The notes under the pieces: generated by a model
What the model was told of the DNA's origin: nothing
What the model saw: the letters and a program-made list of their open reading frames with translations, nothing else
Databases searched by the model: none
Source of the DNA: Planktothrix rubescens CCAP 1459/22
GTDB lineage: Bacteria > Cyanobacteriota > Cyanobacteriia > Cyanobacteriales > Microcoleaceae
Reading direction: 5' to 3'
Assembly: GCA_904830895.1 (NCBI GenBank)
Contig: LR882958.1
Coordinates: 2,040,001-2,104,000 of the forward strand
Length of the DNA: 64,000 nt
Shown here: piece after piece, positions 1 to 64,000 of the stretch
Layout of the letters: each line of letters begins with the position of its first letter
Position numbering within the stretch: position 1 is the first letter of the stretch
Position numbers and translations under genes: made by a program

Positions 1-1
1 A

Positions 2-574
2 CGATGGATTTCCAGCGCCGGGTTAGGGACAATGGGCTATGGAATGCCCGCAGCGATGGGGGCAAAAATGGCTCTCCCGAATGAACAGGTGATCTGTGTG
101 GCTGGCGATGCTAGTATTCAGATGAATATTCAGGAGTTGGGGACTCTGGCTGAATATGGAATTAATGTTAAAACCGTGATTGTCAATAATGGTTGGCAAG
201 GTATGGTGCGTCAGTGGCAAGAAACCTTCTATGGCGAGCGCTATTCTTCTTCTAATATGCAGGCGGGAATGCCTGATTTTGTGATGTTAGCCCAGGCTTA
301 CGGGGTTAAGGGGATGCAAGTCACCCGCCGGGAGGACTTGAAGGATGCGATCGCAGAAATGTTGGCATTTGAGGGCCCGGTATTAATGGATGTGCAGGTG
401 AAACGGGATGAAAACTGTTATCCCATGGTCGCCCCAGGTAAGAGCAATGCTCAAATGATTGGTTTACCCGAACGGACAAATTTAGAAACCATTGAGTTAG
501 TTTATTGTAGCAATTGTGGCGCGAAAAATGTGGGCAGTAATAATTTCTGTCCTGAATGTGGCACTAAATTGTAA
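2..574 (+). CDS. ilvB: Acetolactate synthase large subunit, 3' part, with C-terminal zinc ribbon
   Basis: This is the C-terminal part of a thiamine-diphosphate enzyme that condenses pyruvate in branched-chain amino acid synthesis. The reading frame is already open at base 2, so the gene starts outside the window. The visible part holds the ThDP/Mg site ([12 protein letters not shown], then [12 protein letters not shown] and NNGWQG), as in the catalytic subunits of acetolactate synthases. After the usual C-terminal end (around [10 protein letters not shown]) the protein continues into two CxxC pairs (CSNC and CPEC) that form a small zinc ribbon ending the protein. That tail is not part of the standard enzyme; its role is unknown. 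A terminator follows about 25 bases downstream. Confidence 0.9.
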
Positions 575-598
575 ATTAACCAGATTTCAGGTGATCAG

Positions 599-624
599 CA
601 ACCCCTATATGGGGTTGTTTTTTG
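599..624 (+). terminator. Rho-independent terminator after ilvB
   Basis: A short hairpin (aacccc, loop tatat, ggggtt) is followed by a T-run (gttttttg) about 25 bases after the ilvB stop codon. It is the classic form of an intrinsic terminator. Confidence 0.75.
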
Positions 625-645
625 TTGATTTCAGGTGTACGGTTT

Positions 646-693
646 GTTGTTGTGCTTTAGCACTCTGATTCGGAAGTGCTAAAGCACAACAAC
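646..693. repeat. Perfect 19-bp inverted repeat (hairpin)
   Basis: The left arm gttgttgtgctttagcact (646-664) and right arm 675-693 are exact reverse complements around a 10-base loop. A lone copy of the left arm recurs at 2152-2170, on the other side of the glycosyltransferase gene. There is no T-run, so it looks like a dispersed palindromic repeat rather than a terminator. Confidence 0.85.
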
Positions 694-735
694 GGGATCA
701 GAGAATTTTTAGTTATTTATTTTTAGTTTGATTTA

Positions 736-2139
736 ATGAATAGTAATCATGAATCGGTATCGGAACTTACCCTTGAATATTATATTAATTTAGGTCGGCA
801 ATATTATCAAGGGCAAAACTGGGAAGCGGCGATTAATAATTATTTAAGGGCTTTAGAGTTACAGCCGGACTATTTCGGGACTTACTATGCTTTAGGGTAT
901 AGTTATTTTCAAGATGGTCAATGGGAAAAGGCGATCGCAAATTACCTTAAAGCAACGGAATTAAAACCGGATTTAATTGATTGTTACCAAAATTTAGGCT
1001 ATGCTTATATTAAATTAGGTCAAGGTTATCAAGCCTTAGAATATTATAATCAATTATTAACTTTTGAAGGAGCTATTCTCTATCCTCCCCATAACTATTT
1101 GCGAGAAATGTTAATTCAATGGCAAAGTATTAATTTCTCGGAGATCAGTCATAATTCAGATCGGAAAATTATCAAGATTTTTCAAGCTGACCCCGGGTTA
1201 TATAGTATGCTTAATCGTTTATCTTCTGGATATCAAAAACAGGTTTTTTCTCGACTTCAAGAACAAGGAATTGAGGTGACGGAAGATCAAACGGAAGCGG
1301 ATATCATTATTTCTCAATATATTGTTCTTTTAGAAAGTTTTGCTCGTCAATATAAGCAGCAAAAAAAATACCTTTTATATACAGAAGAACCCCGGTTTGA
1401 TCTTAATTTTGAGTCTAAAGTTAATATTGATGGAGTCGAAATTAATATTATGAATATTTATACCGGAGATGTTTTTGTTAATAATTATCATCTTTGTATT
1501 TGGCGGGGTAATGTGTTTAGTCAACCCTTACAATTCTTCACCGATGATGATTTTGGACGACCTAAACATCGGAAAATTGCAGCTTTAATGTCAAAAAATC
1601 CGGTGGCTGGATTTACAACTTTAGTCAGGGAGGGAAAAAGTATTGATTTATATAATTTACGGAATCAAATTGCTTTAGAAGGTCATCAATTAGGGAAAGT
1701 TGATATTTATGGAAATGGTTGGGAAATCGGAATTACTATAGAAAATTCTAGGGATGGAGACTGGACAACTCGCAAGTTTGAAATTCTCCAAGATTATCAT
1801 TTTAATCTGTGTTTTGAGAACACTATTGCCCCCTATTATTGTACAGAAAAAATTTGGGATGCCATTATTGGCGGATGTTTACCGATTTATTATGGGGGAA
1901 AAGATGCAACTATTTATCAGGATTTCCCCCGGAATAGTTTTTTAGACTATTCTGATTTTGAGCATCCTAGGGAGTTGTTTCAATATATCGAAAATATGAC
2001 CTTTTTAGAATATAAACAACGGTTGAATTTATGTATTGAGACATTTAACCGTGTCGGGGAAATTCTCCGAAATCATGATTTTTATATTCCTCAACGGGCG
2101 GATAATTTAGCTGAAAAAATTAGAAGTATCGTTTTTTAA
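736..2139 (+). CDS. TPR-containing family 10 (fucosyltransferase-like) glycosyltransferase
   Basis: A 467-residue protein. Residues about 14-108 contain three tetratricopeptide repeats (for example NLGRQYYQGQNWEAAINNYL), a protein-interaction module. The C-terminal half resembles glycosyltransferase family 10 (alpha-1,3/1,4-fucosyltransferases): residues about 357-390 carry NLCFEN, then YCTEKIWDA and LPIYYGG, the family's most conserved nucleotide-sugar binding segment. It probably transfers fucose or a related sugar onto a glycan or glycoprotein. No signal peptide or membrane segment is seen, so it is likely cytoplasmic. It stands alone, flanked by copies of the same 19-bp repeat. The donor and acceptor cannot be read from sequence. 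Confidence 0.78.
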   Translation: MNSNHESVSELTLEYYINLGRQYYQGQNWEAAINNYLRALELQPDYFGTYYALGYSYFQDGQWEKAIANYLKATELKPDLIDCYQNLGYAYIKLGQGYQALEYYNQLLTFEGAILYPPHNYLREMLIQWQSINFSEISHNSDRKIIKIFQADPGLYSMLNRLSSGYQKQVFSRLQEQGIEVTEDQTEADIIISQYIVLLESFARQYKQQKKYLLYTEEPRFDLNFESKVNIDGVEINIMNIYTGDVFVNNYHLCIWRGNVFSQPLQFFTDDDFGRPKHRKIAALMSKNPVAGFTTLVREGKSIDLYNLRNQIALEGHQLGKVDIYGNGWEIGITIENSRDGDWTTRKFEILQDYHFNLCFENTIAPYYCTEKIWDAIIGGCLPIYYGGKDATIYQDFPRNSFLDYSDFEHPRELFQYIENMTFLEYKQRLNLCIETFNRVGEILRNHDFYIPQRADNLAEKIRSIVF

Positions 2140-2151
2140 AACTCAGTCATC

Positions 2152-2170
2152 GTTGTTGTGCTTTAGCACT
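2152..2170. repeat. Single arm of the 19-bp repeat
   Basis: Exact copy of the left arm of the hairpin at 646-664 (gttgttgtgctttagcact), without its partner arm. It starts 12 bases after the stop codon of the TPR-glycosyltransferase gene. The remainder up to 2320 holds only a weak hairpin (aggccctaaagagcct, about 2282-2297) and nothing else I can name. Confidence 0.8.
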
Positions 2171-2320
2171 TCCTAATCCGAGTCCTCACCAGTCTAACAA
2201 CCGGATAACGGAGGATTCTTGTAAAGAATTGAAACGTTTACTTGTGCATGGAGACAAGGGGACTGAAACAATAAAATACGGAGGCCCTAAAGAGCCTACT
2301 ACATTATCCGCGAAATCTAT

Positions 2321-3385
2321 TTAATCAGCAAGAGCTTTTAAATGTCTACTAATTAATTCCGCAGCGAAACTATTTCCGGCGATATTCCAGTGGGTATCGT
2401 TGGGTTTATAGAGGCGAGTTGTTTTAGAAGCGGCGACAAAACTCGGTAATAAATCCAAATAGTCAATATTGGCCTGTCGTAAGCGCTCTGTTAACATTCG
2501 GTTAGGAAGTTCAAAATCTAATAAATTCGGATCATTTGGATCAAAAGCTGTTTTTACTTGCTGTTGAAGTTGTGAATTAACTTGAACTTCATCAGGGATA
2601 ATTACAATAGTTAAGGGGATATTTTGAGAATCGGCAATTTGTTTAATTTTAATTAAATCCTGCATCGCATCTTCTAAAAAACCTTTAAAGATATCATCCG
2701 GGGGATTTCGCACAAACATATTACTTTTGCTAACCGTATCTTGCAGATATTTAGCACTATCAATACTCGGTTGGTTATCGTCATATTTAAGCACCGGGTT
2801 GATGAATGTACCTTGATAATGGCTTTGAAGTTTAATTAAAGATTTAATTAGAGCAATAACATAGGAATTTTCCTGTTTTCTCAGGTGGGCGGTCATAGAA
2901 TTATCTAAAAAATCATTGCCCATATAGAAGGATAAAACAATTCGGTCTGGATTTAATTTTAATCCTTCATTAACTAAAATAGATAAATAATCCCTTGGCC
3001 CCAGCCCTGGAATACCCATATTAATTACTTCGGTTTTTTGACCGGATTTATTTAATTTTTTTTCTAACAGGGTTAAATAATTATATTGATAGGGAACAAT
3101 ACCATAAGCAAAGGAATCTCCTATCCCTAAAATTCGGTGGGTTTGGGCAGGTTTTTCTACGGTAAATTCTAAATCTTTAAAACCTTGGGAATTTAACTTA
3201 AAATCATAGTCGGGGGCGTTGGCTTTTCCCCGAAAACGGTTATAGGAAGAATCATAAAAAACAAAACTAGGATTAATTTTATTATAAATTCTTAGGGTAA
3301 TTTCGGACATCACAAACGTAATTAAAGCGATTAATGCAGTTTGTCCGAGAATTTGAGTAAAAGCTTTTAGTTGGGTTTTTTGCAT
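2321..3385 (-). CDS. SGNH/AlgX-like hydrolase, membrane-anchored
   Basis: A 354-residue protein with one N-terminal membrane segment (about residues 12-28). The SGNH nucleophile motif GIGDSF places the catalytic serine at about residue 91. The C-terminal NDTHWN motif supplies the Asp-x-His pair, in the form seen in AlgX/AlgJ-type O-acetyltransferases and related esterases. The likely role is adding or removing acyl groups on an extracellular polysaccharide. The gene begins one base after the stop of its upstream paralogue, so the two are very probably co-transcribed and possibly translationally coupled. The substrate is unknown. Confidence 0.72.
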   Translation of the reverse strand: MQKTQLKAFTQILGQTALIALITFVMSEITLRIYNKINPSFVFYDSSYNRFRGKANAPDYDFKLNSQGFKDLEFTVEKPAQTHRILGIGDSFAYGIVPYQYNYLTLLEKKLNKSGQKTEVINMGIPGLGPRDYLSILVNEGLKLNPDRIVLSFYMGNDFLDNSMTAHLRKQENSYVIALIKSLIKLQSHYQGTFINPVLKYDDNQPSIDSAKYLQDTVSKSNMFVRNPPDDIFKGFLEDAMQDLIKIKQIADSQNIPLTIVIIPDEVQVNSQLQQQVKTAFDPNDPNLLDFELPNRMLTERLRQANIDYLDLLPSFVAASKTTRLYKPNDTHWNIAGNSFAAELISRHLKALAD

Positions 3386-3386
3386 T

Positions 3387-4568
3387 TTAAATTTTATTGG
3401 AAGAAGGGGGAAAAAGTTTAAAAAATTGATTGGTTTTGGGAATTAACTTCTCAAATAATATTTCCGCAGCCAGTTGATTTCCGGCTGAATTCCAGTGAGG
3501 TTCTTGTAACAAATATAAGGGGCGTTGTTTTTGTTCAGCGTGAAACCGAGGACGGAAATCTATATAGGTAATTTGTTGTGATTGCAGATGGGGAATCAAA
3601 ATATTTTGCATACAGTTTGGCTCATATTTGGATAAATTCAAGTCATTTTTTTCCTGAATTTGATTTAATAAATTAGGATTGACTTGAAACTCATCGGGAT
3701 ATATCGCCACAATAAACTGAGTATTTCGCTGTTGTAATAGCCGATTCATTTCATCAATACTCTGGAGAATATAGTTGATATTACCATTCCAAACTCCTTT
3801 TTGCAAATCTTGACGTTTACAAAAGTCTAAGCGGGTTTTTTCCGTCGCTAGAAAGGTTTCTAGGGATAAAATACCAGGGGACTTTTCCGGTTCAGCCTGA
3901 TTAATCACAAATTGTACCTGATAGGGTAAAACTGATTGTTTTTGAGCTTTTTTGGCTTCTCGAAATACTTTATATTTTTGTTGAATAAAGAGTAACAAAC
4001 GAGATTGATTAATAATCGGATAACCGAATAATTTTAACTCCTTGCGTTTATCAATATCAATATAAATATCATTCACAATAATCCGTTTTCGGTTGGGTTT
4101 AGCATCAATAAAATCATTGCCAACAAAAAAACCTAATATAACCAAATCAGGATGATATTGTAGGGCATATTTTTTTAACAGGGCTAATTGTTCTCCGGTG
4201 TGAGTTCCGGGGTATCCAGCATTAATAACTTCAACTTGAGAATTTTGATAATATTGGGCAAATTTCTGTTCTAATAAAGCGGTATAGTTTCCTTCTTTTC
4301 CCCCCGCCCAATTAAAGGAATCACTGAGAATCAAAATTCGATATTTTCCGGGTTCTTTTTGTAGGGAATAATCTCGATCATTAAACCCAAATTGATTATT
4401 ACCATTGGCATGAGGGCGAATTTTAAACCCTAAATCGGGATCATATTGATACGCTCCTTGGGATAAATAGGGTTCGAGGACAATCATTAATACTTCCACT
4501 AAGAATAATGGTACAATTGTCCAACAGAATAATAATAGCAAGATTTTGGATAGAGATTTTTTAATCAT
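3387..4568 (-). CDS. SGNH/AlgX-like hydrolase paralogue
   Basis: A 393-residue protein related to the next gene in the operon. It has an N-terminal membrane segment (about residues 10-32), an SGNH block ILSDSFNW with serine at about residue 84, a GNDF segment (residues about 162-165), and a C-terminal EPHWN block. Where the partner has Asp-x-His, this one has Glu-Pro-His, so its triad acid is changed and activity may differ. The pair suggests division of labour or a heteromeric complex in modification of cell-surface glycans. Function beyond the fold is inference. Confidence 0.7.
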   Translation of the reverse strand: MIKKSLSKILLLLFCWTIVPLFLVEVLMIVLEPYLSQGAYQYDPDLGFKIRPHANGNNQFGFNDRDYSLQKEPGKYRILILSDSFNWAGGKEGNYTALLEQKFAQYYQNSQVEVINAGYPGTHTGEQLALLKKYALQYHPDLVILGFFVGNDFIDAKPNRKRIIVNDIYIDIDKRKELKLFGYPIINQSRLLLFIQQKYKVFREAKKAQKQSVLPYQVQFVINQAEPEKSPGILSLETFLATEKTRLDFCKRQDLQKGVWNGNINYILQSIDEMNRLLQQRNTQFIVAIYPDEFQVNPNLLNQIQEKNDLNLSKYEPNCMQNILIPHLQSQQITYIDFRPRFHAEQKQRPLYLLQEPHWNSAGNQLAAEILFEKLIPKTNQFFKLFPPSSNKI

Positions 4569-4714
4569 AAATAACCGGGAATTATAGCAGAAAAGATTGA
4601 TTTAACCACAAAGACACAAAGACACAAAGAAGTTTTAAACACTAACCTGCTTTTGGTTATAGCGATCGCAAACTTACTAAATTCTAGCGTAATTCAGAGA
4701 ATAATTTATTTTTT

Positions 4715-6043
4715 TCAAGGTTCAATAAGCTGATTATTTTTATTCAAAGAAGGAGGAACAATTAATACTTTATCAACACGGTTGCCATCCATATCCATCA
4801 CTTCAATGCGTAAATTTTGCCATTCAAAATGATCGGCAGCAGCTGGAATCCGCCCTAACTGAGTAATCACAAATCCTCCAACTGTATGATAGTTTCCTTC
4901 TGATTGTTCTAATAAATCTTCTAAATCAAATAACTCAAAAAATTCCTCAACGGGCAACATTCCATCTACAAGCCAAGATCCATCTTCCCGTTGCACTTTT
5001 TGAGGTTCTTCGGGATTATCCCAGGAGGGCATATCGCCGACTAATTCCATTAGAATATCATTTAAAGTTACTAATCCTTGAATTACGCCATATTCATCAA
5101 CAACTACAGCAAAATGGGTTTCTCCCTGTTTAAATAATTCTAAAATTTTTAAAACAGAAGTGGTTTCAGGAACAAATAAAGGACGGCGTAAATTTACAGT
5201 TAAATCTAAGGGATGACCGGATAGGGATTGAGTTAATAAATCCGCGACTTTAATAAACCCTAAAACATGATCTAAATCTTCCTGACAAACTAGAATGCGA
5301 GTGTAACTATTTTGGGCAATACTCTGACGATTTTCTTCGGCAGAATCATCAATATCAATCCAAAAAATCTCAGGGCGAGGTGTCATTAAACTTCTGACTT
5401 GGCGATCGCCTAATTCAAACACTCGTCCCATAATATTTTGTTCCGCTTCCTCCACAATTCCCGATCGCGTTCCCTGCTCAATCATAATCTTAATTTCCTC
5501 CTCGGTAACTTCCGGTTCCGTCGAGGTGTTACTACCCAAAAGCTTTAAAATTAATTCCGTAGACATACCCAATAAATGTACAATTGGAGAACTAAAATTA
5601 GATAACCAACGCATGGGAATTGAAACGCTAGTTGCGATGGATTCAGGAGCATTCAGAGCTAACCGTTTAGGAACTAATTCCCCGATTATTAATGATAAAT
5701 AGGTAATAATGATCACAACAATTGTAAAACTAATTGCATTGCTGTGGGGAACTAAAATCGGAATTTTGTTTAGTTGGATGGCTAATCGGGCTGAAATTGC
5801 CGCCCCTCCAAAGGCCCCGGCTAAAATCCCAATCAGGGTAATTCCAATTTGCACCGTTGAGAGTAAACTATTGGGAGAGTTGGCTAATTCCAAAGCTACT
5901 TTTGCCTTTTTATTGCCTCGATTGGCTGACTGTTGTAAACGAACTTTCCGCGCCGAAAGAATCGCAATTTCTGACATCGCAAATACGCCATTGGCGACAA
6001 TCAGAAGGAAAACGATTAGAATTTCTTGGAATACAGATGACAT
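4715..6043 (-). CDS. CNNM/CorC (HlyC/CorC) family transporter
   Basis: A 442-residue integral membrane protein with the typical order: a DUF21/CNNM transmembrane domain (residues about 1-180), a pair of CBS domains (about 205-330) that bind adenine nucleotides, and a C-terminal CorC-associated domain (about 345-430). Family members are implicated in Mg2+ and Co2+ export or homeostasis. The older name 'hemolysin' is historical and says little about function. It is a single gene, 157 bases from the divergent mfd. Confidence 0.85.
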   Translation of the reverse strand: MSSVFQEILIVFLLIVANGVFAMSEIAILSARKVRLQQSANRGNKKAKVALELANSPNSLLSTVQIGITLIGILAGAFGGAAISARLAIQLNKIPILVPHSNAISFTIVVIIITYLSLIIGELVPKRLALNAPESIATSVSIPMRWLSNFSSPIVHLLGMSTELILKLLGSNTSTEPEVTEEEIKIMIEQGTRSGIVEEAEQNIMGRVFELGDRQVRSLMTPRPEIFWIDIDDSAEENRQSIAQNSYTRILVCQEDLDHVLGFIKVADLLTQSLSGHPLDLTVNLRRPLFVPETTSVLKILELFKQGETHFAVVVDEYGVIQGLVTLNDILMELVGDMPSWDNPEEPQKVQREDGSWLVDGMLPVEEFFELFDLEDLLEQSEGNYHTVGGFVITQLGRIPAAADHFEWQNLRIEVMDMDGNRVDKVLIVPPSLNKNNQLIEP

Positions 6044-6131
6044 TTTGAGGTCAGAATAGGAAGATAAAAGATTAGAATAACTGATCTTATCAAGATCTGA
6101 TTATCTTAGTTCCCTATTCCCTATTCCCTCA

Positions 6132-6167
6132 CCCCCCAAGCCCCCTGTGCGCGGGGGGTTTGGGGGC
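6132..6167. repeat. GC-rich palindromic repeat, copy A
   Basis: A C-run/G-run palindrome (ccccccaagccccc, centre tgtgcgc, ggggggtttgggggc) between corC and mfd. It is embedded in heptad-like units (attccct) on both sides (about 6110-6200). Related copies lie at 13519, 19778, 25230, 25278 and 46989. Confidence 0.85.
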
Positions 6168-6200
6168 GCTTATTCCCTATTCCCTGTTCCCTACTGCAAT

Positions 6201-9200
6201 ATGACATTTTCCTCCATCGTGCGTGCATTGGGGCGATCGCCCTTAACGGCTGAACTCCTGACCAAACTGAATAAATCTCAGTCCCTCTACCTAAATGGTC
6301 TGTCTCGCATTCCCAAGGGGTTAGTCGCTTCAACTTTAGCCCAGGAGTCGGGATTAAATTTATTTGTGGTGACAGCCACCCTGGAGGAAGCGGGACGGTG
6401 GGCGGCCCAATTGGAAGCCATGGGATGGGCGACAGTTCAGTTTTACCCCACTTCCGAGGCGTCGCCCTACGAGTCGGTGACTTCCGAGGAGATGACCTGG
6501 GGACAAATGCAGGTGTTAGCGGAGTTGGCGGGACGGTTGCAGACACCTTCGGCCGTACCGATGGCAATTGTGGCCACAGAACGGAGTTTACAGCCCCATT
6601 TACCCCCGGTTTCGGCGTTTCAACCCTATTGTTTAACCCTATATCGGGGGATGACCTCGGCCGGAAAAACCCTTGATGAACAGTTTGCCAAGTTAGGCTA
6701 TGAGCGGGTATCCTTGGTGGAAACCGAGGGCCAATGGAGTCGGCGGGGGGATATTGTGGATATTTTCCCCGTGGCTTCGGAATGGCCCGTGCGTTTAGAA
6801 TGGTTTGGGGATGAGTTAGAACAAATTCGAGAACTAGATCCCATCACCCAAAGATCCTTAGATAAAATTGAAAATCTAATTCTCACCCCGACCAATTTTG
6901 ATGTAATTATTCAAGGGAATTTAGCCTCGGCTGAAACCTTAATTTCCCAAATTATTCCCCCCATCCCTAAACCAGAATTTCAACTCGATAATAATAACTA
7001 TAAATCCCCTAAATCCTATAATTCCTTATTGGGTTTAGCTTTTGAACAACCCGCTTGTTTATTAGACTATTTAACCGATACGACTTTAATTGTGATTGAT
7101 GAAATTGATCAATGTTGTGCCCATAGCGATCGCTGGTTAGAACATATTGAAGAACAATGGCAAGCCTTACCCGAAAAACCGCCTAAAATTCATCGTTTAT
7201 TTACCGAATCTTTGCAACAAATTGAATCCTTTGATAAACTCTATTTATCTGAAATAGGGGATTATCAACCCAGCCTAGTTAATATTACCAATGTTCCCAG
7301 TTTAAACCTATCTTCTCGTCCAGTTCCGGCAACTCCCCATCAATTTGCTAAACTGGCGGAATTAATTCGTTATGAGCGACAACGATATTTTTCTATATTT
7401 ATTGTTTCCGCCCAACCTAGTCGATCGGTTGCCCTATTATCAGAACATGATTGCCCCTCAAAATTCATTCCTAACCCGCGAGATTACCCCGCCATTGATA
7501 GCTTAATTAAAAATACCCCCGTCGCCTTAAAATATACCGGACTTGCCGAATTAGAAGGGTTTATTTTACCCACTTTTCGGTTAGTTTTAATTACTGACCG
7601 AGAATTTTATGGTCAGCATTCCTTAGCCACCCATGGTTATATTAGAAAACGACGACGGGCGGCATCAAAACAGGTTGAACTGAATAAACTCCGACCAGGG
7701 GATTTTGTGGTTCATCGTCAACATGGGGTAGGGCGATTTACTAAATTAGAAAGTCTAGTGATTAATAACGAAACTAGGGAATATTTGGTTTTACAATATG
7801 ACGATGGTACGTTAAGAGTTGCCGCCGATCAAGTTGGCAGTTTATCGAGGTTTAGAAGTACCGGGGGCAAAGTTCCCCAACTGAATAAACTTAGCGGACA
7901 GGCTTGGGAAAAAACCAAGGAAAAAGTCAAAAAAACCTTAAAGAAATTAGCCGTAGATCTATTAAAATTATATGCCCAACGCGCCCAACAAACGGGCTAT
8001 GCGTTCCCCCCTGATATGCCTTGGCAACAGGAACTAGAAGACTCCTTTTCCTATCAACCAACCCCCGATCAAATTAAATCTACCCAAGACGTGAAACGGG
8101 ATATGGAAAGCGATCGGCCCATGGACAGGTTAGTTTGTGGAGATGTAGGATTTGGGAAAACAGAAGTCGCAATTCGGGCTATTTTTAAAGCCGTTACTGC
8201 TGGAAAACAGGTAGCATTATTAGCCCCCACTACAATTCTAACCCAACAACATTATCATACCATAAAAGAACGATTTTCTCCCTATCCCATAGAAGTTGCT
8301 TTAATTAATCGTTTTCGCACCAATTCAGAAAAACAAGAGATATTAAAACGGTTAGCAACGGGAGAAATTGATATAATTGTTGGCACTCAATCCTTACTGG
8401 GAAAAGGGGTACATTTTAAGGATTTAGGGTTATTAGTCGTTGATGAAGAACAACGTTTTGGAGTTAATCAAAAGGAAAAAATTAAGACATTAAAAACCCA
8501 TGTTGATGTCTTAACTTTAACCGCTACTCCTATTCCTAGAACCTTATATATGGCATTATCTGGGATTCGAGAAATGAGTTTAATTACCACTCCTCCTCCT
8601 TCCCGTCGCCCAATTCAAACCCATTTATCTCCTTTAAATTTAGAAATAGTTAGAACAGCAATTCGTCAGGAATTAGATCGGGGGGGACAGGTGTTTTATG
8701 TTGTGCCTAGAATTGAAGGAATTGAAGAAAAATCTGCCCAAATTCGAGAGATGATTCCTGGGGTGAGATTAGCGATCGCCCACGGACAAATAGACGCCTC
8801 CGAATTAGAATCAATTATGTTAACATTTAGTTCTGGGGAAGCGGATGTTTTAGTCTGTACAACCATTATTGAATCGGGGTTAGATATTCCCAGAGTTAAC
8901 ACCATTTTAGTCGAAGATTCCCACCGTTTCGGCCTAGGTCAATTATATCAATTACGCGGTCGGGTTGGACGTTCGGGAGTGCAAGCTCACGCCTGGCTAT
9001 TCTATCCCACAACGGCCGACGGACGGGTTAATTTAACTGATGATGCTCGTAAAAGATTGAGAGCAATTCAAGAATTTGCCCAGTTAGGATCGGGTTATCA
9101 ATTAGCGATGCGAGACTTAGAAATTCGGGGCGCGGGAGACATTTTAGGGGCCGAACAATCGGGTCAAATGGATGTGGTAGGGTTCGATCTTTATAGTGAA

Positions 9201-9716
9201 ATGTTACAAGAAGCTATCCAAGAAGTCAGGGGTCAAGAAATTCCCCAGGTTGATGATACTCAAATTGACTTGAGTTTAACAGCTTTTATTCCTTCCAATT
9301 ATATTACGGATTTAGATCAAAAAATGAGTGCTTATCGGTCAGTTGCTGCTTGTCAAAGTCGGGATGAATTATCTCGAATTGAGGAAGATTGGTGCGATCG
9401 CTATGGCCCAGTTCCTACCCCGGCGCGTCAATTAATTAGAATTATGGAACTCAAACAAATTGCTAAGAAATTAGGCTTTTCTCGGATTAAACCCGACGGA
9501 AAACAACATATTTTATTAGAAACCCCCATGGAAGAACCCGCATGGAATTTATTAAAAGCCAATTTATCAGAAAGTTTACATACTCGGTTTGTGTATAGTA
9601 AAGGTAAAGTTACGGTGAGGGGATTAGCGGTATTAAGTGCGGATAAACAGTTAGAATCTTTAATAGGTTGGTTAGCTCAAATGCAAACCGCTTTACCGGA
9701 AAATTCTGTTGTTTAG
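6201..9716 (+). CDS. mfd: Transcription-repair coupling factor Mfd
   Basis: A 1171-residue ATP-dependent DNA translocase that removes RNA polymerase stalled at lesions and recruits UvrA. Visible in order: a UvrB-homologous N-terminal region, the CarD-like RNA-polymerase interaction domain ([17 protein letters not shown]), RecG-like helicase motifs ([11 protein letters not shown] Walker A, DEEQRFGV Walker B, TATPIPRT), the TRG region (GRVGRSG), and the C-terminal UvrA-binding TRCF domain. I chose the ATG at 6201. The frame stays open upstream to 6147, but that extension is translated from a dispersed GC-rich repeat and heptads and lacks similarity to Mfd. Length matches the family. Confidence 0.96.
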
Positions 9717-9766
9717 ATAATCCCGTTTTTCTGAATTTTCAAACCCAAAAAATCAAGGTCAAAAAC

Positions 9767-9961
9767 ATGAACACTAAAGAATTATTAATTAAAGAAGTAG
9801 AAAATAGTCCTGATTTCATCTTACAAGAGGTTTGGGATTTTCTGCAATTTCTTAAAACCAAATATCAGCAAGAACAGTTAGAAATTAGTATACTGAGTGA
9901 ATCTTCCCTACAAAAAGATTGGTTACAGCCGGCGGAGGAGGAAGCATGGAAAAATTTGTAA
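9767..9961 (+). CDS. Small antitoxin of a MazF-type pair (DUF2281-like)
   Basis: A 64-residue protein (start MNTKELLIKEVENS) with a helix typical of short DUF2281-like antitoxins (LQEVWDFLQFLKTKY). Its 3' end overlaps the next gene by 16 bases, and its last codons supply the GGAGG ribosome-binding site of that toxin. I use the internal ATG at 9767; the longer frame runs back into the end of mfd. Identification rests mostly on size and context. Confidence 0.7.
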   Translation: MNTKELLIKEVENSPDFILQEVWDFLQFLKTKYQQEQLEISILSESSLQKDWLQPAEEEAWKNL

Positions 9962-10275
9962 AAGGTGATGTAGTTATTGTCCCTTTCCCCTTTTCTGATT
10001 TAACACAAGCCAAGCGACGGCCTGCATTAGTAATAGCAACCTTAACAGGAGATGATCTAATTCTTTGCCAGATTACTAGCCAAACTATCGGTGATTGCTA
10101 TGGTATTACCCTTGAAAATAGCGATTTTAGTGAGGGAGGACTCAACCAAAATAGCAATATTAGACCTAATCGTTTGTTTACTGCTGATAAAGGAATTATA
10201 CTGTATAAAGCGGGTCAAATTAAACCCCAAAAGTTAGTAGAAGTTATTGCTACAATAGTTAAAATTATTCAGTAA
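9946..10275 (+). CDS. PemK/MazF-family toxin (endoribonuclease)
   Basis: A 109-residue protein beginning MEKFVKGDVVIVPFPFSD, followed by KRRPALVIA. This is the conserved N-terminal barrel of MazF/PemK toxins, which cleave mRNA sequence-specifically. The ATG at 9946 follows a strong GGAGGAGG and lies inside the antitoxin gene, the usual coupling of type II toxin-antitoxin pairs. The longer frame from 9919 would start within antitoxin sequence and lacks the family start. Confidence 0.88.
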   Translation: MEKFVKGDVVIVPFPFSDLTQAKRRPALVIATLTGDDLILCQITSQTIGDCYGITLENSDFSEGGLNQNSNIRPNRLFTADKGIILYKAGQIKPQKLVEVIATIVKIIQ

Positions 10276-10307
10276 TCATTTTCTTAATCATAGAGTTAAT
10301 AAATACA

Positions 10308-10559
10308 ATGACCGATCAAACACCGATTGAAACCCCAACCTTTAACCCCTGGAATTATAAACCCTGGTGGTGTCAACCTTGGTCAATTCTATTAACTGGA
10401 ATTACCCTAATTTCAGGGAGTTGGTTTCTATTTAAAACCCTGTGGATTACAATTTTAGTCGCTATTCCTTTGTTGGCCTGGATGGGATTTTTTGTATTAA
10501 TCTGGCCGAAGTTAATGGCGGAGGTTTATTCTCAGGAGTATTTAAGTAATGAGGAATAA
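10308..10559 (+). CDS. Small cyanobacterial membrane protein
   Basis: An 83-residue protein with a Trp-rich N-terminus (NPWNYKPWWCQPW) and two predicted membrane segments (about residues 26-43 and 46-66). The form fits a small conserved cyanobacterial membrane family (I believe DUF6737), but I know of no assigned function. It follows the toxin gene after 32 bases and may be read from the same transcript by chance. Confidence 0.65.
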   Translation: MTDQTPIETPTFNPWNYKPWWCQPWSILLTGITLISGSWFLFKTLWITILVAIPLLAWMGFFVLIWPKLMAEVYSQEYLSNEE

Positions 10560-10567
10560 GTTAGAAC

Positions 10568-10638
10568 AACAGAAACCGGGTTTCTTAATTTAATCTTGGA
10601 TAAGCCGCAAAAATTGTCGCAGAAACCCGGTTTCTTAT
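10568..10638. repeat. 71-bp palindromic repeat, copy 1
   Basis: The element carries two near-palindromic arms, agaaaccgggtttct and agaaacccggtttct. They are reverse complements of each other and separated by about 35 bases. An almost identical copy (one mismatch) lies at 11410-11480, so two copies in the same orientation bracket the small-protein/protease gene pair. Confidence 0.9.
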
Positions 10639-10693
10639 GTGGTGGAATCCTTGGGATAGTGGTAAGATGGAAAAGTAAATTCAAGGTTGTTTT

Positions 10694-10912
10694 ATGTCAA
10701 ATCCTGAATTATTAGCTCAACTGCGGCAATTATCCCGTGCGGATAAGTTTCAAATGATGCAGTTTTTAACGGCTGAATTGGCAAAAGAAGAAGGAATTAT
10801 ATTAGGGAATGAAGCAGCAGAAATTATTGGTGCAGTGCATACATCTAATGGTGCAGCAGAACAATTGATGCAGTTACTAGAAACAGAAAAAAAGCAAACT
10901 CAAAATGTTTAA
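10694..10912 (+). CDS. Small helical protein paired with a retropepsin-like protease
   Basis: A 72-residue protein (MSNPELLAQLRQLSRADKF...). It appears fully helical and has no domain I can name. Its stop codon overlaps the start of the protease gene by 8 bases, so the two are translationally coupled. The size and coupling resemble antitoxin genes, but no toxin activity is known for the partner; that role is only a hypothesis. Confidence 0.68.
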   Translation: MSNPELLAQLRQLSRADKFQMMQFLTAELAKEEGIILGNEAAEIIGAVHTSNGAAEQLMQLLETEKKQTQNV

Positions 10913-11330
10913 TATTAGGCGATATCCTTTTCAACCTAAACGGGATGAGTTTGGCGTTTTAGCTGATGTTCCCTATCTGCCTTTAACACTAACTTATCAA
11001 AATCGTTCGGTTGAGGTTATGGGTTTGCTCGATACAGGAGCTAGTGTTAATGTGTTGCCTTATAATATTGGAATACAATTAGGAGCAATTTGGGAAGAAC
11101 AAAGATTTTCTATTGCTTTAGCGGGTAATTTAGCAAGTGCTCAAGCAAAAGCGTTATTAGTTTTGGCAACAGTAGGGGAGTTTGAGCCAGTTCAGTTGGC
11201 TTTTGCTTGGACTAGGGTAAATAATATTCCAATTATTTTAGGACGGACTAATTTTTTTACTGAGTTTGATGTTTGTTTTTATGGGTCACAATTAGCGTTT
11301 GAAGTATGTCCTAAATTTAGGGATAGTTGA
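10905..11330 (+). CDS. Retropepsin-like aspartic protease domain protein
   Basis: A 141-residue protein with the clan AA signature VMGLLDTGASVNVLP around residue 42 (catalytic Asp in DTGAS), followed by a second flap-like region and ILGRTNFF, which matches the ILG motif near the C-terminus of retropepsin folds. One active-site motif per chain means it should act as a homodimer. No signal peptide is seen. Similar small proteases occur in cyanobacterial genomes, often next to a short helical gene as here; their targets are not known. Confidence 0.8.
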   Translation: MFNIRRYPFQPKRDEFGVLADVPYLPLTLTYQNRSVEVMGLLDTGASVNVLPYNIGIQLGAIWEEQRFSIALAGNLASAQAKALLVLATVGEFEPVQLAFAWTRVNNIPIILGRTNFFTEFDVCFYGSQLAFEVCPKFRDS

Positions 11331-11409
11331 GATTATTAATCTTCTAAAATAGTCCTTTGTAGCCAAGTAATAATAGTTTGAATCAGGTGCGGATCTTGTT
11401 TTTCCCCAG

Positions 11410-11480
11410 AACAGAAACCGGGTTTCTTAATTTAATCTTGGGTAAGCCGCAAAAATTGTCGCAGAAACCCGGTTTCTTAT
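11410..11480. repeat. 71-bp palindromic repeat, copy 2
   Basis: Same orientation as copy 1 (10568-10638), with a single difference (gggtaag for ggataag). It lies in the 306-base gap after the protease gene. The rest of that gap has no convincing gene: a 71-codon frame (11378-11593) is mostly translated repeat. Confidence 0.9.
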
Positions 11481-11636
11481 ATGGATTGAAGTTGATGCTT
11501 AAGCGAAGTCGAAGGGCTCACGATGCGGCCTATTGCGGTGTTCCCTGCTATAAACTATTTGGTAAAGTTTGCCTGAAATTAAATTTTTATTGAAAGAATT
11601 AACCTTCCTTGCAAGACTTTCTGATGGCGTTGATAA

Positions 11637-11891
11637 TTAACTATTTTCTGGAGTCTCATCAGGAGGTTTACTAATTCCTAGACTTTTTTTCGATGAACGT
11701 AATTTTTTCCAAAGTTGTTTGATTTGTTGATAGGCTTCCTCTGAACTTACTTTCCCATTCGTTTCCAATCCACAAATATAGTTAACTCGCTGGGCAAATT
11801 CCTGCAAGTTGGAATTGAAAATCAGTTTTTCTGGCGTAAACTCTCCCTGGTAGCGACTACGGGGATAAAGAAAATCATCGCGTTCTGACAT
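11637..11891 (-). CDS. Conserved cyanobacterial small protein (DUF7219-like)
   Basis: An 84-residue protein beginning MSERDDFLYPRSRYQGEF, followed by a helical region (FAQRVNYICGLETNGK) and a basic, Lys-rich C-terminal part. It resembles a short protein family found widely in cyanobacteria with no known function. I chose the ATG at 11891 because the frame upstream to 11948 looks non-coding (MSIFRPIWNPTFLILWE). Confidence 0.65.
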   Translation of the reverse strand: MSERDDFLYPRSRYQGEFTPEKLIFNSNLQEFAQRVNYICGLETNGKVSSEEAYQQIKQLWKKLRSSKKSLGISKPPDETPENS

Positions 11892-12192
11892 AGCTATCTC
11901 CCAAAGAATTAGGAATGTGGGGTTCCAAATAGGACGGAAAATGGACAATTAGCCACTACCGAGATTCATCAAAAGCAGTTAAGGGCTTAATTGACATTCT
12001 ATTGGGTTTAATCCTCATCGTACTCAGCATAGCCTATCTGCTTGATTAATTCTGTCTTTAACAACTATTCACAAAGCCGTGGCTGAATATTAAGACGGGG
12101 AGTAGTAGGGACTGTTGGTAAATCTGATAGCACCGAGAGCCTAAACCCTTACAATATTTGTGAGTAGAATCGTGTTTAGGATGTAAATTTCA
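11892..12192. other. 301-base intergenic region
   Basis: No gene can be supported. One plus-strand frame (about 11973-12047) reads as a single hydrophobic helix (GLIDILLGLILIVLSIAYLL) ending in a stop, but no ATG, GTG or TTG start is in frame. The A+T-rich stretch before 12193 presumably holds the promoter of the isomerase gene. Confidence 0.5.
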
Positions 12193-12954
12193 GTGGCTAA
12201 TCCATTTTTAACCGTTAACGACGAACCCATTATCTTAGGTCAAGCCCTAAAATACTTGCAAGCGGCTGGAAAACTACAGCCCATGGTAACTGATATTTTG
12301 CGAGAATATATTCTGGATCGGGAATTGCAATCCCGAACGGATTTGGATATCCCTGCTGCTAGTATTGAACAATCCGTAGTGAATTTTAGATTGGAACGTA
12401 ATCTCAGCGACCCCCAAGCCTTTCAACAGTGGTTAGAAAGTAACCGCATGACCTACGAAGCCTTTCACCAACAAATTGTTTCTGGGTTCAAACGGGAAAA
12501 ACTCAAACTTTCAATCGTACAACCTCAACTTGAGGAGTATTTTCAGCAACGAAAACCCGCCTTAGATGCAGTGGTGTTATCACGAATTTCCTTAAATGAC
12601 TATGAACTTGCAGAAACATTAGTATCCCGTTTAAAAGAACAGGAAAGCCGATTTGAAGAATTAGCCCGAGAGTATTCCATTACCAATGAACGCTCTTTTG
12701 GTGGCATGATGGGGGCCGTGGGTTGGTCAACCATTCCCGATAATCTCAAGGTGATTTTACAGCAAACCCCACCCGGACAAATTGTTGGCCCGATGGAAGT
12801 CGAGGGCGGTTGGTGTATTTTCCGAGTAGACGAGTTTTTAGAAGCCTCCTTAGACAACCCTCAAGTTAAACAACGGCTGCAAAACGAATTATTTGATCAG
12901 TGGTTAAATCAACAACTACAATCCGCTAAAATTACCCTGAATATTCAAGATTAA
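12193..12954 (+). CDS. Parvulin-type peptidylprolyl isomerase (SurA/PpiC-like)
   Basis: A 253-residue protein with a GTG start. The N-terminal part (residues about 1-110) is a helical SurA-like chaperone segment. The C-terminal part (about 115-225) is a parvulin rotamase domain, recognisable by EELAREYS, the GGMMGAVGW turn and the PGQIVGPMEVEGGWCIFRV strand. No signal peptide is visible. In cyanobacteria such proteins are often encoded next to type I secretion ABC transporters; no such partner is present here, and a transposon element follows directly. Confidence 0.85.
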   Translation: MANPFLTVNDEPIILGQALKYLQAAGKLQPMVTDILREYILDRELQSRTDLDIPAASIEQSVVNFRLERNLSDPQAFQQWLESNRMTYEAFHQQIVSGFKREKLKLSIVQPQLEEYFQQRKPALDAVVLSRISLNDYELAETLVSRLKEQESRFEELAREYSITNERSFGGMMGAVGWSTIPDNLKVILQQTPPGQIVGPMEVEGGWCIFRVDEFLEASLDNPQVKQRLQNELFDQWLNQQLQSAKITLNIQD

Positions 12955-13058
12955 CTCTCTTAAAAATACAGGAGTTAGGATTGTTTATAACATAAGTCTG
13001 GGAGCTTGAAAACGAGCGTGTCTTCAGACCACCAGATGAAAAGCGACCCAGGGAAATT

Positions 13059-13073
13059 TATTCACCGTGAATA
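13059..13073. repeat. Left-end hairpin of the tnpB element
   Basis: Perfect 7-base arms around a single C (tattcac, c, gtgaata), upstream of tnpB. Subterminal hairpins of this kind are what TnpA transposases of the IS200/IS605 group recognise. Assignment as the left-end hairpin is by position. Confidence 0.5.
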
Positions 13074-13122
13074 TTTCTCGAATTCATGTTAACATAAGGT
13101 AGGTCGAAAAAAGGAGATTTCT

Positions 13123-15735
<2,613 letters not shown>

Positions 15736-16107
15736 TTAGGAGCGATTCATCTGATTTGCCATATCTGTGAACATCGCCAGACTCGGCCCGGGCCGACGAC
15801 GGGGGGTAGGGGATGAGGAGGTTAAATATTCCGTAGAAAAGTTCATACCAGCAGGGGTTTTTACCTGGGGGTTAAGGGGGGCGGGTTCCTCAACTGGGGG
15901 GGGTTGAGGGGCAGGAGGAGCAACGGTTGTGGTTTGGGGTTTAGCCACAGCCACAGTTTCGGGTTGATCTTTTGCTGCTTTTGCTGATGCTGCTTTTGCT
16001 TTAGGTGCGGGTTTAGACTCGGCTGGAGATGCTTGTTTATCTTGAGCATCGCCAAACTCTAAATAATATCCATCTTTTTTCTTAGAACCAAAAAATTTAT
16101 TTAACAT
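15736..16107 (-). CDS. Ala/Pro-rich cyanobacterial protein of unknown function
   Basis: A 123-residue protein. The N-terminus MLNKFFGSKKKDGYYLEFGD is followed by a low-complexity Ala/Lys/Pro linker (residues about 25-85) and a conserved-looking C-terminal motif RRRPGPSLAMFTDMANQM. Similar short conserved ends joined by a disordered linker occur in cyanobacterial proteins of unknown function. I use the ATG at 16107 rather than 16143 because the extra residues precede the conserved start. It lies upstream of hetR on the same strand. Confidence 0.7.
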   Translation of the reverse strand: MLNKFFGSKKKDGYYLEFGDAQDKQASPAESKPAPKAKAASAKAAKDQPETVAVAKPQTTTVAPPAPQPPPVEEPAPLNPQVKTPAGMNFSTEYLTSSSPTPRRRPGPSLAMFTDMANQMNRS

Positions 16108-16211
16108 TATACTTACTCCGTGGGTATTTTTAGGAAGTTTCAAGCCTGAGCCTTGAATTCAGACTAGGGAAAAATGAAAGATTTGTCTACAAAAATTTAC
16201 ATATTGTTACA

Positions 16212-16227
16212 TTTTGTTTAAACAAAA
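16212..16227. promoter_or_regulatory. 16-bp perfect palindrome in a divergent promoter region
   Basis: The sequence ttttgtttaaacaaaa lies between the divergently read Pro-rich protein gene and the lipase gene (16108-16406, A+T-rich, no ORF). Its symmetry would fit an operator for a dimeric regulator, but no regulator can be named. Confidence 0.35.
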
Positions 16228-16406
16228 CTCCCGATTTTCCTAGGTTTCGGTAAAAAATCTCTCATCTGTTTGCATTTATTTACAAATTTCTCAGAATAGG
16301 AGTGAGCAGTTAATCAATGACCAGTTGCAGGAATGGCCCCTAGTTGCATCCAGAATCTCCCGTGATAGTCTAAGTTGGAACCAATATTAATCCAATTTAA
16401 AATCCC

Positions 16407-17042
16407 ATGGATAACAGCAGCCCTCGCCATCCGGTTTTATTGATTCACGGTATATTTGATACCAAAGCAATTTTTAAAACCATGACAGCCCATCTAACTA
16501 AACGGGGATGGGATATTCACAGTCTGAATCTGATTCCTAATGATGGTCGATTTGGCTTAGAAGCCTTAGCCCAACAAATTACAGCTTATGTGAATCAAAC
16601 CTTCCCCCCGGAACAACCGATTGATTTAATCGGGTTTAGTATGGGAGGAATTGTTAGTCGTTATTATGTCCAACGCTTGGGAGGAATTGAACGAGTTCAA
16701 CGTCTGATCACGATTTCCTCCCCCCACAACGGAACCTTAACGGGATATCTTTACCCCACCTTGGCTGCATCCCAAATGCGTTCCCATAGTCCGTTTTTAG
16801 AAGACTTAAATCGGGATTTAGAAGTCCTAGACTCGATCAATTTTACCTCCATTTGGACACCTTTGGATGGGATGATTGTCCCGGCTGAAAGTTCTCATAT
16901 CTCTATTGGTGAAGAATTCACGGTTAATGTTTTTCTCCATGCTTGGATGGTAAACGATCCCAAAAGTTTAGCTATGGTAGAGAAAGCCTTAAATTCACCT
17001 CTAAAAACCTTGACCCGTTCGGTGTCACCCGCTACCCTTTAA
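16407..17042 (+). CDS. Alpha/beta-hydrolase, lipase/esterase-like
   Basis: A 211-residue alpha/beta-hydrolase. LIHGIFD near the N-terminus forms the oxyanion region, and GFSMGGIVSRYY supplies the nucleophilic serine in a GxSxG elbow. The local motifs resemble triacylglycerol lipase/EstA-like enzymes. There is no signal peptide. The catalytic His is probably in the segment near FLHAWMV. Its 3' end overlaps the convergent VOC gene by four bases. The substrate is unknown. Confidence 0.82.
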   Translation: MDNSSPRHPVLLIHGIFDTKAIFKTMTAHLTKRGWDIHSLNLIPNDGRFGLEALAQQITAYVNQTFPPEQPIDLIGFSMGGIVSRYYVQRLGGIERVQRLITISSPHNGTLTGYLYPTLAASQMRSHSPFLEDLNRDLEVLDSINFTSIWTPLDGMIVPAESSHISIGEEFTVNVFLHAWMVNDPKSLAMVEKALNSPLKTLTRSVSPATL

Positions 17043-17467
17043 ATGTCGCCAACCTGGGCGTATTCGTTACAGCCAAATACGGCTTCGGGATGACAGTAAT
17101 ATTTGAATTCCAAGAGATTATAAAAAGGATCTTCTAGGAAAAAAGTGCGGTGTTCTGTAGGTAAACTCGGAAAACGGCGTTTGGGCTCTTGGTAAAATTT
17201 CAGGTGTTTTTTTTGGGCACGGTCTAAGAGAGTTTCCCAGTCTGTCTCGGAAGTAAAGATTAACCCAAAGTGTCGGGGATAAATCCCATTTTGGGGTGTT
17301 AGGGGTTCTTGACCGACATGGGCGACAATTTGATGGCCGTAGAGGTTCATAATGATGGAATTGCGGGTTTCTCGACCGATTTCGCACCCTAAACCCTCCC
17401 CATAAAAGGCTTTAGTTTGTTCGATATTGTTCACGGGAAAGGCAAGATGGAATAATGTTTTATTCAT
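17039..17467 (-). CDS. VOC-family (glyoxalase/dioxygenase fold) protein
   Basis: A 142-residue protein with one VOC module pair: FHLAFPVNNIEQTKAFYGEGLGC at the start (split by the family's first metal-ligand region) and a C-terminal TFFLEDPFYNLLEFKYY that carries the second metal-ligand Glu. Such proteins isomerise, cleave or bind small molecules using a divalent metal. The exact reaction cannot be read from the sequence. It is divergent from the downstream DUF92 gene. Confidence 0.8.
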   Translation of the reverse strand: MNKTLFHLAFPVNNIEQTKAFYGEGLGCEIGRETRNSIIMNLYGHQIVAHVGQEPLTPQNGIYPRHFGLIFTSETDWETLLDRAQKKHLKFYQEPKRRFPSLPTEHRTFFLEDPFYNLLEFKYYCHPEAVFGCNEYAQVGDI

Positions 17468-17485
17468 GGTTTTGAGATCAAATTT

Positions 17486-18268
17486 ATGATTTATGAATTA
17501 GTGTCGCTTAATCCTTGGTTATTTGCGATCGCTTTAAATACAGTTTTAATTAGTTTAGGGGTGATTGCCGCCAAAAAGTTATTAACCCCCGCCGGATGGA
17601 TTCATGCTTGGATATTGGGAGTGCTGATTTGGGGATGTTTGGGTTGGCGAGGTTATCTGATTGTGGTATTCTATTTTTTGGTGGGTTCGGGTGTTACCAG
17701 AATTGGTAAAGCCGAAAAGGAAGCCTCTGGAATTGCGGAAAAACGCGGGGGAGCCCGGGGGCCCGAAAATGTCTGGGGTTCGGCGTTAACGGGAATGTTA
17801 TGTGGGTTAGGGGTATTTTCCCTACAATTATTTTTTCCTGATACAGTTGGAATACAATCTTGGATTCCGTTATTATTATTAGGATATGTTGCCAGTTTTA
17901 GTACAAAATTATCCGACACCTGTGGTAGTGAAATTGGCAAAGCCTACGGGAAACAGACTTTTTTAATTACTACATTAAAACCTGTGCCTAAAGGTACGGA
18001 AGGGGCTGTGAGTTTGGAGGGGACTTTAGCCGGGGTGGTGGCTTCTATTGTGGTTTCTGTGTTAGCTTGGAGTGCGGGTTTAATTGATAGTTGGGGGATT
18101 ATTTGGAGTGTGATAGCGGCGTTTATTGCTACTAATTTGGAAAGTGTGATTGGGGCAACCTTACAGACAAAATGGACATGGTTAACTAATGAAATTGTGA
18201 ATTTTATTAATACATTAATTGGGGCAATTACGGCAATCTTTTTCGCTTATCTTTGGCGGTTTTTATAA
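17486..18268 (+). CDS. DUF92/VTE6-family phytyl-phosphate kinase homologue
   Basis: A 260-residue polytopic membrane protein of the DUF92 family (TIGR00297). A Gly-rich loop (GARGPENVWGSA), then SDTCGSEIGKAYGK and PKGTEGAVSLEGTLAG, are the conserved family segments. The plant member VTE6 and its Synechocystis homologue phosphorylate phytyl phosphate to phytyl diphosphate, recycling chlorophyll-derived phytol for tocopherol and phylloquinone. The same role is likely here. It is a single gene, 75 bases before cbiA. Confidence 0.85.
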   Translation: MIYELVSLNPWLFAIALNTVLISLGVIAAKKLLTPAGWIHAWILGVLIWGCLGWRGYLIVVFYFLVGSGVTRIGKAEKEASGIAEKRGGARGPENVWGSALTGMLCGLGVFSLQLFFPDTVGIQSWIPLLLLGYVASFSTKLSDTCGSEIGKAYGKQTFLITTLKPVPKGTEGAVSLEGTLAGVVASIVVSVLAWSAGLIDSWGIIWSVIAAFIATNLESVIGATLQTKWTWLTNEIVNFINTLIGAITAIFFAYLWRFL

Positions 18269-18343
18269 TCAGCTTTAGGGGTAAAAATCAGACTCGCCCC
18301 AAAACCCTGTTTCTATGACCTTATTAACTCAAATTGTTAGATT

Positions 18344-19753
18344 ATGACGCTGATTGTTGCTGGAGAAAGGAGTGGAGTTGGTAAAACAACTATTACACTA
18401 GCTATTTTATCCTATTTAAAAAAACACAATTCTAATATCCAATCTTTTAAGGTTGGCCCCGATTATATTGATCCCATGTTTCATCACTATGTTACGGGTA
18501 AACCTTGTTATAATTTAGATTCGATTTTAACTTCAGAATCCTATATTAAAGCCTGTTATAATCAACATATTCAGACCTGTGATTATGGTTTAATTGAAGG
18601 AGTTATGGGTCTGTTTGATGGGATTCCTAATGGGGAAAAAGTTCCGATTGCTTCCACGGCTCAAATTGCTTTGATTCTTGATTTACCTGTAATTTTAGTC
18701 TTAGATTGTAGTCGATTATCGGGTTCTATTGCTGCGATCGCCCTAGGGTTTAAAAACTTTAATCCTGATATAAAATTGGAGGGTTTAGTTTTAAATAAAG
18801 TGGGAAGTGATCGCCATTTAGAACTATTAAAAGCCTTCTTAGAACCTGTGAATATTCCGATTATTGGAATAATTAAAAGACAGGAAAATATTGTGATTCC
18901 CGATCGCCATTTGGGGTTAATTCCCACGAATGAACTGCCGCAGATGGATTTATTCATTCAAGAGTTAGCTGAATTAGCCCAAACTTGGTTTGATTGGGAA
19001 AAATTATTACCCTTATTAAAAAATACTCTAATTTCTGATCTGAGTAATTCAGTTAAGCGGGAAAATTCTATCCCTACCTTACGGTTTGAACATAACTATC
19101 AACCGATTAGAATTGCGATCGCCAAAGATGCGGCATTTAATTTTTATTATGCCGATAATTTAGAGATTTTACAACAGTTGGGTGCAGAATTAATCGAATG
19201 GAGTCCTTTAAAGGATGAGCAACTTCCGACCGATATTAAAGGATTATATTTTGGCGGAGGTTTTCCCGAAGTATTTGCTCAAGAATTAAGTCAAAATCAG
19301 TTAATTTTAAACGCAGTTAAAACGGCTATTTTATCAGGGATACCGACTTATGCAGAATGTGGGGGGTTAATGTATTTGTGTGAAAAGATTATTGACTTTG
19401 AAAATAATGCTTGGTCAATGGTGGGAATCTTACCGACCACTGCGGTTATGGGAAAACGCTTAAAATTAGGGTATTATCAAGCAAAGGTTTTAAAAAATAC
19501 TCCTTTATTATTAGAGGGAGAAATCATCACCGGACATGAGTTTCATCGGTCTGAACTGATAGAAAATCCGTCTGATCCTTTATATGAAATGCAGCGTTTT
19601 ATGTCCTCGCAAACCACTGCCCCCGTATTAGAAGGTTGGGGAAATTTTTCTAATGTTCATGGGTCTTATTTACATCTCCATTGGGGAAATAGAATTGATA
19701 TTCCTACCCGTTTTTTAAAGTCTTGTACACAATTAAGTAGTTACACAAAATAA
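18344..19753 (+). CDS. cbiA: Cobyrinate a,c-diamide synthase CbiA
   Basis: A 469-residue glutamine-dependent amidase of corrinoid (pseudocobalamin/B12) synthesis. It amidates the a and c carboxylates of cobyrinate with ATP. The N-terminal P-loop GERSGVGKTT, the GVMGLFDG segment and the C-terminal class I glutamine amidotransferase domain (YAECGGLMYL with catalytic Cys; HGSYLHLHWG) are all present. Length is normal. No cobalamin riboswitch was recognised upstream. It is followed by a GC-rich repeat. Confidence 0.95.
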   Translation: MTLIVAGERSGVGKTTITLAILSYLKKHNSNIQSFKVGPDYIDPMFHHYVTGKPCYNLDSILTSESYIKACYNQHIQTCDYGLIEGVMGLFDGIPNGEKVPIASTAQIALILDLPVILVLDCSRLSGSIAAIALGFKNFNPDIKLEGLVLNKVGSDRHLELLKAFLEPVNIPIIGIIKRQENIVIPDRHLGLIPTNELPQMDLFIQELAELAQTWFDWEKLLPLLKNTLISDLSNSVKRENSIPTLRFEHNYQPIRIAIAKDAAFNFYYADNLEILQQLGAELIEWSPLKDEQLPTDIKGLYFGGGFPEVFAQELSQNQLILNAVKTAILSGIPTYAECGGLMYLCEKIIDFENNAWSMVGILPTTAVMGKRLKLGYYQAKVLKNTPLLLEGEIITGHEFHRSELIENPSDPLYEMQRFMSSQTTAPVLEGWGNFSNVHGSYLHLHWGNRIDIPTRFLKSCTQLSSYTK

Positions 19754-19777
19754 ATTACCTAGTTGAGAGAGGGAACA

Positions 19778-19813
19778 GCCCCCCAAACCCCCCGTGGGGG
19801 GATAGGAGGGGAA
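19778..19813. repeat. GC-rich palindromic repeat, copy C
   Basis: A shortened relative of the family (gccccccaaaccccccg, tggggggataggagggg) located just after cbiA. It is flanked by gggaacag-type units, as at the other copies. Confidence 0.75.
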
Positions 19814-19870
19814 GGAACAGGGTGGAGGATGTGTAATTAATTTTGTTTAGGTACTTATAGCGGTGAATTT

Positions 19871-22800
19871 ATGATTTGGTCAGAAAACTTAGAAACTGCG
19901 GTGATCCCCGATCCGATAACAGTAACACCCGATACCCCGTTAGATCAGGTGATCGAATTAATTACTCACACCAGAAGCATTTGTTATCCTACCTCACCGG
20001 AATTTAACCTCCTAGAAAATGCCAAAACAGAAGGACGGGGAAGTTGTGTAATTATTGTGGATAATAATAGTAATAATAGACCCATTGGTATTGTTACAGA
20101 ACGAAATATAATTCACTGGATCGCCACAGGAAAAAACACAACCGGGGTTAAGGTCGCAGAGGTAATGAGTCAACCTGTTGTGACGCTTCAATATTTAGAA
20201 CCGCAGGATATTTTCTCTGTCATCGAGCAGTTTCACCGGAATTCCATTCGTCATATCCCGGTAGTTAATCAAGATAAACTGGTGGGATTAATCACCTATG
20301 ATACGATTATAAGTTCTATAGAACCAGCAAATTTGTTGCGGTTCAGAAAAGTTTTTGAAGTGATGAATCTCCAGGTGATTTGTGCGACTCCTCAAACTCC
20401 TTTATTAAATATAGCACAACTGATGTCAAAGCATCATATTAGTTGTGTAGTGATTGTTGAGGAAACCCCACAACCCATTCCGCTTGGAATCATCACAGAA
20501 CGAGATTTAGTCCAGTTTAAAACGTTAAAACTCGATTTTAATTATACTCCATCGGCAAAGGTTATGAGTTCACCCCTGTTAACATTGCGTGGTGAAGATA
20601 CTTTGAATATTGCCTATGAAACAATAGAATCCCATCACATTGGTCGCTTAATTGTGACTGGAAATCAGGGGGAATTAGTGGGACTGGTGACCCGAACTAA
20701 TATTTTACAAGTGTTACAGCCCTTAGAAGTTTATAATGTTATTGAAGTCTTACATAAACAAGTTAAATACTTACAAGATGAAATAATTGAACTGCTAGAA
20801 GACCGTAACCTTAACTTGGAAAAACAAGTCCAAGAAAGCAATGAAAAATTGTATTATCGAGAAAAAGAGTTTCAAGTTATTGTTGAAACCAATCCTGATA
20901 TTATATTTAGAATTGATTTAGATTATCGGTATCTCTATGTTAATACTGCAATTCAAAAATTTATCCAAGTTCCCCCTCAAGATTTAATCGGTAAATCTTT
21001 AGAGGATGTAGGATATGATCAAGAGCTAGTCAATCTTTGGAAAACCGTGTTTCAAAAGGGAATAGAAACAGAGAAAGAGCAACTGATTGAATATCCCTTT
21101 CCCACAATGTCAAGTTCAAACTGGTATGAAACTCGACTGGTTCCTGAATATACACCCGATGGCATTTTAATATCTTTTTTGGGAATTTCTAGGGATATTA
21201 CTCCCCAAAAACAGTTAGAAGAAAAACTGCATCAGCAAGTCAAATTAGAAAAAATATTATATAGACGAACAGAAAAAAAATTACATGATCAAAATCAGAA
21301 ATTAGAGTTATTGGCTGATATTACCCTCAATATTCGTCAATCTTTGCAACTAGGAGATATTTTGCAAGCCGCCGTGACAGAAATTCGCCAGATTTTAGAT
21401 TGCGATCGCGTATTAATCTATCGAATTTTCCCCAACGGATCGGGAAAAACAATTACAGAATCAGTTATTTTTCCTGACTTATCAATACTTGATCAATATT
21501 TTACCGACGAAACTTTTTCAAGTGAGTGTGAACGCTTTTATGAACAAAGAAAAGTGAAAGTGATTGATAATATCGAAGCAGCTTATCCATCGGACAGACC
21601 TGAAAGTTTGTGTATGAGAGCATTAATGCAGCAGTTACAGGTGAAATCAAAATTAATTATTCCGATTTTTCAAAATCAGCAACTTTGGGGATTAATGTTA
21701 GCGCATCAATGCTTTGCACCCCATAAATGGACAGAGTTTGAAATTGAGATCATGCAGCAAATTTCCGATCAAGTGGGAATTGCGCTTGCTCAAGCTCAAT
21801 TATTAATAGATTTACAAGCAAGTCAAGAACAGTTGCAGGATTTATTTGAAAATGCCAGTGATTTAATTCAACTAATTTCCTCTGAAGATGGACATTTTAT
21901 TTATGTAAATCGAGCTTGGAAAGAAACCTTAAAATATAGCGATGAAGATATTAAAAATTTATCAGTTTTTGATATAATTGATTTTAACCAGACTCCTAAA
22001 TGGCGTCAAATTTTTGAACAGTTAAAAAATGGAACTATTACCAAACAGAATTTAATTGAAACAAGATTTTTAACAAAAACCGGAGAAATTGTGATTTTAG
22101 AAGGCAGTGCTAACTGTCAAATTAAGGATGGTAAACCAACGGTTATTCAATCATTTTTCCACGATGTCACCGCTAAAAAACAGGCAGAAGAACAGCTACA
22201 AAAAGCTCTCAAAGAATTAACTTATCATAAATTAGCCCTCGATGAAATGGCAATCGTCGTAATTACAGATGCTAACGGGTTGATCACTTATGTTAATGAT
22301 AAATTCTGTCAACTCTTTCAATATTCTCCTGAAGAATCTTTAGGCAAAACCCATAATTTAATTAATTCTGGCTATCATCCTCCGAGTTTATTTCAACAAC
22401 TTTGGTTAACCATTCCTCAAGGCAAAGTTTGGCAGGGAGAAATCAGAAATCAAGCTAAAAATGGAGACTATTATTGGGTAGATAGTACGATTGTTCCCTT
22501 TGTCAATCAGGAGGATAAACCGTTCCAATATTTATCAATTATGTTAGATATTACAGAGCGCAAATTAGCAGAAGCCAAACTTTTAGAATTAAATCAGTTT
22601 CAACAAGCGATTTTAGATGGGGCAAATTACGCGATTATTTCTACAGATATCAATGGCATTATTCAAGTTTGGAACCGGGAGGCAGAAAATTTACTCGGTT
22701 ATCAAGCCGAAGAAATTATCGGTAAAAAAACTCCAGCTATCATTCACAATTCTCAAGAAATTATAGAACGTTCCTATAGTTTATCCTTAGAATTAGGAAC

Positions 22801-24376
22801 AGAAATTAAACCCGGATTTGAAGTATTTGTTGCTAAATCTCGTCTCGGACAAAAAGAAGAACGAGAATGGATTTATGTTCATAAAGATGGCACACATTTT
22901 CCAGTCTTACTGTCCGTTTCTAGCTTACGAGATCAAACGGGAAATATTAGTGGATTTTTAGGTATTGCTCAAGATTTAAGAGAACGCAAACGCACAGAAA
23001 CTGAAATCAAAGTCGCTCAAGAACGGTTTCAGTTAGCCATTCAAGCCGCCCAAGATGGATTTTGGGATTGGGATTTTGTCACAGGTAATCTTTATTTATC
23101 ACCTCGTTGGAAAGAGATGATAGGCTATAATAATGACGAATTACCGAATCAATTATCCTCCTGGGATCAAGTCATTTTTGCCGAGGATAAAATTGCCGCT
23201 ACAAAATTAATTGAAGACTATAACCAAGGTCGAATTGATCGGTTTGAAGCTGTTCAACGTTTTCATCATAAAAATGGCTCCACCATCTATACTTTATGCC
23301 GAGCAGTTCATCTTAAAGATAACCTGGGAAATGTCATCCGCATGGTGGGAGCCCATACGGATATTACAGAACCTCAAAAAGCTCAAGAAGTCTTAAAACA
23401 ACAGTTAGCTGCCATTGAAGCTGCCATTGATGGCATTGCTATTTTAAAGGATGGACAATACATTTATTTGAATCAAGCTCATGTTGAACTCTTTGGTTAT
23501 ACTCATCCTGAAGAATTACTCGGAAAAGGTTGGACGGCACTGTATAAACCCGAACAACTAGACTATTTTCAACAGCATACTTTTCCGATTTTATCCGAAC
23601 AACGTCATTGGCAAGGAGAAGCCACTGCTCAACGCAAAGATGGCAGTATTTTTATAGAAGAAGTCTCACTAACTTTAACCGATGATGATTTATTAATTTG
23701 TGTCTGTCGAGATGTCACGGAGCGCTTAAAAGCGGAAGAAAAAATTAAAGCTTCACTCCTAGAAAAAGAAGTTTTATTGCGAGAAATTCACCATCGAGTT
23801 AAAAATAATCTCTATGTAATTTCTAATTTATTAGATTTACAAGCAGATACCTTGGAACAGGAGGAACAACGCAATTTATTTGCCGAAAGTCAAAATCGAA
23901 TTCAAACAATGGCACTAATTCACGAACAGCTTTATCAATCAAATGATTTATCACAGGTGAATTTTGCCAATTATATTCAAAATCTTGTGGAAAAATTATC
24001 GTTATCCTATCAAACAAAACACTGTCAGGTTGAAATCATTCTCGATGTTCAACCCGTCACATTAAGTTTAGAAAGTGCGATTCCCTGTGGACTTTTAATT
24101 AATGAGTTAGTCACAAATTCTTTTAAATATGCTTTTCCAAATTCTCAATATGGAGCCATTAAAATCGAGTTAAAACTTGAGCAAAAAGAACAGATTTTTC
24201 TGAAAATCAGTGATAATGGTATAGGGATTCCCAATGACTTTGATTGGGAAGATACTCCATCCTTGGGATTAAGATTAGTTAGTATTTTAGCAGATCAATT
24301 AGAGGCATCCCTTGAAGTTGATTGTAGCAATGGTACAAGTTTTACTCTCATTTTTCAAGAACAAAGCTATAATTAA
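19871..24376 (+). CDS. Multi-sensor histidine kinase (4 CBS, 6 PAS, GAF, HisKA_2)
   Basis: A 1501-residue soluble sensor. Order by position: two CBS pairs (residues about 10-285), a coiled linker, PAS (about 330-440), GAF (480-640), five more PAS domains (about 655, 790, 910, 1050 and 1180 onward), then a HisKA_2/HWE-like dimerisation domain with REIHHRVKNN (phospho-acceptor His around 1305) and an HATPase_c domain (NELVTNSFKYAF, DNGIGIP). No transmembrane segments are seen, so it senses cytoplasmic signals: adenine nucleotides through CBS, and redox, light or small ligands through PAS/GAF. Ligands are unknown. The next gene is a single-domain response regulator of the type usually paired with HisKA_2 kinases. 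Confidence 0.9.
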   Translation: MIWSENLETAVIPDPITVTPDTPLDQVIELITHTRSICYPTSPEFNLLENAKTEGRGSCVIIVDNNSNNRPIGIVTERNIIHWIATGKNTTGVKVAEVMSQPVVTLQYLEPQDIFSVIEQFHRNSIRHIPVVNQDKLVGLITYDTIISSIEPANLLRFRKVFEVMNLQVICATPQTPLLNIAQLMSKHHISCVVIVEETPQPIPLGIITERDLVQFKTLKLDFNYTPSAKVMSSPLLTLRGEDTLNIAYETIESHHIGRLIVTGNQGELVGLVTRTNILQVLQPLEVYNVIEVLHKQVKYLQDEIIELLEDRNLNLEKQVQESNEKLYYREKEFQVIVETNPDIIFRIDLDYRYLYVNTAIQKFIQVPPQDLIGKSLEDVGYDQELVNLWKTVFQKGIETEKEQLIEYPFPTMSSSNWYETRLVPEYTPDGILISFLGISRDITPQKQLEEKLHQQVKLEKILYRRTEKKLHDQNQKLELLADITLNIRQSLQLGDILQAAVTEIRQILDCDRVLIYRIFPNGSGKTITESVIFPDLSILDQYFTDETFSSECERFYEQRKVKVIDNIEAAYPSDRPESLCMRALMQQLQVKSKLIIPIFQNQQLWGLMLAHQCFAPHKWTEFEIEIMQQISDQVGIALAQAQLLIDLQASQEQLQDLFENASDLIQLISSEDGHFIYVNRAWKETLKYSDEDIKNLSVFDIIDFNQTPKWRQIFEQLKNGTITKQNLIETRFLTKTGEIVILEGSANCQIKDGKPTVIQSFFHDVTAKKQAEEQLQKALKELTYHKLALDEMAIVVITDANGLITYVNDKFCQLFQYSPEESLGKTHNLINSGYHPPSLFQQLWLTIPQGKVWQGEIRNQAKNGDYYWVDSTIVPFVNQEDKPFQYLSIMLDITERKLAEAKLLELNQFQQAILDGANYAIISTDINGIIQVWNREAENLLGYQAEEIIGKKTPAIIHNSQEIIERSYSLSLELGTEIKPGFEVFVAKSRLGQKEEREWIYVHKDGTHFPVLLSVSSLRDQTGNISGFLGIAQDLRERKRTETEIKVAQERFQLAIQAAQDGFWDWDFVTGNLYLSPRWKEMIGYNNDELPNQLSSWDQVIFAEDKIAATKLIEDYNQGRIDRFEAVQRFHHKNGSTIYTLCRAVHLKDNLGNVIRMVGAHTDITEPQKAQEVLKQQLAAIEAAIDGIAILKDGQYIYLNQAHVELFGYTHPEELLGKGWTALYKPEQLDYFQQHTFPILSEQRHWQGEATAQRKDGSIFIEEVSLTLTDDDLLICVCRDVTERLKAEEKIKASLLEKEVLLREIHHRVKNNLYVISNLLDLQADTLEQEEQRNLFAESQNRIQTMALIHEQLYQSNDLSQVNFANYIQNLVEKLSLSYQTKHCQVEIILDVQPVTLSLESAIPCGLLINELVTNSFKYAFPNSQYGAIKIELKLEQKEQIFLKISDNGIGIPNDFDWEDTPSLGLRLVSILADQLEASLEVDCSNGTSFTLIFQEQSYN

Positions 24377-24439
24377 TTTATGAATATGTGATTCGTTTAA
24401 CCCAGTTGACAAGACTGGTGATAAATGATTACATTTATA

Positions 24440-24720
24440 GATAAGATACAGTGTATCAAGTCCTATCCCTCAATTGCATCAGGTGAAAGCATAACCCCCA
24501 GTTTGTATGGGTAGCAACCAACAGGCTAAAGCAGGGTTAAAAGATAGAAATACTGGTAGCCAAATCTGGTAACTATAGAGCAAGGAGAAAGCAAAGATGC
24601 GCTGAACCATCGTTAATTAAAATGGCGAAAAGGCTAAATCAGAAATAAAACTTGTTGGAAAATACAGTAAAAATCTGATTAACACCAACCTATAGCAGGG
24701 AACAGGGAACGCTCCTATCG
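24440..24720 (+). mobile_element. Probable 5' remnant of a group II intron
   Basis: This 474-base gap (24377-24850) has no ORF. Its middle carries segments I recognise from memory as domain I sequence of cyanobacterial group II introns: ggtagcaacc with aggctaaagcaggg, ggtagccaa, and gatgcgctgaacc followed by cgttaattaaaatggcg. The typical 5' end (gtgcgac-like), an intron-encoded reverse transcriptase and the domain V/VI hairpin are all absent, so it would be a truncated, inactive remnant. It lies between the sensor kinase and its putative response regulator. Without an alignment this remains a recognition call. Confidence 0.5.
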
Positions 24721-24850
24721 ACTCTAACATATACCATAGTCGTCAAAACTATGAGGACATAAACTGATTTTGAAACCTAGACCGTGAACTCTTTTTTTTC
24801 TGTTTCGGTGTTCCCAGCCATAATTTTAATAATCAGAGGGTTTTAACCAA

Positions 24851-25213
24851 ATGACGGCTACTATTCTAATTGTAGAAGATGAGTTAATTGCCGCTGAAAG
24901 TATCGCCAGAAGTTTGAGAAAACAAGGGTATACAGTTATTTCTCGGATTAATTCTGGAGAAAAAGCCTTAGAACAGGTGGCGAAAAATCTCCCGGATTTA
25001 ATTTTAATGGATATTCATTTACGCGGGGAATTAGACGGTATTGAAACGGCTAAACGCATTCGAGAACATCATCAAATTCCGATTATTTATATTACGGCTT
25101 ATTCTGATAGTTCAACGATTGAACGCAGCCAAGAAACTAATCATTCTGGATATTTAATTAAACCGTTTAAATCCCAAGAGGTGATTGACGCTGTTGAAAA
25201 AGCCTTGTTATAG
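24851..25213 (+). CDS. Single-domain response regulator (CheY-like)
   Basis: A 120-residue receiver domain and nothing else. The acidic pocket is VEDE near residue 8, the phospho-acceptor Asp lies in ILMDIHL (about residue 56), the switch Thr in YITAYSD, and the conserved Lys in IKPF. The DELIAAESIARSL and GELDGIE features match receivers that partner HisKA_2 kinases. As there is no output domain, it would act by protein contact or in a phosphorelay from the upstream kinase. Confidence 0.9.
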   Translation: MTATILIVEDELIAAESIARSLRKQGYTVISRINSGEKALEQVAKNLPDLILMDIHLRGELDGIETAKRIREHHQIPIIYITAYSDSSTIERSQETNHSGYLIKPFKSQEVIDAVEKALL

Positions 25214-25229
25214 CAGGGAACAGCGAACA

Positions 25230-25261
25230 GCCCCCGCCCGTGCACGGGGGGCTTGGGGGGG
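25230..25261. repeat. GC-rich palindromic repeat, copy D
   Basis: gcccccgcccg, centre tgcac, gggggcttggggggg. It has lost part of the left C-arm and is preceded by gggaacag-type units just after the response regulator gene. Confidence 0.8.
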
Positions 25262-25277
25262 AGGAAACAGCCCTCGA

Positions 25278-25308
25278 TTCCCCCTTTTCTAAGGGGGGTT
25301 AGGGGGGT
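25278..25308. repeat. Related C/G-run palindrome, copy E
   Basis: tcccccttttctaagggggg followed by ttagggggg. It is the same C-run/G-run design with a different centre, directly beside copy D and next to the valS 3' end. Confidence 0.65.
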
Positions 25309-25315
25309 CAAAAAG

Positions 25316-28300
25316 TTAGTTAAATTGACTTAACCTTTCTTGGAGAATCTCCGCTTGTTTTTCCGCTTCAGCTAAACTATTGCGGGTATTTTCTACAACT
25401 TCCGGTTCGGCACGGTTAACAAAATTAGAGTTATTCAAATTACGTTGTAACCCTTGAATTTCTTTTTCAACTTTTGCTAATTTTTTCTGTAATTTCGTTT
25501 GAAATGCAGCTAAATCAACCACCCCGGCTAAAGGCATTAATACCTGTACAGTTCCCACGACTCCCGCAATACTTTGTCCTTCATTTCCAGTTAACTTTTC
25601 TGTAATAGTTAACGCTTCAACTTTTCCTAACTCTTGAATATAGGTTTGTCCTTGTTTCAAAATTTTTTGTTCCTTGGTGCTTTCGCTTTGCAGAATAGCG
25701 TTAACCTTAACCTTGGGTTTAATATCCGCCTCCGCGCGTAAATTTCGGACGGTACGAATAGCGCCAATAATTAACTCAAAATCCGCCTCCAATTTCGGAT
25801 CAATAATGCTGATAATTTCACTGGATGGCTCTTGACAAACTGCGGAATAAATGTTAGGCATTTCTAGGTTTTTATCTGCTTCTGCACTACCGATAAATTC
25901 CGTTTTCAACTCTTGTAAAATCTTCCCAAGTTCCTCCCGTTGGGACGCTTTCACCAAATAACGATAAACAAACCAACCGGAATATCCCATCCCAATTAAT
26001 TCAAAAATTGTAGGTAATAAGGGTAACTCATTAATCGCATTTAACGCCGCAACAAAACATTTAATTGTTAAAAAAGCAACAAAGAATAGCCCCGTCAGAA
26101 TTAGCGGTTTTTGATATTGTTTAAAAAACCCTCCTAAAACTTCCGGTAATTCAAATAAAATTCTGATTGATTGACCTACAATTGAATCAGGATCATTAAC
26201 AAACTTTCCTAACCGTTGAACTTCCAGAATCTCATCTTCTACCACCACCGGATAGGGTTGCAACGCTAAACAAGATTCTTCTCCCGTTTGCGTTAAACTA
26301 TGCCAAATTTCTTCGGTAATATGGGGCATAAACGGGTGGAGAAGTTTTAAAATCCCTTCTAAAACATAAGCTAAAGTTTGTTGGGAAACCTGACGAGAGG
26401 CGTTATTTTCTCCTTGTAAACGGGGTTTAGCTAATTCAATATACCAATCACAAAAATCTCCCCAAATAAACTCATAAATCCCTTTAGCCGCTTCACCAAT
26501 ACCGTAATTATCCATATCCTCACGGGTTTGTTTTACGGTTTGGTTAAAGCGAGATAAAATCCATTTATCACTCAGTTCTAACTGATTAATATTGGGTTCT
26601 CCTAACTGTTTCGGAGATTTTCCGTCTAAATTCATCATCACAAACCGAGAAGCATTCCAGAGTTTATTAGCAAAATTTCGAGACGCTTCCACAGATGCAG
26701 ATTCGTCGGTTTCTCGATTATATTCTAAGCGAATATCCTGCCCCGCCCCGATAACTTCTTTCATTAAGGTAAACCGTACCGCATCGGTTCCGTATTTATC
26801 AATCAGCAATAACGGATCAATACCGTTTCCGGCGGATTTTGACATTTTCTTGCCATTTTCATCCCGAATTAACCCATGAATATAAACGGTTTTGAAAGGC
26901 ATTTTATCGGTAAAATATGCTCCCATCATCGTCATCCGGGCAACCCAGAAAAAGATAATATCAAAACCTGTTGATAGGGTACTGGTAGGATAATATTTGC
27001 TTAAATCTAAGGTTTGTTCCGGCCATCCTAAAGTAGAAAACGGCCATAAACCGGAAGAAAACCAAGTATCCAAAACATCGGGATCTTGTTCTAAAACAAC
27101 AGTTTCTCCGAATTTGGCGATCGCTTTTTCCTGGGCTTCTGCTTCATTTCTGCCAACAACAAACGGTGTATTATCGGTAATTTTACCGCCAGTTTCACTA
27201 ATAGCATACCAAGCCGGAATTTGATGCCCCCACCACAATTGTCGAGAAATACACCAATCATCTAATTTAACTAACCAATCTCGATAAACCTTCGTCCAAC
27301 GGTCAGGAACAAAGACGGGAGCATCCTGTTGATCTAAACAATTTAACGCCTTATCAGCAAGGGGACGAATCTTAACAAACCATTGAGTTGATAATAGCGG
27401 TTCTACCGGAACCTTACCACGTTCGCTATAGGGAACCGTATGTTTATAGTCTTCAATTTTAACTAAAAATCCCTTATCTTTGAGGAATTGAATTAGATTT
27501 TTTCGGGCGACAAATCTATCTTGTCCGGCAAATAGCCCCGCGTTTTCATTTAACGAACCATCCTGATTCATAATATTAATCATCGGCAGTTGATGCCGTT
27601 GACCCATTTGAAAATCATTCGGATCATGGGCAGGAGTTACTTTAACACAACCAGTGCCAAAATTCGGATCAACAAAATCATCGCCAATAATCGGAATTTC
27701 CCGTTTAATAATAGGTAAAATTACTGTTTTCCCAATTAAATCTTTATAGCGAATATCCTTGGGATTCACCGCCACCGCCGTATCCCCCAACATCGTTTCC
27801 GGTCGGGTGGTTGCTACTTCTACATAACCACTACCATCGGTTAAAGGATAGCGAAAATGCCATAAATTCCCATCAACTTCTTTATTTTCTACTTCTAAAT
27901 CCGATACCGCCGATTGACTGGCTGGACACCAATTAACTAAATATTTTCCCCGATAAATTAACCCATCTTCATATAATCTAATAAAGGCTTCTAATACCGC
28001 TTTTGATAACCCTTCATCCAGGGTAAATCGTTCCCGTGTCCAATCACAAGAAACCCCCAAACGGCGTAACTGATTAACAATTGTTCCGCCGGATTCTTCC
28101 TTCCATTCCCAAGCTCGTTGTAAAAATTTTTCTCGCCCTAAATCGTCGCGAGTTTTCCCTTCTGCTTTCAGTTGTCGCTCTAAAATTGTTTGGACTGCAA
28201 TACTGGCGTGATCCATCCCCGGCAAATACAAAGCGTTATAACCCTTCATCCGATGATAGCGAATCAGAGCATCAATTAGGGAGTTATTAACAGCATGACC

Positions 28301-28471
28301 GATATGGAGATTTCCCGTCACGTTAGGGGGGGGAATCATAATACAATAGGGTTCCCCGGGTTGGTTGGGGTCAGCTTTAAACACCTGATGAGCTTCCCAA
28401 TACTGTTGCCATTTGGCCTCGGTACTAAAGGGTTCGTATTTTGTGGCTTGGGTTGGAGTGGTTGCAGTCAT
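25316..28471 (-). CDS. valS: Valyl-tRNA synthetase with CAAD membrane domain
   Basis: A 1051-residue class I synthetase that charges tRNA-Val and edits threonine. HIGH is at about 56-59 and KMSKS at about 542-546 (numbering from the ATG at 28471; the frame is open to a TTG at 28492). Between the anticodon-binding domain and the C-terminal coiled-coil arm (residues about 758-863) there is an insert with two hydrophobic helices (about 790-810 and 818-838). It matches the cyanobacterial aminoacyl-tRNA synthetase appended domain (CAAD), which in Anabaena ValRS anchors the enzyme to thylakoid membranes. The enzyme is therefore probably membrane-associated. Confidence 0.95.
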
Positions 28472-28578
28472 GGGTTTGGACAAGATGGGCAATTTTAGAC
28501 AATCTTTTCTATTTTGCCATATTTGGGCTTATCGTTGTACTCTAGGATCTTTCAATTCTTGGATAATCTTTTTTTTAG

Positions 28579-29037
28579 TTATTTTATCGTTTTCCAATCT
28601 ATTAATCCCAAATCACGCAATGGAGGTAATTCTTCTACAGCTTCTTCAAACGCAGGAGTTTCTTGAAAAATATCATCAAGTGTTAATAAATGAATTTTAT
28701 AGTTATCAATGTACCGATGACCATATAATCTTTTGATAAAAGTATCTTTATAACCACTTCCTGCTAACATTACACTTAGATCGACACGGTGGTAGTCAAT
28801 ATCTGAGTAATACATACGGGCATCATCTTTATCTAATAGTTTAGACCTTAATTTGCATTGAAAATGGATTTTGCGGTTTTGATCCCAACCAAATCCATCA
28901 ATTCCATCATCTGGCCCCGCTACACCAGGAGTTAGCCCCAGACGCGCAGCAAATCTACGACCTAATTCTTGTTTTTTAGAATTATTAGCCGATAGTATAA
29001 CCTGGATAATTTCATGAATTATTAAAGGATCATCCAT
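28579..29037 (-). CDS. Mrr-like PD-(D/E)xK nuclease, third gene of ParA operon
   Basis: A 152-residue protein with a short restriction-endonuclease-like core: GPDDGIDGFGW followed after about a dozen residues by IHFQCKL. This matches the D...QxK active-site pattern of Mrr-type restriction enzymes (Asp near residue 44 and Lys near 61, approximate). An N-terminal helix and a C-terminal half without named domains complete it. The start used is the ATG at 29037, four bases after the preceding stop, which indicates translational coupling; the longer frame runs back into that gene. It probably cuts or binds DNA, but no activity is proven. Confidence 0.7.
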   Translation of the reverse strand: MDDPLIIHEIIQVILSANNSKKQELGRRFAARLGLTPGVAGPDDGIDGFGWDQNRKIHFQCKLRSKLLDKDDARMYYSDIDYHRVDLSVMLAGSGYKDTFIKRLYGHRYIDNYKIHLLTLDDIFQETPAFEEAVEELPPLRDLGLIDWKTIK

Positions 29038-29041
29038 AGTA

Positions 29042-29461
29042 TTAATTAACTTGATTGTTAAGGGAATAGAATGTGTTGTAAAGTAATTTAATTCCCACAA
29101 TAGCACACTCACTAAATTGATCTTTCATTCCACAACTTTCAAGCACACTTAAAGTTTCAACACTTAGCATTACTTCCGTTTCCTGTGAACCTAATTCCTT
29201 TGGATACTCTTGTAAATCCTTTAGTTTTTTGTCTTGTTCTTTTATATATAATAGAGTCCCTCTGATTGCACAGTTAATCAAGGATTGAAATGATAAACCC
29301 AATCCTTGAGAAAGAATTTGAACCATTCTTTCTTGATCTTTAGTGAATTTAACTATGCTTATGTTTTTAGGAGAAGTATCTTTACTTTGCTGAGTAACTG
29401 TCTTAATTTCTTGTTCTAGCAAAGGGTCGTCAATAATATTTTTTTTATCGTTAATAGTCAT
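29042..29461 (-). CDS. RHH-like protein with two repeats, between ParA and nuclease
   Basis: A 139-residue protein. Two segments each look like a short strand followed by two helices, as in ribbon-helix-helix proteins: ISIVKFTKDQERMVQILSQ... (residues about 33-72) and TEVMLSVETLSVLESC... (about 94-130). Such a tandem could act as a pseudo-dimeric DNA-binding protein, for example a ParG/CopG-type centromere-binding partner of the ParA upstream. GGAGG lies 8-9 bases before the ATG. The family was not recognised, so the RHH call is structural inference from pattern. Confidence 0.55.
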   Translation of the reverse strand: MTINDKKNIIDDPLLEQEIKTVTQQSKDTSPKNISIVKFTKDQERMVQILSQGLGLSFQSLINCAIRGTLLYIKEQDKKLKDLQEYPKELGSQETEVMLSVETLSVLESCGMKDQFSECAIVGIKLLYNTFYSLNNQVN

Positions 29462-29479
29462 TTTTAATCCTCCAACTTT

Positions 29480-30139
29480 CTATAGGTTAATTAGTGAACA
29501 AAAATTTTCATAGAGATCCTCACAATTTTCATAAGTCCAAATATATTTTTTGTCCTCATATAAAGCCTCTTGCATTTCATCTTGCAAATATCTGATTTCT
29601 TGAGAAATTTCGCATTGATGGGGAACTATAGAAATAGTTTCCAATTTATTGTTGATGATATCTTTGGATACCCCCAAAGGGACAATAGTAACTTGAACTT
29701 TATCAGGAAGCCCTGTATTGGATTCTAGCTTAGATACCATACCAAGAATTCTATCAAGATTACCTAAAGCTTTACTTTTTTGGGACGCATTAATAGGGAT
29801 TAAAATTTTATCTGGATTGTCATTCACAATAACCTTGACAGTATCTTCTCTGGCTCCTTTTGCATCAATAACGATATGATCGTATTGGGTTGGATCAACA
29901 ATATTTAAAAGATTCTCTCGTTTAGGATTGTAAATTAATGATAAATTATCCTCCAAGAATACCTCCAATTCTTTCTTCGGCTTGCTTGGAGCAAAAAACT
30001 CCCAAGCTTGGTGTTGGTCATCACAGTCTAGGAGTAGAGTCCGAGCCCAGGGAAACTTTGATATAAGAACACCTGTTATATGTACAGCAAGAGTAGTCTT
30101 ACCTACCCCGCCGTTATTATGAGTGCATAGAATGATCAA
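29480..30139 (-). CDS. ParA/MinD-family ATPase
   Basis: A 219-residue deviant-Walker ATPase (NNGGVGKTT; Walker B-like LLLDCD; DHIVIDAKG). These proteins position DNA or protein cargo using ATP-dependent dimerisation on nucleoid DNA. I chose the TTG at 30139: it is preceded by AGGAG at good spacing and yields the typical ParA start (MIILCTHNNGGVGKTT). The frame continues upstream to an ATG at 30169 that lacks such a site. It is the first of three tightly spaced genes (18- and 4-base gaps). It is unlike chromosomal ParA/Soj in context and may come from a plasmid or island. Confidence 0.85.
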   Translation of the reverse strand: MIILCTHNNGGVGKTTLAVHITGVLISKFPWARTLLLDCDDQHQAWEFFAPSKPKKELEVFLEDNLSLIYNPKRENLLNIVDPTQYDHIVIDAKGAREDTVKVIVNDNPDKILIPINASQKSKALGNLDRILGMVSKLESNTGLPDKVQVTIVPLGVSKDIINNKLETISIVPHQCEISQEIRYLQDEMQEALYEDKKYIWTYENCEDLYENFCSLINL

Positions 30140-30278
30140 TATTACTCTCCTTTGGTTAGATGTTTTCAACTATAGCATAACCTCCCTTGATATTGTAGCA
30201 GTACGACTGCCCTGAACCCTATCCTGCTTATTTCTCAGTCGTTTTCTGCCTCTCCCCAAAAAAAAATTGAAAAAGGGG

Positions 30279-30307
30279 TTGACATTCCCAGAAAAAGGGA
30301 GTAGATT
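30279..30307 (+). promoter_or_regulatory. Putative sigma70-type promoter of the solitary 5S rRNA gene
   Basis: A perfect -35 TTGACA (30279-30284) is followed after 17 bases by TAGATT (30302-30307). Transcription would begin near 30314, about 70 bases before the 5S sequence. No 23S gene precedes it, so the gene needs its own promoter. Confidence 0.6.
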
Positions 30308-30383
30308 AGTAAATTGTGAGAGGCAAGCAAGCAAAACACAAACGGCTGCAAACCTCAAACCCAGGTAAAAGTTTATAGAGCTT

Positions 30384-30501
30384 TCCTGGTGCCTATGGCT
30401 CAGTGGAACCACTCCGATCCATCTCGAACTCGGAAGTGAAACGCTGACACGGCGAAGATACTTGGAGGGTAGCCTCCTGGGAAAATAGCTCGGTGCCAGG
30501 T
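30384..30501 (+). rRNA. rrf: 5S ribosomal RNA, solitary copy
   Basis: About 118 bases with the complete 5S pattern: the 5' strand cctggtgcc pairs with the 3' strand ggtgccagg (two G-U pairs), and the conserved internal segments ccgatccatctcgaactcgg and gaagtgaaacgc are present. Neither 16S nor 23S genes occur nearby; upstream is the divergent ParA operon. It therefore appears to be an extra 5S gene outside the main rRNA operons, with its own promoter and terminator. Confidence 0.95.
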
Positions 30502-30510
30502 TAATAATCA

Positions 30511-30548
30511 AAAACCCCCTTCTAGTGGTAAATCGGAAGGAGGTTTTT
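30511..30548 (+). terminator. Terminator of the 5S rRNA gene
   Basis: aaaacccccttc and gaaggaggtttt form a stem with one mismatch around a 13-base loop, ending in a T-run, ten bases after the 5S sequence. Confidence 0.8.
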
Positions 30549-30617
30549 GTATGAATGGGTTTTTATTAATTTTGTACTTGGTTAATATAAGATAAACTAC
30601 AAAGGTAAATATTGAAC

Positions 30618-30935
30618 TCATTTTAATAGCCCTTGAGCGCGTAATCTAGCAGCAAAAGGAGATTCACCAGCTTCAATTTCTGCCTGTTTAATATAGTCTT
30701 CTCGTCGCTTTATTTCTGTGTCGAGTTCTGCTTTATGATCCCAATAATAAGCTAAGGCAGAAAGAATTTGGCTCATGGTTAAATAACGATGATTAAGGTG
30801 TAATTCTGCTGGACTCCAACTATAAGCAATTTGAGCTTCAACTAATTCAACGACTTTCATTATAGTTCCCGCTATGATAGGAACATTATCCTGATTTAGC
30901 TCTACATATTTATACTCGGTTTTTGTAAGTGTCAT
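30618..30935 (-). CDS. DUF433 domain protein
   Basis: A 105-residue protein with the DUF433 helix-turn-helix pattern (IAGTIMKVVELVEAQ, then LTMSQILSALAYYWDHKAELD). DUF433 proteins are often antitoxin-like partners of DUF5615 PIN-fold proteins. Here no DUF5615 gene is adjacent, in contrast with the pair at 60.0-60.9 kb, so this copy appears orphaned. Confidence 0.82.
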   Translation of the reverse strand: MTLTKTEYKYVELNQDNVPIIAGTIMKVVELVEAQIAYSWSPAELHLNHRYLTMSQILSALAYYWDHKAELDTEIKRREDYIKQAEIEAGESPFAARLRAQGLLK

Positions 30936-31016
30936 ATTTCCTGCTTTGTTGATTGGCTTTTAAATAGAATGTCTATTTTCTAGTATACCTCGCCAAATCT
31001 ATTTAATTAATCGTTA

Positions 31017-31889
31017 TTATATCGAAATCTCCGGTAGTAGATCTAGAACAGATTTTAGATCTGCTGCTCGATAGTGAAGATAATCCTCCCTTCTAGTTCT
31101 GAAAGATGAATCAGTATTCATGATTGAAGGAAGAATACTTGTATCTGTCAAAGCTAAAACAGTTTGTTTAGCAATCTGTATATAATGAAGGCTTGATCTA
31201 TTTCCCGCCAACTTATGTATTAAAGTCGGGTAACACACAAATTCATAAACGATATTTTCTAGCATAAAGACAAGAATAAATGCAGGTTTGAGGTTAGGGT
31301 CAGCACTTCCACATTCGCTTTCGTAGACCTTCCAATATCCCTCAAGACTTTTTCCTTTTCTGCTTTGTGATTTTTGACATGAGTTGATGATAGGCCTGTC
31401 ATGATCGTTGATACTAACGACTATCACAACGCAGTTATATTCTTTTAAAGATCCATCTTCATCTTCATCTATTTCTGTATAGTATCCCAGCACTACAGAC
31501 CGCACATCAGGGAATAGGGTAGTCTTCTTATTGATAACTTTGAGAAGGCGACTGATTTCTTGATTGGGTTGTATGGGTTTTCTTGCGTATGTTTTAACCC
31601 GACTGTAGTTAAGGTGTGGTTTGAACAAATCAATATATAGCTGCTCTTTTTCATTAAGTTGTTCGGTGGTAAATAATTGCCAGTAAATTCTATATAACCT
31701 TTGATTGTTTGTGCGACTTAATTGTGGATACCTGTGGTGTCCTCTCCCATTCCAACGAGCATTAATATTGATAGATCGCCCTACATACCACACTTCTTGT
31801 TCTGCATCGACAACCACATAGATCCCTGGTTGCGGGGGTAATTGTTCACGTTGTTTAAGGGGAAGACTAGACCATGATTTCCATTCCAT
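31017..31889 (-). CDS. GIY-YIG nuclease-domain protein with long C-terminal extension
   Basis: A 290-residue protein. Residues about 18-100 are a GIY-YIG domain: PGIYVVVD, then EVWYVGRSININARW and an Asn/Glu-containing helix (LNEKEQLYIDLFKPHLN) that carries the metal-binding Glu. The remaining about 180 residues match nothing I recognise. GIY-YIG proteins nick DNA in homing, repair and restriction. The gene stands alone, downstream of the MCE gene's neighbourhood and near other DNA-associated genes. Confidence 0.8.
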   Translation of the reverse strand: MEWKSWSSLPLKQREQLPPQPGIYVVVDAEQEVWYVGRSININARWNGRGHHRYPQLSRTNNQRLYRIYWQLFTTEQLNEKEQLYIDLFKPHLNYSRVKTYARKPIQPNQEISRLLKVINKKTTLFPDVRSVVLGYYTEIDEDEDGSLKEYNCVVIVVSINDHDRPIINSCQKSQSRKGKSLEGYWKVYESECGSADPNLKPAFILVFMLENIVYEFVCYPTLIHKLAGNRSSLHYIQIAKQTVLALTDTSILPSIMNTDSSFRTRREDYLHYRAADLKSVLDLLPEISI

Positions 31890-31964
31890 ATAAGTATAAT
31901 TTCCTAAGTTGATCTATTAATTGATGACTTTTCTGTTATAAGTAAAGGTAGTGGTAATTTTTCC

Positions 31965-33386
31965 CTATTCCTGATTAAATTGGGGTGGAAAAATAAATTT
32001 TTGAGTTTGATCAATAGAATAATCTGTAGCAGAATTCATCAGTTGATTTACCCTTTCATTCGCTTCAAAACCAGGCTGTTTTAGGGTTGAAGATTGATTA
32101 ATAGTTGAGAGTGTAACCTGAGTTTTTTTAACCGCTTCTGCTAGAGGTTCTAATTTTTCCGACATTGATTTTTGTCGTTCTAAACGTTGAGTTGAGTTAA
32201 ATAATTTCCCCAAACCATTAATTAAGTTTTTCAGGTTATTTTGTAATTGTTCATCCCCGGTTAATTGGTTCACATCTTCACTAATTTTTTGCAAGGTTTG
32301 TAGGGTATCTCGAGTGGAATTTAAAGTTTCTTGAATTAGGATTAAATTTTCAGGATCACTGACTCCCTTTGATAAATCTCTGAGGTTAGCTGATGTGGCT
32401 TCTGCATTAGCTGAGGCGGCTTCCAAATTTTTAATAATATTAGCCTGTTCTAATTGAGTCATGATCGGGGTTAGACTTCCGACTAAAACACTGAGTTCTT
32501 TTGTGGTTTGATTAATATTTTCTAAAGTAGAAACTAAACTAGATCGATTATTCGCTAATAATCCATTAAATTGATTAGTAAGAGCGCTAACTTGATTAGC
32601 CGCCTGACTGATAGAATTGGCGGAATTAACAGTGGCTTGAGTGACTTCTTTTGTATCTCTTTGAACACCCGTTGAAAGATTAGTCATTTCTGAAGTCAAA
32701 GCATTAACTCCTTGACTCACCGATTGATTTAACCCGCCAATTCCAGTCCCTACAGACGCATTAAGTTGTTCAATTTCTGACTGGGTAACAGACAAAAACT
32801 CTGATATTTTCCCACTTAAATTTATAGCTTCTTGGGCGGCACTAGAACTGTTTTTGGCTGCGGAATTTAAGTTAGCAAATAACTCTGGATTTCCATAGAT
32901 TTCTGCAAATTGATATAAACTGCCAATTAGTTTCATAATATCAATTCCTAGCTCTCCAGGAATGCGAGTATTATTACAAAGAATAGTTTCAGGACAATCG
33001 GGACTAAGAGGATCTGCATCTGCGAAGTTTTGAGAAAATTTTTCCTTGGGAATAATATCAATATATCCTTCATTTAATAAACCAATTTGGTTAGATTGAA
33101 TGATCACATTGCGAGGAATAATAAAACTACTCGGTGTAATTTCTAAAATGGCATCAACAGCATTTAAGGATGCTTTAAGTTGAACCAATCGACCCACTTT
33201 AACCCCTCGATATCTGACAACTGTTCCGATTTGTAATGCAGACGCATCAGAAAATTCTGCAATAATTGTGTAACTACGACTTCCTAAACTAATATTTTTC
33301 AGCCATAAAACTACGGCTCCGAGTAAACCCAATCCCAACAAAATTAATAAACCCACAGAACCTTCCCGAATAGCTCGCGATCGCAT
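31965..33386 (-). CDS. MCE/MlaD-family lipid-transport protein
   Basis: A 473-residue protein with one N-terminal membrane anchor (residues about 10-30) and an MCE domain (about 35-115; GTVVRYRGVKVG, LLNEGYIDIIPK). A long helical, Ser/Asn/Thr-rich region follows (about 180-430), probably coiled coil. MCE proteins form rings in the periplasm as part of ABC-type lipid transporters (Mla in proteobacteria, TGD2 in plastids). I chose the ATG at 33386 over the GTG at 33401. The ABC and permease partners are not in the window. Confidence 0.88.
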   Translation of the reverse strand: MRSRAIREGSVGLLILLGLGLLGAVVLWLKNISLGSRSYTIIAEFSDASALQIGTVVRYRGVKVGRLVQLKASLNAVDAILEITPSSFIIPRNVIIQSNQIGLLNEGYIDIIPKEKFSQNFADADPLSPDCPETILCNNTRIPGELGIDIMKLIGSLYQFAEIYGNPELFANLNSAAKNSSSAAQEAINLSGKISEFLSVTQSEIEQLNASVGTGIGGLNQSVSQGVNALTSEMTNLSTGVQRDTKEVTQATVNSANSISQAANQVSALTNQFNGLLANNRSSLVSTLENINQTTKELSVLVGSLTPIMTQLEQANIIKNLEAASANAEATSANLRDLSKGVSDPENLILIQETLNSTRDTLQTLQKISEDVNQLTGDEQLQNNLKNLINGLGKLFNSTQRLERQKSMSEKLEPLAEAVKKTQVTLSTINQSSTLKQPGFEANERVNQLMNSATDYSIDQTQKFIFPPQFNQE

Positions 33387-33443
33387 AGTTTTCTCTCTCA
33401 CAATTAGGGTAAACTTTTAACATCATAAATCTGGTATTTCCCT

Positions 33444-35033
33444 CTAACTTAACTGGACAACAATTTGATTTTCTAAAAGCAGTTTATCGGTTAACAAGTC
33501 TTCAACCGTAATTCTTAAAAATCGTTTTTCATCTACTTGAAATAAGACTTTAATCCGATCACTTGCTGGGTTTCCTAGAGGGGCTAATTGAGCAATGGTG
33601 CGACCGCCTGGGGTATCATTTAAAGATTGAACAATTTGGCTTTGATCTAAACGACGAGTGACCAAGCGATCGCCATCAAAATAAACCTCTGTTCCTCCGG
33701 TTTCATCCCCCAATTCTCCTAAAATCAATTCAATACTGGGTTGATTTTCCAAAGATGCACCCAACATTAATTCTATGGGTGTCGTCATCGGATAGGGTTG
33801 ACCTGATCTTATAATTGAATGCCAACTATGGCAATTATCCCGACGATTCCAATAGCGAATACCATAACTATGATATAAAAAATCTTCTATTTTTATCCCT
33901 TGATTCAGTTGTAAAGCACCATGGGAAATCGCCTCAAAAGGTTTTTCACAGCGAATTTTATCGCTATCAAAATATTGCTGAATCCAAGTTTGTACCGATG
34001 GAATTTGAGCACTTCCTCCCACTAATAAAACAGCATTGATATCAGAAACTTCAATTCCTTGACGGCGAGCTTGTTGGAAAACTTTACCAATAGAATCATC
34101 TAAGGTTTCAAAAAAACTAGCATTAGTAAGAATAGTTTCAAACTGATTCCGCGTTAAGGTTAATTCATAACTATCTAAGGTTTGGTCATCAAAATAAACT
34201 TCTGTCGCTTGAGTTTGTAAAGATAATTGAATTTTTAAACGTTCAGCTAAACGAGTAGTTAGGCTATTTTTGGGTAAACCTTGGGTTTTAGTAAAGTAAT
34301 CTAATAACCAATTATCAATATCAGAACCCCCTAAATTTTGCCCTGCTTTAGCTAAAACTCTAGCAGTTTGTACCCGTTGTCCTGATGATTCTGTAAAGGA
34401 TTTTTGCCCCCATTTTAAAATAAAACCTAACGGTTTTTTATTGCTATTTGCTTCTAAACGAACTAGGGAGAGATCTAACGTTCCTCCACCTAAATCAATT
34501 ACCAGTAAAAGCTCTTGATCTGCTAATCCATAACCTAAAGCAGCCGCCGTGGGTTCATCTAACAGTTTTACCTGTTCTACATCAAGAGATTCAGATACTT
34601 TTCCAAGCCAATAACGATAGGATTCAAAGCTGTCAACTGGAACGGTAAATACCAAAGAATCAACCTCCATAGGTATTTGACGAATAGCATTCACAATTCC
34701 TCTTAAAAACAATTCTCCCACTCGTTCAAAGCTAATAATTTGACCATCAATTTCGGGTAAAAATCCCTGAATATTACTCCCAATTCCCCGTTTAAAATTC
34801 TTGAAAAAACGAGGATCATTACTAATATCATATCCTCCATCCCGCACTTGTTGACCCAATAAAATATCCGGTTGACTCGCATCTTTTAAATAAACTAAAC
34901 TCGGAATCAGGGGCGGATTTTGACTGGAAATTTGGGATAAATTAGGTAATTTTAATGTTTCAGGTTTTTGTGTCGCCGAATTCCAACGGGAAATAACAGT
35001 ATTACTGGTTCCAAAATCAATCGAAATAGTCAT
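33444..35033 (-). CDS. Hsp70-family (DnaK-like) protein
   Basis: A 529-residue protein. The nucleotide-binding domain is complete: IDFGTSNTVISRW (phosphate 1), DEPTAAALGYGL, IDLGGGTLDLSL (phosphate 2) and LVGGSAQIP (adenosine motif). The C-terminal part is shorter and different from canonical DnaK, as is common for the extra cyanobacterial Hsp70 paralogues. A specialised chaperone or regulatory ATPase is likely. It is preceded by dtd, with 28 bases between them. Confidence 0.88.
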   Translation of the reverse strand: MTISIDFGTSNTVISRWNSATQKPETLKLPNLSQISSQNPPLIPSLVYLKDASQPDILLGQQVRDGGYDISNDPRFFKNFKRGIGSNIQGFLPEIDGQIISFERVGELFLRGIVNAIRQIPMEVDSLVFTVPVDSFESYRYWLGKVSESLDVEQVKLLDEPTAAALGYGLADQELLLVIDLGGGTLDLSLVRLEANSNKKPLGFILKWGQKSFTESSGQRVQTARVLAKAGQNLGGSDIDNWLLDYFTKTQGLPKNSLTTRLAERLKIQLSLQTQATEVYFDDQTLDSYELTLTRNQFETILTNASFFETLDDSIGKVFQQARRQGIEVSDINAVLLVGGSAQIPSVQTWIQQYFDSDKIRCEKPFEAISHGALQLNQGIKIEDFLYHSYGIRYWNRRDNCHSWHSIIRSGQPYPMTTPIELMLGASLENQPSIELILGELGDETGGTEVYFDGDRLVTRRLDQSQIVQSLNDTPGGRTIAQLAPLGNPASDRIKVLFQVDEKRFLRITVEDLLTDKLLLENQIVVQLS

Positions 35034-35061
35034 TTTTCTAAATATTTTATAATAGAAATAA

Positions 35062-35520
35062 TTAAGAGTTTGCTTCTTTTTCTAAGATTAACGTAACCGG
35101 GCCATCATTTTCGATTGAAACTTCCATCATGGCGCCAAATTGACCTGTTTCTACTTTTAAACCACTCAAACGCAATTGTTCAACAAACTGTTGATAAAGC
35201 TTTTCAGCCGTTGCTGGAGGTGCTGAACGATCAAAGGACGGACGCCGACCCTTGCGACAGTCCCCATAGAGAGTAAATTGACTTACCACTAATAATTCAC
35301 CTTGAATTTCTTGAATGGATTTTTCCCATTTTCCAGTGTTGGTTTGGGGATCGGAAAATAATCTTAATTCTAAGCATTTTCGCACCATCCAATTAATTTC
35401 TATTTCGGTATCTGTTTGAGCAATTCCTACTAATAGGTTGAGTCCTCTCCCAATTTGACCGATGATTTCACCTCCGACGGTAACTTGAGACGCATTAACT
35501 CGTTGAACAATTACCCGCAT
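35062..35520 (-). CDS. dtd: D-aminoacyl-tRNA deacylase
   Basis: A 152-residue protein starting [15 protein letters not shown], with the catalytic SQFTLYGD motif and the cross-subunit GP motif near NDGPVTL. It hydrolyses D-aminoacyl-tRNAs (and Gly-tRNA-Ala), recycling mischarged tRNA. The length is typical. It lies 98 bases from the COG0523 gene on the same strand, after short heptad-like units (cagtaat). Confidence 0.96.
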
Positions 35521-35618
35521 ATCAGTAATCAGTAATCAGTTATTAGTCATCAGTTAATAGTAGGGTGCGTATTATCAGTACACGCACCATTACTATTGTT
35601 CACCTATTAACTAATATT

Positions 35619-36755
35619 TTATTTCCCAAATCCTTTTCCACGACTGGTAGAGGGAAGACATAAACAATGATTGAGTTGAGATCGTAGAATTTCATGATCT
35701 AATTCCTGACCAATTAAAACTAATTGGGTTTTGGGTTCGGTTTTCCATTCATCATCATCAATTGAAAACCGTTTTCCACTCAGATGAAAAATATGACGTT
35801 TGGGACTTTCATCAAACCATAAAATTCCTTTGGCTCGAAACACACTCGCCGGAAGTTGGTTATCCAAAAAGTATTGAAATTTTCTTAAAGAAAGGGGTTG
35901 ATCACTTTGGAAAGAAAGGGAGGTAAAACCATCATTTTCTAAGTGATTAGAATGGTCATGATGATCATGATGGTGCTGATGATCATGATCATGATCGTGC
36001 TCACAATGGTCATCACAGACATGATCCTCATGGTCATGGTCGTGATCATGTTTGTGATCATGATGGTCATGTTCATCGGATTGATCATCAAAATATTGAT
36101 CGGATTGAAATAATCCAACACTCAGAATTAAAGGTAAGGAAACTTGAGAGTTAGTGGTGCGTAAAATTCGGGCATCTTTTTTCATATCCCGAATTCTGAC
36201 TTCCAATAAATCTACCTCGGCTTCATCGACTAAATCGGTTTTATTTAAAACAATAATATCCCCATAGACAATCTGACTATTGGCGGCTTGACTATTGAAT
36301 AAATCCAAACTAAAATTAGCACAATCTACTAATGTTACAATGGAATCTAAACGAGTCATATCCCTTAATTCTGTACTTAAAAAAGTCAGAGCGACCGGAA
36401 GCGGATCGGCGAGTCCGGTGGTTTCTACCACCATATAATCCACTTTTTCAGGACGTTCTAAAACCTTATAAACCGCATTAACTAAATCTTCATTAATGGT
36501 GCAACAAACGCAGCCATTACTTAACTCAACCATTGTATTATCTTCATCGGTATTGATAATCAATTCATTATCAATTCCAATTTCACCAAATTCATTCACC
36601 AGGACGGCGGTTTTGATTCCCTGCTGATTGGATAAAATATGATTCAGCAGGGTGGTTTTCCCACTTCCTAGGAATCCTGTAATAATGGTTACAGGCATTC
36701 CCCGCTTGGGGTCATCCATGGTTAATTCTGTCTTAGGTGTGACGGTGGACTGCAT
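35619..36755 (-). CDS. COG0523/CobW-family GTPase with His-rich metal-binding stretch
   Basis: A 378-residue G3E-family GTPase. GFLGSGKTT (Walker A), NEFGEIGID, the family's CxCC metal motif as NGCVCCTI, and LNKTDLVDE (G4) are visible. Between residues about 225 and 270 there is a run dominated by His and Asp, followed by the CobW C-terminal domain. These proteins deliver metals, often Zn, to client enzymes; the His stretch suggests metal storage or sensing. Which metal is unknown; no Zur box was recognised. Confidence 0.9.
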   Translation of the reverse strand: MQSTVTPKTELTMDDPKRGMPVTIITGFLGSGKTTLLNHILSNQQGIKTAVLVNEFGEIGIDNELIINTDEDNTMVELSNGCVCCTINEDLVNAVYKVLERPEKVDYMVVETTGLADPLPVALTFLSTELRDMTRLDSIVTLVDCANFSLDLFNSQAANSQIVYGDIIVLNKTDLVDEAEVDLLEVRIRDMKKDARILRTTNSQVSLPLILSVGLFQSDQYFDDQSDEHDHHDHKHDHDHDHEDHVCDDHCEHDHDHDHQHHHDHHDHSNHLENDGFTSLSFQSDQPLSLRKFQYFLDNQLPASVFRAKGILWFDESPKRHIFHLSGKRFSIDDDEWKTEPKTQLVLIGQELDHEILRSQLNHCLCLPSTSRGKGFGK

Positions 36756-36835
36756 AGGGGTACTACCAAAAACGTCAAAAATTTAACTGGTAATTTTCAG
36801 TGTATCCTATTCTTTCCCAGATGACAATTTTAGAA

Positions 36836-39205
36836 TTAAAGATTGTGGAATAAAACCTTTAATAATTGCTCAACAACAATTTTCCATGTAAATCTTTTTG
36901 AGACAAAATCAGGCCCGATTTTTTGGAGGGATTGATAAAGGGTTTCTTTTTGAATTACCATTTCCATTAATTGTAATAAATGTTCCTGATCCGGTTCTAA
37001 AAAGAATCGCGTTTCCCCTGTTTTTAGAGTGATTTGCTCAAATCTACTTCTGATTTTATAGACTAATTTTTCATCTGTAAAATCATCCGTTGGCCCCCCG
37101 TCGGTACAGATAACGGGAATACCAGAAGCCATCGCTTCTAACACCGGAAGATTAAACCCTTCGGCGGCATAAGGAGACACATAAGCATCGGCGGCTTGAT
37201 ACAATTGTGCCATTTCTAAGGATGATAAGTTATTACCAATATAAACCATTCGAGAGGAAATTCGTTGTATTTCTGTCTCGTTTAATGTGTCTTTTGTAGC
37301 TTGTTTGAGATAGTCTTTAGAAGGAAAAATTGCATCTCTCCCTTTTAAAACTAATCGGGCTTGGGGATATTTTTCTGTAATTTGAGCAAAGGCTTTTAAA
37401 ATCCGATCAATTCCCTGACGTTCATTCCACATTACCCCAATATTCAGGAAGATAAAACCATCATTCCAGCCAAATTTTTTTCTTAATTCCTGTCGTTTTT
37501 CTTCGGGTAAAGGATGATAAATATTAGGGTCAATTCCTAAAGGAATTACCACTACTCGTTCAGGAACAGCGCCACTGCGAATAAATCCTTCCCTCGACCA
37601 ATGGGAGGAGGTAATAATTAAGGTATCAGAATTGCGATGAGCTTCTCTAAAACATTCAATTTTCATGCCATTTAAAATAGAACGTGGCACAATTCCCCAT
37701 TCTGTACAGCCAAAAATAGCGGTTTTTTTACTAGATGAAGCTGTCAAATTAAACGGACAATAAACCCGCAGGGTAACATCCACTTGTTCCTTGGTTTTAG
37801 GAACAGTAATTTGGTCTAATATATCTTCAGCTTCGATACTTAATAAATGTTTGCTAGGTTTCCAGTCTGAGGTAACATAAGGAATGTCTTTATGAAAAAC
37901 TTTTAAAGCTGGATATTTAACCATTTCTAACAGTTGATAACTGTTAATAAAGGAATAGGAATGGGGAATATCTCGCCATCCTTCGACAATAATACTATGG
38001 GGATCAGATAAAGAAACAGAATCTTTAATTATGGGATTTGCCCAGGATATTGCTGTTTGATCTTGGCAAATTTCTAAGAGTTGATCAACGGTATGTTTCC
38101 AGGTATAATGTTGATTAACCCAATCGGGCGCAGTTTTTCTAGCCTGTTCTCTCCAAGTAGAATTATCTATAGCTTCCTGCATTAATTCTGCCAGATGTTT
38201 CCAATTTGGATGTAGAAAGAATTGACTTTGATTTTGAATAATTCGAGTTTTAAATCGAGTATCTATTTTTAAGGTAAACTCTGGATTAATAATTTCTTCT
38301 GTGGCTCCTCCAGAAGCATAAATAATTGGTAGTCCCGATGCTGCTGCTTCTAATACTGATAAATTAAAAGCAGTGGCAATATCCACCGCTAAATAAGCAT
38401 CGGAAATCTGGTATAATTGGGCTAGGGATGCACAGGATAGGGTTTGATTAAAATAGGCAACTCGCTGTTTAACTTTAGTAACTTCTTCCTCGGTTAATAC
38501 TTGTTGACTAGCACTGGTTAACCACTGGTTAGAGTCATGAAAAAAATCCGATCCTTTTAATACTAATCGCGCCTGGGGATATCGTTCTATAATATTAGCA
38601 AAAGCTTTTAAAATGGGTTTAATTCCATCTTGATCCTGTAAACTTCCGACATGGAAAAATATAAAATAATCTTCCCATCCCCATTGTTTTCTAAGTCTAT
38701 TTCTTTCGGTTTCATCTAAGGGATAATAAATTTTAGGATCAACACCCCAGGGAATAACCTTTATCTGTTGAGGATTTAGACCACTGCGGATCAGTCCTTC
38801 CCGTGACCATTGGGAGGGCGTAATCATAGTAACATCGGGATTAATTATTTGATTTTTTAAGTGAAATAGGGGTTTAAGTTGTGGCGAAGAATCAATTAAA
38901 ATTCCCCAAGGAGCAGTGGTATAGATCAGGGTTTTTTGACTTTGAGATGAGTTAAAATTAAAGGGTTGATAGAGACGGATAGTAACATCAGCAGGGGGAT
39001 TAATTGCTTGAGGAATTTGTTGTAACTGGGTTTCTAATTCCGATGGGAATAATCCGTTTAAATGTTTCCACTGGGGTTTTAAACCGGGAATATCTTGATG
39101 GGTTATTTCTAATTGCGATCGCTTTAACAGTTCCAAAAGTTGGAATTGATTGGTGATACTATAAGCATGGGGGATAAAACGCCAACCTTCAACATGAATT
39201 TTCAT
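36836..39205 (-). CDS. Tandem GT4-type glycosyltransferase (internal duplication)
   Basis: A 789-residue protein made of two homologous halves (residues about 1-395 and 400-789). Each begins with VEGWRxIPHxYS and carries a GT-B fold with SGLPIIYASGGATEE or SGIPVICTDGGPTDD, the EX7E-type nucleotide-sugar motif of family 4 glycosyltransferases. It probably makes cell-surface or lipopolysaccharide sugars. The second half matches the family better; the first may be a degenerate or regulatory half. Alternatively both are active, as in bifunctional polymerases. Confidence 0.85.
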   Translation of the reverse strand: MKIHVEGWRFIPHAYSITNQFQLLELLKRSQLEITHQDIPGLKPQWKHLNGLFPSELETQLQQIPQAINPPADVTIRLYQPFNFNSSQSQKTLIYTTAPWGILIDSSPQLKPLFHLKNQIINPDVTMITPSQWSREGLIRSGLNPQQIKVIPWGVDPKIYYPLDETERNRLRKQWGWEDYFIFFHVGSLQDQDGIKPILKAFANIIERYPQARLVLKGSDFFHDSNQWLTSASQQVLTEEEVTKVKQRVAYFNQTLSCASLAQLYQISDAYLAVDIATAFNLSVLEAAASGLPIIYASGGATEEIINPEFTLKIDTRFKTRIIQNQSQFFLHPNWKHLAELMQEAIDNSTWREQARKTAPDWVNQHYTWKHTVDQLLEICQDQTAISWANPIIKDSVSLSDPHSIIVEGWRDIPHSYSFINSYQLLEMVKYPALKVFHKDIPYVTSDWKPSKHLLSIEAEDILDQITVPKTKEQVDVTLRVYCPFNLTASSSKKTAIFGCTEWGIVPRSILNGMKIECFREAHRNSDTLIITSSHWSREGFIRSGAVPERVVVIPLGIDPNIYHPLPEEKRQELRKKFGWNDGFIFLNIGVMWNERQGIDRILKAFAQITEKYPQARLVLKGRDAIFPSKDYLKQATKDTLNETEIQRISSRMVYIGNNLSSLEMAQLYQAADAYVSPYAAEGFNLPVLEAMASGIPVICTDGGPTDDFTDEKLVYKIRSRFEQITLKTGETRFFLEPDQEHLLQLMEMVIQKETLYQSLQKIGPDFVSKRFTWKIVVEQLLKVLFHNL

Positions 39206-39352
39206 AGATAATTTTTTCCTTAAATATAAATTAATGAATAATTTCTCTTGACGAATGTTCCCTTAATGATTAAAATAAATCAAGGCAGCAAATAGAATTA
39301 AAACATAGTTTTCGATCATGATCAACCCCTGAGACTAACTTACTGAAAATCT

Positions 39353-40453
39353 ATGAAATCTGAACGACGTATTTCATTTTCCCTCTCTAGTCTGCTGCTG
39401 ATTTTAGCATCTGTATTTCTACTGATTCTGCTCTGGCAAATTCGAGGTTTAATCGTTCTATTAATGATTTCTGTGATTTTAGCCGCTTCTATTGTTCCTA
39501 TTGTTAATTGGGCAGAAACAAAACAGGTTCCTCGATGGTTAGCTGTGGTTTTAGTTTACCTAACCCTAATTGCCGGATTAACAGGATTTGGATTAGTCAT
39601 TGGGCCGGCTGTGGTGGATCAAATTACCCTATTAGTGCGTCAATCTCCAATTTTTGCAGAAAAAATAATTGGAATTACCACTAATTTAGCAGGTCGATTA
39701 GGAGCAGATACCTCCACTTTTATTGAACAATTAATTGATACTCAATCCTTAACCAGTTGGGTAATTCGTTCGAGTCAACAATTGATTTTACGCTCCTATG
39801 GTATTACTAGGGGAATTGTGGGCGGGGTTGCCAGTTTAATTTTAGCTCTATTTATTTCCGGCTATATGGTAGCTGATAGTAAAACCCTAATTAATAGTTT
39901 GATTCAATTTTTTCCCTATCCTTGGAATCAAAGATTAGCCGATCAAGTTAATCCTATTAGTCAACGGATGGGGGGTTATATTCGCGGCCGAATTTTAGTC
40001 TCGGCAATTTTAGGGATTGCTACCACAACGGCGTTAGGATTTTTAGGATTACAAGATTTTGCTATTGGTTTAGGCGCGATCGCTGGAGTCACCAATTTAA
40101 TTCCCTTTTTAGGCCCAATTTTAGGGGCAATTCCGGCGTTAATTGTTGCCTTAGCTAAAGGCGGATTTATAGTCGTTTGGGTGTTATTATTGTATGGAAT
40201 TATTCAAAATATTGAAACCTACATTCTTGATCCTTTATTAGTCGGTTCTTCCGTGGGAATTCACCCGTTGTATCAGCTTTTATCCGTCCTGGGCGGGGTA
40301 CAAATTCTCGGTATTCTGGGTGCATTAATTGTACCCCCTTGGTTTGCAGGAGTGGCGGCATTAGTTGAAAATCTGTATCTACAACCCAAATTAATCGCCG
40401 AACAACAAGAGGAAAGTTCTGCCCCGGGTGATGAGGTATCCTCCAGAAACTAA
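39353..40453 (+). CDS. AI-2E family transporter (PerM-like)
   Basis: A 366-residue protein with several membrane segments: residues about 10-55 (two helices), 60-85, 150-175 and 205-330. The conserved GYIRGRI motif and GLGAIAGVTNLIPFLGPI loop are characteristic of the AI-2E/PerM permease family. Members export small molecules or ions; assignment to autoinducer-2 is not proven for cyanobacteria. It is a single gene upstream of the signalling cluster. Confidence 0.88.
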   Translation: MKSERRISFSLSSLLLILASVFLLILLWQIRGLIVLLMISVILAASIVPIVNWAETKQVPRWLAVVLVYLTLIAGLTGFGLVIGPAVVDQITLLVRQSPIFAEKIIGITTNLAGRLGADTSTFIEQLIDTQSLTSWVIRSSQQLILRSYGITRGIVGGVASLILALFISGYMVADSKTLINSLIQFFPYPWNQRLADQVNPISQRMGGYIRGRILVSAILGIATTTALGFLGLQDFAIGLGAIAGVTNLIPFLGPILGAIPALIVALAKGGFIVVWVLLLYGIIQNIETYILDPLLVGSSVGIHPLYQLLSVLGGVQILGILGALIVPPWFAGVAALVENLYLQPKLIAEQQEESSAPGDEVSSRN

Positions 40454-40587
40454 TTTTTCAATTTTGATGACTTACCAATTCCAGAGGTTAAACTAGATCC
40501 GTTGCCCCAAAAAACATTGGGAAAACTAGCCCCCCCTAGCTCTGTTTTCCCCTGACCGCATCCCGACTTCTTCAACCATGAGATTCT

Positions 40588-43500
40588 ATGCACTACGCGC
40601 TCCAACGCCAACTCAAACGCCTGGGTCTTGATCGACAAACTCCTCCAGTTGATATCTCTACATGGCAAGAATTTCTGGAAGTCATTAACCACAGCTACAA
40701 TGAAGCGGATCGAGAACGAAATTTAATCGACCGCTCCCTTACCATGTCTTCCCGGGAAATGTTGGAGTTATATAACCAACAAACTCAGGAATCAGAAACC
40801 CGTTTACAAGCAGAAAGGAATCGAGCCAAATCCGTAATTAGTTCCCTGGGGGCGGGGTTATGTATTTTAAATCCCCAGGGCCGTTTGTTATCAATGAATC
40901 CTGAAGCGGAAAGGCTACTAGGATGGTCGGAAGTCGAATTGGCGGGAAACCCTGTCTTAGAGTGGATTGGAGGGCGATCGCAATTATCCTTAGATGGGTT
41001 TCAACAACTTACCGAATCCGCCTCCACCCCCGCAGAGTTAACCTCCTTCCTAGAACCGATCAAATCCAGTGACGATCAGTTTCTTCGTGCCGATGGCAGT
41101 ATTTTACCCGTTTCCTATGTATTAACTCCGATTTTAGAGAAAAACACCTTTGTAGCAGCCGTCTTAGTATTTTTAGACATTACCGAACGCAAACAAGCTC
41201 AGTTAGAAGCCGAACGTTCGATCTCTCTCCTACGCGCCACTTTTGATTCCACCGATGCCGGAATTTTAGCCGTTGATCGCACGGGAAAAATCTTAAATTT
41301 TAATCAGAAATTTGTGGAAATGTGGCAAGTTCCCACCACCCTATTCAAGCCTCCCCACGATCAATCTGCCTTAGCCTTTGTGTTAAGACAATTAAAAGAT
41401 CCGCCTCGATTTCTAAAAACGGTCATGCAGCTTTCTTCTGAACCTCAAATACCAACTTATGATGTGGTAGAATTCAAAGACGGCAGAGTTTTTGAGCTAT
41501 ATTCCCATCCTTCCAAAATGGGAGAAAAATTAGTTGGGCGAGTTTGGAGTTTTCGAGATATTACCCAAAGAAAACGAGTCGAAAAAGCCCTACAATATCG
41601 GGTAGAATTTGAACAATTAATTACTAATTTATCGACTCACTTTATTAGTTTAACCACCGATGGGATTGAAAATGGTATTCAACAGGCTTTAGAACGAATT
41701 AGTATCTTTATTGAGGTAGAACAAAGCTATTTATATTTATTCGCCGATCAGGAAATCCAGATGAATTCGGTTTATCAGTGGTTAGCAATCAAAAGTCTAA
41801 ATCTTGGCCTACAAGAAAACGCAAGATTAACCGATTTATTAAAGAAAATATTACCCTCAAAACTTTACATTTTTGATATTCCTTGGTTAGAAAAACAACT
41901 CAACCGCTATGAAAATATTTATCTAGCGATTCAAGATTTACCCCCAGAAGCACTAAAGGATTTAGAATATTTACGACAATTTCATCAAAGTTTAGAATTA
42001 TCATCTTATTGCGAAACCGATACTTCACCTGCAATTGCATCCATTATTCTAGTTCCGTTAGTCTGTCGTCGGGCCTTGGTGGGCTTTCTGCGATTTGATT
42101 CTATCTATTCTAGTTATACTTGGTCATCGGATAATATTGCCCTATTAAAAATGGTAGGAGAAATGTTTTCTAATGCCATTGAGCGGAAACAAACGGAGGA
42201 ATTCTTACGACAAACCGAAGCTAAATATCGCAGTATTTTTGAAAATGCGGCGGAGGGAATTTGTCAAACTACCCCAGAAGGCAGATATATTAGTGCTAAC
42301 CCGGCATTAGCAAAAATTCTAGGCTATGATTCCCCAGAGGATTTATTACAAACAGTCACAGATATTAGCCATCAATTGTATGTTAATCCCCAGCGTCGGG
42401 CAGAATTTATTGCAGCTATTCAAGCCAATAATTCCGTATCGGGGTTTGAATCCCAAGTTTATTGCCGAGATGGAAGTATAATTTGGATCTCAGAAAATGC
42501 CCGGGCTGTTCGAGATCAAGCCGGACAACTGCTCTGTTTTGAAGGCACAGTCGAAGATATTACCGAAAGTAAACAAGCCGCAGAAGCCCTGAAACAAGCC
42601 AAAGAAGCCGCAGTTGCCGCCAATCGAGCTAAAAGTAGCTTTTTAGCCAATATGAGTCACGAACTCCGCACTCCTTTAAATGCGATTATTGGCTATAGTG
42701 AGATTTTGGCAGAAGAAGCCGGAGACTCAGGATATGAAGATATTGTTCCTGATTTAGAACGAATTCGCACGGCTGGACGTAACTTACTATCTTTGATTAA
42801 TGATATTTTGGATATTTCTAAAATAGAAGCGGGGCGGATGGATTTGTATTTGGAAACCTTTGAGATTCCCATGTTAATTGAAAGTGTCGTCGCCACGGCT
42901 CAACCGCTTGTAGATCAAAATAGAAACACATTGGACATTCACTATGCCCCCAATACCCCCAGCACCATGCTCGCCGATTTAACTAAAGTTCGACAGGTCT
43001 TATTGAACCTGATTAGTAATGCAGCTAAATTCACCTCAGCAGGCCAAATTACCCTCGATATTTGTCTAGCCCAAACCCTGCCATGGGAAGACGTTCACCC
43101 GCAAAATCTGACCGTCGATCCCAAATCAGGCTATATTGCTTTCCAAGTCCGAGATACCGGAATTGGCATTACTCCCGAACAACAAAAACAACTATTTGAA
43201 CCCTTTACCCAAGGAGACGCCTCAACCACTCGCCGTTATGGGGGAACGGGATTAGGACTAACGATCAGTCAACGCTTTTGTCAAATGATGCAGGGTTCGA
43301 TTAGCGTTAATAGTGAACTATCCAAGGGTTCCACCTTTACCGTCTATTTGCCCCTCTGGGTTCAATCCCTATTCCCAGAAGCGGAATTGGAATCCGAACC
43401 AGAGGAACCTTTGGGAGAACAAGATTTAATCTGGGTTGAACCTACCTTGACAGTTAATAGTTCATCGGCAACGATCTTAGTCATTGATGATGATCCCGAT

Positions 43501-44244
43501 ACCCGGAATTTAATCGAGCGATCGCTAATCGAGCACCGAATGCTCGTAGAAACCGCAGCAACAGGGGAAGAAGGACTTCAGCTTGTCCAAGAACTGCGTC
43601 CCGATGCCGTGATTTTAGATATAATCCTACCAAAAATGAGCGGTTGGGCGGTATTATCAACATTAAAAGCCGATCCTAATCTAGCTGATATTCCAGTGAT
43701 CGTGTTATCGTTCATCAGCAATAAAAATCGAGGGTTTGCCTTAGGTGCATCGGACTATCTAACAAAACCTTTTGATGGGAAGCGTCTGGCTACTTTACTA
43801 AGTAAGTATCAACCTGATCGGAAACCGGATATTCTGCCCCTAGCTAATCACATTTTAGTTGTTGAAGATGATCCTATAATCCGACAAATGTTACGCGGAT
43901 TATTACAGCGACAGGGTTGGATAGTTCAAGAGGCGGCCGATGGTGAAGTCGCTTTGCAATTGATCCAACAGTCCGCTCCCAGACTAATTCTGCTGGACTT
44001 AGTTCTTCCCCGAAAAAGTGGTTTTGAGTTGATCCACGACCTTCAAAAAGCTGAACCGTGGGCGCATATCCCAGTTATCGTAATTACGGCTGCGGAATTA
44101 ACCCCCTCAGAATGGATGCAATTGCGGGGATATGTGGAGCAAATTCTTCAGAAAGGCAGTTATAGCGGTGAAGATCTTTTGAAAGAAATTCATACGTTGT
44201 TGAATGCCAGCTTGAAACAGTTTCCATTAAATTCTAAATCGTGA
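40588..44244 (+). CDS. Hybrid sensor histidine kinase (PAS/GAF/HisKA/HATPase/REC2)
   Basis: A 1218-residue soluble kinase. Order: PAS (residues about 80-200), PAS (210-330), GAF (335-535), PAS (540-665), HisKA with MSHELRTPLN (acceptor His near 690), HATPase_c (about 775-925; DTGIGIT, GGTGLGL), then two receiver domains (about 960-1075 with VIDDDPD and ILDIILP; about 1088-1205 with VVEDDP and LLDLVLP). The two receivers indicate an internal phosphorelay, passing phosphate to the CheY-like protein encoded next. Confidence 0.93.
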   Translation: MHYALQRQLKRLGLDRQTPPVDISTWQEFLEVINHSYNEADRERNLIDRSLTMSSREMLELYNQQTQESETRLQAERNRAKSVISSLGAGLCILNPQGRLLSMNPEAERLLGWSEVELAGNPVLEWIGGRSQLSLDGFQQLTESASTPAELTSFLEPIKSSDDQFLRADGSILPVSYVLTPILEKNTFVAAVLVFLDITERKQAQLEAERSISLLRATFDSTDAGILAVDRTGKILNFNQKFVEMWQVPTTLFKPPHDQSALAFVLRQLKDPPRFLKTVMQLSSEPQIPTYDVVEFKDGRVFELYSHPSKMGEKLVGRVWSFRDITQRKRVEKALQYRVEFEQLITNLSTHFISLTTDGIENGIQQALERISIFIEVEQSYLYLFADQEIQMNSVYQWLAIKSLNLGLQENARLTDLLKKILPSKLYIFDIPWLEKQLNRYENIYLAIQDLPPEALKDLEYLRQFHQSLELSSYCETDTSPAIASIILVPLVCRRALVGFLRFDSIYSSYTWSSDNIALLKMVGEMFSNAIERKQTEEFLRQTEAKYRSIFENAAEGICQTTPEGRYISANPALAKILGYDSPEDLLQTVTDISHQLYVNPQRRAEFIAAIQANNSVSGFESQVYCRDGSIIWISENARAVRDQAGQLLCFEGTVEDITESKQAAEALKQAKEAAVAANRAKSSFLANMSHELRTPLNAIIGYSEILAEEAGDSGYEDIVPDLERIRTAGRNLLSLINDILDISKIEAGRMDLYLETFEIPMLIESVVATAQPLVDQNRNTLDIHYAPNTPSTMLADLTKVRQVLLNLISNAAKFTSAGQITLDICLAQTLPWEDVHPQNLTVDPKSGYIAFQVRDTGIGITPEQQKQLFEPFTQGDASTTRRYGGTGLGLTISQRFCQMMQGSISVNSELSKGSTFTVYLPLWVQSLFPEAELESEPEEPLGEQDLIWVEPTLTVNSSSATILVIDDDPDTRNLIERSLIEHRMLVETAATGEEGLQLVQELRPDAVILDIILPKMSGWAVLSTLKADPNLADIPVIVLSFISNKNRGFALGASDYLTKPFDGKRLATLLSKYQPDRKPDILPLANHILVVEDDPIIRQMLRGLLQRQGWIVQEAADGEVALQLIQQSAPRLILLDLVLPRKSGFELIHDLQKAEPWAHIPVIVITAAELTPSEWMQLRGYVEQILQKGSYSGEDLLKEIHTLLNASLKQFPLNSKS

Positions 44245-44282
44245 AAATTCTAAGCCTAAACTATTAATGTTGAGATCAGATC

Positions 44283-44660
44283 ATGGTAAAGATTTTATTA
44301 GTTGAAGATAATGAAATGAATCGGGATATGCTCAAACGACGTCTATTCCGCAAGGGATATGAGGTATTTATTGCCGTGGATGGGGCTGAGGGTGTGGCAC
44401 TGGCCCATTCAAAAATGCCCGATCTGATCCTGATGGATATGAGTTTACCCGTGATGGATGGATGGGAAGCTACCCGACAAATTAAAGCCGATCCAAAAAC
44501 CAAAGCCATTCCCGTAATTGCGTTAACGGCCCATGCTATGGCGGGCGATCGGGAAAAATGTTTGGCCGCCGGGTGCAATGATTACGATACAAAACCCGTA
44601 GAATTTTCCCGTCTATTGGACAAAATAGAAGTCTGTTTAAAGAAAGCCACCGCACCCTAA
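44283..44660 (+). CDS. CheY-like response regulator
   Basis: A 125-residue single receiver. VEDNEMNRDM (acidic pocket), LILMDMSLP (phospho-acceptor Asp around residue 54), ALTAHAM (switch Thr) and KPVEFSRL (Lys) are all present. It follows the hybrid kinase by 38 bases and is the likely final receiver in a phosphorelay. The DMSLPVMDGWEATRQIK form is typical of partners of cyanobacterial hybrid kinases. Confidence 0.93.
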   Translation: MVKILLVEDNEMNRDMLKRRLFRKGYEVFIAVDGAEGVALAHSKMPDLILMDMSLPVMDGWEATRQIKADPKTKAIPVIALTAHAMAGDREKCLAAGCNDYDTKPVEFSRLLDKIEVCLKKATAP

Positions 44661-44867
44661 TCAGTTATCAGTAAACAGTCAACAGTCAACAGTTATCAGC
44701 CAAGAGAAACTATAAATCTCTACTCTTAACTCTTACGGAAATATTGTAGAATCTGCTGAAAGCGATCTCAATTTTTATCTGAGCAACTGATTTGATGAAA
44801 ACCTTAGCTGGAGGCGTGGTACTTGTTGTTACTATCCCAAAACGACAGTAGGAGCCACTAATAAGAG

Positions 44868-45926
44868 ATGGAAGCTCAACCCGATCGCGTGCTAATTGTT
44901 GATGATAATGAGGTTAACCGTGACCTCCTGGCTAAAAGACTCCAGCGCCAAGGTTACGGCGTGACTGTGGCTTCTAATGGCTTTGAAGCCCTGGAAATGA
45001 TGGCATCAATGTCCCTGGACTTGGTGTTACTGGATATTATGATGCCTCAAATGAATGGCTATCAAGTCTTAGAGACTTTGAAAGCCGATCCCGCCCTGCG
45101 TCATATTCCCGTGGTGATGATTTCGGCGGTTAATGATATTGATAGTATTGTTCGTTGTATTGAATTAGGGGCCGAAGATTATTTATCTAAACCCTTTAAT
45201 CCGGTTTTATTAAAAGCTAGAATTAATGCCTGTTTAGAAAAAAAACGCCTACGGGATCAAGAACAAGCATATTTAAAAAAGTTAGCTGAAGAACAGGAAA
45301 AATCGGAACGATTATTATTAAATATTTTACCCGAAGCGATCGCCCAACGTCTAAAACAGGGAGAAAGCACCATTGCCGATAGTTTCGCCGATGTCACGGT
45401 TTTATTTTCAGATATTGTTAATTTTACTAAATTATCCGCTAATTTATCCCCGGCTCAATTAGTGGAAGTTCTCAACGAAATTTTTTCGGCTTTTGATGAA
45501 TTGGCGGAAAAATATGGCCTAGAAAAAATTAAAACCATCGGAGATGCTTATATGGTAGTTGGGGGACTCCCTACTCCCCGTCCTGACCATGCAGAAGCGA
45601 TCGCTAATATGGCCTTAGATATGCAAAGCATTATCGGTCAATTTCGTCTCGAAGGCAATGAACCTGTACAAATGCGAACCGGAATTAATATCGGGGCGGT
45701 AGAAGCGGGAGTTATTGGTACCAAGAAGTTTACCTATGACCTTTGGGGAGATACGGTAAATACCGCTAACCGCATGGAGTCCCATGGCGTCGCAGGCAAA
45801 ATTCAAGTCACAGAAACTACCTACCAACGTTTAAAAGATAAATACATTTTTGAGGAGCGCGGCATCATTGAAATTAAAGGCAAAGGCGAAATGTTCACCT
45901 ATTTCCTCATCGCCCGAAAAGATTGA
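44868..45926 (+). CDS. Response regulator with class III adenylate cyclase domain
   Basis: A 352-residue protein: receiver (residues 1-125; VDDNEVNRD, LLDIMMP), coiled-coil linker (about 130-160) and a class III cyclase domain (about 165-350). The metal-binding Asp pair is in LFSDIVNF and GDAYMVVG. The base-selecting residues are Lys222 (EKIKTIG) and Asp291 (YDLWGDTVN), the adenylate-cyclase combination rather than the Glu/Cys of guanylate cyclases, so it should make cAMP. It is probably switched by the hybrid kinase relay upstream. Confidence 0.92.
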   Translation: MEAQPDRVLIVDDNEVNRDLLAKRLQRQGYGVTVASNGFEALEMMASMSLDLVLLDIMMPQMNGYQVLETLKADPALRHIPVVMISAVNDIDSIVRCIELGAEDYLSKPFNPVLLKARINACLEKKRLRDQEQAYLKKLAEEQEKSERLLLNILPEAIAQRLKQGESTIADSFADVTVLFSDIVNFTKLSANLSPAQLVEVLNEIFSAFDELAEKYGLEKIKTIGDAYMVVGGLPTPRPDHAEAIANMALDMQSIIGQFRLEGNEPVQMRTGINIGAVEAGVIGTKKFTYDLWGDTVNTANRMESHGVAGKIQVTETTYQRLKDKYIFEERGIIEIKGKGEMFTYFLIARKD

Positions 45927-45965
45927 ATTGGGTAATGGGGATCGCAGATTTAAGAGGATTTCACG

Positions 45966-46052
45966 GATTTCACGGATTTTAATCTGTGTTAATCTGCGTA
46001 ATCCGTTTAATCCGTGTTCAGATTTCACGGATTTTAATCTGTGTTAATCTGC
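45966..46052. repeat. 32-bp direct repeat pair after the cyclase gene
   Basis: Identical 32-base units at 45966-45997 and 46021-46052 (core tttcacggattttaatctg), with partial copies between (aatccgtttaatccgtgtt). The second abuts the stop of the convergent TspO-like gene. Similar sequence families recur in cyanobacterial intergenic DNA. Confidence 0.85.
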
Positions 46053-46835
46053 TTAAATCCTTCGTCGTAAAATAGTTAAACTTAATCCAAATAATCCCAA
46101 AGATAGAGATACACCAATAGCTGTGACTAAAATTAAAGGTTGGGTAGTTTGGCGAACTGCGATCGCACAAAGTGCCCACATAATCACAAAAGGATAGGCA
46201 ATTTCATTCCGTTCAATAATTAAAATAGACGCTACAGTTCCAGCAATTACTAATAAAATTGCTGTCCATAATTCCGGTGAAATTCCCCCGCCTTTCCATT
46301 GCCAATTTTCCAAGACTAAAGCGACATTCACAATGGTTGCGACACTAATCCAACCTAAATAAATACTAATCGGAAGATCAACATACCAGCGTTCTTGTTT
46401 AGAGACTTTAACCCTACCAATATTTAATCTTAAATAAGCCACAATTAAAGAATTTAAAATGGCTATCATTGCCCCCAGGGACAAAAAAAACATCTGATAT
46501 TGAAATAAAAATACCCAAATTATTTGGGCAATACTGGCTAAAACCAAGGCAAAACCTAACTTCTCTAATCGCGGATTTTCCTGGTTTTGAGGTAAAAATT
46601 GATATAGGGCAAAACCGAATAATCCTAGATAAATTAAGCCCCAGATAGCAAAGGCATAATTAGCCGGAATAATTTTAACATCTCTAAAAACTGTATTAGA
46701 AATTTCTCCAATAGTTAAACCATTAAAGGGAGCTAAGTTCGCTAATACATTAATTCCAAATGCGGCGATAATCGCCATTAAATTTGCCCATTGTCTGAGG
46801 GAGTTAAGATGAGAGTCCTGAGAATTAGTCTGCAT
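46053..46835 (-). CDS. TspO/MBR-like tryptophan-rich membrane protein
   Basis: A 260-residue protein with about seven to eight membrane segments, longer than canonical 150-residue TspO. It holds conserved-looking AFAIWGLIYLGL (membrane helix), WVFLFQY and YLGWISVATIVNVAL (Trp/Asn-rich helices). Long cyanobacterial TspO relatives may bind tetrapyrroles or act in stress signalling. I set the start at the ATG 46835 (MQTNSQDS). The frame continues upstream to 47009, but only through a heptad array and a GC palindrome. Confidence 0.75.
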   Translation of the reverse strand: MQTNSQDSHLNSLRQWANLMAIIAAFGINVLANLAPFNGLTIGEISNTVFRDVKIIPANYAFAIWGLIYLGLFGFALYQFLPQNQENPRLEKLGFALVLASIAQIIWVFLFQYQMFFLSLGAMIAILNSLIVAYLRLNIGRVKVSKQERWYVDLPISIYLGWISVATIVNVALVLENWQWKGGGISPELWTAILLVIAGTVASILIIERNEIAYPFVIMWALCAIAVRQTTQPLILVTAIGVSLSLGLFGLSLTILRRRI

Positions 46836-46849
46836 GGGTCTACTAATTA

Positions 46850-46953
46850 GGTAATTGGTAATTGGTAATTGGTAATTGGTAATTGGTAATTGGTAATTGG
46901 TAATTGGTAATTGGTAATTGGTAATTGGTAATTGGTAATTGGTAATTGGTAAT
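46850..46953. repeat. Heptanucleotide tandem array (ggtaatt)n
   Basis: 14 complete ggtaatt units plus a partial one, just upstream of the TspO-like gene's start. Short tandemly repeated heptads (STRR type) are a known feature of filamentous cyanobacterial genomes. Because 7 is not a multiple of 3, each period of 21 bases shows all three frames, and in this orientation none contains a stop codon. Confidence 0.95.
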
Positions 46954-46988
46954 AGAAAGAGTTTGCCTTCCGTGTTCCGGTGTTCCCT

Positions 46989-47023
46989 CCCCCCTAGCCC
47001 CCCGTGCACGGGGGTTTGGGGGG
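46989..47023. repeat. GC-rich palindromic repeat, copy F
   Basis: cccccctagcccccc, centre gtgcac, gggggtttgggggg, flanked on both sides by gtgttccct-type units. It is the copy most like B inside tnpB. It lies between the heptad array and the DEAD-box gene's 3' end. Confidence 0.9.
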
Positions 47024-47128
47024 CTGTTCCGGTGTTCCCTGTTCCCTACTAAAAAAAAATCCACCAGACACGATCAATTGCATCTGGTGTATCTATTTTA
47101 ATCGGTAGAAACCGTCATTCGTTGAATC

Positions 47129-48535
47129 CTATTCAACGCCCTGGGACACCGAAGGACGAGGAACCACCCGACGATTTAATTTCGGTTTAGAAGACGGGAG
47201 TGGCATTTCTTCTTCCTCAGCCGGGAATTCGGAATCTAACCAACTGGGGCGAGTTTGATCGTAGGCCAGTTGTAAAGCCGCCGCGGCGATCGCCTGGGGA
47301 TCGTATTCCTCACTCAATTGGGCCACAATCGGTAAGAAAGAGGCAACCCGTTCACCCGTTAAGGCTTCCTGCACTCGTCCTTGAAGTCGTTCAATATAAC
47401 GGCCTTCAATTTGCGAGCGCTTAGGAATCGACAACACCGTAAAGTTATGATTCAAATGGCGCTCAATTAACCGCAGTTTCCGGCGATCAATCGGTTGAAT
47501 CAACGTAATTGCGATCCCTTCCCGTCCGGCGCGACCTGTACGACCAATCCGGTGCACATAACTCTCGGCGTTATCGGGTAAATCGTAGTTAATCACGTGG
47601 CTGAGATGATCCACATCCAATCCCCGGGCAGCGATATCCGTGGCCACGATCCAACGCACCTGACGACGGCGGAAGCGTTGTAGCAGCCGTTCCCGTTGGG
47701 TTTGGTTCAAGTTACCATGATATTCGTCAACACTGTGACCTGCGGCTTGCAGGAAAGTAGTTAACTCCGCAGCAGCCTGTTTAGTGCGGACAAAAATAAT
47801 CGCTGATTCTGGATCTTCTAATTCTAAAATCGGTTGCAACGCCCGGGCTTTTGACCACCCACGGGGAGCCATATAAGCACGCTGTTCAATGCGTTTGGGA
47901 GTAGCTTTGGGGTTTTCAGCTTTAATGGTGACTGGATTTTTGAGGAATTTCTTCACCAGTTTCCAAATCGAAGGCTCCATCGTAGCCGAGAAAAACGCCG
48001 TTTGCCGATCTTCAGCAACGGATTCCAGAATTTTTTCTACATCCTGAATAAAGCCCATGCTTAACATTTCATCGGCTTCATCCAACACTAACCACTTAAT
48101 CCGGTCAAATTTCAGATTCCCCCGGTTGAGTAAATCTAAAATCCGTCCAGGTGTGCCAACAACAATCTGCACGCCCTGTTGTAACCGTTGGATTTGTCGT
48201 TCAATCGACTGACCGCCATAAACGGTTAAAATATACAAGCTGCGATCATCGGTCATTTTCCGAATCGCTTCTTTAACCTGCATGGCTAACTCCCGAGTTG
48301 GGGTCAGGATTAACGCTTGTACGCCCTTTGCACTTGTATCCAGTTGCTCCAGAATGGGCAATGAAAAGGCGGCTGTTTTGCCCGTCCCGGTTTGAGCCAG
48401 TCCCACCACGTCCCGTCCAGACAAAATATGGGGAATTGCTTCGACTTGAATGGTGGTTGGCTCGCTAAAGCCTATTGTTTCCAGATAACTAGCACGTTCT
48501 TCGGAAATTCCTAAGCTTGCAAAAGATGGACTCAT
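47129..48535 (-). CDS. DEAD-box RNA helicase (CrhR/DeaD-like)
   Basis: A 468-residue ATP-dependent RNA helicase. Q-motif (SEPTTIQVEAIP), AQTGTGKT, PTRELA, VGTPGR, DEAD, SAT, RGLDV and HRIGRTGRAGR are all present in order. The C-terminal about 80 residues are an auxiliary RNA-binding region. The similarity and long leader resemble Synechocystis CrhR, a redox- and cold-regulated helicase, but the orthology was not tested. Confidence 0.93.
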   Translation of the reverse strand: MSPSFASLGISEERASYLETIGFSEPTTIQVEAIPHILSGRDVVGLAQTGTGKTAAFSLPILEQLDTSAKGVQALILTPTRELAMQVKEAIRKMTDDRSLYILTVYGGQSIERQIQRLQQGVQIVVGTPGRILDLLNRGNLKFDRIKWLVLDEADEMLSMGFIQDVEKILESVAEDRQTAFFSATMEPSIWKLVKKFLKNPVTIKAENPKATPKRIEQRAYMAPRGWSKARALQPILELEDPESAIIFVRTKQAAAELTTFLQAAGHSVDEYHGNLNQTQRERLLQRFRRRQVRWIVATDIAARGLDVDHLSHVINYDLPDNAESYVHRIGRTGRAGREGIAITLIQPIDRRKLRLIERHLNHNFTVLSIPKRSQIEGRYIERLQGRVQEALTGERVASFLPIVAQLSEEYDPQAIAAAALQLAYDQTRPSWLDSEFPAEEEEMPLPSSKPKLNRRVVPRPSVSQGVE

Positions 48536-48893
48536 TCATTCTCCTATCTATGTGTTTTAGCCCGGTTCCTGACCTTACCCTATCCATTTGAGACACTTTT
48601 ACTACAATGCAGAGGTTTATTAGTTTTGCTATAACGCTTGACGCAGCTCTCTACAAACGTTGAGTTACGCTGTCTCTTGGGCATCTTGGAACCTTATTTA
48701 CATTCCAAGGTCTTCAAAGTTCCTGAACTCACTTTTTGTCACAACCATTGAGGTTGTTTAGTCAATCAGACTCTTTATAGACCATCTCTCTCTAGGATAA
48801 CGCTTAACATTCAGAAATATAACAACAAATTTCTTAAAATTTGCGGCGATTTCGGTGAAATGGCTTACCTGTAAGCTTTTAAGGGCTAACGTT
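48536..48893 (-). promoter_or_regulatory. Long A+T-rich upstream region of the helicase gene
   Basis: 358 bases without ORF. On the minus strand it contains several short inverted repeats (ttggaa...ttccaa around 48688-48705; caacc...ggttg around 48743-48757; gtaagctttta near 48870). A long structured leader would fit autoregulation as for crhR-type genes; this is inference. Confidence 0.35.
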
Positions 48894-50210
48894 TTATTCT
48901 AAGACGTAACCATAGAGATCATAAACATCAGCATCGGTGATTTGGACTTTCACCATTGAACCCAAACGAGCATCGCCTTCAATATAGATTAAGCCATCTA
49001 CTTCTGGGGCGAAACGGGAAGAACGACCGATCAATTCTCCGGTTTGGGGATTTTGTTGTTCAATGAGAACGTCTACCACCTGGGCGATGGATTTTTGATT
49101 TTGCTTGAGGGAAATGGGTTGCTGTATCTCCATTAAGGTATCCCGACGGGCATCCATTATCCCTTGAGGCAGTTGATTCGGCAATTTATAAGCAGGGGTT
49201 CCTTCTTCGGGAGAGAAGGTAAACACGCCGACGTGATCGAATTCGTGGCGTTGCACAAATTCCCGCAGGTGTTCAAAATGTTCCTCAGTTTCTCCTGGGA
49301 AACCAACAATAAATGTGGTACGAAGCACCGCATCTGGTATAGCGGTTTTCAGCGTTTCGATAATTCGATCGTTGACTCGCCCTTGCCAAGGACGGTTCAT
49401 TGCCCGTAACACATCGGGGTGTGAATGTTGTAGCGGTAAATCTAAATAGGGTAAAACGTTAGGGGTCTCTTGCATTGCTGCAATTACTTTTGGGGTTAAC
49501 CCCGTGGGATACGCATAGTGCATCCGTATCCAGGGAATATCAACTTTTCCTAATGCCCTTAATAATTCTGCCAGTTTGGGTTCACCGTAGAGATCCAGTC
49601 CGTAGTTGGTCGTGATCTGAGAAATAAGGATTATTTCCTGAACCCCTTGCTCGGCTAATTGCTGGGCTTCAGTAACAATTGATTCTATAGTACGCGATCT
49701 TTGGTTTCCGCGCAAGTGGGGAATGATACAAAAAGCGCAACGATAGTCACAACCCTCTGCTACCCGCAGATAGGCAACTCCCTCGCTAGTGGTACGATAA
49801 CGGGGGACGGTTTCATCGGCGATATAGGTGGGTTCGGCGGAAACTTCTTTAACTCGTTCTCCCTGTTCCACCCGTCTGATCACATCGACAATTTTATGAT
49901 AATCTCCGGTTCCCACAACGGCAACGGCTTCGGGGAGTTCGTCTAAAAGTTGTTCTTGGAAGTGCTGGGCCATGCACCCGGTAATCACAATTTTTTTCTT
50001 GGCGTCGGCTAATTCTACCAAGGTGCGAACCGATTCTTCCCGGGCGGCTTCGATAAAACTACAGGTATTGACAATAACGTAATCCGCTAATTCTTCGTTA
50101 GAATCAACCTGATAACCTGCCTGTACCAATAAGCCCAGGATATGTTCGGTATCAATGCGATTTTTTTCGCAACCGAGATGAGAGATCGCAATAGTTGGCT
50201 GTGTTGCCAT
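48894..50210 (-). CDS. rimO: Ribosomal protein S12 methylthiotransferase
   Basis: A 438-residue radical-SAM enzyme that methylthiolates Asp88 (E. coli numbering) of ribosomal protein S12. The N-terminal MTTase domain is recognised by [11 protein letters not shown] (Fe-S Cys), then the radical SAM motif CDYRCAFC, and a C-terminal TRAM domain ([14 protein letters not shown]). The start used is the ATG at 50210; a TTG at 50219 would add three residues. It is monocistronic as far as seen. Confidence 0.95.
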
Positions 50211-50361
50211 TCTAATCAAATTCTGTATAAAGATTACACAACGAATTTTGGATTATACCATATATTTTAATCTTTGGTTAAAATCTCTAGGGTGTGGCTA
50301 TTCCCGCCCACGCACCAAAACTGTTGTTGACAAAAAACCTTGTTTCTGAATCAGTCGGTGA

Positions 50362-52713
50362 CTATTTCAAACTAGGCGCAATTAAAGTTAACTGAATTTC
50401 TCGAATCACTGTTTCTAAGTTAACAGGATTAAGAGCAGATACTTTTTGGTAAACTTCTACAATTTTCTGAGAAAAACTGTAGACTAATTTATTTTCCATA
50501 TATAAAGGATGACCAATATAGTGAGAATCTTTAAGTAATTTATTCATTTTGCTTAATCGTTTAGGAGGAATAATTAAAACCAGACTTTTCGCCAGGTTTG
50601 GAAAGATTTCTAATACTTCCATAAACCTTTCAATTCCGGTTGTAATTGGGGTACTTGTTTCGACTTCAAAAGCAAAAACGGGATCACCTTGATTGTCAAA
50701 CCAAATTAAATCAATTTGCTGAATTTTATTTTTTTGCCAATCTGTTAGAGGTTTCTGAATCGGCAATTTATTCAAGGATAGCTGATTAAAAGATTCTCCA
50801 TTCCAGTGACTTGTAGCTTGTTCTTTTTTGCCTATATGAACTTTTAAACCTGCCGATAGAGCTATCTTAGCTAAAATATAAATTATACAATCGTGTTCTA
50901 TTTTATTAGGATCTTTAGGAAAATCGAGACTTGGAAATAAAGGATTTTCAAAGGAAATTCCTAAATCTAATTCCATTTGAATGATATCAGATTTACCAAA
51001 TTGCCAGTGTTTACCATCGGGGGAATAGGCAATTTTTTCTAAAACATTTAAAATGGTTTGATTGGCCGGGGTTGTGCCATTAATTAGATTTGGCATTACA
51101 TTCAATATAATTTGATCGAAGGTGGCTGATTTTTCTTGTCTTTCTAGGAATTGTAAATAATCGATCAGATAAAAACGAATCCGATCTTCCAGAGGAATAA
51201 AACAGCCTATTTTTGTATTGGGTTTAATCTTCCAAAGATGATCCAATTCAGAAAATATAAATTCTTCGTTGAGAATAGGTGTAATATCATCTAATTGTTT
51301 TTTAACCTGATTCAATAAGCCGTTTTCTAACAATTTAGGAATTAAAGCATTATAAATATCTTCTGTAGAAGCACCGGAATTTTTGACAATGGTTAATTCA
51401 GCTACTTCTTTAATTAATTGTACAACATCAGTACCGACTTTACTAATAGCGATTGTTTTAGGATTTCTAACTTTTATGAAATTTAATACTAACTCACCCG
51501 ATAAAACTTTGAGGGGATTTTGTCGTTTGTATAAAGAAGGTGTACTTGAGGTCTGAATCGCACAATTAACATACTGAAATCCTGAATCTTGTGCTGATTT
51601 AACAATAGCATCCCAAAAAGCAGGATCTTTGTGAGCAAAGACAATACTCATCCACCGATCAAATTTAAGAACTTTGAACATTTCAGCTATAGAAGCATGG
51701 AGCAAATTAATATAATCTTGTTTAGATTTGTTTAAATCTCCGCCTTCAATCACTTCTAATTGTCTAGCTTCGTCACTGACTTCAAAACCTAGCCAAGCAT
51801 TCCACATTGTAGACAAATCCAGATAGGCAATATGTTTACCATAAGGGGGATCAGTATAAATATAATCAATAGACTCTGGCTGAATTTTATCAGTTAAATT
51901 TGTAGCTGAAACATTGAATATAGAGAAGTTATCTTGATAAAAATTTTCAATTAATAAGTTAGTTTCTAGTTTCGCCTGAACAATATACTTAAATTTTTGT
52001 TCAAAAACTTCCCAAACATTTAGATCCAGTGTTTGTGGCGGAATCCAATAACTATAACGGTGCATAATTCCACTATTTCCCCTGCTTGCTTTTCGGCCAT
52101 GAGTAGAACTAAATGTTAAGTTAGTTTTGTTTAAACTGGCGGAAAAAACAAATTTCATCAGATTCTTAATGGTTAAATCTTGAATTGTATTAATTTCATT
52201 TAATAATAATGATAAACAGAAAAATTGACGTTTAGTAAACAGTTGTTCAATATAATCTGGCTTGCCATTTTTAGGCATTTTCACATTTTGAGGATACCAA
52301 TATTTTATTTCTAAATTTTCAGCTTCTTCATCAGAAAGTGAATAAGCTAAATTAATGGCATCTTTGCATTTTTTTTCTATTTCATCGAAAGCTATTCTAA
52401 AACTCTCGATATTAATGGGACTAACAGCAATTTGAGAACAAATAAAATTAGCCATTGGGTTAATATCACAATGAATTGCTTGGCGACGCAATACTAAAGA
52501 TTCAACTGCTGTCACCCCTGAACCCCCAAAAGGGTCTAAAATAATATCTCCCGGTTGGCTAAAAGTGCGAATATATTCTTGAACAACATTCCAAGCTCGT
52601 CGAGTAAAATAGGGATGACTACCCCAATGGCGTTTTGCGCCTTGTTTCTTGGGTTCGATGGGTTGACTAATAGGTTGAATGTTCTGATAATCAAAATATT
52701 GTGAGGGTGTCAT
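50362..52713 (-). CDS. DNA methyltransferase fused to a C-terminal nuclease-like domain
   Basis: A 783-residue protein. The N-terminal half is an amino-methyltransferase: SAM motif DPFGGSG at 60-66 and catalytic DPPY at 288-291, the motif order of the alpha/gamma-like N6-adenine or N4-cytosine enzymes, with a large insert between (about 100-280). A central helical/winged region (about 440-560) follows. The C-terminal part (about 660-735) has IDLIWF ... VFAFEVE (Asp668, Glu683, Glu685), a PD-(D/E)xK-like core in which the usual Lys is not obvious. It may be a single-chain restriction-modification enzyme. No separate specificity or nuclease gene is adjacent. Confidence 0.7.
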   Translation of the reverse strand: MTPSQYFDYQNIQPISQPIEPKKQGAKRHWGSHPYFTRRAWNVVQEYIRTFSQPGDIILDPFGGSGVTAVESLVLRRQAIHCDINPMANFICSQIAVSPINIESFRIAFDEIEKKCKDAINLAYSLSDEEAENLEIKYWYPQNVKMPKNGKPDYIEQLFTKRQFFCLSLLLNEINTIQDLTIKNLMKFVFSASLNKTNLTFSSTHGRKASRGNSGIMHRYSYWIPPQTLDLNVWEVFEQKFKYIVQAKLETNLLIENFYQDNFSIFNVSATNLTDKIQPESIDYIYTDPPYGKHIAYLDLSTMWNAWLGFEVSDEARQLEVIEGGDLNKSKQDYINLLHASIAEMFKVLKFDRWMSIVFAHKDPAFWDAIVKSAQDSGFQYVNCAIQTSSTPSLYKRQNPLKVLSGELVLNFIKVRNPKTIAISKVGTDVVQLIKEVAELTIVKNSGASTEDIYNALIPKLLENGLLNQVKKQLDDITPILNEEFIFSELDHLWKIKPNTKIGCFIPLEDRIRFYLIDYLQFLERQEKSATFDQIILNVMPNLINGTTPANQTILNVLEKIAYSPDGKHWQFGKSDIIQMELDLGISFENPLFPSLDFPKDPNKIEHDCIIYILAKIALSAGLKVHIGKKEQATSHWNGESFNQLSLNKLPIQKPLTDWQKNKIQQIDLIWFDNQGDPVFAFEVETSTPITTGIERFMEVLEIFPNLAKSLVLIIPPKRLSKMNKLLKDSHYIGHPLYMENKLVYSFSQKIVEVYQKVSALNPVNLETVIREIQLTLIAPSLK

Positions 52714-52919
52714 CGTTAATTTTAGGGAATATTTTGTTTTCTGTAAAACATTATACCTGTTTTTAAGACTATAATATTTTTTATAAAGTTACCAATCTTG
52801 TATCCAAAAGTATTACCTTTGATTTAGAATTGCCAGAGCAACAGATATAAATTAAATAAGGCAGTGGCTACGCGATCGCATTTTTGGTAAGATAATTTCA
52901 AAAATCAGGAGAGTTTTTT

Positions 52920-53522
52920 ATGTTCTTAAAGCGAATTTTATTACTCGGAACTATTTTATCTTTAGGGGTAAATTTCCCTATACCTGTCAAAGCAGAATCT
53001 ACTCTAAAACCTGAATTAGAATTATCTCAACAATCTGTTTCTGAAAGTAAACGCAAACTGATCAGAGAATTAATAGAAATCACCGGAGGAGAAAAACTAT
53101 TTAGACAGGTTAGCCAAATTTCCGCCACCCAACTTCAACAAGAATTTACTGGTATTTTAGAATCTATTGTCCCAGAAACATCAGGAATTTCTCCAGAAAA
53201 AAAACAAGAAATGATTAATAAAATCAACCAAGATATGAGTCGCATTCTCACCCAATATAATCAAAGATTAATGGAAAAACTTGATTTTAACCAAATTATG
53301 GAAAAAGTTTATTATCCCCTGTACGATAAATTTTTTACAGAAGAAGATTTACAAACTATGATTGACTTTTATCAAACCCCCACAGGTAAAAAAACAATTA
53401 CTGTTATGCCCCAATTATTACAAGAATCAGTCCAACGATTCTCCCAAATTATTCAACCTCAAGCCACCCAAATTTTTAAAGAAATATTTCAACAAGAAAT
53501 AGACCGTTTTAATTCAAAATAA
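52920..53522 (+). CDS. Secreted DUF2059 protein
   Basis: A 200-residue protein with an N-terminal signal peptide (MFLKRILLLGTILSLGV, cleavage near VKAES) and a DUF2059 domain (about residues 100-165; YPLYDKFFTEEDLQTMIDFY, TPTGKK). It is exported to the periplasm. DUF2059 proteins occur widely and have no established function. The gene stands alone after a HIP1 site (gcgatcgc). Confidence 0.85.
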   Translation: MFLKRILLLGTILSLGVNFPIPVKAESTLKPELELSQQSVSESKRKLIRELIEITGGEKLFRQVSQISATQLQQEFTGILESIVPETSGISPEKKQEMINKINQDMSRILTQYNQRLMEKLDFNQIMEKVYYPLYDKFFTEEDLQTMIDFYQTPTGKKTITVMPQLLQESVQRFSQIIQPQATQIFKEIFQQEIDRFNSK

Positions 53523-53611
53523 TTGATTTTTGATTAAAGAAATGGTTGCCTCTAGTCATCATTAAAAAAGCCTTCCCTTTCCCAAAACCTGGTTTAATTC
53601 AAGAGCGATCG

Positions 53612-53989
53612 CTACCAATTAATTACCATTAAAGTTGTTACCTTTGCCAACTCTTGATCGGCTGTCACCAGACTAGCTGAATTTTGGATAGCCATTGCTG
53701 TAATAATTGCATCTGGTAGTTTCAAGCGATATTGCTGGCGAATTTCAATGATTTTATCAATTAAAACAATATCAATTGTGGCTAAATCCATAACCTCAAC
53801 TCTTTGCAGAAACTGATCAAAAATCTGACGATCATCTTGAGTCAACCCAGGAAATACCAGAAACTCTATTTGGCTAATAACTGAAACTCCGATCCAATCA
53901 GCATCTTTAAGTAATTCGATGAGTTGAATATTTCCTTGAAGTAGAGCTACAATAGCATTTGTATCCAACACATAGCGATTACCACTCAT
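53612..53989 (-). CDS. PIN-domain toxin (VapC-like)
   Basis: A 125-residue PIN-domain protein. The acidic quartet is visible: Asp in VLDTNA (about 8-9), Glu in SQIEF, Asp in LPDAII and Asp in TADQEL. VapC proteins are metal-dependent RNases, often cutting tRNA or rRNA. The gene starts inside the 3' end of the antitoxin gene (11-base overlap), as expected of a type II pair. Confidence 0.9.
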   Translation of the reverse strand: MSGNRYVLDTNAIVALLQGNIQLIELLKDADWIGVSVISQIEFLVFPGLTQDDRQIFDQFLQRVEVMDLATIDIVLIDKIIEIRQQYRLKLPDAIITAMAIQNSASLVTADQELAKVTTLMVINW

Positions 53990-54233
53990 CGCGTAGATTC
54001 CTCTGTATTATTACTGCTTCCCCCTGCCAATTTAATCGCCCCACCAAATCAGAGAAATCATAGTTTGATTTTTGCTTACCCTCTGACAAAACTGGATTTA
54101 TAACCCCTAAAATTTCCTGTTCTTTTAGTAATTGTAACGCCGCTAGTATGACTTCAGAAGCCGATGAATATTTGCCGTTTTTGACTGTTGACTGAACAAA
54201 CTGCTCAAGCTCAGGAGTTAAGGATATATTCAT
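53979..54233 (-). CDS. ParD-like ribbon-helix-helix antitoxin
   Basis: An 84-residue protein whose N-terminal half has the ParD pattern (ISLTPELEQFVQS, GKYSSASEVILAALQLL). ParD antitoxins normally neutralise ParE toxins; here the partner is a PIN-domain protein. The C-terminal part would wrap the toxin. The promoter is presumably autoregulated by the RHH domain, but no operator was identified. Confidence 0.82.
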   Translation of the reverse strand: MNISLTPELEQFVQSTVKNGKYSSASEVILAALQLLKEQEILGVINPVLSEGKQKSNYDFSDLVGRLNWQGEAVIIQRNLRDEW

Positions 54234-54303
54234 AATAGTTTAGAGGGTTACGTCTTAGGGTTTATAATAGAAAATGAAACAGCCCTACCCTAATAAATCT
54301 AAC

Positions 54304-54993
54304 ATGAAATCCGATCTTTTTTCCATCTTAACTCACGGATTAATTGTCTCCTGTCAAGCACCAATTGATTCCCCCTTACATGATCCGATTGTAATTGCAG
54401 CCATGGCTAAAGCCGCCGTTAACCAAGGAGCATTAGGGGTGAGAATAGATACCCCAGCCCATGTTGAAGCCGTGCGTAAATGGGTTTCTCAGCCTATTAT
54501 TGGGTTATGGAAACAACAAATTCCAGGGTTTGATGTGTATATTACGCCACGATTTGAAGATGCCATTGCGATCGCTAACTCCGGGGCTGATATAATTGCG
54601 ATTGATGCTACCTTGCGAGAACGTCCCCAAGGAGAAACTGTAAAGAATTTAATTGCTAAAATCCATCAGGAATTAGGCAAATTTGTGATGGCGGATGTGG
54701 ATAGTTTAGAAGCAGCTATAGAAGCGGTAGAAGCGGGTGCAGACTGTGTAGGAACAACCTTATATGGTTATACAAAAGCCACCCAAAATCAATCTCCCCC
54801 GGGCTTTGATTTATTAACCCAAATGGTTCAAAAATTGCCAGTTCCTATAATTTGTGAAGGCGGAATTTCTTCACCAGAAATGGCTAAAAAAGCCTTAGAT
54901 TTAGGTGCTTATGCTGTGGTTGTTGGTACAGCGATTACGGGAATTGACTTATTAGTTAAAACTTATCAATTAGAATTATCTAAAAATCTTTGA
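54304..54993 (+). CDS. nanE: N-acylglucosamine-6-phosphate 2-epimerase
   Basis: A 229-residue TIM-barrel protein that interconverts N-acetylmannosamine-6-P and N-acetylglucosamine-6-P. LIVSCQA, DADVDSLEAA-like (MADVDSLEAAIEAVEAG) and CEGGISSPEMAK are the characteristic segments. The start at 54304 gives the usual NanE N-terminus; the frame is open to an ATG at 54274. No other sialic acid genes are nearby, so it may serve GlcNAc/ManNAc metabolism in general. Its 3' end overlaps the convergent gene by 28 bases. Confidence 0.9.
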   Translation: MKSDLFSILTHGLIVSCQAPIDSPLHDPIVIAAMAKAAVNQGALGVRIDTPAHVEAVRKWVSQPIIGLWKQQIPGFDVYITPRFEDAIAIANSGADIIAIDATLRERPQGETVKNLIAKIHQELGKFVMADVDSLEAAIEAVEAGADCVGTTLYGYTKATQNQSPPGFDLLTQMVQKLPVPIICEGGISSPEMAKKALDLGAYAVVVGTAITGIDLLVKTYQLELSKNL

Positions 54994-55967
54994 TCTAATT
55001 TGGCTAATAATGCACCCAGGGTTTCAGCGAGAATACTGACTAAACGGTAAAATGCGATCGCACCCAATAAAATAGCCGGGGAAAATTGTTGACTCAATAA
55101 AGCTAAAATAGTGGCTTCAAAAACTCCTAATCCTCCGGGGGCACCCGGAATTAATAACCCCAATAACCAAGCAAAACTATAGGCTCCTAATAATATCGGA
55201 ATTTGCTCAAAAGTTAGGGGAGTTAAGGCGAGTAAAGTCAACATAAAACCCGACCATCTTAACAAAACGAAACTTGCTCCTCCGAATAGGGGTTTGAGGG
55301 GATAATGATCTAATTGACAGGAGGCTTCTTTGGGAAAATCAGACAGTTGTTTTTTAAATTTTGAGGTTTCTAAATATTTCAGAATTGGGTTCAAAATCCG
55401 AGGATGAATCCCAATTCCTAAAGCAATTAAACCTAGAATTTGTATAATCCAATAGGAACTATGATAGCTGATTAATGCCAACCCTAATGCGGCAACTGCC
55501 AGGATCAAAGGCTCAAGTAATACACTTAATGCCGCCGCTTCTAGGGCAATACCAGAGTCTTTCATCGCCATAATTCGCCCATAAAAGTGCCAAATATTCC
55601 CCGGCAGATATTTCGCAAGATTAGTGATTAAATAAAGCTGTAATCCCCAACGGGGTCTAATTATTTGCTTAAACTCTTTAACAATAATTAACCAGACAAA
55701 GGCTGACCAAATATGGGCGCAAAGGGTAATAATCAGAGCTAATCCGAGATAGAGCCATCCCGTTGAACTAATATCAATTTCTGAAATTTCTTGCCAATGC
55801 TTTCTAAAACTTGCAGCCAAGAAAAATAATGTTCCTCCTAGGACTATCCATCGTAAATAAGGTTTAAGGAAGCCGAGGAGACCGATCGCAAATTTCATTA
55901 AACGCCCTAAAAATTTAGATTTTGTATCAGCTTTTAAAGGCTGAATTTTAAGTTTTATAGGTGGCAT
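54966..55967 (-). CDS. Lysylphosphatidylglycerol synthase-like membrane protein (UPF0104)
   Basis: A 333-residue integral membrane protein with about eight segments and the family motif PGAPGGLGVFEATILALL. It has the transmembrane, flippase-like part only and lacks an aminoacyl-transferase domain, so it is not an MprF. The role is probably lipid or polyprenyl-linked glycan transport, unproven. The ATG at 55967 is used because the longer frame would overlap the start of the divergent gpmI. Confidence 0.82.
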   Translation of the reverse strand: MPPIKLKIQPLKADTKSKFLGRLMKFAIGLLGFLKPYLRWIVLGGTLFFLAASFRKHWQEISEIDISSTGWLYLGLALIITLCAHIWSAFVWLIIVKEFKQIIRPRWGLQLYLITNLAKYLPGNIWHFYGRIMAMKDSGIALEAAALSVLLEPLILAVAALGLALISYHSSYWIIQILGLIALGIGIHPRILNPILKYLETSKFKKQLSDFPKEASCQLDHYPLKPLFGGASFVLLRWSGFMLTLLALTPLTFEQIPILLGAYSFAWLLGLLIPGAPGGLGVFEATILALLSQQFSPAILLGAIAFYRLVSILAETLGALLAKLDQRFLDNSN

Positions 55968-56052
55968 TGTCAAGTTCTCGTGATTAACAGACTTCCCCCA
56001 TAAGGTATAATCTAGCCAGAAATCACCACAAGCAGGAAAAGGTAACTTAAGT

Positions 56053-57651
56053 ATGGCACCAAAATCTGTATCTCCCGTTGTACTTATCATTTTGGACGGA
56101 TGGGGTTATCGTGAACAAACCGACGGAAATGCCATAGCCGTTGCCAATACCCCGGTGATGGATAGTCTGTGGACAGCTTACCCCAGAACCCTAATTCGCA
56201 CCTCTGGGAAGGCCGTGGGCTTACCCGTGGGTCAAATGGGAAATTCAGAAGTGGGTCATTTGAATATTGGTGCGGGGCGCGTTGTCCCTCAAGAGTTAGT
56301 TAGAATTTCCGATGCGGTTGAATATGGCACAATTCAAAATAACCCGGCATTGTTAAAAGTTTGTCAAGATGTTTTAGATAAAAACGGCAAGTTACACTTG
56401 ATGGGTTTATGTTCTGATGGTGGTGTTCACTCCCATTTAGATCATTTATACGGACTTTTAAACTTAGCAAAAGCTAAAAATATTAGAGATGTTTGTATTC
56501 ATGCCATTATGGATGGTCGAGACACTAATCCTAAAGATGGAATTAAATATATTAAGCAACTTCAAGAACAAATTGATGCTATTGGTATCGGTCGTATTGT
56601 AACAATTAGTGGCCGTTATTATGCCATGGATCGAGATAAACGATGGGATCGAGTTAAACAAGCTTATGATATCATGACTACCGATGGGGAAGGTAATGGA
56701 TTATCGGCCGCCGATGTGATGTTATCTTCCTATTCTGAAGGCATAAAAGATGAGTTTGTGTTGCCCTGTAGAATCGCATCTGGGGCGGTGGAAGCCGGGG
56801 ATGGGGTGATTTTCTTTAACTTCCGTCCTGACCGGGCGAGGGAGTTAACTCAGGTGTTTGTTGATGCTGATTTTAAGGATTTTGAACGTTCCTATATTCA
56901 GCCCCTGAGCTTTGTAACTTTGACTCAATATGACTCTAATTTTCCCGTTTTAGTTGCTTTTGAACCCCAAAATCTGAATAATATTCTCGGGCAAGTTATC
57001 GCTGAACATGGGTTAAAACAATTACGCACGGCGGAAACAGAAAAATATGCCCATGTCACCTATTTTTTTAATGGCGGTTTAGAACAACCCTATCCGGGGG
57101 AAGACCGAGAATTAATTCCCAGTCCCTCCGTTGCTACTTATGATTTACAACCGGAAATGTCCGCCGAAGCTGTAACAGATGTGGCAATTGAGGGTATTGA
57201 AAAGGGAATTTACTCAATGATTGTAATTAATTACGCTAATCCTGATATGGTCGGACATACGGGGATTATGGAGGCGGCGGTGATAGCGGTTGAAACCGTT
57301 GATCACTGTTTAGGGATATTATTACAAAGTATTAGTCAAGCTGGGGGGACGGCGATTATTATTGCTGACCATGGTAACGCCGAATATATGTGCGACGCCG
57401 AAGGAAATCCCTGGACAGCCCACACAACTAACCCCGTTCCCTTTATCCTAGTAGAAGGGGAAAAACGCAAAATCCCAGGTCACGGAACCGATATTCCTTT
57501 ACGGACAGATGGCTGTTTAGCGGATATCGCCCCCACGATTTTGCAGATTTTGGGTATTCCTCAACCCCCGGAAATGACGGGTGTTTCTATGATTGAATCC
57601 GCCGCCTATGAAGTTCGGGAAAATCGGACTCCGATGCGGGTAAAACTTTAA
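56053..57651 (+). CDS. gpmI: 2,3-bisphosphoglycerate-independent phosphoglycerate mutase
   Basis: A 532-residue Mn-dependent enzyme of glycolysis/gluconeogenesis that interconverts 3- and 2-phosphoglycerate. ILDGWGYRE (metal Asp), GNSEVGHLNIGAGR (catalytic Ser), SDGGVHSH, MDGRDT, RPDRARELT and ADHGNAE are in the expected order. Length is normal for the cyanobacterial enzyme. The next gene on the same strand is secG, 77 bases on. Confidence 0.97.
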   Translation: MAPKSVSPVVLIILDGWGYREQTDGNAIAVANTPVMDSLWTAYPRTLIRTSGKAVGLPVGQMGNSEVGHLNIGAGRVVPQELVRISDAVEYGTIQNNPALLKVCQDVLDKNGKLHLMGLCSDGGVHSHLDHLYGLLNLAKAKNIRDVCIHAIMDGRDTNPKDGIKYIKQLQEQIDAIGIGRIVTISGRYYAMDRDKRWDRVKQAYDIMTTDGEGNGLSAADVMLSSYSEGIKDEFVLPCRIASGAVEAGDGVIFFNFRPDRARELTQVFVDADFKDFERSYIQPLSFVTLTQYDSNFPVLVAFEPQNLNNILGQVIAEHGLKQLRTAETEKYAHVTYFFNGGLEQPYPGEDRELIPSPSVATYDLQPEMSAEAVTDVAIEGIEKGIYSMIVINYANPDMVGHTGIMEAAVIAVETVDHCLGILLQSISQAGGTAIIIADHGNAEYMCDAEGNPWTAHTTNPVPFILVEGEKRKIPGHGTDIPLRTDGCLADIAPTILQILGIPQPPEMTGVSMIESAAYEVRENRTPMRVKL

Positions 57652-57728
57652 CCTAATTCCCTAAAAAATAGGTTATAATTAAAGGTTTGACGCTTTAATT
57701 TTTCTGTTCAAATTATCAACTTCTTAAC

Positions 57729-57956
57729 ATGGTTACTCAAGTATTACAAGCAATTTGGTCTTTATCTGCTGTAGGGATTATTATTCTGGTCTTACTCCAT
57801 AGTCCTAAAGGCGACGGTATTGGTGGTATTGGTGGACAAGCTCAATTATTTACTAGCGCCAAAAGTGCCGAAACTACCTTAAATCGGATTACTTGGATGT
57901 TAGCGATTATTTTTATGGGAATTACTGTTATTTTAAGTGCAGGTTGGATTAAATAG
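57729..57956 (+). CDS. secG: Protein translocase subunit SecG
   Basis: A 75-residue protein with two membrane helices (residues about 3-24 and 54-72) and the conserved loop (SPKGDGIGGIGGQAQLF). It is the accessory subunit of the SecYEG channel. The gpmI-secG order occurs in other cyanobacteria. It is followed by an intrinsic terminator. Confidence 0.95.
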   Translation: MVTQVLQAIWSLSAVGIIILVLLHSPKGDGIGGIGGQAQLFTSAKSAETTLNRITWMLAIIFMGITVILSAGWIK

Positions 57957-57980
57957 GATTGTCAATTTATGATCGAATCC

Positions 57981-58023
57981 TTAACCCTCTTTCTCTACAA
58001 GAGCAAGGGGGTTAATTTTTGTT
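57981..58023 (+). terminator. Terminator after secG
   Basis: ttaaccct and aggggggtta-like arms (ttaaccctctttc, loop, gcaagggggttaa) are followed by tttttgttttt. It may also serve, in the other direction, the convergent OLD-family gene. Confidence 0.7.
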
Positions 58024-58042
58024 TTTAATCCCGATGGTAATA

Positions 58043-59944
58043 TTATGGATTTAAAATCTTTATCAATAAATTAGCTATTTCTTGTAAAGAATCTGATTTA
58101 TTTTTTAACAGCCACTCGGTTAGCTCATAGGAATGTTTTGTTTTTATAAATGACACTTTATTATCGGTTTTTTCTGAAAACAGCTTTTTTAAAAGGTTTG
58201 CTCCATCTACAACTTTTAACCAATCTGCGTCTTCTGATGTTTCTTTAATGAATTGGTTTTTATTGACATCTAACCAACTTTGGATTTCATTTTCATAAAT
58301 AGGTTGGTCTCTGCTGCAATCCTCTTGATTAATAACATGAGCTATGGCTTCAGGCTCAAGTAAATAATTCTCATAAAGTTTTCGAGTTAGAAATTCTAAT
58401 TTATTACCATTTTTTTTACTTCGTCTTTTTAAGTCGTCTTTTTTCTGCTGTGTCCTCCCTTCTTCATCCAAGATAAAACCTATAGCTGCTGGAAACAATG
58501 TATTACCTCCACTAAGCTTGTCATAAATATCAAACACTAAATCAGCGTGTTTTCCTTCTAAATCTCCTGTATTTTGCACAGCTAAAATCTGAGTTCCCCT
58601 TAACTTGATATCAGTTAATTTATCCAAAATTAAAGGAAAACATTTTTCCTCAGTAGGCCCTTCAACCCACAAAATGTTATCAGCCCCAAACACATCAGAC
58701 AAGCTTACTCCCAACTCATCTAAGAGTGAACGCAATTGTGCTGTTTGTTTAGCATCAATTATTTGGGCTTTAGTTTCCCCATCAATATAGGAGAGTTGAA
58801 CAATTGTTGCAGGGTTAGCAGCCGTTATAATTTGAGGAGAATGGGTAGCAATAAAATATTGATGCTGAGGAAACTCTTTAAGGATTTCTATTAACTTCTT
58901 GGCAGCACTAGGGTGAAGGAATGACTGAGGTTCATCAATAATAATAACTTGAGATTCAGAAGTAGTTATTACAACATATAATATTGCGAATACCTGACTA
59001 ACTCCAGTTCCACATTGAGATAAAGGTAATGCAAAATCTTTAATATCTTCTTGGTCAGCTTCAGGCGACCACACTAAAATCTCGTATTCATCATCCTTTG
59101 TTGAAGTTTTAGGGTTTAACTCAGCAGAAACACTTTTAATATCAGGAAATATAATGTTAATATAATTATTAAAAATTTTATAATTTTTTTTATTTCCCCG
59201 TGCTTGTAGTTGATTAATGACTTCAGCTAAATTGCTGGCATCCGGTCTTAACTTTGACTTAATTCCTGTTGAGCAGCTACAAAGATGAAACCTTTCTGAT
59301 TCAAATCTATAAATTTTACTTCCAAAGTTACTTTTAAACACATCAAAAAAAGCTTCTTCTAATCTAATATTTGCACGCTGGTTATCATAAATGAATTGTT
59401 TGGTGGTCTGTATATTATTTTCTTTAATAATTATGTTTATAACTTCTATTTTTCTACGAGATTTCATACTATTCTTATCAATACAAAAAATATCAATACC
59501 ATCTGGAATATCTAATTTTTTTCTCAAATAATTATTTTCTTTATTTGGATTGTAATCATAAATACAAAATTCTTTCATGCTGCAATTACCAATCCATTCT
59601 TTTAATAAATTTAAGTCTTTTTCAAAATTATCATTTATTAAAGCATAAATATTTATTTCTTTTAGGATAAGATAAATATCTGATATATCAAGATTAAATG
59701 TAATATTAACCGTCGATAAATTTGTTAATGGTGAAGACTGACGTTTTTTTTGAGGCTGTAATTTTTGTAATTTTCTAATATTCTTATGAGGATGGTCACT
59801 AAAATTTAATTCTAATGCTTCTAAAAAAGCCGTCTTACCAACATTATTTTGACCAATGATAATATTGATACCAGGCTTAAATTCTAACAGTGTAGAATCT
59901 TTAAATGATTTATAGTTACAAATCTGAAATTTTGAAATATACAT
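58043..59944 (-). CDS. OLD-family ATPase/TOPRIM nuclease (class 1-like)
   Basis: A 633-residue protein. An ABC-type ATPase domain (FQICNYKSFKDSTLLEF, Walker A GQNNVGKT at about 32-39; signature-like SQCGTGVSQVF; Walker B VIIIDEPQSFLHP) is followed by a TOPRIM-type nuclease domain (ILWVEGPTEEK, ILDEEGRTQQ). OLD nucleases occur in phage-exclusion systems; in Gabija, GajA is an OLD relative paired with a UvrD-like helicase. No such helicase is adjacent, so it resembles the single-gene class. Upstream on the same strand are DUF5615 and HicB-DUF433 genes. Confidence 0.85.
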   Translation of the reverse strand: MYISKFQICNYKSFKDSTLLEFKPGINIIIGQNNVGKTAFLEALELNFSDHPHKNIRKLQKLQPQKKRQSSPLTNLSTVNITFNLDISDIYLILKEINIYALINDNFEKDLNLLKEWIGNCSMKEFCIYDYNPNKENNYLRKKLDIPDGIDIFCIDKNSMKSRRKIEVINIIIKENNIQTTKQFIYDNQRANIRLEEAFFDVFKSNFGSKIYRFESERFHLCSCSTGIKSKLRPDASNLAEVINQLQARGNKKNYKIFNNYINIIFPDIKSVSAELNPKTSTKDDEYEILVWSPEADQEDIKDFALPLSQCGTGVSQVFAILYVVITTSESQVIIIDEPQSFLHPSAAKKLIEILKEFPQHQYFIATHSPQIITAANPATIVQLSYIDGETKAQIIDAKQTAQLRSLLDELGVSLSDVFGADNILWVEGPTEEKCFPLILDKLTDIKLRGTQILAVQNTGDLEGKHADLVFDIYDKLSGGNTLFPAAIGFILDEEGRTQQKKDDLKRRSKKNGNKLEFLTRKLYENYLLEPEAIAHVINQEDCSRDQPIYENEIQSWLDVNKNQFIKETSEDADWLKVVDGANLLKKLFSEKTDNKVSFIKTKHSYELTEWLLKNKSDSLQEIANLLIKILNP

Positions 59945-59999
59945 ATTTTATATTGCTAACAAGGTAATTTTTTTAAATCATTTACGAATAAATTGATTA

Positions 60000-60371
60000 T
60001 TATTCAGCCCGAATATACATTCCTAAAAATACTAATTGATTAACCATGACTTCTGCGGACTGTTCAGAAATTAACCTTAATATTCCTCGTAATTGTTCAC
60101 CGATGGAATAACTTTGTCTAGGAACAACAATAATCCCGGCATGAGTTACTCCATCACTAATAAATATATTATGTAAACGGCAAAAATCACCCATATTGAA
60201 ACTATAGATAATCCGATTTTGCTGAGTTGCCCATAATAATTGATCTTGATCGGAATAACCCATTCTATTCGCTTCTGGTGTCGTCAAAACATCTATATCT
60301 TCATTTCGTAACGCCTCAACTAAGGACATATTGCCCGAATCTTCATCAAAATATAAACGAATTTGACTCAC
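60000..60371 (-). CDS. DUF5615 (PIN-like) protein
   Basis: A 123-residue protein of the DUF5615 family, a PIN-like fold often acting as a toxin or nuclease. LYFDEDSGNMSLVEALRNE near the start and SFNMGDF supply the conserved acidic residues. It begins with a GTG whose bases overlap the stop of the preceding gene (GTGA), a sign of translational coupling. It ends 55 bases before the OLD gene. Confidence 0.83.
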   Translation of the reverse strand: MSQIRLYFDEDSGNMSLVEALRNEDIDVLTTPEANRMGYSDQDQLLWATQQNRIIYSFNMGDFCRLHNIFISDGVTHAGIIVVPRQSYSIGEQLRGILRLISEQSAEVMVNQLVFLGMYIRAE

Positions 60372-60919
60372 GAAACCGTCCTCGCGCTATGTTCTTTTTC
60401 TAAGCGATCGCATTCTTCATAATAAGCCATAATTTCTTGATCCATACTTGACTTATTCACATGATAATAAGTTAAAGCTGCATAAATTTGTCCTAAATTC
60501 AAGTGCGGAAATTCTTGTAAAATTTCTTCAACAGTCATGCCAGCATTATAATCAATTGCAATACTCATCACCGACATTCTTGTTCCAGCAATTCGAGGAC
60601 GACCCCCACAAATTCCGGGTGTAGAAATAATTAATGTACCGATATCCGTTAAAGTTGTTGACATATTAAGATTAGTAGTAAAAAGTTTAAGTTCATCCTC
60701 AGTTATATCTTGAGTTAAATCTTGGGCAATTTCCCAAATGGGTTTTCTTTTAGTTTCAGAGGAAACTTGATGTTGATAATCGGCTTGAATAACAGTTTTT
60801 AACTCAGAAAAAATTAAATCCAGTGAATCTCCTTGAAAGGTTTGTTCAGAGAGTTCTGGACAATAGGCTAAATATCCTGAATCCGTTTTTTCTATGGAAA
60901 CATTAACTTTATAGGACAT
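60368..60919 (-). CDS. HicB-like domain fused to DUF433
   Basis: A 183-residue protein. Residues about 1-60 resemble a HicB-like partial RNase-H-fold domain (VSIEKTDSGYLAYCPEL and EQTFQGDSLDLIFSELK). A linker (about 60-95) leads to a DUF433 helix-turn-helix (about 98-165; GICGGRPRIAGTRMSV, MTVEEILQEFPHL). Both parts are antitoxin-associated, and together they are probably the antitoxin of the DUF5615 protein that follows. I use the ATG at 60919, as the upstream frame adds residues without similarity. Confidence 0.78.
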   Translation of the reverse strand: MSYKVNVSIEKTDSGYLAYCPELSEQTFQGDSLDLIFSELKTVIQADYQHQVSSETKRKPIWEIAQDLTQDITEDELKLFTTNLNMSTTLTDIGTLIISTPGICGGRPRIAGTRMSVMSIAIDYNAGMTVEEILQEFPHLNLGQIYAALTYYHVNKSSMDQEIMAYYEECDRLEKEHSARTVS

Positions 60920-60982
60920 AATGGTTAGAAAAATTACAGAAGGATTAAAGAGGTGAGCAAAGCCCACCCTAATATTTACAGA

Positions 60983-62443
60983 TTAGATTCCTTGAGGTTT
61001 ATAATTGTGCCAATCCGTGGCTTTTTCATAGGCATTAGCAACTTCTAATAACCGAGATTCCCCTAACGGTTTCCCAATTAATTGCATCCCAATCGGTAAG
61101 CCTTGATCATCAAACCCACAGGGAACACTAATTCCAGGTAAACCCGCTAAATTAACTGGAATAGTCATTAAATCCGATAAATACATACTCAAGGGATCAG
61201 CCGTTTTTTCACCCGCTTTAAAAGCCGTTGAAGGTGCAGTCGGACAAACTAAAACTTCCACTTGACTAAACGCCCGATCAAAATCTTCCTTAATTAAAGT
61301 TCTCACCTTTTGGGCTTTCAAATAATAGGCGTCATAATATCCCGCCGATAATACATAGGTTCCCATCATAATCCGGCGTTTGACTTCCGCCCCAAACCCT
61401 TGCGCCCGGGTTTTCTGATACATTTCAATTAAATTATCAGCATCGGGATAACGAAAACCATATTTCACCCCATCATAACGAGCTAAATTAGCAGAAGCTT
61501 CCGAAGGTGCAATCACATAATAAGTTGGTAAACCATAGCGAAATCGAGGACAAGAAACCACCTGAATTTCTGCTCCTAATTCCTGTAAAACACTAATTGC
61601 TTTGGTGACAGTTTGTTCAACAATTGGATCTAATCCTTCCCCAAAAGTTTCCTTAATTACTCCAATTTTAATCCCACTTTTGGCTCTTAAAGAAGGTCTA
61701 AGGGCTGAAACATAATCGGGAATGGGAAGGTTTAAACTGGTGGCATCTTTCGGGTCGTGACCGGCGATCGCTTGTAATAAAATAGCGACATCTTCCACAG
61801 AACGTCCAAAGGGCCCAATTTGATCTAAAGAGGACGCATAGGCGACTAAGCCGTAACGAGAAATTAAGCCATAGGTGGGTTTAAGCCCGACAACCCCACA
61901 GAATGACGCGGGCTGACGAATCGAACCCCCCGTATCTGAACCCAGGGAAACCACCGCTTCTCCGGCTGCTACGGCCGCAGCAGACCCCCCCGATGACCCC
62001 CCCGGAACCCGTTCTAAATCCCAAGGATTAGCTGTCACCTGATAGGCAGAGTTTTCGGTTGAACTCCCCATAGCAAATTCATCCATGTTGGTTTTTCCCA
62101 CCATCACCGCCCCAGCCGCAGCGAGTTTCTGGGTAACAGTAGATTCGTAGGGCGGGATAAAATTCTCTAAAATTTTGGAGCCACAGGTAGTCCGAATTCC
62201 CTCGGTACACATATTGTCCTTAATGGCGATGGGAATTCCTGCTAACAGACCTATTTCTTCTCCTCTGGAAATTTTGGCATCTACTTGACGGGCCTGTTCT
62301 AAGGCTCTATCCGCCGTCACATAGAGGAAACTCTTTAGTTGGGGTTCAAGTTGTGCAATCCGATCCAGCGCTTCCTGGGTGATCTCAACGGCGGAGCGTT
62401 CTTTTTTGATCAGTTGTCGGTGCAACTTACGGATGGATGCCAT
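60983..62443 (-). CDS. gatA: Glutamyl-tRNA(Gln) amidotransferase subunit A
   Basis: A 486-residue amidase-signature enzyme. It is the catalytic subunit of GatCAB, which makes Gln-tRNA from Glu-tRNA; GatB and GatC are encoded elsewhere. The Ser-cisSer-Lys triad is visible: Lys in [13 protein letters not shown], the Ser pair in [14 protein letters not shown]. Length is typical. It is separated by a heptad array from the neighbouring transposase-related gene. Confidence 0.96.
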
Positions 62444-62532
62444 ACTCTGTTATTCCTCATATTCTTAAAAATACCCATATCAGAGTTTAACACCAGGAGG
62501 GGCAGGGGGAGCGGGGGAGGCAGGGGGAGTAA

Positions 62533-62623
62533 ACCCATTACCCATTACCCATTACCCATTACCCATTACCCATTACCTATTACCTATTACCCATTACCCA
62601 TTACCCATTACCCATTACCTATT
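62533..62623. repeat. Heptanucleotide tandem array (acccatt/acctatt)n
   Basis: 13 uninterrupted heptads (ten acccatt, three acctatt), followed by two cgtaatt units. The strand and unit differ from the array at 46850, but the design is the same. It lies in the 276-base gap upstream of gatA. Confidence 0.95.
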
Positions 62624-62719
62624 CGTAATTCGTAATTCTTAGAAATTCTGGCATTGATCCGGAAAACCCTTAAAACCATCAGATAGACTAACCAAATTTC
62701 CTGATGCTGAATCGGAGGA

Positions 62720-63163
62720 ATGCCACCTAAAGCGCACATCGAACCGTATCTAACGCCCGATGACCTGAAAGCTCGCTATCGTCAAGCACGAGACACGACA
62801 GAGGCCCGTCGATGGCATTTGCTTTGCCTTGTGGCAGGGGATTGGACAATTAAACAATCGGCTGAAGTGGTGGGGTTAAATTACGACTATGCCAAGGAAA
62901 TTATCCGGCGCTATAACCGCGAGGGGCCCAGTTCTATTAAGAATCGTAGCCGGGAGCGCCAACCCCCGATAGCGAAATCTTTACTCACTTTAGGCCAACA
63001 ACATGAACTGATGCAGGCGTTAAAGGGGCCAGCACCGGATGGTGGCTCTTGGTCTGGCCCGAAGGTGGCGGAATGGATTGCTGAAAAAACGGGGCGTCCT
63101 CATGTTTGGCCCCAAAGGGGTTGGGATTATCTCAAACGTTTGGGGGTGAACTGGAAGCATTAG
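62720..63163 (+). CDS. Stand-alone winged helix-turn-helix (IS630-type N-terminal) protein
   Basis: A 147-residue protein with helix-turn-helix (TIKQSAEVVGLNYDYAKEIIRRYNREG) and a second winged-helix part (APDGGSWSGPKVAEWIAEKTGR, WDYLKRLGVNWK). This is the DNA-binding half of IS630-family transposases. The frame stops cleanly and no DDE catalytic domain follows in any frame. It is either a truncated transposase or a domesticated repressor-like gene. Confidence 0.75.
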   Translation: MPPKAHIEPYLTPDDLKARYRQARDTTEARRWHLLCLVAGDWTIKQSAEVVGLNYDYAKEIIRRYNREGPSSIKNRSRERQPPIAKSLLTLGQQHELMQALKGPAPDGGSWSGPKVAEWIAEKTGRPHVWPQRGWDYLKRLGVNWKH

Positions 63164-63190
63164 ACCCTAAAAAATGATGAGGAATCAATT

Positions 63191-63400
63191 TTAACCAAAA
63201 ACCTCATTTTCTATTCCCAACCACCACTCCCCCAAATTCATTAATTCTTGATGCAGTTGGGCTAACTCTTGAATATATTCTTCCTGGGAAATTTCTGAAC
63301 GACGTTCTTCAAGTTTTTTTAACCGCAATTGTACTAATAACCAGGACTTAGAAATACCATTAGTGCTTTCAATATATCGGGCAAGATCTTGACTATTCAT
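63191..63400 (-). CDS. Small hypothetical protein
   Basis: A 69-residue helical protein (MNSQDLARYIESTNGISKSW..., ending NLGEWWLGIENEVFG). It has no domain I recognise. I use the ATG at 63400; the frame upstream crosses the sodB terminator hairpin and is not credible. It lies downstream of sodB on the same strand, beyond that terminator. Confidence 0.6.
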   Translation of the reverse strand: MNSQDLARYIESTNGISKSWLLVQLRLKKLEERRSEISQEEYIQELAQLHQELMNLGEWWLGIENEVFG

Positions 63401-63427
63401 GGTTAAAATTTGAATTAATTGGGATGA

Positions 63428-63472
63428 TAAAAAAAGCAAGACAGTTCTAAAAATAGAATGACTGTCTTGCTT
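63428..63472 (-). terminator. Rho-independent terminator of sodB
   Basis: On the minus strand aagcaagacagt (63472-63461) pairs exactly with actgtcttgctt (63445-63434), followed by a T-run (tttttt). It lies about 33 bases after the sodB stop codon. Confidence 0.9.
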
Positions 63473-63504
63473 GTGGTTCAATCTATTTCAGAAAGAATGC
63501 TCAA

Positions 63505-64000
63505 TTATGCAGCCGCGAAGTTTTCAGCCACAAAATCCCAGTTCACTAATTGATTTAGGAAGTTTTCAATGTAAGCAGGTCTGGCATTTTGGAAGTCTAA
63601 ATAATAGGCGTGTTCCCAAACATCTAAAGTTAATAAAGGAGTTAATCCATCCACAATAGGAGTTCCTGCATTAGCGGTTTTGGTAACTTTCAGAGTGCCA
63701 TTATTTAATACTAACCAAGCCCAACCACTACCAAATTGAGTAGTCGCGGCGGCTTTGAATTCTTCGATAAATTTGTCAAAGCTACCAAAGTCGGCATTAA
63801 TTTTTTCGGCTAAAGCGCCTGTGGGTTGGCCGCCTCCAGAGGGTTTCAGACTATTCCAGAAGAAAGTATGATTCCAGACTTGAGCCGCATTGTTGAAAAT
63901 TCCAGCTTTATTCGGGTCATTGGCGGTTGCCTTGATAATTTCCTCTAGGGATTTATCCGCTAGTCCTGTCCCATCAATCAGTTTATTCAGGTTCGTAACA
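63505..64000 (-). CDS. sodB: Iron superoxide dismutase, 3' part
   Basis: About 165 C-terminal codons of an Fe/Mn-type superoxide dismutase; the 5' end lies outside the window. Visible features: [13 protein letters not shown] (with the Gln typical of Fe-type enzymes), [19 protein letters not shown] and the metal-binding [11 protein letters not shown]. The stop TAA is at 63505-63507. It removes superoxide in the cytoplasm and is followed by a strong terminator. Confidence 0.95.

Follow-up and report, generated by a model that had tools for sequence, protein, structure and literature searches.

ATPases of the ParA family are known as movers of DNA and of cellular cargo, and in the type Ib partition layout a small ParA without an HTH is followed by a ribbon-helix-helix (RHH) gene, as in ParF/ParG and in the delta/omega pair of pSM19035. 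Small packed genes, an RHH protein and mobility are likewise features of type II toxin-antitoxin systems with RHH antitoxins. A PD-(D/E)xK catalytic domain with a D...QxK core is found in Mrr, MspJI and AspBHI and in the nuclease domain of Avs4. The F-plasmid TraY/relaxosome and Agrobacterium VirC1-VirC2 are also among the systems closest to the unit described here. In Dnd systems, finally, an ATPase and a tandem-RHH protein are described as a DNA-scanning core that other components join (PMC10853773).

The locus lies in the genome of Planktothrix rubescens CCAP 1459/22 (5.7 Mb, 5 contigs), within a stretch of 64,000 nucleotides (contig LR882958.1, positions 2,040,001 to 2,104,000) that was analysed as a whole and is called the window throughout. 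A first-pass annotation had proposed that three closely packed genes form one operon encoding a ParA ATPase, a protein with two RHH-like repeats and a protein with a D...QCK nuclease core. The intergenic gaps are indeed 18 and 4 bases, with all three genes on the minus strand, and both the single operon and the three domain assignments were borne out (Table 1).

Each of the relatives shares some parts with this unit and differs in others. The order of a small ParA and then an RHH gene is that of type Ib partition, but the unit has a tandem RHH in one chain, a nuclease as third gene and an ATPase that has mostly lost the signature lysine; no centromere repeats were seen in the window copy, and all parsed loci but one are chromosomal. 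In contrast to Dnd (DndD/DndE, CxC-DndE), the core of phosphorothioation and of kindred systems against invaders, where the ATPase is of the ABC type, the unit has a ParA-type ATPase and no ABC ATPase among its three genes; DndA-C, DndF-H and the modification enzyme are absent, and the nuclease is a bare Mrr-type domain. Unlike Mrr, MspJI, AspBHI and Avs4, this nuclease has no fused DNA- or modification-recognition domain and is coupled to an RHH gene and a ParA. Compared with type II toxin-antitoxin systems, the unit has an ATPase as third partner, and its nuclease resembles restriction enzymes.

Parts of known kinds make up a three-protein combination that corresponds to no named system in the searched libraries and papers. 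Pfam, PADLOC, PHROGs and NCBIfam offer no credible match for the RHH protein or the nuclease, PADLOC models of known anti-phage systems included, and no description of the trio turned up in the open-access papers searched. One section of the DefensePredictor study gives PD-(D/E)xK, P-loop and RHH as the three commonest domains among uncharacterised predicted E. coli defence proteins (PMC13092281), a list that fits the unit but does not name it. SepA/SepT of pANL, considered as a possible relative, was set aside because SepT2 is called an RNase (PMC8924478). With a probability of roughly 0.45, we read the unit as a chromosomal module of three proteins that moves horizontally and directs a nuclease to DNA, probably to invading DNA.

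Table 1. Features of the three-gene unit, in window coordinates
Feature	Position	Strand	Description
parA-like gene	29480..30139	-	219 aa, TTG start; P-loop NNGGVGKTT without signature lysine; without N-terminal HTH
Tandem ribbon-helix-helix (RHH) gene	29042..29461	-	139 aa; RHH units at residues 34-76 and 93-138
Stand-alone Mrr-type PD-(D/E)xK nuclease gene	28579..29037	-	152 aa; motif GxDxGIDG...HFQCK
Inserted unit, full extent	28531..30257		1,727 bp in the window; six congeners have an empty allele with 53-64 bp instead
Putative promoter (by eye), extended -10-like element TTATGCTATAG	30162..30182	-	upstream of parA

From the putative promoter stretch, TTATGCTA is present in the copies of two congeners (G390 and G391) as well. 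Downstream of the unit runs a long minus-strand frame (28492-25316) that we take to be valS; with the unit beside it, its transcription may now start at the promoter of the unit. Upstream lies a 5S rRNA gene (30385-30501, plus strand), the sole Rfam match in the window, where 16S and 23S are absent. The unit falls between the presumed valS, with window 28493-28578 separating valS from the nuclease gene, and the 5S upstream region. A stretch comprising the 5S gene and its upstream region has further copies in this genome, two of which lie nearly in tandem at G000:C1:4456101-4456776. The insertion sites of the window and of two other loci (L031 and L033) seem to adjoin aminoacyl-tRNA synthetase genes, which may be chance: the reading relies on class II(A) synthetase matches of two flank proteins, told apart by their length, and on the presumed valS. 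A minus-strand frame at 31017-31889 is presumably a GIY-YIG nuclease-type protein, by its motif.

The ParA-like protein and the partition layout

The window protein passes the Pfam cut-offs for AAA_31 (E 1.1e-8) and CbiA (2e-6), which agrees with its earlier assignment as a ParA ATPase. Against the PDB, a profile of the ParA proteins matches ParA/Soj, McdA and ParF, with Orf delta' structures also among the hits. The P-loop is of the ParA type, and K14 is invariant in 13 aligned sequences. The signature lysine of type I partition ParA proteins (KGGxGK) is absent from the window protein, which has N instead; of the 43 readable loci, 16 keep K, and the other 27, which include two remnants, carry N, S, D or G. 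At two loci, L030 (6201-6797) and L032 (782-864), parA is cut down to its first 15-17 codons, a length that reaches the P-loop, and in L030 these codons form an in-frame fusion with the RHH gene.

The small ParA without HTH and the adjoining RHH gene match the type Ib layout, and ParF and Orf delta' are among the profile matches, so a partition or positioning system of plasmid origin, with the RHH protein as centromere-binding partner and the nuclease as passenger, has to be weighed. We consider it very improbable, since the unit is nearly missing from plasmids and repeats ahead of parA are few. The nuclease occurs on one of 72,556 plasmid records (four different nuclease queries), and in the roughly 120 bp upstream of parA direct repeats exceed 60 shuffles in only 5 of 32 loci, the window not among them, and inverted repeats in 0 of 32. 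The nuclease is also linked as tightly as the RHH gene, and the replacement of the signature lysine in most readable loci points the same way, though McdA, a positioning ATPase, is likewise without it (SGGQGKT; PMC9178275).

The one plasmid copy comes from Synechococcus elongatus UTEX 3055, where the nuclease is annotated 'restriction endonuclease'. There the trio (L026:5794-8450) stands directly after an Abi family gene, with its ParA adjoining, and an integrase and a second ParA gene are near. With the window nuclease as query, 0 of 50,697 phage records carry a relative, and of 155 pattern matches from a single scan of viral contigs, none was confirmed as a relative. Plasmid or phage origin was rejected on this near-absence. 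The suggestion of the first-pass annotation that the locus is a plasmid-derived island thus finds no backing in these records, nor is there a repeat array upstream of the window parA. In the roughly 120 bp scanned there, no direct or inverted repeat that might mark an RHH binding site exceeds shuffles; such a site may be non-iterated or lie farther away. A palindrome picked out by eye in the window as a possible RHH operator or centromere was dropped, as the copies in G390 and G391 do not preserve it.

Predicted folds of the RHH protein and the nuclease

The best library match of the RHH protein, PADLOC Cas1_II at E 0.0018, was taken as chance, and a profile of the middle proteins reaches CopG only at E 0.084. 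AlphaFold2 predicts two strand-helix-helix units, as the earlier repeats implied, with a mean pLDDT of 82 and values of 91-95 at residues 41-130; a helix at residues 13-27, partly of low confidence, precedes both units. The model structurally matches F-relaxosome chains and DndE, none at E <= 0.001 (Foldseek). These predictions support a TraY/DndE-like tandem RHH protein with two units per chain.

The nuclease protein profile gave nothing sensible against the PDB by sequence. AlphaFold2 predicts a PD-(D/E)xK fold with an alpha-beta-beta-beta-alpha-beta core (pLDDT 91), so that this assignment, for which a prediction without this fold had been named as counter-evidence, stands. The effector domain of Avs4, an immune protein, and the restriction enzymes MspJI and AspBHI are the best structure matches, with one hit at E <= 0.001. 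Taken together, the Foldseek support for the nuclease and RHH folds is modest. The core proposed from the letters as D...QCK is conserved across 25 aligned sequences: within D43/D47...F59-Q60-C-K62, D43, D47, F59 and Q60 are invariant and K62 is kept in at least 90%. QCR replaces QxK in 5 of 50 loci, all from one genus, g4 (L034, L117, L119, L126 and L038); in L034 a P-loop residue is also altered. The protein amounts to the catalytic part alone, with no DNA-recognition domain of its own. Its closest named relatives come from assemblies labelled Oscillatoriales (97% identity) and Planktothrix (96%).

Linkage, empty sites and probable horizontal movement

With the single window nuclease as query, 10 of 388 sampled genomes of the class matched, and with the window RHH protein 6 of 388, the window's own genome counted in both. 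A nuclease profile (E <= 0.001) found 45 of 388 sampled genomes of the order, and 37 once the eight with weak or fragmentary hits only were dropped. In these searches the profile reaches weakly to an Mrr-like protein and to methylase-like proteins with a similar end; of five weak hits inspected, which include three of the eight dropped genomes, we take four to be methylases with an Mrr-like end and one to be an Mrr-like protein. Copies can be several per genome: four in G458, and a second in the window's own genome at G000:C1:2683626. Of the 50 loci parsed, which take in both the window and the plasmid copy, we counted 34 as distinct; G528:C2, G617:C1, fragments in G554:C271 and G525:C3 and the weak profile rows were left unparsed.

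Whether the three genes co-occur elsewhere had been posed as a check on the operon, and the order does recur. The RHH gene lies immediately 5' of the nuclease gene on the same strand in all 50 loci, and a ParA gene, a broken ParA or a remnant stands ahead of the pair in 49; the exception, L110, has no ParA in its stretch, tblastn included. Because the order recurs at this frequency, the linkage is more than chance. Spacing between the RHH and nuclease genes was within -30 to +40 bases in 42 of 45 measured cases (median 4), taking the start codon nearest the RHH stop, which biases toward short values. Across 26 intact non-redundant loci, with broken and redundant ones removed, the pairwise distances of the ParA, RHH and nuclease proteins correlate (r 0.83, 0.82 and 0.79), and 0 of 2000 permutations were as high. 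The trio co-evolves. In the nuclease tree, host families are intermingled, as in one well-supported clade where five rows represent five families.

Units measure 1.7-1.85 kb across loci. At the window site, 3 of 10 genomes of the genus are filled (G000, G390 and G391). Six congeners, including the same-species G388, have no unit at the matching site and carry 53-64 bp of mutually similar sequence instead, so that the empty state is probably ancestral; in G389 the unit is absent too, and the sequence breaks off just beyond. The genome's second copy is missing in G393, with 27 bp in its place. At a third locus, G388, G369 and G392 carry the unit, and G394 and G389 have other short sequence in its stead.

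The units also differ from their surroundings in composition. Their G+C is lower in 33 of 34 loci, and the cyanobacterial HIP1 sequence (GCGATCGC) occurs 10 times in 54.6 kb of unit sequence from 34 loci (0.18 per kb); its density is 0.95 per kb outside the units and reaches 1.53 per kb in their flanks of 250 bp. In G+C-matched windows from 18 loci, 3 sites were observed against 15.5 expected, a rough figure given that the windows overlap. The patchy presence at matching sites, the family-mixed tree, the low G+C and the scarcity of HIP1 fit repeated horizontal arrival. The idea of a self-maintaining or mobile element is supported in part, by the clean empty sites. The left junction of the L108 unit falls within a HIP1 site.

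How the units arrive bears on a further alternative, that they serve their own spread: ParA and the tandem RHH protein would load the nuclease on DNA, as relaxases are loaded by VirC1/VirC2 or TraY, and the cut would promote copying or insertion. A relaxase is absent from the unit, no integrase or recombinase is found among its three genes, and by eye the junctions differ between loci and show neither shared ends nor a target-site duplication. The short sequences in the empty alleles (53-64 bp at the window locus, 27 bp for the second copy) are as expected of illegitimate recombination. Site-specific homing was rejected, as neighbouring ORFs differ in length and strand, the two features compared, among the close nuclease relatives L036, L118, L127, L129 and L130. 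Insertion at tRNA genes was likewise rejected, there being 2 tRNA genes in 46 locus stretches. We regard self-spread as quite unlikely.

Gene breakage, RHH divergence and proposed function

Genes of the unit are broken or absent unequally: ParA in 9 of 49 loci, the nuclease in 7 of 50 and the RHH gene in 1 of 50, with at least one such gene in 15 of 50. Draft errors may contribute to these counts, and L077 was left out for ParA, since the G391 ParA holds N bases. The sparing of the RHH gene departs from breakage proportional to gene length (P = 0.026). In eight loci ParA is lost and the nuclease frame is intact, so that ParA may be dispensable.

The RHH gene being the best kept makes a toxin-antitoxin or addiction module the nearest rival, in which the nuclease would be a toxin that damages DNA, the RHH protein would serve both as antitoxin and as autorepressor, and ParA would have a regulatory role; the module would then persist because loss of the RHH protein would kill. 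RHH proteins are common as antitoxins, the module is small, mobile and present in several copies per genome, and the nuclease can stay intact where ParA is lost. A 2009 survey of toxin-antitoxin systems has toxins beside RHH genes, and ParA beside RHH genes as well (54 cases, flagged as belonging to larger gene associations; PMC2701414). At L032, however, an intact nuclease persists beside a frameshifted RHH gene, and the closest folds are those of restriction enzymes and Avs4. On balance we hold an addiction module to be unlikely.

Divergence within the RHH gene also bears on this choice. It is the most divergent part of the unit, with a mean distance of 0.78 against 0.55 and 0.60 for the other two. 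Between G388 and G369, nucleotide identity is mostly 66-79% in the RHH gene (L108 6353-6750) as compared with 88-99% in the nuclease and 78-98% in ParA, and dS is 0.38 in the RHH gene against 0.07 in the nuclease. The difference is concentrated in the larger N-terminal part, and the C-terminal end is conserved, a pattern that would fit a change of DNA target better than it fits an antitoxin. Among 12 close pairs that we chose from 33, RHH dS is at least twice nuclease dS in five (two share L108), with three lineages represented by examples; further RHH/nuclease values are 0.22/0.02 (L138/L136) and 0.33/0.08 (L113/L114). The reverse, nuclease dS at least twice RHH dS, holds for three of the 12 (L029/L109, window/L076 and L131/L135). 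Mosaicism is general among the units, with replacement of the RHH gene at times, and is not confined to that gene. Sequence comparison shows unequal ancestry of the RHH and nuclease genes in some near-identical modules and suggests exchange of the RHH reader.

The 15 loci with a broken or missing gene, together with dN/dS values of 0.36-0.65 in the G369/G388/G392 lineage, could also mean that the units are decaying selfish passengers with no present function, noticed because insertion is frequent. Against this, catalytic residues and gene order are retained across deep divergence, and between the window and G390, where changes are few, the ratio falls to 0.14 in the nuclease and 0.31 in ParA (0.66 in the RHH gene). 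Mere decay appears distinctly improbable to us.

Whether the unit sits among defence genes was addressed with 111 flank proteins from 31 loci, hand-picked (mostly the first two on each side) from 172 proteins of at least 110 aa at 32 loci; 18 redundant or special loci, including the window and the plasmid copy, were left out. At E <= 1e-10, 103 PADLOC models were matched, and the 25 shown were matched by at most 2 of the 111 proteins each, among them type II methylase, Cas12f, MzaA, mad3 and PDC-S03. Matches extended to 144 Pfam families, the 25 shown being led by TPR repeats and ordinary cellular families. The scanned flanks do not resemble defence islands, and enrichment is neither shown nor excluded by a scan with no background set. 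The defence role proposed at the outset stays plausible. No methylase that could protect the host lies within the three-gene unit, a point against the reading as a DNA-targeting module.

Within our preferred reading of a mobile DNA-targeting nuclease module, the proteins could divide the work as follows. The tandem-RHH protein would act as a monomer, as TraY and DndE do, in binding specific DNA. The ATPase of ParA type would bind both DNA and ATP and stabilise or license the RHH complex on DNA, and the two would recruit the small Mrr-type nuclease, which would cut the DNA so marked, most likely invading DNA, or the host chromosome if triggered. We infer complex formation, gating by ATP, cutting and the invader as target. 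That ParA and the RHH protein target the nuclease is suggested by a nuclease that has no reader, by its two fixed partners, an RHH reader of the monomer type and an ATPase linked to DNA, and by the analogy with Dnd. Invading DNA seems the likeliest target in view of the patchiness, the copy number, the reader exchange and the likeness to Avs4 and modification-dependent restriction enzymes. A more specific proposal is that the units are a class of ParA-driven immune nucleases, in which a ParA ATPase and a monomeric tandem-RHH reader deliver a bare Mrr nuclease to invaders, with an RHH target swapped by recombination, patrol of DNA and no protective modification of the host; we put it forward tentatively, as a possibility that is rather doubtful as a whole.

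If this is right, the coupling of a ParA with a nuclease in one fixed mobile unit would put the ParA family to a new use. The unit would also offer a small three-protein model of how an ATPase and a tandem-RHH protein choose the DNA to be cut, a question that is difficult to address in Dnd systems with their many genes. Since the modules vary within species and two of the three proteins are unlabelled in the searched libraries, they are a candidate source of resistance to phages or plasmids in cyanobacteria.
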